Shown one piece after another: positions 1 to 32,019 of a stretch of 32,019 nt of DNA (within the stretch, counting starts at the first letter, position 1; each line of letters begins with the position of its first letter). The notes below the pieces were generated by a model. The model was not told the DNA's origin and made no database searches. It saw only the letters and a list, made by a program, of their open reading frames with translations. The translations under genes were made by a program, and so were the position numbers. Source of the stretch: a bacterium (lineage in GTDB: Bacteria > Patescibacteriota > Gracilibacteria > Peribacterales > Peribacteraceae); contig JAQCIJ010000013.1 of the NCBI GenBank assembly GCA_027592135.1, positions 1 through 32,019 of the forward strand, read 5' to 3'.

Positions 1-1
1 C

Positions 2-1387
2 TGCTCCGATGACGAACACCTCGAATGTTTCGAAGAACAGTGTGTTGTAGCACCTGGAGCAGAGGAGAATACATGTAACCAAGATGAAGATTGTCTGGAG
101 TTTCGATCTGTTTGTGTTTTTGATCAGTGCTTAGAACTTCAGATTTCTGGTTCTGATGAATGTGCTAATAATCAAGAGTGTGGAATATTCAGTAGTCATT
201 CAAGTAGTTCTTCTCACTCAAATGTTTCATTTGCTTCTGGAATTTCCAGTTCGTCTGGTGCAGGTTCATCATTTAGAGAGGATTTCCACCTCGAGTGTAT
301 CAATAGTGCATGTGAGCTTATTCCTGGGTCAGGAGTAGATGCCTGTAGTCCATTCTTTGATTGCGGAGAAGGTACACATGCAGGTTGTGAAAATGGTCGC
401 TGCTTAGCTCTTCCTGGCTCTGGACCAAATGATTGCAGAATAGATTCACAGTGTGACGTAAACAGTAGCTCTTCTGCGTACTCTGTTTCTTCTCCAGATG
501 CCTGTAGAAATGACGATGATTGTTCCGGTGACTTTATTTGTCTCGATGATTTGTGTTATTCCCCTATTGTACGTGATAGTCATTGTGGAAACGGCATACT
601 AAACCTTGGAGAAGAATGTGAAGATGGAAACCGTGCAAATGGTGATGGATGTGATAGTAACTGCCGAGAAGAGTCTCTGGTTGCTGCTGCCAGTATTTGT
701 GGAAATGGTATTTTGGATGAACGTGAAGAGTGTGATGACCAAAATGCGCGTGATAACGATGGCTGCTCATCTACGTGTCTTCTAGAAATTGGAATCTGTG
801 GAGATGGTGTAGTTCAGACATTACTCGGAGAACAGTGTGAGTCTTCGACACATAGTGTTTCGCTTTCCTACAAGTGTGTCCGTTGCCGCTTTGTCAGTCT
901 CACTTGTGGAGATGGTACACTCGATGCTGGAGAAGAATGTGACGAGGGACCTCGCAATTCCACATCGGCAAATGCACTTTGTCGCCCAGACTGCAGTGGC
1001 TCTCGATGTGGGGATGGCATTCTTGATTCTTTGGAACTCTGTGATGATGGAAACCGTCTGAATGGTGATGGGTGTGATCGATACTGCAGGATACAACGAC
1101 CAGGAGCTCTACCTCTTCCTCCACCTACGCAAATAGCTGGAGACCAATCTATTGCTCAGAATGGCTTCCCGCAGTTTATGCAAAACCCATTCCAGTATCC
1201 GCCTTCACGGTATGGCTTCCCACAGTATCCAAATTTCCAGCAATTGCCGTATCAACTTTCTCTAGCACAGTTGCAACCAATTGTTCAGCAACAAGGCCCT
1301 GTAGGAGATACAGGACCTGCTGCAGTTGCGGTCGTCGGTGCGGGTGCTGCCGCGGGTTGGTCGTGGATGAGGAGAAGGAGAAAATAA
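2..1387 (+). CDS. Cys-rich DUF4215-type repeat surface protein, 5' truncated by window edge
   Basis: The reading frame is open from base 2 to the TAA at 1385-1387, giving 461 codons with no start visible, so the true start lies upstream; a TTG at 551 is only an internal codon. The first ~180 residues contain spaced Cys pairs and Ser-rich linkers. From about residue 195 come five modules of the CGNGxLxxGEECDDGNxxNGDGCDxxC type (DUF4215, or Myxococcus Cys-rich repeat); modules 3 and 4 are degenerate. A Pro/Gln/Tyr-rich linker follows. The protein ends with a GDTGP motif, a short Ala/Gly/Val-rich hydrophobic stretch and RRRRK, which looks like a C-terminal membrane anchor or sorting signal. I infer an exported, disulfide-rich surface protein or adhesin. 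No ligand can be named. The repeat family is a firm call; the function is not. Confidence 0.85.
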   Translation, partial: CSDDEHLECFEEQCVVAPGAEENTCNQDEDCLEFRSVCVFDQCLELQISGSDECANNQECGIFSSHSSSSSHSNVSFASGISSSSGAGSSFREDFHLECINSACELIPGSGVDACSPFFDCGEGTHAGCENGRCLALPGSGPNDCRIDSQCDVNSSSSAYSVSSPDACRNDDDCSGDFICLDDLCYSPIVRDSHCGNGILNLGEECEDGNRANGDGCDSNCREESLVAAASICGNGILDEREECDDQNARDNDGCSSTCLLEIGICGDGVVQTLLGEQCESSTHSVSLSYKCVRCRFVSLTCGDGTLDAGEECDEGPRNSTSANALCRPDCSGSRCGDGILDSLELCDDGNRLNGDGCDRYCRIQRPGALPLPPPTQIAGDQSIAQNGFPQFMQNPFQYPPSRYGFPQYPNFQQLPYQLSLAQLQPIVQQQGPVGDTGPAAVAVVGAGAAAGWSWMRRRRK

Positions 1388-1389
1388 AT

Positions 1390-1689
1390 TTATGTTGCTT
1401 CTTCTACTGCAACAAGTTCACCTGTGATTATTACAGAAATCAGATCGGCAACCATTCGCCTTCGCGCTGTACATAAATTTGGATTTATTGGAGCATAAGA
1501 TCCTGGATGCGCGGAATCTTGAATAATAGTCCATGCCTGTTGTAGTTCTGGATGAATTTGCAAACCAGTAGCTAGTGCGTCAGCATGTGTAGATTTGAGA
1601 ATACCTACTAAGCCAGGGAGTTGATTGTAATGTGTTACCGTATCAGGATTTGGCAGTCCTGTTCCGCGAAGCTTATCCATGAGACTCAT
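1390..1689 (-). CDS. hypothetical small protein (99 aa)
   Basis: The stop is TAA at 1390-1392, two bases after the convergent Cys-rich gene ends. The frame is open up to 1800, but I place the start at ATG 1689 (MSLMDKL) because the upstream part is Lys/Phe/Ser-rich and looks like translated intergenic DNA; ATG 1680 is also possible. The protein is mostly polar with a Thr/His-rich middle and a C-terminal stretch LISVIITGELVAVEEA that could be a helix. I recognise no domain and no catalytic motif. No Shine-Dalgarno is seen. A possible promoter TTGCAA-17-TACAAC lies about 50 bases upstream. It follows trmB on the same strand, 189 bases downstream. Confidence 0.5.
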   Translation of the reverse strand: MSLMDKLRGTGLPNPDTVTHYNQLPGLVGILKSTHADALATGLQIHPELQQAWTIIQDSAHPGSYAPINPNLCTARRRMVADLISVIITGELVAVEEAT

Positions 1690-1849
1690 ATAATGTGATT
1701 GAAAAAAAATAGATATCACAAAGTTGTACGTGTTTTGCGATAACGTTGCAATAGGTGTTTTAGTGTAGGTCTTTGACTGTTTATTTGATATACACCTCAA
1801 AAATTGTCCGTAGTTTCTGTAGTGTGCTCGTTGGAGAGTATGTATAGAA

Positions 1850-1872
1850 AACTGTTCAAAATATTAACAGTT
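1850..1872. promoter_or_regulatory. 7-9-7 dyad just after trmB
   Basis: AACTGTT at 1850-1856 and AACAGTT at 1866-1872 form a perfect inverted repeat with a 9-base AT-rich spacer, immediately downstream of the trmB stop. It shares the CTGTT/AACAG half-sites and a TCAAAAT-like centre with the dyad in the trmB promoter. It could be a second operator (for the gene at 1390) or a weak terminator of trmB, since a short T run follows on the minus strand. Confidence 0.4.
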
Positions 1873-1878
1873 GCATTT

Positions 1879-2676
1879 TTACTCAAACATGATGAGTTGA
1901 TCTTCATTCTTTTTGCGAGAGGATTCTCCAAGCCCTGCAAATCTCCACGCCATCTCAAAAATTTGCCTCTGTGTTTGCGCGACTTCTGTACTTTCGATAA
2001 TGACACCAAAAACTTCTGATTCATCTTCGGCAAACGAAATAATTGCTACTTTGTTATCGTAAATATTAATTTCGTTATTTATCGGAAACTCTTTTGCCGA
2101 GACTAAGCGAATTTCTCTGTTACTCTGCTTATCTTTTCCGTGGACTTTTCGTCCCACTACATCGTCTGGAGCGATTCCCTTGAGATATATCCCCTTCTTC
2201 ACTCGCTGCGCGACGTATTGCTTGTCATATTCTTTCCAGAAGTTGCGAACAACATCGGAGTTTGCAAAGTTAAGAAGTTCTGTCTGCGCTGTCAGTGTAT
2301 CTTCATAGACATCACGTATACCCTCTACACCTTCGTAGTACCGTACACGAGGAGTACGGTGATGGTTTCCCATAAGGCCTTGCAAGTCAGGAAGCACGCG
2401 ATCGAGTGCTTCTGCATTCTTATGTGCTTCTATGCTGAGTTTCTCTGGTGCAATTGGCTGATAGGTCTTTACATTTTTCTTTCGTACAGCAGAAAAAATC
2501 CCACGCTTCGTTAATTTTTCGAGCTGGTTATATGTCGTAATACGATTAAACCCTGTGTTCTTGGCATAAGCACTCGCTGGAGCTGTGCCAATCTTTAATC
2601 CCGCTATGTAGAGCTTCGCTTCTTCTGTATCGAGGCCTACTGATTGAATAATATGTTGCAAAGCTGCTGTACTCAT
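1879..2676 (-). CDS. TrmB-family transcriptional regulator
   Basis: 265 aa. Residues 1-75 form a winged helix-turn-helix of the TrmB type: a sugar-regulator-like N-terminus with GLDTEEAKLYIAGL, then SAYAKNTGFNRITTYNQLEKLTKRG as the recognition helix and wing. The middle region (about 105-240) resembles the phospholipase-D-like effector domain of TrmB proteins, including a YYEGVEGIRDVYEDTL segment. Family members repress or activate sugar and central-metabolism genes; the ligand here is unknown. The ATG start is supported by a -10 TAGAAT nine bases upstream and a -35 TTGTAA. A perfect dyad lies across this promoter, so autoregulation is likely. Neighbours give no clear metabolic target. Confidence 0.8.
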   Translation of the reverse strand: MSTAALQHIIQSVGLDTEEAKLYIAGLKIGTAPASAYAKNTGFNRITTYNQLEKLTKRGIFSAVRKKNVKTYQPIAPEKLSIEAHKNAEALDRVLPDLQGLMGNHHRTPRVRYYEGVEGIRDVYEDTLTAQTELLNFANSDVVRNFWKEYDKQYVAQRVKKGIYLKGIAPDDVVGRKVHGKDKQSNREIRLVSAKEFPINNEINIYDNKVAIISFAEDESEVFGVIIESTEVAQTQRQIFEMAWRFAGLGESSRKKNEDQLIMFE

Positions 2677-2685
2677 AGGAGTTCT

Positions 2686-2716
2686 ATTCTAAAGCTGTTG
2701 TTCAAAATTACAACAG
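2686..2716 (-). promoter_or_regulatory. trmB promoter with overlapping dyad operator
   Basis: On the minus strand, TTGTAA (2708-2713), a 16-base spacer and TAGAAT (2686-2691) precede the ATG by 9 bases. CTGTTGT (2695-2701) and ACAACAG (2710-2716) form a perfect 7-8-7 inverted repeat covering the -35 box and spacer. The position fits an autorepressor site. Confidence 0.55.
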
Positions 2717-2790
2717 TTTTTGCGTTTAAAGAGAGGATCGTCTAATTGCTTACAAAGAGCCCAAAAATACCAAAAACATGTAATTAATAG

Positions 2791-2818
2791 TTGACGGGTA
2801 CTGGTGGATCGGTACAGT
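2791..2818 (+). promoter_or_regulatory. promoter of the orphan structured RNA
   Basis: TTGACG at 2791-2796, a 16-base spacer and TACAGT at 2813-2818 form a sigma-70-like promoter. The predicted transcript starts near 2825. No protein gene on this strand follows before the terminator at 3063-3116. Confidence 0.6.
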
Positions 2819-2824
2819 AGGCGC

Positions 2825-3116
2825 ACGTTTATTTTTTCCACTGTATCTCCTAGAAAGGAGGGTCTATGAGCCGAGCCACTTAATGCTGCTCATTGTAGCC
2901 TCGCAAGAGGCGTTGTGAACCGCGTAGCATCGCTACGCATACCTTGAAACCCCTACTAGGGGTTTGATCGAATTGATTCATGGCGAAGTCCTACGGGAGA
3001 TAGCCTACGGATCATGTGATCAAAAATTAAACGGAAATCAGCACGCCGAAAAGGATGCTGGTAGCCCCCCAATCAAGTAATTGGCTTTGGTCAATGAAAA
3101 ATTGCGGGGCTTTTTT
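2825..3116 (+). ncRNA. structured non-coding RNA of unrecognised family (about 290 nt)
   Basis: The stretch lies between a promoter (2791-2818) and an intrinsic terminator, has no credible ORF, and contains a series of perfect hairpins. These are CTCCT/AGGAG with loop AGAA (2847-2860); ATGAGC/GCTCAT (2865-2870 with 2888-2893); GCCTC-GCAA-GAGGC, a GNRA tetraloop (2898-2911); GCGTAGC/GCTACGC (2922-2938); AAACCCC/GGGGTTT (2947-2965); and CAGCA/TGCTG with inner CC/GG (3039-3060). CCTACGG occurs twice (2990-2996, 3004-3010). TAGAAAGGAGG at 2851-2861 would pair with the usual bacterial 16S 3' end. I do not see the landmarks of RNase P RNA, tmRNA, SRP RNA or 6S RNA. A raiA-type RNA is the first model I would test, but that is only a guess. 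Confidence 0.65.
3063..3116 (+). terminator. intrinsic terminator of the structured RNA
   Basis: AGCCCC (3063-3068) pairs with GGGGCT (3106-3111). The stem continues as CAAT/ATTG after one C-C mismatch and is followed by a run of T (3111-3116). Within the loop, CCAAT/ATTGG (3069-3073 with 3080-3084) offers a competing small hairpin. The T run overlaps the stop codon of the convergent dehydratase gene. Confidence 0.75.
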
Positions 3117-3405
3117 ACAGCAATGCATCAATCTTTGCCGCCAAGATGAAGTCATCTTCGCTTAAGCCTCCTGCGGAGTGTGTCGTTAGGCTAATTGTCA
3201 CGTTATTGTAACTATGGACGAAGATATCTGGATGATGATTTTGTTCCTCAGAAAGTTTCGCTACTTGGTTCACAAACACGATAGAATTCTGGAAATCATC
3301 TAATATAAAGGTTTTAGCTATTACTTTTCCGCCGTCTCCTACTTGCCATTGGATAATGTCTTTAAGGAGTTCTGCGGCTTGTATTTCTGAGAGGGGGGTG
3401 ATCAT
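3115..3405 (-). CDS. phhB: 4a-hydroxytetrahydrobiopterin (pterin carbinolamine) dehydratase
   Basis: 96 aa, the full length of the PCD/DCoH family. The signature EEQNHHPDIFVHSYNNVTISLTTH carries the His-His-Pro-Asp pterin-binding motif, and the C-terminal segment GGLSEDDFILAAKID is typical. The known reaction is dehydration of 4a-hydroxytetrahydropterin (EC 4.2.1.96). No aromatic amino acid hydroxylase is seen here, so the physiological substrate is uncertain. The ATG start has GATAAT (3414-3419) eight bases upstream, suggesting a leaderless message. The TAA stop lies inside the T run of the convergent RNA terminator. Confidence 0.9.
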   Translation of the reverse strand: MITPLSEIQAAELLKDIIQWQVGDGGKVIAKTFILDDFQNSIVFVNQVAKLSEEQNHHPDIFVHSYNNVTISLTTHSAGGLSEDDFILAAKIDALL

Positions 3406-3413
3406 GGGCAGAT

Positions 3414-3419
3414 ATTATC
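3414..3419 (-). promoter_or_regulatory. -10 element of phhB
   Basis: GATAAT on the minus strand, 8 bases before the ATG. Transcription would start within one or two bases of the start codon. The -35 is weak (TTGGGA with a 15-base spacer). Confidence 0.45.
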
Positions 3420-3447
3420 ATCTTTTTACCTCACTCCCAACCCTCAT

Positions 3448-3610
3448 ACCGACCTCATCCCCCCGACCCCTTCTCCTTCTCTATTTTTCTGAAGTGTACT
3501 TTATTTTCTTTATGATACTCCATAGAGTCAGGAGAAGGGGAGCTCTGTTTCGAATGAAGGGAACGGAGTACTTGTCAGGAGGTGTTTCTTTACGTAGAGA
3601 TGAGGTCGGT
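3448..3610. repeat. nested inverted-repeat element between tyrS and phhB
   Basis: ACCGACCTCATC (3448-3459) is perfectly complementary to GATGAGGTCGGT (3599-3610). Inside it, CCCCTTCTCCT (3467-3477) pairs with AGGAGAAGGGG (3530-3540) and CTCTAT (3479-3484) with ATAGAG (3522-3527). No T run follows on either strand, so it is not a classical terminator. It could be a MITE-like element or a transcript-end or processing structure. The right arm touches the tyrS stop codon. Confidence 0.55.
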
Positions 3611-4755
3611 TAGCCATGAGTGATCCTCAAAAACTTCCTCTTCCCAACCTTATAAATCCCCTCCTCTGTCTCTGCATCAATAGAATCAATTGCCACGTCA
3701 TCCTTCTTTATACCCCCCTGCTCCACAAGCCTTCGTCCTTCGGATTTAGAGGAGATCAAACCTTTATCGACAAGCACGTCTATCACCTTTGCACCTTCTG
3801 CAACCTCTATCACTTCAATATCATCTGGCACTCCTCCGTCTTTAAATACAGCATTAAAGTTTACCTCTGCACCCTCTGCACCCTCTGCGCTGTGGTAGAG
3901 TGTCACAATTTCCTTCGCCAATCTTGCCTTTGCCTCTCGTGGACTACTTGCAAGGATAGTTTTTACCTCGTCCATAGGAACATCGGTACAGCATTCGAAG
4001 TAGGTTCCCATGAGCTCATCGTTTACCGACATGATTTTACCAAACATGTCATGAGCATCGTCATCCAGGTACACACAGTTATCGTACGTTTTACTCATCT
4101 TTCGTCCGTCGGTTCCTTCGATCAGTTTTGTTGTTAGGACAAACTTCTCCCTCTTTCCAAAAGCTTTTTGAAGAGTACGTCCTGCAAGCATATTGAAGTA
4201 CTGGTCATTTCCTCCTAGTTCGCAGTCCACATCAAGTTCTACAGAGTCGTACCCCACCATGAGCGGGTATAAAAACTCTGTAACCGTAATGGGGTTCCCC
4301 TCTTTCATGCGTTTATCAAACATATCGCGCTCGAGCATCTGCTGAACAGTAATATGGCTAGCGAGCTTAGCTATATCTTCGAATCCCAGTTTTTCAAGCC
4401 ACTCGTGGTTGTATCTAATTTCTATCTTCGAGAAATCGAGGACTTTCTCTGCCTGCTTTTTGTAATTTTCGAAGTTCTTTTCAACATCTTCTTTCGTAAG
4501 AGCCGCTCGCATTTTATCCTGCCCTGTTGGGTCGCCGATCATAGCGGTAAAGCTTCCTATAAGAAAAATTACTTCATTTCCAGCATCCGCAAAAGCCTGA
4601 AGTTTACGGAGGGGTACACTGTGTCCAAGGTGTAAATGTGCTCCAGTTGGGTCTATACCTAAGTATACTCGAATAGGCTTACCTGCTTTGAGCTTTTTCT
4701 CGGCAAGATCTTTTGGGGTTACGTTTGTGACACCTCTGGTTAGTAGATCGGACAT
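3610..4755 (-). CDS. tyrS: tyrosyl-tRNA synthetase
   Basis: The class I enzyme charging tRNA-Tyr (EC 6.1.1.1), 381 aa from ATG 4755. The HIGH motif reads HLGH at about residues 42-45, KMSKT stands at 219-223, and a C-terminal S4 RNA-binding domain spans roughly 315-381 (GLISSKSEGRRLVEQGGIK). The HLGH/KMSK combination fits the TyrZ-like bacterial subgroup. The frame is open to 4782, but the conserved part begins MSDLLTRG, and TATGCT (4762-4767) lies six bases before ATG 4755, so I chose this start. Near the C-terminal third a short Glu-Gly-Ala repeat (SAEGAEGAEV) is encoded by tandem CACCCTCTG units on the plus strand. It is divergent from the pseudouridine synthase. Confidence 0.96.
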   Translation of the reverse strand: MSDLLTRGVTNVTPKDLAEKKLKAGKPIRVYLGIDPTGAHLHLGHSVPLRKLQAFADAGNEVIFLIGSFTAMIGDPTGQDKMRAALTKEDVEKNFENYKKQAEKVLDFSKIEIRYNHEWLEKLGFEDIAKLASHITVQQMLERDMFDKRMKEGNPITVTEFLYPLMVGYDSVELDVDCELGGNDQYFNMLAGRTLQKAFGKREKFVLTTKLIEGTDGRKMSKTYDNCVYLDDDAHDMFGKIMSVNDELMGTYFECCTDVPMDEVKTILASSPREAKARLAKEIVTLYHSAEGAEGAEVNFNAVFKDGGVPDDIEVIEVAEGAKVIDVLVDKGLISSKSEGRRLVEQGGIKKDDVAIDSIDAETEEGIYKVGKRKFLRITHG

Positions 4756-4761
4756 ATGCCT

Positions 4762-4767
4762 AGCATA
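4762..4767 (-). promoter_or_regulatory. -10 element of tyrS
   Basis: TATGCT on the minus strand, 6 bases before ATG 4755. The same hexamer and spacing occur before the membrane protein at 24486-25031. Confidence 0.45.
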
Positions 4768-4822
4768 GCAAAAAATCGGCAATCACCAATCATGAAAGCC
4801 AAAATTAGGTCAGAATAGAGAT

Positions 4823-5758
4823 GTGGAATTTACTACAGATGCTTCTGGTCGGCTTGATGCCATAATTGCTGCTCAAGACAGTACGCTTTCTCGGTCCAAG
4901 ATTCAGAAGGCTATTAAAGAAGGATCCGTGACGGTTAATGGAAAAGTAGTGGAGAAGTCATCATTGCAACTTGCAGAGGGTGATGTGATTGTTCTACGCA
5001 TTGATGCGTCATTAGTCATTAATCAATCGTCATTAGTACAACCAGTTAATCTCACGCTCGAAGTGTTATTTGAAGATGATGCTGTCGTTGTCATTAACAA
5101 GCCGGCAGGTTATGCCGTGCACCCAGGACATTCGATGGAAGAAAATGAGACCACAATTTTGCATGGTATTGCATACTTGTTTGCAGAACGAAAAATCCCC
5201 TTCTCTCCAGACTCTACACTTGTCCATCGTCTAGATAAGCCCACAACAGGATGCTTGGTGGTAGCAAAAAATGATGTATGTTTCGCAGCACTACAAAAGC
5301 AATTTGAGGAGCGTACTACCATAAAGAAATACCTCGCTATTGTTTCTGGAGTCCCCGAGCACACCGAGGCCACTATCGATGCTCCTATCGGACGTAACCT
5401 TACCGATCGTACAAAAATGTCTGTCTTAAAAACTTCAGTTTCTCGAGATGCAAAGACCACGTACCGCGTACTCGATGCAACAAGTGATTGTGCACTAGTA
5501 GAGTGTGATTTGCACACAGGTCGAACACATCAAATTCGTGTTCACCTATCCTCTATTGGTCATCCGATTTTGGGAGACGTACCCTATGGGTCCCCTGCTA
5601 ATAAAAAACTTTCCGAACACTACAACGTCTCGGGCTTATGTTTACACGCACGTACTATTGCATTTGTCTCTCCTGCAGATAATACACTACATACTGTAGA
5701 AGCTCCGCTATCGGATCTTCTTCTAGAAGTTGCGAAGGCAACTGGCCTTACGGTGTAA
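4823..5758 (+). CDS. rluD: 23S rRNA pseudouridine synthase, RluD/RluA family
   Basis: 311 aa. Residues 10-65 are an S4 domain (SRSKIQKAIKEGSVTVNGK). The catalytic domain contains HRLDKPTTG with the catalytic Asp at about 138, preceded by INKPAGYAVHPG and followed by GRTHQIRVHLSSIGHPILGD, all hallmarks of RluA/RluD enzymes that isomerise uridines in 23S rRNA. RluD is favoured over RluA because of the S4 domain and length, but RluB/C-type specificity cannot be settled from sequence alone. The GTG start has CAGAAT six bases upstream and no Shine-Dalgarno. The gene is divergent from tyrS (67-base gap) and overlaps the convergent FecR gene by 11 bases. Confidence 0.92.
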   Translation: MEFTTDASGRLDAIIAAQDSTLSRSKIQKAIKEGSVTVNGKVVEKSSLQLAEGDVIVLRIDASLVINQSSLVQPVNLTLEVLFEDDAVVVINKPAGYAVHPGHSMEENETTILHGIAYLFAERKIPFSPDSTLVHRLDKPTTGCLVVAKNDVCFAALQKQFEERTTIKKYLAIVSGVPEHTEATIDAPIGRNLTDRTKMSVLKTSVSRDAKTTYRVLDATSDCALVECDLHTGRTHQIRVHLSSIGHPILGDVPYGSPANKKLSEHYNVSGLCLHARTIAFVSPADNTLHTVEAPLSDLLLEVAKATGLTV

Positions 5759-7490
5759 ACGTAATCTTGTACTCTACGGTATCTAAGATATATCCATCTT
5801 CAGACCTCACAACAATGTCGTAGACGTTATCCCCTCTTTTTAGTGTATTCATAGCCGCTGAAGCGATGTAGTTGAAGAATCCTTTTCCTTGTTCGAATAG
5901 TCGCAGTTTGTAGCCATTTATCCAAACAGAGGTTGCCTCTGGTGGTACGTTTCCTTCGATAAGTGTTTCGAGAGTTGATGTGTTGTATGGTTCCCCTTTT
6001 GTCGGAGAAAATATTGTGACACTTCCCGGCATAAGTGGCAGATTATTAGGCAGATCCGCTTCTTCTACTGTCCTTGGTCTCCGTTGCACCTCTGTACCTT
6101 CTGTCACCTCTGCGCCTTCTTGATCATCAGTTACAACCCCCTCTTCTGCACCCTCTTCGAGGATCACAATTATCTTGGCAGATTCAGACCTGTACCCCCC
6201 ACGGTTTATAGCTATAACTTCAAATTCGTTTTTGCCGTATTGGTAGTTATTAAATTTTACGTTAGCGAGATACGACCACTCAGTATCTCCAGGAGAAAAT
6301 AGTTGCAGTCGGTAATCATTAATAATAATTCCAATAGCTCCTTTCGGTGCTTTTCCAGTGATTTCAATCTCGGTATTTCCTGTGCGATAGGTTTCGCCTG
6401 CACTGGCTGGGTAGGTAATAGTTGGAGGTTCTGGAGGCTTGCGGTTTCGTTTTACGGTTCGAATAGCCTCTGCGATTACCACTCCACGTTCGTCGACTGC
6501 TTCTATGGTAATGTTTACCTCATCTTCGTCTGCTAGGGTTAACTCTTGTGTAAATGTACCCTTGTCTAGATCAACTTGAGCGAGGTAGCCATTGATACGC
6601 ACTTTATCGACATCTGCTCCGATGTGACCTGTAACGTTAATAGTAGCAGCATCAACTGTTGCATCGTTGAGTGGAGTGTTCACTGTAAGTAGCGTATCGG
6701 TATCAATATCTTTTTTTCCTGCAGTAACTATTTCCTTTGGGATATTGGATGATGCATACACTTCCCGGCTTTTTTCTACAAATTCCGAAAGCAGCTGCTG
6801 AGGGTCGAGGGGGTTTCTGTATTCATAGAGATCTCCAATTTGTTCGCCACCAATGGGTAGCGTGAACCGTTGGCCTTCCCCGACTATTACAATTTTATTG
6901 CTTCCAGCAACAGTAATTTCCAGGCCGATTCCATCAGCAGAAAATACAGTAATACTGCGAGGGGACATGACTACTTCTGCTTGAGAAGGAATATTTGCGC
7001 TTATAAATGGGCTTGTAACTTTTCTTGTAATTGAGCCAGAAAATGCGTTGAGTGTTGGTGAGGCAATCCAAATGTTCCCTTCTTCTAATTCTATAGTCAT
7101 TTTACTAGCCTCTTCCCCCTTATAACTTTCTGCAAGTCGCACTTGTGTACTCTCATCAATACGAATGCTAGACCCATCGTAAAAAACGATGGTGGCGAAG
7201 TTGCGCGGGCTAGAGACTATAGTATCTCCTGCATAGAGCTTAAGGTCGTTCTCTGCACGTTTTAGAGGGCCGTTATCAACAGATACATTTACAACGCCAC
7301 TATCTTCTACTGTAAGTATTGCAGCTGTTTTACGGATAGCATTTCCAACACCAATAGCAGTAAGTGCCTTGTCACCTAAAACGAGTACAACTACAAGAAT
7401 TGCGCCAAATACAAACGTTTTACGTATAGGTAAGTTTTCTTTTGGTTCTGCTCCAAAACGTCTACGACGTGGGTGTCTACTTTGTATCAT
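5748..7490 (-). CDS. FecR-domain membrane protein with Ig-like repeats
   Basis: 580 aa. A basic N-terminus (RHPRRRRF) is followed by one membrane segment at about 26-42. A FecR-type domain runs from about 70 to 215 (LYAGDTIVSSPRNFATIVFYDGSSIRIDEST, then a Leu/Glu beta pattern). Three Ig-like or glucodextranase-B-like modules follow, near 270-355, 362-455 and 490-580; each carries an (I)NGYxx(R)L(F) strand motif. A Glu/Gly/Thr-rich linker (about 455-485) separates the last two. I infer a protein anchored in the membrane with its bulk outside, perhaps binding wall polymer. It lies 47 bases downstream of the PilB-type ATPase on the same strand. A GAGATA-CAGGA-TATCTC dyad sits just before the start. 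Confidence 0.85.
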   Translation of the reverse strand: MIQSRHPRRRRFGAEPKENLPIRKTFVFGAILVVVLVLGDKALTAIGVGNAIRKTAAILTVEDSGVVNVSVDNGPLKRAENDLKLYAGDTIVSSPRNFATIVFYDGSSIRIDESTQVRLAESYKGEEASKMTIELEEGNIWIASPTLNAFSGSITRKVTSPFISANIPSQAEVVMSPRSITVFSADGIGLEITVAGSNKIVIVGEGQRFTLPIGGEQIGDLYEYRNPLDPQQLLSEFVEKSREVYASSNIPKEIVTAGKKDIDTDTLLTVNTPLNDATVDAATINVTGHIGADVDKVRINGYLAQVDLDKGTFTQELTLADEDEVNITIEAVDERGVVIAEAIRTVKRNRKPPEPPTITYPASAGETYRTGNTEIEITGKAPKGAIGIIINDYRLQLFSPGDTEWSYLANVKFNNYQYGKNEFEVIAINRGGYRSESAKIIVILEEGAEEGVVTDDQEGAEVTEGTEVQRRPRTVEEADLPNNLPLMPGSVTIFSPTKGEPYNTSTLETLIEGNVPPEATSVWINGYKLRLFEQGKGFFNYIASAAMNTLKRGDNVYDIVVRSEDGYILDTVEYKITFTP

Positions 7491-7492
7491 AG

Positions 7493-7509
7493 GAGATACA
7501 GGATATCTC
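7493..7509. promoter_or_regulatory. 6-5-6 dyad before the FecR gene
   Basis: GAGATA (7493-7498) and TATCTC (7504-7509) form a perfect inverted repeat three bases upstream of the FecR-protein ATG. A minus-strand TATCCT nearby could be the -10. It may be an operator or a short leader hairpin. Confidence 0.3.
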
Positions 7510-7537
7510 TATTCCTAGCAATTGCGCAAGGCTTCTC

Positions 7538-8638
7538 TTACATGGTTACCCTTTTTACTTCTGACAGCGTTGTCGTTTGTCTCTCGACAAGAATCTCCCC
7601 CCATTCACTCATTGTTTTATATCCTTCTTCTTTTGCTTTAGCGAGAATAGTCTCTGCAGTTTCATTTTCGATAATAAGATCTCGAATTGCGGGTGTAGCA
7701 ATCAGCAACTCCGGAAGTGACGTTCGTCCGCTGTAGGTTTCGTTATTACTCGGATCACATTTTCCATCTTTACATTCAGGTTTTAATGTTCGTACCAATC
7801 GTTGTGCAAGGATAGCACGAAGTGCAGGTGCAAATGTGTAGGGGCTTACTCCCATGGCAAGAAGCCTTGGAATTGCTTCTACTGCAGAGTTTGTGTGCAG
7901 CGTAGACAGCACCAAGTGACCAGTTAGCGCTGCATCAATTGCAGTCTGTGCTGTTTCGTAGTCACGGATCTCACCAATCAAAATAACATCTGGGTCGTGT
8001 CGCAAAATGGAGCGAAGACCAGATGAGAAGGTATAATCGTGTTCTGAATCTATTTGGCTTTGTACAATTCCCTTCAGCTCGTATTCTACAGGGTCTTCCA
8101 GAGTAATGATGTTACGGTCTTTTCCAACAATGGTGCGCAGCAGTGCATAGAGAGTCGTTGTTTTCCCTGATCCTGTAGGACCAGTAATTAAAAAGATTCC
8201 ATTGGGTAGATGTACAATCTCACTGAGTTTTTTGTAGATCTCTTCATCAAATCCTAGTTGTTCCAGCGGAACAATTCCTCGATTTGGGTCCAAAAGACGC
8301 AGTGTAAACTTTTCTCCAAATCGTGAAGGAATTGATGCTACACGCACGTTCACTTGTCGATCTCCTTGAGGGAATGTGTACTGACCATCTTGAGGGATAT
8401 TGGTAACGTTGAGCTTTAGTTTACTGGCGAATTTGATTTGTCGAACAAAGTCTTCGTAAGTTTTATGGCTAAGACGAGAGATTTCTTCCAGTATTCCATG
8501 GAGTCGAATTTCGAGTCGAACATCTTCTTTCTCCGGTGCGAAGTGAATATCCGAAATACCCTCTGCAGAGCAGTATTCCTGCAGCTTTTTTTGTAGTCCA
8601 GGGCCGTCTAAATCGTTCCAAGAGATTCCTGTGTCCAT
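7538..8638 (-). CDS. type II/IV secretion or pilus assembly ATPase (PilB/GspE family)
   Basis: 366 aa, hexameric secretion ATPase. Motifs in order: N2 domain at 20-120 (ISDIHFAPE, FGEKFTLRLLD), Walker A GPTGSGKTT at 153-161, Asp box LEDPVE at 180-185, Walker B DPDVILIGEIRD at 215-226, and His box STLHTN at 245-250. PilB and GspE usually have about 550 residues with an N1 domain; this protein starts directly at N2. The zinc-binding four-Cys loop is reduced to one CKDGKC pair. It could drive type IV pilus extension; PilT is less likely given the LEDPVE and GEIRDYETAQ context. TATAAT is eight bases before the ATG. No other pilus gene is in the window. Confidence 0.9.
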   Translation of the reverse strand: MDTGISWNDLDGPGLQKKLQEYCSAEGISDIHFAPEKEDVRLEIRLHGILEEISRLSHKTYEDFVRQIKFASKLKLNVTNIPQDGQYTFPQGDRQVNVRVASIPSRFGEKFTLRLLDPNRGIVPLEQLGFDEEIYKKLSEIVHLPNGIFLITGPTGSGKTTTLYALLRTIVGKDRNIITLEDPVEYELKGIVQSQIDSEHDYTFSSGLRSILRHDPDVILIGEIRDYETAQTAIDAALTGHLVLSTLHTNSAVEAIPRLLAMGVSPYTFAPALRAILAQRLVRTLKPECKDGKCDPSNNETYSGRTSLPELLIATPAIRDLIIENETAETILAKAKEEGYKTMSEWGEILVERQTTTLSEVKRVTM

Positions 8639-8646
8639 ATCAATAT

Positions 8647-8652
8647 ATTATA
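8647..8652 (-). promoter_or_regulatory. consensus -10 element of the PilB-type ATPase gene
   Basis: A perfect TATAAT on the minus strand, 8 bases before the ATG at 8638, implies a leaderless or near-leaderless mRNA. No good -35 is seen. Confidence 0.55.
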
Positions 8653-8702
8653 GCATATTTACCTGAAATTTGCCATTGGTGTTATTTTGCTTTAAATGGA
8701 GG

Positions 8703-8708
8703 TATTAT
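8703..8708 (+). promoter_or_regulatory. -10 element of the PBP gene
   Basis: TATTAT lies exactly 8 bases before ATG 8717, the same hexamer and spacing as before gapB. This favours 8717 over the upstream in-frame ATG at 8696. Confidence 0.4.
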
Positions 8709-8716
8709 CTCCATCC

Positions 8717-11248
8717 ATGACTCCGCGATACCGAACTTTGTCAGAGACTCAACGTAAGCGTTCTGCCCATCAGCGTATGGTTTTTGTACACGCAGCTCTT
8801 CTTGTATTGCTACTGGTTGTGGTTGCGCGACTACTTGAATTGCAGGTTATCAAAGGAGGAGATTATAGAACGCTGGCAGAAAGTCAGCACTACGGAGGTG
8901 TAGTGTTGCCGGCGAAGCGTGGTGAAGTGCTCTCGCGAAATAGCAAGACCGGAGAGAAAAGTATCTTTGCCACCAACACAACATTGGATTTAGTGTATGT
9001 AGATCCTCTTGTAACTGATGATCCATTTTTTGTTGCTACACAGCTTTCCGAAATACTTGTCACAGAAGAGTTCCATAATCTCTGCATCAAAGGAGACAAG
9101 AATTGCCCTGCAGAACTTGCAGATTTTTATAGCGCTTCGTTTGATCCTATTTTTCAGATTCAAAAGCTTCAAACAGGTGCAGTGCTCGAGCCCCTTTCTG
9201 GTGGACTTCCAGTTGGAACGATAGATGAGCTTCCAGAGCTCGAGGAGGTTAAACGATTATTCCGCAGTGATATTGAAGACCGCATTAGTGAAAAGCGCGT
9301 AACGTTTGTTCCACTTGTGTATGGGGCTACAAAACTACAGATGGACGAAGTAGCAGAGCTTGGTATCCAAGGAGTGTATATGGTTCGTGATACAAAAATT
9401 ATTTTTGCTAATCCAGAAGAGATCTCTCAGTTAAAAATCCCTGGTTATGCACGAGATCTCTCTGATATTATTGACATTGATAGCGATTCAATCAAGCGTA
9501 TATTGCGCTCTCGGCCTCTTCGGTATATTCCTGTAATGCGAAAACTTCCACCAGATCTTGCTCTCAAAGTTCGAGAAAGCAAGTTGCAGTCATATCAAGA
9601 AACGAAAATACGTAAAAATGATTCTGTTAATAGAGAAGCTGCTCAACGTATCAACGACCCCATGCGTTCAGTTGCCCTTATCCCGGAGCACTGGCGCTAC
9701 TATCCTGATGGAAAAGTTGCTTCGCACGTTGTAGGTTTCTTGAACACTATTCAAGAGGCGCAGTATGGAATAGAGCGTACATATGATTTGGAATTACGTG
9801 GACAAGAGGGGTTGATTTCTACTCTGTCTGATCCATCTGGAGGACAGATTCTTACAGGTGAACAAACTATTGTTAATCCGAAAGATGGAGATACAATTAT
9901 TCTTACTCTCGATCGTTTTGTGCAAAAAAAAGTGGAGGAGATTATGGATAAAGCAGTGGTGGAATTTGAGGCTGATAGCGGTCAGGCAATAATTATGGAT
10001 CCCTTTACTGGTCGTATTATTGCGATGGTTAATGCACCATCATTTGATAGTAATAACTATGGAATTGTCTACGAAAAAGAACCATGGTTCTTAGATGAAG
10101 GTAAGCGTGCAGAGATTGTTGCGGAGGTCTACCATCCTGTTACTAATCAGTTTGTTGTTCGAGCATATATCAAAGATGTTCTTACTGAAGAAGGACGTCT
10201 TTCCCTCACAGAGAAAACACGAGATACGTTAGAGGATATAGAAGAGCTTTATGACCTAGAGGATATTGTTCGCTATTTTCTCTATGTTGGAGAAAATAAC
10301 AGACGAGAGATATTCCCTACGAGTCGTCCAGACTTCTGGTTAAAATATAAAAATAATATCGGCGTGAGTGCATATATCAATAGGTCTATTCAGGAAATTT
10401 ATGAGCCAGGGTCGGTATTTAAGCCTGTTACAATGGCGATAGCTATCGACCAAGGTGAAGTGACTCCAGAGGATACATACTTTGATGAGGGTGTTGTAGA
10501 AGTAGACGAATACAAGATTAAGAATGCTTTAGAGGCGAGATTTGGTGAAGTGACAATGATTAATTGTCTTGAATATTCTGTCAACACCTGTATGACTTCT
10601 GTATCGATGAAACTCGGTAAAAAACTCTTTCATCGTATGATTGAACGATTTGGATTTGGAAAAATTACAGGAATCGAGCTTGAAGATGAACTACCTGGAG
10701 AGATTCTCCCCTGGAAAAAGTGGAGTCAAGCGTTGCTAGCGACAGCGGCATATGGCCAAGGAATTTCTGCGACACCTTTGCAAGTAATTACTGCGTGGTC
10801 TGCGCTTGCTAATGGAGGAAAGTTGATGAGGCCTTCTATTATCGATGCTGTAGAACATAGTGATGGAACGGTTGATATCACAAAGCCGTACGTTGTTGAT
10901 CAGGTCATTACGAAAGAGACATCCGATACAATTACTGCAATGCTCACTTCTGTTGTTAATAATGGGTATGGTAAAAGCGCTGGTGTAGATGGATATCTTA
11001 TTGCTGGAAAAACAGGTACATCACAGATTGCAGGACCTGGTGGTAAATATGAATCTGGTACTGGTGCAAATACTACTTCTTTTGCAGGGTATGGTCCGAT
11101 CAGTCATCCGAAGTTTGTCATGCTCATTAAGTTCGATCGTCCAAAAGCTAAAGACATTGAATTTGGTTCCCAATCTGCGGCTCCGATTTTTGGGGACATT
11201 GCAAAGTTTCTGTTCGACTATTATGGGATTCCTCCTACTGAGGAGTAG
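8717..11248 (+). CDS. class B penicillin-binding protein (FtsI/PBP2-like transpeptidase)
   Basis: 843 aa from ATG 8717 (850 from the in-frame ATG 8696; residue numbers below use 8696). One membrane segment lies at about 30-47 (HAALLVLLLVVVARLLELQV). An expanded dimerisation domain follows. The transpeptidase domain has SVFK at 573-576 (catalytic Ser), SVN at 628-630 and KTGT at 772-775. It cross-links peptidoglycan stem peptides outside the membrane. Class B PBPs usually have 550-700 residues. The excess is in the pre-catalytic region (about 115-310) and in an acidic insert (about 462-560) between NAPSFDSNNYG and YEPGSVFK. FtsI and PBP2 cannot be separated with confidence. It overlaps the convergent sigma-like gene by 14 bases. 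Confidence 0.92.
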   Translation: MTPRYRTLSETQRKRSAHQRMVFVHAALLVLLLVVVARLLELQVIKGGDYRTLAESQHYGGVVLPAKRGEVLSRNSKTGEKSIFATNTTLDLVYVDPLVTDDPFFVATQLSEILVTEEFHNLCIKGDKNCPAELADFYSASFDPIFQIQKLQTGAVLEPLSGGLPVGTIDELPELEEVKRLFRSDIEDRISEKRVTFVPLVYGATKLQMDEVAELGIQGVYMVRDTKIIFANPEEISQLKIPGYARDLSDIIDIDSDSIKRILRSRPLRYIPVMRKLPPDLALKVRESKLQSYQETKIRKNDSVNREAAQRINDPMRSVALIPEHWRYYPDGKVASHVVGFLNTIQEAQYGIERTYDLELRGQEGLISTLSDPSGGQILTGEQTIVNPKDGDTIILTLDRFVQKKVEEIMDKAVVEFEADSGQAIIMDPFTGRIIAMVNAPSFDSNNYGIVYEKEPWFLDEGKRAEIVAEVYHPVTNQFVVRAYIKDVLTEEGRLSLTEKTRDTLEDIEELYDLEDIVRYFLYVGENNRREIFPTSRPDFWLKYKNNIGVSAYINRSIQEIYEPGSVFKPVTMAIAIDQGEVTPEDTYFDEGVVEVDEYKIKNALEARFGEVTMINCLEYSVNTCMTSVSMKLGKKLFHRMIERFGFGKITGIELEDELPGEILPWKKWSQALLATAAYGQGISATPLQVITAWSALANGGKLMRPSIIDAVEHSDGTVDITKPYVVDQVITKETSDTITAMLTSVVNNGYGKSAGVDGYLIAGKTGTSQIAGPGGKYESGTGANTTSFAGYGPISHPKFVMLIKFDRPKAKDIEFGSQSAAPIFGDIAKFLFDYYGIPPTEE

Positions 11249-13100
11249 GAGCTTGCTTTTGTTTTCGATTATATGATAGTTTTTTGTCGAGAAGGTGAAG
11301 TGCGTCCCTAAGCATTGTGTGTACCGTTTGTAGTGGGAGCCTAGTTTCTGCTTGAATTTCTTTGTATGTAGCCTTTTTCTCTCTTCCAATACCGAGGCGC
11401 ATACGCAGGAACACGCCGATTTTTTTTTGATTATTTTGTATGTCTTCAATGATACTTGCTATCTCTTTTACCTCATCTTCTTCTGTAATGGCTTCGATTG
11501 AAGCACTTGTCATATTAAGCTCTGCTATCCTTTGTATCGTTGGGCTTTCATACAGTGGTATTCCCATGGAGTCAGTCATGGTCTCCAGTATGTCTAGTAG
11601 TTCTATTTTTTGTTCGTACTGAACTCTTCTTATTTCTTTTCTATCTCCTCCTACCTCCTCTTGTGTAGTATTCTCAGGGTTCAGTGTCTTGAGCAACGTA
11701 CCCTGCCTAGCGACAGGAAGAGCTTCAAATGCTTCTCCTATTCGTCCTACGTTACTAGAATCTAGTATGCGCAGAACTGCTTTGCGTATATCGGAATCTT
11801 TTGTCGTGTTTAGTATTTCAAGCAGTGCAACGTATCCTTTTTGCGTTTGTGTTGTTTCATTATCTCGCAGTAGATAGTGTGTACAAAGCTTTGGTATAGC
11901 GAGCATCTCTACCATTTGTACATTTGCTTCTGTACAGCCGAGCCCCTCTGCCGTTTCACTCTGTGTTGCAATGCGGTAAAATGTAGGCAGTCCCAGTCGA
12001 GATGTTAGAACATCTCTATGTAGAGCATTTGGGTTTGCATGTATCGCTTCTATTATTTTTATTCGTACGCTAGACCCTAAGCTCTCTATAGTTTGTTGTT
12101 TGTCTCTCTTTCCTTTGTCCTTACTTTTTAGCATATTTATGACATGTTGAAGGTCATGTTCAGTGCTAATAATCCCTGAGGCAAGGAGTAGCCGAGACTT
12201 TGCCTGGGCACGCAACGTTGTTATTCCACTTTGGCTCATTCCATAGCGCTCCATCATCTCCATCACAGTATGGGTTTCTCTGTACTTGTTTATGCCGTGT
12301 GTTTCTCGAATCACATTTGCAGACCTTGGCTCATCTCTTTCAATTTTATTCACCACTTCACTTATAGGTAGAACTCCATTATTTTCAATTACTGTATGTA
12401 TGGTACTTTTTGCTCCATGCTCTAATTGGCTTACTCTTTGCTTTGTTATACCAATTTTTGCAGCTGTTTCTTCTTGGGTATATGCTGTTCCATCCATAGC
12501 ACCAGATCTATAGAGCATTATACTTGCACATCTTTTATCGAGGAACGCGAGTAGTTTTCTGTAGCTGATTGTTTGCTCCTCGCTGTCGATTTTTTCTTCT
12601 GCTATTAGTGAAGGATCCCTACCCCCACTGAACATTTCAGCGATACCCTCACATGATTTTTCATGATCTGTTATCCTTTTCTTTCTTTTGATCTCGTTTA
12701 GTATTGCCCATCGAATATGGTTATAAGCATGTGTTGAAAATAATACTTCTCGATCTGGGTCGAAGCTGTCAAATGCTTTAGCAATGCCAAGGTAGCCAAT
12801 CTCTACAGCTTCATCTTCAGTGAATCTTGATCCTGTTTTTTTATTTATATAATGTATAAATTTTGTAACGCTGCGTATCAATTCTCCTGCAGCATCGGCA
12901 TCCCCGCATTTTGCTCTATTAAATAACGCCAGCTGTTTGTTCTTTGGAATACTTTCTGTACATTCCTCTTTTTCAGTACTTAGTTCCTCTGGCTCTGTCT
13001 CATCTGATGCGTTTTCAAGGTCATGAAATAGGATGAGTAGGTTATCACCATCATGGTGAATTTCTTCTCTTACTCCAATTGTTTCTAGTATTGTAGCCAT
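11235..13100 (-). CDS. large divergent sigma-70-like protein
   Basis: 621 aa from ATG 13100. The frame stays open to 13292, but that extension overlaps glmS and is a Cys/Arg-rich shadow. Residues about 72-141 are sigma region 2: ELIRSVTKFIHYI, then EDEAVEIGYLGIAKAFDSFD and FSTHAYNHIRWAILNEIKRKKR. Residues about 208-233 are a region-4-like helix-turn-helix (YTQEETAAKIGITKQRVSQLE). A second region-4-like helix-turn-helix lies at the C-terminus (ATYKEIQAETRLPLQTVHTML). About 340 residues of helical sequence between them match nothing I know. It is probably an alternative sigma factor or sigma-derived regulator. A promoter TTGATG-16-TAAAGT within the end of glmS lies seven bases before the ATG. 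Confidence 0.75.
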   Translation of the reverse strand: MATILETIGVREEIHHDGDNLLILFHDLENASDETEPEELSTEKEECTESIPKNKQLALFNRAKCGDADAAGELIRSVTKFIHYINKKTGSRFTEDEAVEIGYLGIAKAFDSFDPDREVLFSTHAYNHIRWAILNEIKRKKRITDHEKSCEGIAEMFSGGRDPSLIAEEKIDSEEQTISYRKLLAFLDKRCASIMLYRSGAMDGTAYTQEETAAKIGITKQRVSQLEHGAKSTIHTVIENNGVLPISEVVNKIERDEPRSANVIRETHGINKYRETHTVMEMMERYGMSQSGITTLRAQAKSRLLLASGIISTEHDLQHVINMLKSKDKGKRDKQQTIESLGSSVRIKIIEAIHANPNALHRDVLTSRLGLPTFYRIATQSETAEGLGCTEANVQMVEMLAIPKLCTHYLLRDNETTQTQKGYVALLEILNTTKDSDIRKAVLRILDSSNVGRIGEAFEALPVARQGTLLKTLNPENTTQEEVGGDRKEIRRVQYEQKIELLDILETMTDSMGIPLYESPTIQRIAELNMTSASIEAITEEDEVKEIASIIEDIQNNQKKIGVFLRMRLGIGREKKATYKEIQAETRLPLQTVHTMLRDALHLLDKKLSYNRKQKQAPTPQ

Positions 13101-13107
13101 TAGAAAA

Positions 13108-13135
13108 ACTTTACGCTTCTTTTTGGCTACATCAA
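13108..13135 (-). promoter_or_regulatory. promoter of the sigma-like gene
   Basis: TTGATG (13130-13135), 16-base spacer and TAAAGT (13108-13113), 7 bases before ATG 13100. It lies between the glmS stop and this gene, so the sigma-like gene may be transcribed apart from glmS. Confidence 0.45.
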
Positions 13136-13147
13136 GGGAAAATCTTA

Positions 13148-14920
13148 CTACTTCACCGTCACACTCTTTGCCAAGTTTCGTGGCATATCTGGGTCTTTCC
13201 CTCTTTTTACGGCGAGAAAGTACGCAAGTACCTGAATAGGGATGACATTGACAATCGCCTGGGCAGTACCGACATCTGGAACTCTGATCCACGTATCAAA
13301 AGCTTCGTTATTTTCTGGGGCAATGGCGATAGTTGTTGCTCCACGGCTTTTTAGTTCAATGGTGTTGCTGATGATATCCGGTGTTACTTCATCATTTCCG
13401 ATAAGGGCGATACAGGGAGTCCCCTCCTCTATAAGAGCGATAGGTCCGTGTTTAAGTTCTGACGCTGCAAATCCTTCTGCGTGAATGTAGCTGACTTCCT
13501 GGATCTTAATCGCACTCTCGAGGGCAATAGGATAGTTCCAGCTTTTTCCAATGATATACAGATCTTCGTGGTGTTGAATGTCTTCAGCGACTTCTTCGAG
13601 GAAATCGATATATCGTGGGTTTAGCATGTCGTTAATACTGGCGACGGTTTCAAGTAGCAGGGTTTTCCCCTTGTGAAGTTCGTCGTTCATAGCATAGGCA
13701 ATCATCATCAGTACTGCCATTTGCCCAGTCATTCCTTTTGTCGATGCGACTGCACGTTCTGGTCCTGCGTTTATCAGCAATGTGTAGTCTGCCTCTCTGT
13801 CTATGGTTGACCCTTCTGCGTTTACAATTGCGAGCACTTTTGCCCCTTTGGATTTTGCTACTTTCATCGCTTCCAAAGTGTCTGCTGTTTCTCCACTCTG
13901 CGACACAACAATCATCAAGCTCTCCGGTTTTAGAAAGTGGTGATGTACTTTAAACTCTCCTCCGGATGTCACGTTGACGTGGTGTTTGGCGATAACAGAA
14001 AAGAAATACTCAGCGGCCATACATGCTTTATGAGCAGTTCCTGAACCTACAAGGAATGTTCCTTGTGCATTCTTTATGGCATCTGCAATAACTTTGATCT
14101 GTGCATCGTCTTGGTTTACGGCTCTTGCGATAGATTCTTTCTGTTCCATAATCTCCTTAAGCATAAAGTGCGCATATTCTCCTTTTTGTGCCTCTTCGAC
14201 AGACCATGTAATTTCGATCTCTCTTTTTGGATGCTCTTCTCCTGTTATGAGGTCGGTAAACAGAATCGATTTACCATCGGTAACAAGCATCTCTCCATCA
14301 TCAAGGTACTGCACAGTCTTCGTGTGCTCCATGAATGCTGGAATATCAGAAGCGATAAAGTAACCGTCTTCCCCTACTCCAACAATCAAAGGAGAACCTG
14401 TTCGGGTCGCAACCAGAGTATTGCTCTCTGTGTGGAATGCGAGAATTCCGTATCGACCATCAAATCGTGCACAGGCATTGCGTATTGCTGACGCGAAATC
14501 GTCTGTATTTTTCATTTCTTCCTCAATCATATACGGGATGACTTCCGTATCAGTCTCACTCTTAAATGCATGCCCCTGAGCAATGAGCTCATCGCGCAAT
14601 ACTTGGAAGTTTTCAATGATTCCGTTGTGGACAACGGCAATCGTACCACCGGCATTCATATGCGGATGTGCGTTTGCAGCTGTTACTCCACCATGCGTAG
14701 CCCAACGCGTATGGGCAATAGCTAAGCCAGAGTCGTGTGCAAATTCTGATTCATTTACTCCACTAATCTTCCCTATATCTTTTTCTACTAAAGCAGTGTT
14801 TCCTACTTTGCAGGCGACACCCCAACTATCGTATCCTCTGTACTCTAAATTCTTCAGCCCCTTTACCACAAGTTGACCTGCGTCCTTCCGGGAGCCGACA
14901 TATCCAAATATTCCGCACAT
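13148..14920 (-). CDS. glmS: glutamine--fructose-6-phosphate aminotransferase
   Basis: 590 aa. It makes glucosamine-6-phosphate from fructose-6-phosphate and glutamine (EC 2.6.1.16), the first step to UDP-GlcNAc and peptidoglycan. The N-terminal Ntn amidotransferase domain begins MCGIFGYVG with Cys2 as nucleophile and has HTRWATHG and HNGIIEN. Two SIS sugar-isomerase domains follow (VGSGTAHKACMAAEYF with SQSGETADT; then IGKSWNYPIALE and SELKHGPIALI). The C-terminus NLAKSVTVK is the family ending. Length is normal. A promoter TTGACA-16-TACAAT lies upstream. There is no sign of the glmS ribozyme in the short leader. mraY and the PBP in this window use the same wall pathway. Confidence 0.97.
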   Translation of the reverse strand: MCGIFGYVGSRKDAGQLVVKGLKNLEYRGYDSWGVACKVGNTALVEKDIGKISGVNESEFAHDSGLAIAHTRWATHGGVTAANAHPHMNAGGTIAVVHNGIIENFQVLRDELIAQGHAFKSETDTEVIPYMIEEEMKNTDDFASAIRNACARFDGRYGILAFHTESNTLVATRTGSPLIVGVGEDGYFIASDIPAFMEHTKTVQYLDDGEMLVTDGKSILFTDLITGEEHPKREIEITWSVEEAQKGEYAHFMLKEIMEQKESIARAVNQDDAQIKVIADAIKNAQGTFLVGSGTAHKACMAAEYFFSVIAKHHVNVTSGGEFKVHHHFLKPESLMIVVSQSGETADTLEAMKVAKSKGAKVLAIVNAEGSTIDREADYTLLINAGPERAVASTKGMTGQMAVLMMIAYAMNDELHKGKTLLLETVASINDMLNPRYIDFLEEVAEDIQHHEDLYIIGKSWNYPIALESAIKIQEVSYIHAEGFAASELKHGPIALIEEGTPCIALIGNDEVTPDIISNTIELKSRGATTIAIAPENNEAFDTWIRVPDVGTAQAIVNVIPIQVLAYFLAVKRGKDPDMPRNLAKSVTVK

Positions 14921-14939
14921 ATGGCTTGAGAATGCGGAT

Positions 14940-14967
14940 ATTGTATGGATTTTGCAGTGTTTGTCAA
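14940..14967 (-). promoter_or_regulatory. promoter of glmS
   Basis: TTGACA (14962-14967), 16-base spacer and TACAAT (14940-14945) on the minus strand, 19 bases before the ATG. This is one of the best sigma-70-type promoters in the window and leaves a leader of only about 12 nt. Confidence 0.7.
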
Positions 14968-15011
14968 TGGCATTGAAGGATGGGTACGTTTGTAAGATTT
15001 CCAGTATTTAT

Positions 15012-15040
15012 TTGACGTAGAATACGTCATTCTCTAATCT
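15012..15040 (+). promoter_or_regulatory. rpsT-ruvX promoter with embedded palindrome
   Basis: TTGACG (15012-15017), 17-base spacer and TAATCT (15035-15040), 9 bases before the rpsT ATG; TCTAAT at 15033 is an alternative -10. TGACGTA-GAA-TACGTCA (15013-15029) is a perfect 7-3-7 palindrome overlapping the -35 and spacer, where a repressor would block polymerase. Confidence 0.55.
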
Positions 15041-15049
15041 GACTGCGTT

Positions 15050-15310
15050 ATGCCACTCATCAAATCAGCAATTAAGCGTGCAAGACAGAACACGGTCCGT
15101 CAGGATCGTCGTAAGCCTGTTAAAACGTATATGAAGACTATGATCAAAAAGATGTACGATGCAATAAAAGAAGGAAAGAAGGATGACGCTGTAAAAATGC
15201 TTTCAGAAACCTACAGGGCTATTGATATGGCTGCAAAGATCAATATCTTACACAAAAACACTGCCGCTCGTAGAAAGTCGAGTATGGCTAAATTGGTTGC
15301 GACGAAATAA
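15050..15310 (+). CDS. rpsT: 30S ribosomal protein S20
   Basis: 86 aa, normal length for bS20. It has the basic helical pattern of the family: PLIKSAIKRARQN at the start, RRKPVKTYMKTMIKK in the middle and INILHKNTAARRKSSMAKL at the C-terminus. It binds 16S rRNA early in assembly of the small subunit. The start has no Shine-Dalgarno and lies 9 bases from a -10 box. The stop TAA overlaps the ruvX ATG by one base (TAATG), so the two are translationally linked. A perfect palindrome in the promoter suggests transcriptional control in place of the usual translational feedback. Confidence 0.96.
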   Translation: MPLIKSAIKRARQNTVRQDRRKPVKTYMKTMIKKMYDAIKEGKKDDAVKMLSETYRAIDMAAKINILHKNTAARRKSSMAKLVATK

Positions 15311-15711
15311 TGTCGAGACGTCATAGTATTGTGAACTACCTTGGACTTGATATCGGCACTAGGCGCACAGGTGTTGCTTTTGCAAATAGTGAGGATGGTA
15401 TCCTCTTTTCTCTTCAGACTATTGCCCATACATCCGTTGAGGAGTTACGTATGTCCGTTCTTCTCCTTATAGAAGAAAAGCAGATCGATGAGGTTGTTAT
15501 CGGCCTTCCACTCCTTCTTTCTGGGGAAGCAGGGTCTCAGGCAGAAATTGTACAAAACTTTAAGGAATTGCTTTTAGAGGAAGGAATTTCCTGTTCTTTG
15601 CTTGATGAACGCTATACTACTTCAAAATCACGAGAAATCGACAAAGATGCCGCATCAGCATGTGAAATCCTTACCGTATGGCTATCTAGAAATAGATATA
15701 ATGATTGTTGA
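15310..15711 (+). CDS. ruvX: Holliday junction resolvase-like / pre-16S rRNA nuclease YqgF
   Basis: 133 aa, typical for YqgF/RuvX. The RNase H-like fold motifs are visible: LGLDIGTRRTGVAFA with the first acidic residue, VVIGLPLLLSGE, and LDERYTTSKS with a catalytic acidic residue. A late DAASACEIL provides the last Asp. Homologues trim the 5' end of 16S rRNA and have been linked to Holliday junction cleavage. Being co-translated with the S20 gene fits the ribosome role. It ends with TGA, one of only two TGA stops seen in this window, with an in-frame TAG two codons later. Confidence 0.92.
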   Translation: MSRRHSIVNYLGLDIGTRRTGVAFANSEDGILFSLQTIAHTSVEELRMSVLLLIEEKQIDEVVIGLPLLLSGEAGSQAEIVQNFKELLLEEGISCSLLDERYTTSKSREIDKDAASACEILTVWLSRNRYNDC

Positions 15712-15735
15712 CATTTGTAGAAAATGCTTTAAAAT
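15708..15735 (+). promoter_or_regulatory. strong promoter of the sigma-4/HARE-HTH gene
   Basis: TTGACA (15708-15713), 16-base spacer and TAAAAT (15730-15735). The -35 overlaps the ruvX stop. Predicted transcription starts near 15742, leaving a leader of about 143 nt, very long for this window. Confidence 0.6.
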
Positions 15736-15757
15736 AAATCCCTTTACCTGCTCATTG

Positions 15758-15834
15758 GACATCTTTGTATACTAAATGTCAGTCGACAATAACAAGCTAT
15801 ATCCGTCTACCTAAGCTTGTGTGAAATCTTTCAC
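15758..15834 (+). promoter_or_regulatory. structured leader of the sigma-4/HARE-HTH gene
   Basis: Three perfect stems follow one another: GACAT/ATGTC (15758-15762 with 15776-15780), ACAAGCT/AGCTTGT (15792-15798 with 15814-15820) and GTGAAA-TC-TTTCAC (15821-15834). The last could also be a DNA operator. TATAAC at 15852 could be a second, nearer -10. Confidence 0.45.
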
Positions 15835-15884
15835 CCTTGTCAATAATATGGTATAACGAGGTTTGTTCTTCCCCTAAGCAACAA

Positions 15885-16982
15885 ATGTCTGACGACCCCA
15901 CCGCCACCGCACAGAAATCTGTAGGCCCACAAATTCACGTGGACCTCCAAGAACTCGTTGATAATTTGTTCATGGTTCTCACTGATAAAGAGTCCATGGT
16001 GATCCAAAAGCGCTTCGCTTTACATGGCGAACAGAAGCAAACTCTTGAGAAAATTGGTAAACACTTTAATGTGACTCGTGAGCGTATTCGTCAGATTGAG
16101 AGCATTGCTCTTTCTAAGCTTAAAAGGACTGTTCGTACTACGCGTCTCGAAGAGGTAAACGGACTTGCTAAAGATATTCTTAGAAACAACGGTGGTCTTC
16201 TTCGGGAAGACAAATTGATTTCAAAATGCCTCATGAGAATTGCTGGAGCGAAAGAACTTGATGGAGCTGTGCTTCGACTAAGCTTTTCTATAGACCCTGA
16301 TATGATCTCTGGTAGCAGGGCCAACAGCTTTATCTCCTTTTGGAGAATTGAGAGTCTTTCTATGGATGATGTCTCTGTTATTGTGAATAACATTGTCAAA
16401 ATCCTTAAGAAAAGAAAGAACTGTATGCAATCAGATGAAATTGTATCTTCAATCCAAGCTCTTAACCTCTTTGATGGACGTATTCCAAGCAGAGAGCTTA
16501 TCGCAAGTTGTCTAGAGATTGATGAGCGACTTCGTGAGATTTCCGAAGGATGGGGTCTTACAGAGTGGCGTTTCGTTCGCCCTCGTTCTATCCGCGATAA
16601 GGTTGAGATTATTTTGCGGAAGACTGGAGAGCCTCTCCACTTTATGGATATTGCAAACCGCATTAAAGACGCTACATTCGATCATAAAAACGTAACAGTA
16701 CAGGCCGTTCACAATGAGCTCATCCGCTATCCGCAGTTTGTGCTTGTTGGTCGTGGACTCTACGCCCTTAAAGAATGGGGATACGAGCCTGGAACCGTTG
16801 CAGATGTTATCGAGAAGATTCTTCTCGACAAAGGACCGCTTAGCAAAAAAGAAATCATTGCAGAAGTTGCGAAGCAGCGCACCGTTAAGGTGGGTACGAT
16901 CAGCTTGAACCTTCAGAAAATGCCATACTTCAAGCGTGTTGGTCGTGCAGTCTATGCATTTGATGCAGACCTCAAGAGCTAA
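15885..16982 (+). CDS. sigma-70 region 4 / HARE-HTH DNA-binding protein
   Basis: 365 aa from ATG 15885. The frame is open to 15837 but the first 16 codons are not conserved-looking. Residues 32-81 are sigma region 4 with a clear helix-turn-helix (TLEKIGKHFNVTRERIRQIESIALSKLKR). Regions 1-3 are absent. Residues about 240-300 are a HARE-HTH/RpoE-delta-like winged helix (RDKVEIILRKTGEPLHFMDIANRI ... YPQFVLVGRGLYAL). A second winged helix lies at about 303-358 (VADVIEKILLDKGPLSKKEIIAEV). This architecture recurs in CPR genomes and is thought to be a transcription regulator contacting RNA polymerase. A strong promoter and long leader suggest high, controlled expression. Confidence 0.8.
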   Translation: MSDDPTATAQKSVGPQIHVDLQELVDNLFMVLTDKESMVIQKRFALHGEQKQTLEKIGKHFNVTRERIRQIESIALSKLKRTVRTTRLEEVNGLAKDILRNNGGLLREDKLISKCLMRIAGAKELDGAVLRLSFSIDPDMISGSRANSFISFWRIESLSMDDVSVIVNNIVKILKKRKNCMQSDEIVSSIQALNLFDGRIPSRELIASCLEIDERLREISEGWGLTEWRFVRPRSIRDKVEIILRKTGEPLHFMDIANRIKDATFDHKNVTVQAVHNELIRYPQFVLVGRGLYALKEWGYEPGTVADVIEKILLDKGPLSKKEIIAEVAKQRTVKVGTISLNLQKMPYFKRVGRAVYAFDADLKS

Positions 16983-16984
16983 TC

Positions 16985-17803
16985 ATGCGATCCTCAACGT
17001 TACTTCTATCGGTTCTTTCGGTAACACTTCTTTCTTCGTGTGGAGGCTCCGTTTTACCCCCTCTTCCTAATGGAGAACAAACTGTAACAGGGATCTTAAA
17101 GGCCGCTGAACTTTCTGCTGTCCGCAGAGGCTCTCATATTATCGAACAAGAAGGAGTGGATGTGTATTATGCAGAGAGTAGCCTGATAAATCTTCGGGAA
17201 TATCAGACAAAGCGTGTCACACTACGTGGAAACTTTGAACATAACACTAACCCAGAAGACTTACCGGTGCTCGTTGCTGAGTCTGTTGTCGATGTCGAAG
17301 AGACGTCAATAGAACACGTCTTGTCTATTATTGGCGTCACAATTGAAACACCTGTTCAGTGGAAACTGGCTAAGCGTGAAGGGAAATACCAGTTTCATTT
17401 AGAGGAAGACACGGATGAAGCACTTCTTGTTGTTTGGCAGGAAGATGGTGAACTCCTTCCAGATGGTGGAATTCCAATCGTTGTCGATGCTACACGCGCG
17501 ACTCGATTTATTGACGACTTATCCGGAACGCATATTGTATCGGTCAAACGAAAAGATAAAATCTTACATCTCCAGTTTAGTCCTGGAACACGGGCAAACG
17601 CAGACCGCCTCTACGAGGACTTTATCGAGGTATTAAATTCTGTAGAGCTTAAATCTGCAACAACAGACGACCCTGATGTTTCGTTTGGAACTGGTTCACT
17701 TGGTGTTCCGTGTGGAGGCTCGGCAGGAATTCTCTGCCCAGAAGGTAGTTTTTGTGATGTGCAGAGTTTTGATGATAATGTAGGCAAGTGTAGGAAGTTG
17801 TAA
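16985..17803 (+). CDS. putative lipoprotein with Cys-rich C-terminus
   Basis: 272 aa. A signal peptide MRSSTLLLSVLSVTLLSSC ends in a lipobox LLSSC with the Cys at residue 19, so the mature protein should be lipid-anchored outside the membrane. An OB-like beta segment appears at about 30-105 (TGILKAAEL, YQTKRVTLRGNF). The middle (about 110-235) is unassigned. The C-terminal 35 residues (CGGSAGILCPEG, then FCD and CRKL) look like a small disulfide knot, recalling the Cys-rich protein at the window start. The start is only two bases after the preceding stop, so it is probably in the same operon. Function unknown. Confidence 0.75.
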   Translation: MRSSTLLLSVLSVTLLSSCGGSVLPPLPNGEQTVTGILKAAELSAVRRGSHIIEQEGVDVYYAESSLINLREYQTKRVTLRGNFEHNTNPEDLPVLVAESVVDVEETSIEHVLSIIGVTIETPVQWKLAKREGKYQFHLEEDTDEALLVVWQEDGELLPDGGIPIVVDATRATRFIDDLSGTHIVSVKRKDKILHLQFSPGTRANADRLYEDFIEVLNSVELKSATTDDPDVSFGTGSLGVPCGGSAGILCPEGSFCDVQSFDDNVGKCRKL

Positions 17804-17823
17804 ACAAAAAATATATCAACAAC

Positions 17824-17881
17824 ATCAAGGTGTACGATCGACTACCCAAGTTACTTGCAACGTGGGTGTACAGGTGTACAC
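17824..17881. promoter_or_regulatory. GGTGTAC operator cluster upstream of the small NYN-like ORF
   Basis: ATCAAGGTGTACG at 17824-17836 is repeated exactly at 18253-18265 upstream of recA. GTGTACA-GG-TGTACAC at 17866-17881 is a perfect 7-2-7 palindrome. The ORF starts 41 bases further on. The same half-site is shared with the recA upstream region. Confidence 0.55.
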
Positions 17882-17922
17882 TTCGTGAGCCATCAACCTT
17901 ACGTCCTCTTCCTCTTTCTATT

Positions 17923-18168
17923 ATGTTCACACAAGACCGACTCGCACCACCAACCTTCCAGTCTAGCTCTGTGGTAATAGATTGGAGCAAGGACAAGCTT
18001 CAAAAAAAGTTCGACTCTGCGTCACTCCTTCAGTGGGTGCAGAGTTTTCCTTCTCAAGATGATGTACACATCTACCTTGGGAACGTTTCATTTCATGGAG
18101 ACCGCATGCTTATGCGTAAACTTCAGGCACTCGGATGCACGGTGACTTGCAGACAGTATCAGGGGTAG
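17923..18168 (+). CDS. small protein resembling a truncated NYN/LabA-type domain (81 aa)
   Basis: 81 aa from ATG 17923; the frame is open to 17830 but that part covers the palindromes. The pattern VVIDWSK, then FDSASLLQWVQ, then DVHIYLGN and LMRKLQALGCTVTCR resembles the N-terminal half of NYN (PIN-like, LabA/DUF88) nuclease domains: an acidic residue after strand 1, a YxG-like strand and a LxxLGxxV helix-strand. The second half, with the other acidic residues, is missing, and I find no frameshifted continuation after the TAG. It could be a stand-alone unknown fold. It sits between two GGTGTAC clusters directly before recA, so a role in DNA damage is possible but unproven. Confidence 0.5.
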   Translation: MFTQDRLAPPTFQSSSVVIDWSKDKLQKKFDSASLLQWVQSFPSQDDVHIYLGNVSFHGDRMLMRKLQALGCTVTCRQYQG

Positions 18169-18230
18169 AGGTTATACCCCACCAACTAGAGCGCTATTAC
18201 TACGATGCGGGTATTTCATTGTTCAGAAAA

Positions 18231-18250
18231 TGGTGTACAAAGCTACACCA
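18231..18250. promoter_or_regulatory. perfect 20-bp palindromic site upstream of recA
   Basis: TGGTGTA-CAAAGC-TACACCA is a 7-6-7 perfect inverted repeat, about 130 bases before the recA ATG. It fits a dimeric repressor such as an SOS regulator, but it is not the known Gram-positive (GAAC-N4-GTTC) or E. coli (CTGT-N8-ACAG) LexA box. Confidence 0.6.
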
Positions 18251-18283
18251 CAATCAAGGTGTACGTCTGACAAGTAGGATTAT

Positions 18284-18346
18284 TTGACCATATGGGCAGA
18301 TCTGTTTAACGTGGTGTACAACCATTCACCTCAGATAATTTATCTG
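18284..18346 (+). promoter_or_regulatory. recA promoter region with second GGTGTAC dyad
   Basis: TTGACC at 18284-18289 with TTTAAC (15-base spacer) or TAACGT (17) gives a possible promoter. TGGTGTA-CAACCA-TTCACCT at 18312-18331 matches the 18231 palindrome in its left half and spacing, with a degenerate right half, and covers the expected start of transcription. A further palindrome CAGATAA-T-TTATCTG (18332-18346) abuts it. Confidence 0.5.
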
Positions 18347-18376
18347 TTTCCTACTCCCCTACTTCCCACTACTATT

Positions 18377-19510
18377 ATGACCAAGACTACATCCTCTTCC
18401 GCAACTGCAACCATGACAGATCCAAAAGTTACAGAACCTTCCGTAATCGAAGCTGCAATTGCAGAAAAGTCTAAAGAGAAGTTAAAGAAATCAAATCCTA
18501 TCGAGGATGCTAAAGACGAAGCTATTAAAATAGCCCTCGCGAGCATCGAAAAAGAATATGGTGTCGGTGCCATAATGAAAATGGATGAAAATGCTGGAAG
18601 GCACATCCCCCGTTACCCATCTGGTTCACTTACTCTCGACCTTGCTCTTGGTGGAGGAATCCCAGAAGGACGTATTATCGAAATCTATGGACCAGAAAGC
18701 AGTGGAAAGACTACGCTATCTCTTCATGCTATTGCAGAAGTGCAAAAGAAGGGGGGACGTGCAGCATTTATCGATGCAGAGCACGCACTGGATATTCAGT
18801 ACGCTAAGAAGATCGGTGTCGATATCGATTCCCTACTTGTCTCCCAGCCAGACTGCGGAGAACAGGCTCTTGAGATCTGTGAGACTCTGGTTCGTAGTGG
18901 AGCGATCTCTATTATCGTTATCGACTCAGTAGCAGCACTTACTCCGCGGTCTGAGATCGAAGGAAACATGGGTGACGCCCAAATGGGTATGCAGGCTCGC
19001 CTTATGAGCCAAGCACTTCGTAAGCTGACTGCGATTGTTTCAAAGAGCGGTACGAGCGTTATTTTCATCAATCAGATCCGTATGAAGATTGGTGTGATGT
19101 TTGGTAACCCAGAAACCACAGCAGGTGGACAAGCCCTAAAGTTCTACAGCTCTCTTCGTTTGGATGTTCGTCGTATCGATAAGATCCTCGAAAAACTACC
19201 AGGAGAAGATGGTAAAGCTTCGCAAGAGATCGTGGGTAACAGAACTCGCGTCAAGGTGGTAAAAAATAAAGTTGCCCCTCCATTTAGGCAAGCAGAGTTC
19301 GACATTCTGTACGCCCAAGGTATTTCGAAAGAAGGCGACATTTTAGAGCTTGGTGTCAAGCACGGGGTACTAGAGAAGTCTGGTGCGTACTATAGGCATG
19401 GTGAAGACACGATTGGACAAGGAAAAGAGCAAGCGAGGATCTTCTTAAAAGAAAACAAGAAGCTTGCAGAAAAGCTTGAGAAAGAGATTCGTAAGTTAGC
19501 AGACATCTAG
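18377..19510 (+). CDS. recA: recombinase A
   Basis: 377 aa from ATG 18377; upstream codons to 18284 lie in the promoter region. Walker [10 protein letters not shown], the [10 protein letters not shown] Walker B strand, loop L1 [20 protein letters not shown], loop L2 [26 protein letters not shown] and [11 protein letters not shown] are all present. RecA forms filaments on single-stranded DNA, drives recombination and triggers LexA-type self-cleavage. About 45 extra residues, rich in Thr, Ser, Glu and Lys, precede the conserved core. The C-terminus lacks the long acidic tail of E. coli. The upstream dyads suggest regulation, probably damage-inducible. Confidence 0.98.
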
Positions 19511-19530
19511 TTCTCCACAACTTATACACA
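19511..19530 (+). promoter_or_regulatory. two DnaA-box-like nonamers between recA and dnaB
   Basis: TTCTCCACA (19511-19519, one mismatch to TTATCCACA) and TTATACACA (19522-19530, matching TTWTNCACA) lie two bases apart just after the recA stop. They might let DnaA control dnaB. Two boxes without an AT-rich unwinding region do not make an origin. Confidence 0.3.
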
Positions 19531-19590
19531 GTAGACTCACAGGGTTTTGCATCGTCACACATCAAGTGGACATCACGCAAGACCCTTTAG

Positions 19591-19618
19591 TTGTTTCTCT
19601 TTGTATTTAGCTTAAACT
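19591..19618 (+). promoter_or_regulatory. possible dnaB promoter
   Basis: TTGTTT (19591-19596), 16-base spacer and TAAACT (19613-19618), 11 bases before ATG 19630. TAAACT also serves as the likely -10 of rpsP. Confidence 0.4.
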
Positions 19619-19629
19619 CTCTTACCCAT

Positions 19630-21000
19630 ATGCTATCTGCAAAGTCCACCACCGAAGGCCCCCTTATTCAAACGCAACCCCATAGCACGGAAGCGGAAAG
19701 GACAGTAATTGGTGCTTTGCTCCTTGATCCTGAGGCAATCATTAAAATTTCTGATTTCTTAAAGACCGAAGATTTCTACGACCCGATTTACCGCGATATT
19801 TATGGAGCGATAATGGGTTTGTATACCAACCACGAACCAGTGGACTTTGTGACGGTGACGTCAAAACTTTCCGATAATAAGAAACTTCAAGAGATTGGAG
19901 GGTCTGCATTCTTGGCGCAGCTAACTTCTGAAGTGCCAACATCTTCGCATATTTACCAGTATGGACAGATTGTAAAAACGAAATCAATTCACAGACGTAT
20001 TATAAGTGCAGGACAAAAAATTTCTGGTCTCGGCTTTACAGAAGATAAACCGATTACCGAGCTTCTTGATGAAGTAGAGAAAACGGTTTTTAACATTAGT
20101 AATACATTTCTAAAAGATAAATTTGTTCATATCAAAATGATTCTCGAAGAGCGCTACGAACGTTTTGCAGAAATGCATGAATCGGATGAAGAGAATACAC
20201 AAGGAGTATCGACAGGGTTTATCGGTTTAGATGCCAAGCTCTCTGGATTCCAACCGAGTGATCTTATTATTCTTGCTGCCCGTCCTTCTATGGGAAAAAC
20301 AGCACTTGCACTAAATATTGCACAGAACGCGGCTATCCGAGAAGGGAAAAGTGTCGGCATCTTTTCTCTGGAAATGAGTAAAGAGCAACTTGTCGACCGT
20401 CTATTTGCCTCGATGCTTGGTGTCGATAGCTGGAAACTCCAAAAAGGAAAACTCGAAGATACAGATTTCCAGAACATGGGACCGATTATGGATGAATTGA
20501 ATAAGGCAAATATCTTTATTGACGACTCTGTTGCCTCATCGATTCCAGAGTTGCGTGCAAAAGCACGAAGACTCCAGATGGAACACGGTTTGGATATGCT
20601 TGTTATCGATTACTTGCAGCTAATGAGTACAGGAAATGCTTCGTATGCTGGTAACCGTGTACAAGAAATCTCCGAAATATCTCGAGCACTAAAGCAAATC
20701 GGCCGTGAGATGCATATTCCTATCCTTGCCCTCTCTCAACTTTCTCGTGCTGTAGAAAGTAGGCCGGGTAACATCCCACAACTTTCCGACCTTCGAGACT
20801 CCGGTTCTATCGAGCAAGATGCAGATGTCGTGATGATGATGTACAGAGAAGACTACTACGAAGAAGATTCCGATCGACCAGGTCTTACAGACATTTACAT
20901 CAGAAAGCACAGAAATGGACCTATTGGACGTGTAGAACTGATGTTTAAGAAAGATCATCTACGTTTTTACGATGTCGATAAAGCGCATTCGCAAATGTAG
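19630..21000 (+). CDS. dnaB: replicative DNA helicase DnaB
   Basis: 456 aa from ATG 19630; the frame is open to 19591 but those codons span the promoter. The N-terminal DnaB domain is present (TEAERTVIGALLLDPEAI ... FVTVTSKL). The RecA-like C-terminal ATPase has Walker A ARPSMGKTALALNIA, LEMSKEQLVDRL, VIDYLQLM as Walker B, and the QISRALKQIGREMHIPILALSQLSRAVE and DLRDSGSIEQDADVVMMMYR segments. It unwinds the parental duplex at the fork. Length is normal and no intein is present at the usual P-loop site. A DciA-like ORF at 30736-31038 is a candidate helicase loader. Confidence 0.97.
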   Translation: MLSAKSTTEGPLIQTQPHSTEAERTVIGALLLDPEAIIKISDFLKTEDFYDPIYRDIYGAIMGLYTNHEPVDFVTVTSKLSDNKKLQEIGGSAFLAQLTSEVPTSSHIYQYGQIVKTKSIHRRIISAGQKISGLGFTEDKPITELLDEVEKTVFNISNTFLKDKFVHIKMILEERYERFAEMHESDEENTQGVSTGFIGLDAKLSGFQPSDLIILAARPSMGKTALALNIAQNAAIREGKSVGIFSLEMSKEQLVDRLFASMLGVDSWKLQKGKLEDTDFQNMGPIMDELNKANIFIDDSVASSIPELRAKARRLQMEHGLDMLVIDYLQLMSTGNASYAGNRVQEISEISRALKQIGREMHIPILALSQLSRAVESRPGNIPQLSDLRDSGSIEQDADVVMMMYREDYYEEDSDRPGLTDIYIRKHRNGPIGRVELMFKKDHLRFYDVDKAHSQM

Positions 21001-21063
21001 GATGAGGTGGTACACTAGGCCCCCTTGCAAGTAGCCTTTGTTCCCGTTCGGCCAGAGATAACC

Positions 21064-22086
21064 ATGCCAGAGACACTGATCTACGGAGGATTTGCATTCC
21101 TACTCGGGCTTCTTCTTACGCCGTGGTTTATTGCTTTTTTGCGCAAGAACAAGATGGGAAAGCAGCTTCGCGTCGAAACAGTCGATAGCAGAGAGGCCAC
21201 TGTGTTTCGTACGTATCACAAGCATAAATTTGGTACTCCTACGATGGGAGGTTTGCTGATCTGGGGTTCTATTTTGATGACAGTGCTTCTTTCGCGATTG
21301 CTTTCGTATACAGGTTTTGTAGAACACAGCTTGCTTCAGCGAGGCCAAGTATATCTCCCACTCTTCATTCTTGTGTCACTCGGAATTCTCGGTGCATTTG
21401 ATGATTACCTCAATATTATCGGAGCAGGAAAGAAGAAGGGGTTAGATTGGTTACCTAAACTTATCACTCTTCTTGTTATCAGTGGCGCTGCTGCACTGTG
21501 GTTTTACTGTAAGTTAGGCTACGACCAAGTGTATGTCCCCTTTTCGGGCCCTGTACATATTGGCATTCTCTATATTCCTCTTTGCATGTTTATTATTGTC
21601 GGGACTGCAAATGCAGTAAACGTAACGGATGGACTTGATGGGCTTGCTGCAGGACTGTTGATCATTGCTTTTGGATCATTTGGGTTACTTAGTTATATAG
21701 AAGGACTCGATGTACTCGCAGCCTTCTGTTTTGTGGTAGCAGGTGCTACTGCTGCTTTCTTATGGCACAACGTACCGCCTGCACTCTTCTTTATGGGAGA
21801 TACTGGTTCTTTGGCACTTGGTGGAACCCTTGGTGTTATTGCAATGATGACAGACCAAATGCTTGTACTACCCTTTGTAGGATTTATCTTTATGATCGAA
21901 ATGCTTTCGGTGATTATTCAGCTGACGAGCAAGAAATTCCGTGGAGGCAAAAAAGTCTTTAAAGCAGCGCCGATTCATCACCATTTTGAGGCGCTCGAAT
22001 GGGGTGAAAGTAAAGTGACGATGCGGCTTTGGATTGTTGGGTCGTTTATGGCTTTCGCTGGTGTGATAGTCTCCGTATTTGGGTAA
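21064..22086 (+). CDS. mraY: phospho-N-acetylmuramoyl-pentapeptide-transferase
   Basis: 340 aa from ATG 21064; the TTG at 21025 is in frame but the conserved protein begins at MPETLIYGGFAF. This polytopic enzyme with about ten membrane segments transfers phospho-MurNAc-pentapeptide to undecaprenyl phosphate to give lipid I (EC 2.7.8.13). Family motifs are seen: TPTMGG, the Asp pair in LGAFDDYLNI, NAVNVTDGLDGLAAG, MGDTGSLALGG and the HHHFE loop (PIHHHFEALEWGE). It is not in a mur/fts cluster here but stands alone between dnaB and gapB. Confidence 0.96.
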   Translation: MPETLIYGGFAFLLGLLLTPWFIAFLRKNKMGKQLRVETVDSREATVFRTYHKHKFGTPTMGGLLIWGSILMTVLLSRLLSYTGFVEHSLLQRGQVYLPLFILVSLGILGAFDDYLNIIGAGKKKGLDWLPKLITLLVISGAAALWFYCKLGYDQVYVPFSGPVHIGILYIPLCMFIIVGTANAVNVTDGLDGLAAGLLIIAFGSFGLLSYIEGLDVLAAFCFVVAGATAAFLWHNVPPALFFMGDTGSLALGGTLGVIAMMTDQMLVLPFVGFIFMIEMLSVIIQLTSKKFRGGKKVFKAAPIHHHFEALEWGESKVTMRLWIVGSFMAFAGVIVSVFG

Positions 22087-22120
22087 AAAGTACTACGAGC
22101 ACAGTGTAAGAAGGAATTGG

Positions 22121-22148
22121 TTGCATACCCCCTACGTTTGAGTATTAT
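22121..22148 (+). promoter_or_regulatory. gapB-fbp promoter
   Basis: TTGCAT (22121-22126), 16-base spacer and TATTAT (22143-22148), 8 bases before the ATG, implying a leaderless transcript for the gapB-fbp pair. Confidence 0.5.
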
Positions 22149-22156
22149 GTCTGCAC

Positions 22157-23173
22157 ATGAAACGCATTGCCATTAATGGCTACGGCCGCATTGGCCGAAA
22201 TGTACATCGTCAGTTACTCGAACACTACAGCGATTCCGTTGTGGTTGTTGGTGTAAACGCTTCTTCTACCTCAGAGATGCGTGCATATCTCTTGAAATAC
22301 GATTCTCTTCACGGAAAGTTTCAGGGTGATGTTACCGTTAAAGATGATAATACTATTGTCGTTAATGGCCATGATGTCCGTATTGTGAAAGAGAAAGACC
22401 CAGCTAAGTGTCCTTGGAAAGAGCTCGAAGTAGACTTGGTCATTGAATCCACAGGACACTTTACAACTTCAGAAAAAGCCTCTGGGCACTTAGAAGCAGG
22501 TGCTAGCCGTGTCATTGTAACAGCACCCATGAAAGACAATACTCCAACATTTGTTTTGGGTATCAATGAACATGAGCTTACCGCTGATATGCCCATTGTC
22601 TCGAATGCGTCCTGTACGACAAACTGTATTGCTCCTGTTATTAAAGTCATTCATGAAAACTTCGGTGTTGCAAACCTACTTGTGAACTCTGTTCACGCAT
22701 TTACCGCTTCTCAGAATCTCTTAGATAACAAGGGAGATGGGAATGATCTAAGACGAGCTCGCGCCGCTACAATGTCTATAATCCCAACAAATACGGGTGC
22801 TGTAACAGCATGTGCTAAGATTTTTCCAGAGCTTGAGGGTAAAATCGATGGAATGGCATTTCGTGTCCCTGTCCCAACAGTAAGCTGTTCGTACATGGCT
22901 TTTGTCTTAGAGAAGGATGTCACTGTAGAGGAGATCAATGCAGCGCTTAAAAAAGAAGCAGACGGAAATCTGAAGAATGTTCTCGCTGTCTCTGAAGAGC
23001 AATGTGTATCAATTGATTTTCAGACAGACCCACATAGCTCTATTGTTGATGCAACATTTACAAAAGTTGTTGATGGTAAGACTGTGCAAATTCTCAGTTG
23101 GTACGATAATGAATGGGGATATGCAATGCGTGTAACAGAGTTGATTCAGATGGTTATTGCTCTCATGAAATAA
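22157..23173 (+). CDS. gapB: glyceraldehyde-3-phosphate dehydrogenase, GapB (NADP, gluconeogenic) type
   Basis: 338 aa, normal length. INGYGRIGR is the dinucleotide-binding start; catalytic Cys153 is in NASCTTNC. Other motifs are DLRRARAATMSIIPTNTGA, FRVPVPTVSCSYM and SWYDNEWGYAMRV. At the end of the second strand the sequence is VNASSTSEM with Asn34-Ala35, where NAD-specific glycolytic enzymes have Asn-Asp. Bacillus GapB, which prefers NADP and works in gluconeogenesis, has the same Asn-Ala-Ser. The next gene encodes fructose-1,6-bisphosphatase and overlaps it by one base, supporting an anabolic role. Cofactor preference is inferred from this motif and context. Confidence 0.95.
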   Translation: MKRIAINGYGRIGRNVHRQLLEHYSDSVVVVGVNASSTSEMRAYLLKYDSLHGKFQGDVTVKDDNTIVVNGHDVRIVKEKDPAKCPWKELEVDLVIESTGHFTTSEKASGHLEAGASRVIVTAPMKDNTPTFVLGINEHELTADMPIVSNASCTTNCIAPVIKVIHENFGVANLLVNSVHAFTASQNLLDNKGDGNDLRRARAATMSIIPTNTGAVTACAKIFPELEGKIDGMAFRVPVPTVSCSYMAFVLEKDVTVEEINAALKKEADGNLKNVLAVSEEQCVSIDFQTDPHSSIVDATFTKVVDGKTVQILSWYDNEWGYAMRVTELIQMVIALMK

Positions 23174-24129
23174 TGGGAGCAGCACCTGCATGTCCGGCCC
23201 CTAACAAGCCGAATCTTAACTGGCACCTTTTACATCACAGTAAGGCAGACCATGACTTACGACATCTTATTGGCGATCTTTCTCGTGCCTGTAAATACAT
23301 CAGTTACGCCATTCAAACAACAGAAGCAGGACTCACCGGAACGCAAAATGAATTTGGCGAAGATCAACTCGCTTTGGATGTTCTTGCCAATAACATGATC
23401 CGAGAATTCCTCTGTGAATCTGGCCTAGTATGCTGTTACATCTCAGAAGAGCAGCCAGACATCGTCGAACTTGACCCTGAGGGGGAATACAGTGTTGTAT
23501 TTGATCCTCTCGACGGCAGTTCTCTTGTAGATGCTAACTTTGCCATTGGTTCTATCTTTGGTATTTATAAAGGTGGAAATATCATAGGAGCTACTCCACG
23601 AGAACAAGTTGCAGCAATGTACGTCTTATATGGACCACGAACACTTCTCGTTGTTTCGCTAGGAAATGGAAAAGGAGTCCATGAATTTATTCTGAATGAT
23701 GTTGGAGAGTTTGTTCTTCTTCGAAATCATCTTGGTATAGGAGATGATGCAAAAAACTACAGCCCTGGAAACTTACGAGCTATTACAACAAATCCTAAAT
23801 ATAAGCAGGCATTAGATACTTGGCAAGAAGAAGAAAAGACACTGCGCTACTCTGGATGTATGGTTGCTGATATTCACCATATCTTCAGTAAGGGGCAAGG
23901 CATCTTTGCCAATGTCGGTGGCGGAGAAGGGTCTCAGTATCCTGATGGCAAACTTCGCCATGTATTTGAATGTGGACCATTTGCCTTTTTAGTAGAAGAA
24001 GCAGGAGGCTCTGCCTCTGATGGAACTACAGCTATTCTTGATAAGAAAATAACGTCTGTAGACCAGCGAACACAAATTATTATTGGTTCAAAAAACGATG
24101 TTGCCTCTGTTGCATCGCTCGTTGCTTAG
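23173..24129 (+). CDS. fbp: fructose-1,6-bisphosphatase, class I
   Basis: 318 aa from ATG 23173, which overlaps the gapB stop (TAATG). It hydrolyses fructose-1,6-bisphosphate to fructose-6-phosphate (EC 3.1.3.11). The class I metal-binding core YSVVFDPLDGSSLVDAN has Asp111 and Asp114, with EEQ upstream as the Glu ligands. Also seen are LRYSGCMVADIHHIFSKGQGIF, substrate-side Tyr/Arg residues and the closing TQIIIGSKNDVASVASLV. The product is the GlmS substrate, linking gluconeogenesis to wall sugar synthesis in this window. Its end overlaps the convergent unknown gene by four bases. Confidence 0.94.
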   Translation: MGAAPACPAPNKPNLNWHLLHHSKADHDLRHLIGDLSRACKYISYAIQTTEAGLTGTQNEFGEDQLALDVLANNMIREFLCESGLVCCYISEEQPDIVELDPEGEYSVVFDPLDGSSLVDANFAIGSIFGIYKGGNIIGATPREQVAAMYVLYGPRTLLVVSLGNGKGVHEFILNDVGEFVLLRNHLGIGDDAKNYSPGNLRAITTNPKYKQALDTWQEEEKTLRYSGCMVADIHHIFSKGQGIFANVGGGEGSQYPDGKLRHVFECGPFAFLVEEAGGSASDGTTAILDKKITSVDQRTQIIIGSKNDVASVASLVA

Positions 24130-24446
24130 TTCCAATACGGATTTTCACTCAGTTTACCAATTGCGTCTTCGAGCGTGATGTAGTCTTCGGTATCTTTTTC
24201 TTTAACTTTTCCCTTTAGTTTATACATCTTGCACATAGTTTTATAGCTTCCCCATGGGTAGTATCGAATTCTAGGCTTACGAAAAAACTTACGAGGTTCT
24301 TCGCCCTCTGCCAGTTTCTTTTCGACTCTCGGCCATTCTTTAGGAAGTGCATTGCCATCTTTATCCCACTCTACAAGACTGACTGCCAGCTTTAGGTCTG
24401 GGTCGACATACACAAAGTCTTCGTCGGTAAATTCAAGGGCAGTCAT
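24126..24446 (-). CDS. hypothetical protein (106 aa)
   Basis: A charged, soluble 106-aa protein with no signal or membrane segment. It has an acidic N-terminus (FTDEDFVYVDPDLKL), a basic Trp/Tyr/Arg centre (RKFFRKPRIRYYPWGSYKTMCK) and an acidic C-terminal part. I recognise no family. TAGTAT (24453-24458) lies six bases before the ATG and the intervening GATTCT (AGAATC on the coding strand) is identical to that before purA, so it is probably a real, leaderless gene. It converges on fbp with a four-base overlap. Confidence 0.65.
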   Translation of the reverse strand: MTALEFTDEDFVYVDPDLKLAVSLVEWDKDGNALPKEWPRVEKKLAEGEEPRKFFRKPRIRYYPWGSYKTMCKMYKLKGKVKEKDTEDYITLEDAIGKLSENPYWN

Positions 24447-24452
24447 GATTCT

Positions 24453-24458
24453 ATACTA
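24453..24458 (-). promoter_or_regulatory. -10 element of the 106-aa protein gene
   Basis: TAGTAT on the minus strand followed by AGAATC and ATG. The same AGAATC spacer follows TATAAT before purA. Confidence 0.35.
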
Positions 24459-24485
24459 CAGAAGAGTTGTGTTTGTTTGTAGACT

Positions 24486-25031
24486 TTATTGATAGATATT
24501 GTGTTCTTCTGGTTCCGTGGCAGGTGGAGGAGGAGGTTCTGAGTGTCTTGGCTCATCATGTGTAAATATATCCCTTACTGATGATCTGAGGCCTTCTTTG
24601 TATAATAATAAACCGTAGAGAGTAGATACAACACTGCCGATAAGTGTTCCGTAGAGACCAAAATGTATCTGTAAACGACTGAATTCAAAAGTAAATTTCG
24701 TGAGGACTGACCAAATTGCAATAGTGAGCATCGTAGACAGTAAGGCAATAAGCAGTCGTACCAAGTCTTTATTCTTCTGTTGTACTATGTTTGGGCCACC
24801 TGTCAGAGGAATGAATGTAATGAGCAAGATATAAGCGTTGAGAAGTAGGACAGTCAGCCCTATAAAAGACGTAAAAAAGCCAAGGCCAGAATAGGTAATA
24901 ATCTTTCCCCCTAGCCATTCTCCGCCTACCCAAGGAAAGAATACACAGACAAATGCCGTAAGAGAGGCACCGTTTAATATCTGCTCTTCTATTTTTAAAG
25001 CCTTAAATTTCGCAAGTGCTCTATTTGGCAT
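24486..25031 (-). CDS. hypothetical membrane protein with four transmembrane segments
   Basis: 181 aa. Hydrophobic segments lie at about 20-36, 47-75, 88-112 and 120-145, with a polar C-terminal tail rich in Pro and Glu (SEPPPPPATEPEE). The N-terminus is basic and probably cytoplasmic. No family signature is recognised. TATGCT (25038-25043) is six bases before the ATG, as in tyrS. It is divergent from the glycosyltransferase at 25061 with a 29-base gap, so the two promoters overlap. Confidence 0.7.
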   Translation of the reverse strand: MPNRALAKFKALKIEEQILNGASLTAFVCVFFPWVGGEWLGGKIITYSGLGFFTSFIGLTVLLLNAYILLITFIPLTGGPNIVQQKNKDLVRLLIALLSTMLTIAIWSVLTKFTFEFSRLQIHFGLYGTLIGSVVSTLYGLLLYKEGLRSSVRDIFTHDEPRHSEPPPPPATEPEEHNIYQ

Positions 25032-25037
25032 ACTGTA

Positions 25038-25043
25038 AGCATA
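25038..25043 (-). promoter_or_regulatory. -10 element of the four-TM protein gene
   Basis: TATGCT on the minus strand, 6 bases before the ATG. It lies inside the 29-base gap to the divergent glycosyltransferase gene. Confidence 0.4.
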
Positions 25044-25060
25044 GCATTACACTGCCTCAC

Positions 25061-26101
25061 GTGAAACTTATTATAGACGCCAGAGAAGCTTTTGCTCAAA
25101 AGAAAGCAGGAAAAGGCCAATGGACGAAAGGGTTTCTTCACGAACTTACTTCTCGGAGAGAAGACCTCACCGTTCTTACACACACTACGCAGCGCATTAC
25201 TACGTCTGTAGCATTTTCTGGAAAGCTTTTGTGGCATTTTGCTGCCGCAAAGTATGCAAAGATTTCTGGGTGTGATTATTACATTAGCCCGACAAGTTTT
25301 ATTGTTCCATATCTTCTTGGAAAAAAAGTCCGATACATCCCCGTAATTCATGATTTGATTGCATTTAATAACGAGCCGCATGAAAAACGAGCTAAGTGTA
25401 TAGAGCGATTATTGCTCAATAAAACTATTATACATGCTCATCATATTTGTACGGTAAGCGAAGCAACACGCTCTGATCTTCTTGCTCGGTTCCCTCACCT
25501 ATCACCAAGCAGTGTCACTGCAATCTATGCAGGCCCAATGCATGTCCAGGTACCGCTATCTGTACCGGACCAAAAAACTATTGTATGCGTAGGCACTCTT
25601 TGTCCTCGTAAAAACCAAGAACGATTAATAAAAGCCTATGCAGCATTACCAGATTCTTTAAAGAATCAATTCAAGCTAATTTTAGTTGGTGCACGTGGGT
25701 GGGATGACGCAGAGATTCTTCGGCTCGCAAGAATTACTAAAGGTGTTGAATGGAAAGATTATGTTAGTGATGAGGAATATCAAACACTTCTTTCTACAGC
25801 GACAGTATTTGCTTATCCGTCTTTGTATGAAGGATTTGGTATGCAAGTCTTAGATGCGCTTCAGCGTGGTATTCCTGTGCTTACCTCGAATAGAGGAAGT
25901 CTGAAAGAAGTCGTTGGGGATAGTGCGCTGATTGTAGACCCAGAAAGTGTTATTTCTATCACTAATGGACTTAGGCAACTATTAGAGCAAACGGATTTAC
26001 GTAAAGAATATGCCTCGTATGGTCCAATTCAGGCAGAATCCTTTACCTGGAAAAGAACTGTTGATCTTTTTCTCGAGTCAGTTGAATCCGCCGTATACTA
26101 G
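25061..26101 (+). CDS. glycosyltransferase family 4 (GT-B fold)
   Basis: 346 aa from GTG 25061 (MKLIIDAREAF); an in-frame TTG at 25016 is less likely because it overlaps the divergent gene. The C-terminal half has VCVGTLCPRKNQERLIKAYAAL, the nucleotide-sugar site, and YPSLYEGFGMQVLDALQRGIPVLTSNRGSLKEVVGDSALIV. The usual EX7E pair of retaining GT4 enzymes reads Glu-X7-Asp here. The donor and acceptor sugars are unknown; a surface polysaccharide or glycolipid is likely. NAD kinase follows after five bases, so they are probably cotranscribed. Confidence 0.9.
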   Translation: MKLIIDAREAFAQKKAGKGQWTKGFLHELTSRREDLTVLTHTTQRITTSVAFSGKLLWHFAAAKYAKISGCDYYISPTSFIVPYLLGKKVRYIPVIHDLIAFNNEPHEKRAKCIERLLLNKTIIHAHHICTVSEATRSDLLARFPHLSPSSVTAIYAGPMHVQVPLSVPDQKTIVCVGTLCPRKNQERLIKAYAALPDSLKNQFKLILVGARGWDDAEILRLARITKGVEWKDYVSDEEYQTLLSTATVFAYPSLYEGFGMQVLDALQRGIPVLTSNRGSLKEVVGDSALIVDPESVISITNGLRQLLEQTDLRKEYASYGPIQAESFTWKRTVDLFLESVESAVY

Positions 26102-26106
26102 AATCG

Positions 26107-26991
26107 ATGATTACCTATAAGCGCATCGGCATTACGGTAAAGTCAGGACTCGAAGACAAGTGTCAGAGTGTTGATGAAATAGTACATATCGTAGAGCAGT
26201 CTGGTGCTGAGGTGTTTATGGATCCAAAACGCATTGGAGGAGCTGATTGCGCGCTGGATCTTCCGGAGTACTCATCAGAAGATGAAATAGATTTACTTCT
26301 GGTTATTGGAGGAGATGGAACAATCTTGCGTGCTGTTCGAGAATTATCGGATTGTCGTATTCCTATCCTTAGTATTAATAGAGGCCGAGTAGGGTTTTTA
26401 GCAGAAATTGAGTTTGACGATGCAAAAGATCTTCTCCCGAGATTTCTTACAGGTGAAGGTGTGATTGATGAACGAAAGCTGCTGAATGTTCGTGCCATGC
26501 GTGGGAATACAGAAGTGATCTCAGGTTTTGCTCTAAATGAAGCGGTTATTGCCCAAGGGACTATTGCCCGTCTTGTTGATTTACAAACTTCTGTAAACAA
26601 CGAGCCGTTAACAACATTTCATGCAGACGGATTAATTATTGCTACACCGACAGGATCAACCGCATATAACCTCTCTTCCGGAGGACCAATTGTGCATCCC
26701 ACTCTTGATGCGATGATTTTAACGCCTATCAGTCCACACAGCTTTTCGCAAAAGCCTGTCGTGATTCGCTCTGATGCTAAAGTAGAAATTACGGTAAAGA
26801 CGAAGCAGAAAAAATACAAAGATACCGAAGTAGTACTTACGCTTGATGGGCAGGTATATGTTGGACTAGAGGGGGAAGATGTTATTACTGTTACGCAAGA
26901 TGCACGGTCCATAAAATTCCTGAGGCGTTCGCAAGACACCTTCTTTGGTACACTTCGGGATAAGCTCAAGTGGGGTGAGAGCGTGGATTAG
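26107..26991 (+). CDS. nadK: NAD kinase
   Basis: 294 aa, normal for NadK/PpnK (EC 2.7.1.23), which makes NADP from NAD. The GGDGT motif stands at 68-72 (VIGGDGTILRAV), followed by SINRGRVGFLAEI, the NEAVIAQG segment with conserved Asn-Glu, FHADGLIIATPTGSTAYNLSSGGPIVHP, and PISPHSFSQKPVVI. It supplies NADP, which the GapB-type dehydrogenase in this window would use. Its TAG stop is directly adjacent to the stop of the convergent unknown gene. Confidence 0.95.
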   Translation: MITYKRIGITVKSGLEDKCQSVDEIVHIVEQSGAEVFMDPKRIGGADCALDLPEYSSEDEIDLLLVIGGDGTILRAVRELSDCRIPILSINRGRVGFLAEIEFDDAKDLLPRFLTGEGVIDERKLLNVRAMRGNTEVISGFALNEAVIAQGTIARLVDLQTSVNNEPLTTFHADGLIIATPTGSTAYNLSSGGPIVHPTLDAMILTPISPHSFSQKPVVIRSDAKVEITVKTKQKKYKDTEVVLTLDGQVYVGLEGEDVITVTQDARSIKFLRRSQDTFFGTLRDKLKWGESVD

Positions 26992-27579
26992 TTAATTCAA
27001 ACTATGCAAATCCCTCCTTCTATTTGCAGCTCTTTCTAGGATATCTCTAATATTATCAAACGTATCAGCCTTAGCCCAAAAGTCTCTAATGCTGTGCGCT
27101 TCTATAGGCGCAATACTAGATAGTTTTTTTGAGGGTAGAAGTATTTTTGATTCACCTTCTGGTAACTCAACGCTAACATCAAGGCCTGTAGTTAGATTAT
27201 CTAGAGCGGTATTTGTTTCAGGTTCATCTACTGACTGTTCATCGATTAGATTATTTATAGAAAAAATTACAATAAGAATAGATCTACGTTGAACAACTGA
27301 TGTAGCAATTTCGGTTATAAGCTGATTTCTTACTGCATCTAGGACGAAACATGCTACTATATCTCCTCTTAAGTTAACATTAGGTGGTCTTTGAACACCC
27401 AAATCTTCCGCCTCGACTCTAAAACTATGAACATCTCCGATCTTTTCAATGTATTCACTCCATTGGCTAGATGCACTCATTAATACATCCGTAAATTCAT
27501 CTGGATCACTTCCTGGATATAGTTGTGATTCTTGAATGTCCTCTACTACAGTAGTTGTATGTAAAGATTTTAAAGACAT
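26992..27579 (-). CDS. hypothetical protein (195 aa)
   Basis: 195 aa, soluble and acidic, with no signal peptide. It contains a hydrophobic strand RRSILIVIFSINNLI near residue 100, a preceding FVLDAVRNQLITEIATSVV helix and an Arg-rich end (ERAANRRRDLHSLN). No family is recognised. A promoter TTGATT-18-TAATGT lies six bases before the ATG. The codon use is more AT-rich (TTA, ATA, AAT) than in its neighbours nadK and purA, which may suggest later acquisition, but this is only an impression. Confidence 0.65.
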   Translation of the reverse strand: MSLKSLHTTTVVEDIQESQLYPGSDPDEFTDVLMSASSQWSEYIEKIGDVHSFRVEAEDLGVQRPPNVNLRGDIVACFVLDAVRNQLITEIATSVVQRRSILIVIFSINNLIDEQSVDEPETNTALDNLTTGLDVSVELPEGESKILLPSKKLSSIAPIEAHSIRDFWAKADTFDNIRDILERAANRRRDLHSLN

Positions 27580-27585
27580 ACGCCT

Positions 27586-27615
27586 ACATTACCCCTAACT
27601 CTAGCGAGAAATCAA
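27586..27615 (-). promoter_or_regulatory. promoter of the 195-aa protein gene
   Basis: TTGATT (27610-27615), 18-base spacer and TAATGT (27586-27591), 6 bases before the ATG. The -35 overlaps the purA stop codon. Confidence 0.4.
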
Positions 27616-28823
27616 GTACGCGTGATCATCTCTTCTCGTCCAGGGCCAGTCCCTATAAATGTGACAGGAACTCCTGTTTCTTTTTCGATTCTCAGAATAT
27701 ATTTTTGAGCATTTTCTGGTAGATCATCAAAGTTTGTAATTCCTGCAGTATTTTCTTTCCAACCAGGTAACTCTTCGAGTTTTCCGTTAATCATTACGGG
27801 GATCACTTCTTCTACATCGAGAACATCCAGCTTCGTGACATTCCATGCGGTAAATCCATTGGTTGCATTGGCAATATTCAGTTGATCGATATTAAGCCAC
27901 CCCGTTCTGCGTGGGCGACCAGTTGTCGAACCGTATTCCCCTCCTCGTTCGCGAAGACGCTCTTCTGCTTCTCCGCTTGCAGCGCTATCAAACTCCCCTT
28001 CTCCAACACGGGTGCAGTACGCTTTGGCAACGCCAATGCAGGATTTTACACACATCGGTGGAATACCAAGGCCTTGTAGTGCACCAGCAAGTGTAGTTGA
28101 GGAGCTGGTGACAAATGGATACGTTCCGTGATCGATATCGAGTAATACTGCTTGCGCTCCTTCTATCAAAATAGATTTTCCTGATTTGCGAGCATTGGCA
28201 AGATAGGCAACGGTATCTTTTATACAACTGCCAATTTTGCTTTGTGCGTCTTTCAGATTTTGTATCTCTGTATCTGCATCCATGTCTACGCCATACATTG
28301 TCTTTATGTGTGGTACCCGGCTGCGCAATTCATCAGAAACATCTGCGCTTAAGCTTTCCATGCGAATTCCACTACGGGCTGCCTTGTCCATATATGCAGG
28401 TCCTATTCCCCTCTTGGTAGTTCCAATAGGATTTGCACGCGCTTCTTCGAGGGCAGCGTCTACCTCTTTATGATAATCGAACACAATGTGTGCAGCATGA
28501 GAAATATGTAGTCTATCGATAATTGAAATACCATTTTCTTCAAGTGTTGCGATTTCTTTAAGGAGCGTTGGTAAGTGAATCACAAGTCCTGCACCGAGTA
28601 CAATTTGCTTGTCTGCGTGCAAGCAACCTGATGGCATGAGGTGAAAGACATGTTTCTTCCCTTCTACAACTATTGTGTGCCCAGCATTTGCACCTCCACA
28701 TGCACGGGCAATAATGTCGTACTCACTCGCGAGAATGTCGACGATCTTCCCCTTACCCTCATCTCCCCACTGCGCTCCAATTACTGAAGTTATTGGGCCA
28801 AGAGTATTTTGTATAGAACTCAC
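27612..28823 (-). CDS. purA: adenylosuccinate synthetase
   Basis: 403 aa, slightly shorter than the usual 425-430. It converts IMP and aspartate to adenylosuccinate with GTP (EC 6.3.4.4). The signature GAQWGDEGKGKIVDILA with catalytic Asp, GGANAGHTIVV with catalytic His, TTKRGIGPAYMDKAARSGIRM, LLDIDHGTYPFVTSSSTT and the GREYGSTTGRPRRTGWLN-like region are all present. The start is GTG, six bases after a perfect TATAAT, so the transcript should begin at or next to the start codon. It ends in TGA, rare in this window. No other purine gene is nearby. Confidence 0.96.
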   Translation of the reverse strand: MSSIQNTLGPITSVIGAQWGDEGKGKIVDILASEYDIIARACGGANAGHTIVVEGKKHVFHLMPSGCLHADKQIVLGAGLVIHLPTLLKEIATLEENGISIIDRLHISHAAHIVFDYHKEVDAALEEARANPIGTTKRGIGPAYMDKAARSGIRMESLSADVSDELRSRVPHIKTMYGVDMDADTEIQNLKDAQSKIGSCIKDTVAYLANARKSGKSILIEGAQAVLLDIDHGTYPFVTSSSTTLAGALQGLGIPPMCVKSCIGVAKAYCTRVGEGEFDSAASGEAEERLRERGGEYGSTTGRPRRTGWLNIDQLNIANATNGFTAWNVTKLDVLDVEEVIPVMINGKLEELPGWKENTAGITNFDDLPENAQKYILRIEKETGVPVTFIGTGPGREEMITRT

Positions 28824-28829
28824 GATTCT

Positions 28830-28835
28830 ATTATA
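28830..28835 (-). promoter_or_regulatory. consensus -10 element of purA
   Basis: TATAAT on the minus strand followed by AGAATC and the GTG start. This is the clearest case of a leaderless start in the window. Confidence 0.55.
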
Positions 28836-28883
28836 TGCAGAATAAATGGCAGAGGGAAATATTAGGTTTTGTTTCTTCCTTTC

Positions 28884-29663
28884 TTATACAAGATTACGTA
28901 AGTGTTCTACTCTGCATTCAAGAATACATCCTCTGCAGAGAGGATTGCGCTGTATACTGTTGTAAATTTTTACAACAGCATCAGAGCCGTCTGGTCCACT
29001 AAACAACGCAAGATGTGGTTCGAAGTCTGCAACATCTGGCATCAGTTCATCTCCTTCTGGAATGTACGGTGGATTTGATACGACAATAAAGGGCTCAGTA
29101 ATATCAGATAGCGGCTCTGTAAGGTCTCCCAGAATACAATCAATTTTTGTATCCACTCCCTGCTTCGAAGCATTTTCTCTCGCTACATCTAAAGCATCGT
29201 TACTGATGTCTGTTGCAACTACCCTCATACCTGTCTCAAGAGCAAGTGTCGTAGCGATGCATCCACTTCCGGTACAGAGGTCGACGATGAGCTTTACATC
29301 AGACAGGTCACCAAATTTTTTCGCTACTCCCATGATCTTTATATCCAGTTCACGAATCGTATCTTCGCCATCTTCTAAAAAGTCGAGGGTAAGATCTACC
29401 AAACGTTCTGTAGAAGGGCGCGGGATAAGCACTCGAGGATCTACAGCAAAGTCGCGGCCGTAAAACTCCTGCATTCCAACAATATAGGCAACTGGTTCAT
29501 TCAACTCTCTTCGATTGACCATCTCTAAAAATCCTCTCATGTCTACCTCTTCCTCTGGATGAGCCAACAACCACTCACGATTTTTGCCCAAATGAAATGC
29601 AAGTAGCACCTCTGCATCGAGCCTGTCGATATCTACCGTATTTAATGCTTCTGTAATATTCAT
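28884..29663 (-). CDS. prmC: peptide chain release factor N5-glutamine methyltransferase, short C-terminus
   Basis: 259 aa; relatives have about 275-290. It methylates the GGQ glutamine of release factors (EC 2.1.1.297). The N-terminal helical domain has DAEVLLAFHLGKNREWLLAH and the EPVAYIVGMQEFYGRDFAVD lead-in. SAM site: LCTGSGCIATTLAL. Catalytic NPPY occurs in VSNPPYIPEG. The end reads GCILECRVEHLRNLV then TAA, so the usual last strands after ILE-G are lost. No continuation exists in the other two frames, hence a real short form rather than a simple frameshift. It is divergent from the glycosyltransferase across a heptamer repeat. Confidence 0.9.
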   Translation of the reverse strand: MNITEALNTVDIDRLDAEVLLAFHLGKNREWLLAHPEEEVDMRGFLEMVNRRELNEPVAYIVGMQEFYGRDFAVDPRVLIPRPSTERLVDLTLDFLEDGEDTIRELDIKIMGVAKKFGDLSDVKLIVDLCTGSGCIATTLALETGMRVVATDISNDALDVARENASKQGVDTKIDCILGDLTEPLSDITEPFIVVSNPPYIPEGDELMPDVADFEPHLALFSGPDGSDAVVKIYNSIQRNPLCRGCILECRVEHLRNLV

Positions 29664-29676
29664 TGTTTCTTCATTA

Positions 29677-29704
29677 TCCTCTATCCTCTATTCTCTATCC
29701 ACTA
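29677..29704. repeat. four tandem heptamers in a divergent promoter region
   Basis: TCCTCTA, TCCTCTA, TTCTCTA and TCCACTA follow each other without gaps, between the divergent starts of prmC (29663) and the glycosyltransferase (29709). Each unit carries a TATCCT or TATTCT-like hexamer, so copy number would change promoter spacing. Confidence 0.6.
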
Positions 29705-29708
29705 TTTT

Positions 29709-30743
29709 ATGGCGCGTATTGGAATCGATTGTCGGTTTGCTTCTCTTTCGGTAGGACTTGGTACCTACACGAGAAATATTGTAGATCATCTTGTCAGACC
29801 TTCTGAAGATGTATATGTGCTCTTTGTCCGTGCAACGGATGAAGATTGGATTAAAAAACTTCAAGGGAATTTTGAGTTAGTCATTGCAGATTTTCCACAT
29901 TATTCTTTTAAAGAGCAGATTTCGCTTCCAAAACTTCTTACATCTTCACATGTTGATCTTTTCTATTCACCGCACTTTAATGTCCCCTATTTCTGCTCTG
30001 TACCTTACGTTGTCACAGTTCATGATCTGATCTTGCATCGCTATCCGAATAACACTTCGCTTCTCAAGCGTATTGTGTATCGATTGCTGATGAAGCAGGC
30101 TGTACTAAAGGCGCAGCATGTTATTAGTGTTAGTAACTTTACAAAGTCTGAATTGCGGTCTGTGTATCCCTTTCTTCGCGATGAGCAAATGACTGTTGTT
30201 ACAGAGGGGATTGATTCTTCGTATAAGCCAACTGAAGATAGCGCAGTATTAGATTTTTACGATCTAGAGCTAGGATATTTCTTGTATGTCGGAACTGCTA
30301 AGCAGCATAAGAACGTACAAAAGCTTATTGATGTATATGCAAAATCTTGCACACCAGAGCCGTTGATTATTGTCAGCAACGGTAAAGAGGTTGATAGTTT
30401 ACAAATTAGAGGTAACGTGCGGATCTTGCTTGGTGTGGATCACGATGAATTACCAGCCCTCTACAGTAATGCAAAGTGCTTTGTGACAGCTTCTTCTTAT
30501 GAGGGCTTTTGTTTACCTATCCTCGAAGCTCGAGCGTGTGGTTGCCCGGTAATTGCGCAAAATGTATCAGCAATCCCAGAAGTAGCTGGAGAGCATGCAA
30601 TTTTGATTGATGGATCAGAAGAATCGCTGATCAATGCCTTTAAAAATCCACCAAAAAAATCTGATCCTCCAGATAAACGATTTGATTGGAAAAAATCAGC
30701 AGATGCTATTTCTGCTATACTCACCGATGCCTCTCATGGATAA
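29709..30743 (+). CDS. glycosyltransferase family 4 (GT-B fold)
   Basis: 344 aa. The N-terminal acceptor domain starts MARIGIDCRFASLSVGLGTYTRNI. The C-terminal domain has YFLYVGTAKQHKNVQKLIDVY and SYEGFCLPILEARACGCPVIAQNVSAIPEVAGEHAILID, giving a clean Glu-X7-Glu pair of retaining GT4 enzymes. HDLILHRYP is the typical central motif. It is about as long as the GT at 25061 and shares its general layout but differs widely, so not a recent duplicate. Probably acts at the cytoplasmic membrane on surface glycans. It overlaps the next ORF by eight bases. Confidence 0.92.
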   Translation: MARIGIDCRFASLSVGLGTYTRNIVDHLVRPSEDVYVLFVRATDEDWIKKLQGNFELVIADFPHYSFKEQISLPKLLTSSHVDLFYSPHFNVPYFCSVPYVVTVHDLILHRYPNNTSLLKRIVYRLLMKQAVLKAQHVISVSNFTKSELRSVYPFLRDEQMTVVTEGIDSSYKPTEDSAVLDFYDLELGYFLYVGTAKQHKNVQKLIDVYAKSCTPEPLIIVSNGKEVDSLQIRGNVRILLGVDHDELPALYSNAKCFVTASSYEGFCLPILEARACGCPVIAQNVSAIPEVAGEHAILIDGSEESLINAFKNPPKKSDPPDKRFDWKKSADAISAILTDASHG

Positions 30744-31038
30744 GTTATCTCTTCTCATTCCTCGGGTATTAAACAAGCGTGGACTTAAAGACGAAGCCTC
30801 TGCTTCTTATGTTACATATCTTGCTTGTCAGTGGATTGACGACAACCTACCAGAGCAATCTATGCACTTGCGGGTAGTACGGCTTGCAGATAAGTGTCTT
30901 TTTATTGATTCAGATCATTCCATTGCCTCTCAGGAGCTTACCCAAGTCCAGGAGCATATAATTAACTATTTAAACACTCATGAGGGAGTATCAATAGACC
31001 AGATGATGATCGCTCGCTCCAGAAACACAGCAAATTAA
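30736..31038 (+). CDS. DUF721/DciA-like protein, candidate DnaB loader
   Basis: 100 aa from ATG 30736 (MDKLSLLIPRVLNKRG); the longer frame from 30634 runs through the glycosyltransferase. The pattern fits DUF721: a helical start with LIPRVLNKRGL, then a beta segment (HLRVVRLADKCLFIDSDHSIASQELTQVQEHIINYLN) and a basic end (IARSRN). DciA proteins are the ancestral loaders of DnaB in bacteria without DnaC or DnaI. The call rests on general resemblance, since the family is poorly conserved. It starts inside the end of the glycosyltransferase gene, so translation is probably coupled. Confidence 0.6.
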   Translation: MDKLSLLIPRVLNKRGLKDEASASYVTYLACQWIDDNLPEQSMHLRVVRLADKCLFIDSDHSIASQELTQVQEHIINYLNTHEGVSIDQMMIARSRNTAN

Positions 31039-31049
31039 CACTCTTTCTC

Positions 31050-31078
31050 TTGCTAAGGGCCTTTAGAGGCCCTAAACT
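31050..31078 (+). promoter_or_regulatory. rpsP promoter with palindrome in the spacer
   Basis: TTGCTA (31050-31055), 17-base spacer and TAAACT (31073-31078), 15 bases before the rpsP ATG. AGGGCCT-TTAG-AGGCCCT (31056-31073) is a perfect 7-4-7 palindrome that fills the spacer. No T run follows, so an operator is preferred over a terminator of the upstream gene. Confidence 0.5.
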
Positions 31079-31093
31079 CTGCGAGCTTAATTT

Positions 31094-31540
31094 ATGCTAC
31101 GTATTCGACTCCAAAGAACCGGTAATAAGAACAATCCCACATTTAGACTTGTGGTGACAGAAAAGAGCAACGCCGCTAAAGGTAAGGCTCTTGAGTTCTT
31201 GGGTCACTATCTCCCTACGAGGGACCCTTCGGTATTTGAGTTCGATCAGAAACGCATTGAGTACTATATCGGTAACGGAGCTACTCCAACCGATACTGTT
31301 GCTCGTCTTCTTGCAAGGAATGGCGTAAAGGGGCTAGAGAAGTACACAGAGAAGTATTTTAAGAAGAAGAAAAAGAAAGAAGTAGAAGAAAAGCCACAGG
31401 CAGAAGCTCCTGCTCCTGCTCCAGCTAAAGAAGAAGAGAAGCCAGCTGAAGAAGTGAAAGAAGAGAAGCCAGCTGAAGAAGTGAAAGAAGAGAAGCCAGC
31501 TGAAGAAAAAGAGGATGACAAAAAAGAGGGAGACTCCTAA
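31094..31540 (+). CDS. rpsP: 30S ribosomal protein S16 with Lys/Glu/Ala-rich tail
   Basis: 148 aa. Residues 1-88 are bS16: MLRIRLQRTGNKNNPTFRLVVTEK, FLGHYLPTRDP and YYIGNGATPTDTVARLLARNG. The remaining 60 residues form a low-complexity extension with an Ala-Pro stretch and nearly three copies of EEKPAEEVK, encoded by a 27-base direct repeat. Such tails recur in CPR S16 proteins; they should be disordered. No Shine-Dalgarno. The KH gene follows after 12 bases, an arrangement widely conserved before rimM and trmD. Confidence 0.95.
   Translation: MLRIRLQRTGNKNNPTFRLVVTEKSNAAKGKALEFLGHYLPTRDPSVFEFDQKRIEYYIGNGATPTDTVARLLARNGVKGLEKYTEKYFKKKKKKEVEEKPQAEAPAPAPAKEEEKPAEEVKEEKPAEEVKEEKPAEEKEDDKKEGDS
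31433..31513 (+). repeat. 27-bp tandem repeat encoding the S16 tail
   Basis: Three units (31433-31459, 31460-31486, 31487-31513) each encode EEKPAEEVK. The first two are identical at the DNA level; the third differs in its last two codons. DNA identity suggests recent duplication. Confidence 0.8.
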
Positions 31541-31552
31541 ACTACAATTGTT

Positions 31553-31837
31553 ATGACAGATTTGACCCATTCGACAGGCTCAGGGCAAGCAGATTTCCCG
31601 GGATACGCATTTCTAAAATACGTACTGGAGCAAATTATCGAGGACAAGGATCAGCTTGTTATAGAGCAACAGGAGGATGATTTAGGTATTTTGCTCACTG
31701 TCTCTGTAAGTGATAGTGATATGGGCAAGTTGATAGGAAAAAGTGGGCAAACCATCAAAGCCCTCCGAACGCTACTTCGTATTGTTGGCGGTAACGCTGA
31801 TAAACGTGTTAACCTTAAAGTATTAGAACCCGCTTAA
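31553..31837 (+). CDS. khpA: KH-domain RNA-binding protein KhpA
   Basis: 94 aa. A single KH fold: FLKYVLEQIIEDKDQLVIEQ, then VSDSDMGKLIGKSGQTIKALRTLLR containing the GKSG loop (GxxG) and the end KRVNLKVLEP. KhpA, with KhpB, binds RNA and affects cell size and translation in Gram-positive bacteria; it typically follows rpsP, as here. The first 15 residues (THSTGSGQADFPG) are not part of the family and derive from a short sequence resembling a widespread dispersed repeat. Start ATG 31553 has no Shine-Dalgarno. Confidence 0.88.
   Translation: MTDLTHSTGSGQADFPGYAFLKYVLEQIIEDKDQLVIEQQEDDLGILLTVSVSDSDMGKLIGKSGQTIKALRTLLRIVGGNADKRVNLKVLEPA
31570..31586 (+). repeat. TTCGACAGGCTCAGGGC, possible dispersed repeat inside khpA
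   Basis: This 17-base sequence is the complement of GCCCTGAGCCTGTCGAA, a short sequence I recall as dispersed in many environmental genomes, often encoding STGSGQA in genes. It sits in frame in the khpA N-terminus. Only one copy is seen in this window. Confidence 0.35.
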
Positions 31838-31859
31838 GCCTATTTTACCCCTTTAGTTT

Positions 31860-32019
31860 ATGCTAAGAGATCTCCTTGAAAACGCCAGTATATTAGATAT
31901 TGTTGCTACGTTTGTAGCCCTCGGATTGATTGTCGCTTCTATCCTCTGTTTGGCATACATTATTATTGGTGGTATTACTTTTATTCTCTCAGCAGGTAAC
32001 GAAGAAAAGATTAAGAAGG
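31860..32019 (+). CDS. small membrane protein, possibly TrbC/VirB2-like pilin, 3' truncated by window edge
   Basis: 53 codons are visible from ATG 31860 to the window end. A short polar start (MLRDLLENASILD) leads to one hydrophobic segment (VATFVALGLIVASILC), a second (AYIIIGGITFILSAG) and a charged NEEKIKK. The second segment resembles the ending of the TrbC/VirB2 family and of many CPR pilin-like proteins (IIGGxxFxxSAGNEEKxKK). It would insert in the membrane and may belong to a secretion or pilus system. The rest of the gene lies outside the window. It follows khpA by 22 bases. Confidence 0.6.
   Translation, partial: MLRDLLENASILDIVATFVALGLIVASILCLAYIIIGGITFILSAGNEEKIKK

Follow-up and report, generated by a model that had tools for sequence, protein, structure and literature searches.

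A conserved Shine-Dalgarno site in a folded, predicted short transcript of Candidatus Peribacter

Results

A conserved intergenic unit beside the pterin-dehydratase gene

An equivalent folded intergenic unit with a strong Shine-Dalgarno (SD) site adjoins the same pterin-dehydratase gene in all five genomes of the genus Candidatus Peribacter (CPR/Peregrinibacteria; G000–G004). In the window, the 32,019-nt stretch analysed here (contig C25 of the 1.12-Mb, 98% complete genome G000), the site is followed by a five-codon open reading frame (ORF). We put it at roughly an even chance that the unit specifies a folded micro-ORF transcript, regulated and SD-led, that acts through gated loading of ribosomes. 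The features of the locus are:

1879..2676, − strand: TrmB-like regulator, divergent neighbour (Pfam PF01978, E 2.2e-6)
2791..2818, + strand: sigma-70-like promoter TTGACG-16-TACAGT, shared with sister species G003 and G004
2798..2815, + strand: palindrome GTACTG-N6-CGGTAC in the −35/−10 spacer, candidate operator (this locus in G000, G003 and G004)
2825..3116, + strand: predicted transcript, ~292 nt (MFE z ~−4.5; start inferred from the −10 box)
2846..2861, + strand: SD-sequestering hairpin TCTCCT-AGAA-AGGAGG (GGAGG pairing probability 0.8–1.0)
2852..2861, + strand: Shine-Dalgarno AGAAAGGAGG, sole exact copy in the window (duplex with its own 16S tail −9.4 kcal/mol vs gene mean −1.6)
2866..2883, + strand: micro-ORF ATG AGC CGA GCC ACT TAA (MSRAT), from the sequence; counterparts MRKIC (G003) and MPLK (G004)
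2883..2918, + strand: possible coupled second ORF MLLIVASQEAL (TAATG overlap), from the sequence only; arrangement not conserved
2898..2911, + strand: GCAA-tetraloop hairpin GCCTCGCAAGAGGC, one copy per genome, in register in G000 and G003
2922..2938, + strand: perfect hairpin GCGTAGC-ATC-GCTACGC (fold analysis)
2947..2965, + strand: perfect hairpin AAACCCCT-ACT-AGGGGTTT (fold analysis)
3037..3062, + strand: hairpin ATCAGCA...TGCTGGT (+ strand fold)
3064..3116, + strand: intrinsic terminator, long stem with inner hairpin and T6 (covarying stem, three species)
3115..3405, − strand: pterin-4a-carbinolamine dehydratase, convergent neighbour and syntenic anchor (Pfam PF01329, E 4.6e-29)

With the dehydratase gene as anchor, the slot was found in 4/4 other genus genomes; JABIBA010000001 (Candidatus Peribacter) is the record matched by one of these, the sister genome G003. 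In each of the syntenic loci the unit ends in a hairpin followed by a T-rich tail. The unit is single copy in its genome, and a DNA similarity search of 57 relatives (E 0.001) returned its own copy as the sole match. A preliminary description of this DNA had argued that the unit is not a leader, and this holds: the convergent pterin gene starts at the T-tail, with TyrRS beyond it, and the next + strand gene with a family match lies at 4823. The regulated same-strand gene that a leader-peptide attenuator has directly downstream is thus absent from the locus.

The promoter, its palindrome and the terminator are kept in sister species

The sigma-70-like promoter of the preliminary description is present (TTGACG at 2791–2796, 16-nt spacer, TACAGT at 2813–2818) and occupies the same place, with a palindromic spacer, in two sister species. 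Bare promoter consensus sequences occurred at chance level (3 found vs 2.3 expected). The + strand has a predicted fold of −104.9 kcal/mol (z −4.6), a stability that 0/100 shuffles reached, and the − strand folds equally well (z −4.6). The choice of strand therefore rests on the promoter and terminator, and it is the comparative evidence that matters.

The promoter and the palindrome (GTACYG-N6-CRGTAC) are kept in the three closest species (G000, G003 and G004), with TTGACNNGTACYGN6CRGTAC recurring at equal spacing in G003 and G004. Exact matches to the promoter-palindrome pattern among 74 family genomes were confined to these three loci. A slightly longer pattern gave three matches in ~85,000 species genomes, a scan that may omit the window's own record, and two of these were the G003/G004 sister species. 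As read from the sequence, the promoter is a candidate for regulation with the palindrome as its operator. A genome-wide regulon for the palindrome was rejected, the three other exact matches in the genus all lying within genes, and looser matches in the family (two; L019 and L024) look ordinary. TrmB as the factor binding the palindrome was likewise unsupported; a different inverted repeat, CTGTTGT...ACAACAG, precedes the TrmB-like gene in the window and G003. This repeat is conserved (window 2690–2720; L005:2910–2945) and is likely the TrmB-like gene's own operator.

Fold z-scores at the five syntenic loci were −4.5, −3.7, −7.2, −5.7 and −7.8 (controls, −2.7 to +1.8). Folded intergenic regions are common in this genome (7.3% of 150-nt windows below z −3), and in a scan of noncoding segments the unit was not among the most extreme folds. 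The stems described previously, including the GCAA tetraloop, were all found, as was the T-tailed terminator (GCCCCCC...GCGGGGC-TTTTTT). The latter was not picked up by a simple terminator scanner; its stem is conserved and covaries in three species, 3/10 pairs changing on both sides (compensatory), and 96.7% of alignment cells are paired compared with 34–47% when the alignment is slid. Conservation in relatives thus extends to the promoter, terminator stem, SD and folding. The rest of the body does not align, even within the genus, where the fragments that do align did not lend themselves to a covariance model of the unit. Taken from its sequence and relatives, the transcription unit looks real.

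A strong SD site in a genome with few SD-led genes

GAAAGGAGG was found in all five syntenic units in one to two copies each. With 10 copies in 2.24 Mb (both strands of the genome), ~0.0013 would be expected in the unit. The longer AGAAAGGAGG has 15 copies in the five genomes, five of them within these units, including both copies in the G001 genome. An ATG follows 2–7 nt after GAAAGGAGG in 6/7 copies; in the window it lies four bases downstream of the SD. The preliminary description had reported no plausible protein, and in doing so overlooked this strong SD, ATG and 5-codon ORF (2852–2883). Its proposal of a stable functional RNA fares better with respect to the unit's own promoter and terminator, the folding at five loci and the lack of a known family, but not with respect to 'non-coding', the SD being kept in every species, with an ATG after it in 6/7 copies.

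The SD-led ORFs are MSRAT in the window, MRKIC and MQLCVKQRHPP in G003 and MPLK in G004, so that the three promoter-sharing species have micro-ORFs of 5 (G000), 5 (G003) and 4 (G004) codons. The micro-ORF is not universal, as the SD-led ORFs of G001 encode 54 and 60 aa; only these G001 peptides are partly hydrophobic. G002 has the SD hairpin, no ATG within reach and no SD-led ORF. No conservation was seen among the peptides. Overlapping ORFs also run as a chain (TAATG, GTGA, TTGA, TTGA) between 2866 and the terminator; this is probably chance, as the chain is missing from G003 and the majority of TGA stops share bases with a start codon.

Pairing of the SD is a further shared property. In the window, G003 and G002 the SD is paired with an upstream TCTCC, in G004 and G001 it is paired elsewhere, and at least one GGAGG is mostly paired at each of the five loci. 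The energy of the SD:16S-tail duplex ranged from −9.3 to −13.4 kcal/mol over the loci, compared with a mean of −1.6 and a 1% quantile of −8.9 for genes.

SD sites are not enriched ahead of the genes in this genome (GGAGG upstream of 0.35% vs 1.3% background), and only 10/495 genes have an SD-like motif. TATACT/TATAAT boxes end 6–9 nt before ATG genome-wide, e.g., at window 2676 and 3405 (− strand), and for this reason many genes look leaderless. The 16S 3′ end, ...GGATGGAACACTTCCTTACC (contig C37:16862 in L145, also L143 and L144), is identical in three species (G000, G002 and G003), making the anti-SD core CUUCC rather than CCUCC. In line with this, Ca. Peribacter riflensis is listed as SD-scarce and lacking CCUCC (PMC10783764). 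AAGGAGG can nevertheless pair with the CUUCC tail through one G-U. Against leaderless-looking genes, absent SDs and a CUUCC tail, the SD site of the unit stands out.

No known RNA family accounts for the unit

Rfam 15 covariance models gave no credible match in the window at gathering or relaxed thresholds (E up to 10), so that the check called for earlier found no family at or above gathering, and the syntenic homologues gave weak, sub-threshold matches only. The reported lack of RNase P and tmRNA landmarks was borne out, as both genes are elsewhere in the genome: RNase P RNA (RF00010) at C8:1326–1722 (131 bits) and tmRNA (RF00023), above cut-off, at C38:21432–21850 (75 bits). ARAGORN found no tmRNA in the window. 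Like raiA, 6S, ROOL, GOLLD, RNase P and tmRNA, some of which are of comparable size, the unit is intergenic and folded; unlike them, it has no covariance-model match and is unconserved even within a genus. A body that cannot be aligned inside one genus argues against a stable-fold family such as RNase P, raiA or 6S. Given also the silent Rfam search and the two genes found elsewhere, which already refute RNase P and tmRNA, a divergent housekeeping RNA (RNase P, tmRNA, SRP, 6S or raiA) is barely credible, with size and compact fold as the sole points in its favour. In the same searches, a SAM riboswitch match fell below cut-off at L056:1977–2109 (40.5 vs 44.4 bits), upstream of a metK-like gene.

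SD-led short ORFs elsewhere in the family

Across the 74 family genomes, AGAAAGGAGG-N3-8-ATG gave 80 matches, compared with 33, by our tally, for the reversed control. Seventy sites were read; 48 overlap long open frames, and many of these probably reflect chance or ordinary genes; the other 22 lie outside such frames. These 22 have ORFs of 3–115 codons and a mean fold z of −2.6 vs −0.9. Two of the 22 are micro-ORFs of 3–5 codons: MRERG (L180), upstream of a gene, and MSL (L181), in another genus. The MSL site has a likely terminator and the identical 16-mer SD hairpin TCTCCTAGAAAGGAGG found in the window, which may be convergent because an SD dictates its own complement. Homologous SD-led small proteins occur in other genera (L213/L215, L198/L206 and L169/L170).

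G000, the genome of the window, itself contains a second SD-led unit (L056:1430–1735; C8:36950–37250), here C8:37020, with z −8, a TTGACA-17-TAAAAT promoter, AGAAAGGAGG and a 55-aa ORF holding several perfect hairpins; it starts right beside a transposase-like ORF. Other observations in G000 were a TTGACA/TATAAT promoter with AAAGGAATCTATAATG and an 80-aa ORF packed with 6–7 bp hairpins (C33:3190–3530; z −7.7), short GCGGGCAGGGATGCCC repeats at a contig end (C54:14240–14450), and a palindromic repeat, TTAGCCGGCGGTTTAAACCGCCGGCTAA, which with its flanks is common to C29:81913, C53:372 and C28:5036 and is probably a small mobile element.

Discussion

The interpretation that we favour is as follows. 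The regulated promoter would yield a short, stable, leadered transcript built around a ribosome-binding site, an extended SD held in a hairpin by the upstream TCTCC. The 4–5-codon micro-ORF would come next, then several hairpins and the strong terminator. After the SD hairpin has opened, or has been displaced by a competing ribosome, 30S loading on the micro-ORF would follow. The effect may then arise from 30S loading itself, through a tiny peptide, a switch of RNA fold or stability, or a ribosome being tied up. What the comparison shows is conservation of the promoter, terminator, SD and folding; transcription, ribosome loading, its gating and its effect are inferred.

Two other readings of the same conserved elements appear doubtful. 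In one, the unit is a trans-acting, structured non-coding small RNA, its SD-like stretch serving as a motif for pairing or for protein binding and its ATG being incidental. The strong folding at all five loci, the conserved promoter and terminator, the GCAA hairpin kept in two species, the unconserved peptide and the G002 motif lacking a following ATG would all fit. However, 6/7 motif copies have an ATG at SD spacing, and the motif matches the organism's own 16S tail better than ~99% of its genes. In the other, similarly unlikely reading, a fast-evolving small-protein gene is intact in G001, whereas in G000, G003 and G004 decay or frame breaks have left a few codons of it. The 54- and 60-aa ORFs of G001, the 55-aa ORF at C8:37020 and the homologous small proteins in other genera speak for it. 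Yet Pfam and PHROGs gave no relatives for the G001 ORFs, and decay would not be expected to leave 4–5 codons in three species with SD, promoter and terminator intact.

It is quite improbable that the unit is the remnant of foreign DNA or of a mobile element and acquired its canonical SD from a donor that uses SDs. The presence of such an SD alongside a CUUCC 16S tail would fit this origin, and the element at C8:37020 does adjoin a transposase-like ORF, but the unit is single copy, its locus has no transposase, and a shared position in five species with a conserved promoter and covarying terminator disfavours it. CsrA-sponge and integron-cassette ideas were considered and no support was seen for either.

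Known systems resemble the favoured micro-ORF transcript in part. Dual-function small RNAs and type I toxin mRNAs are structured short transcripts with an SD locked in a hairpin and a small ORF, as here. Unlike type I toxin mRNAs, the window species has no conserved or hydrophobic peptide and no antisense partner was identified; its peptide is MSRAT rather than a small hydrophobic toxin. Lambda bar is one example of a minigene, and with it and the axe-txe minigenes the unit of the window shares an SD suitably spaced from a start codon, then a few codons and a stop; those minigenes sit in larger messages, whereas the unit stands alone between its own promoter and terminator. Minigenes of this kind occur in the axe-txe operon (PMC8708949). 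In SD-blind Flavobacteriales, rpsU, which encodes bS21, carries an extended SD, the 16S tail there being sequestered (PMC9976891). This too is a rare strong SD where genes otherwise do without, and a candidate for ribosome-level control. Here, in contrast, the tail is mutated rather than sequestered, and the ORF has five codons and encodes no ribosomal protein.

A bolder and rather improbable extension is that this RNA family keeps the old SD signal as a dedicated 30S handle in bacteria largely without SD initiation, a regulated RNA whose gated SD and disposable micro-ORF would serve to capture or sense ribosomes, independently of the peptide. More generally, strong folding and the lack of a long ORF do not by themselves make an intergenic region a non-coding RNA. 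The locus bears on whether CPR bacteria without SD-led genes make any use of SD:anti-SD pairing. Present in every genus genome, it forms, together with the ~20 intergenic SD-led short ORFs in the family, a short list of transcripts for direct test.
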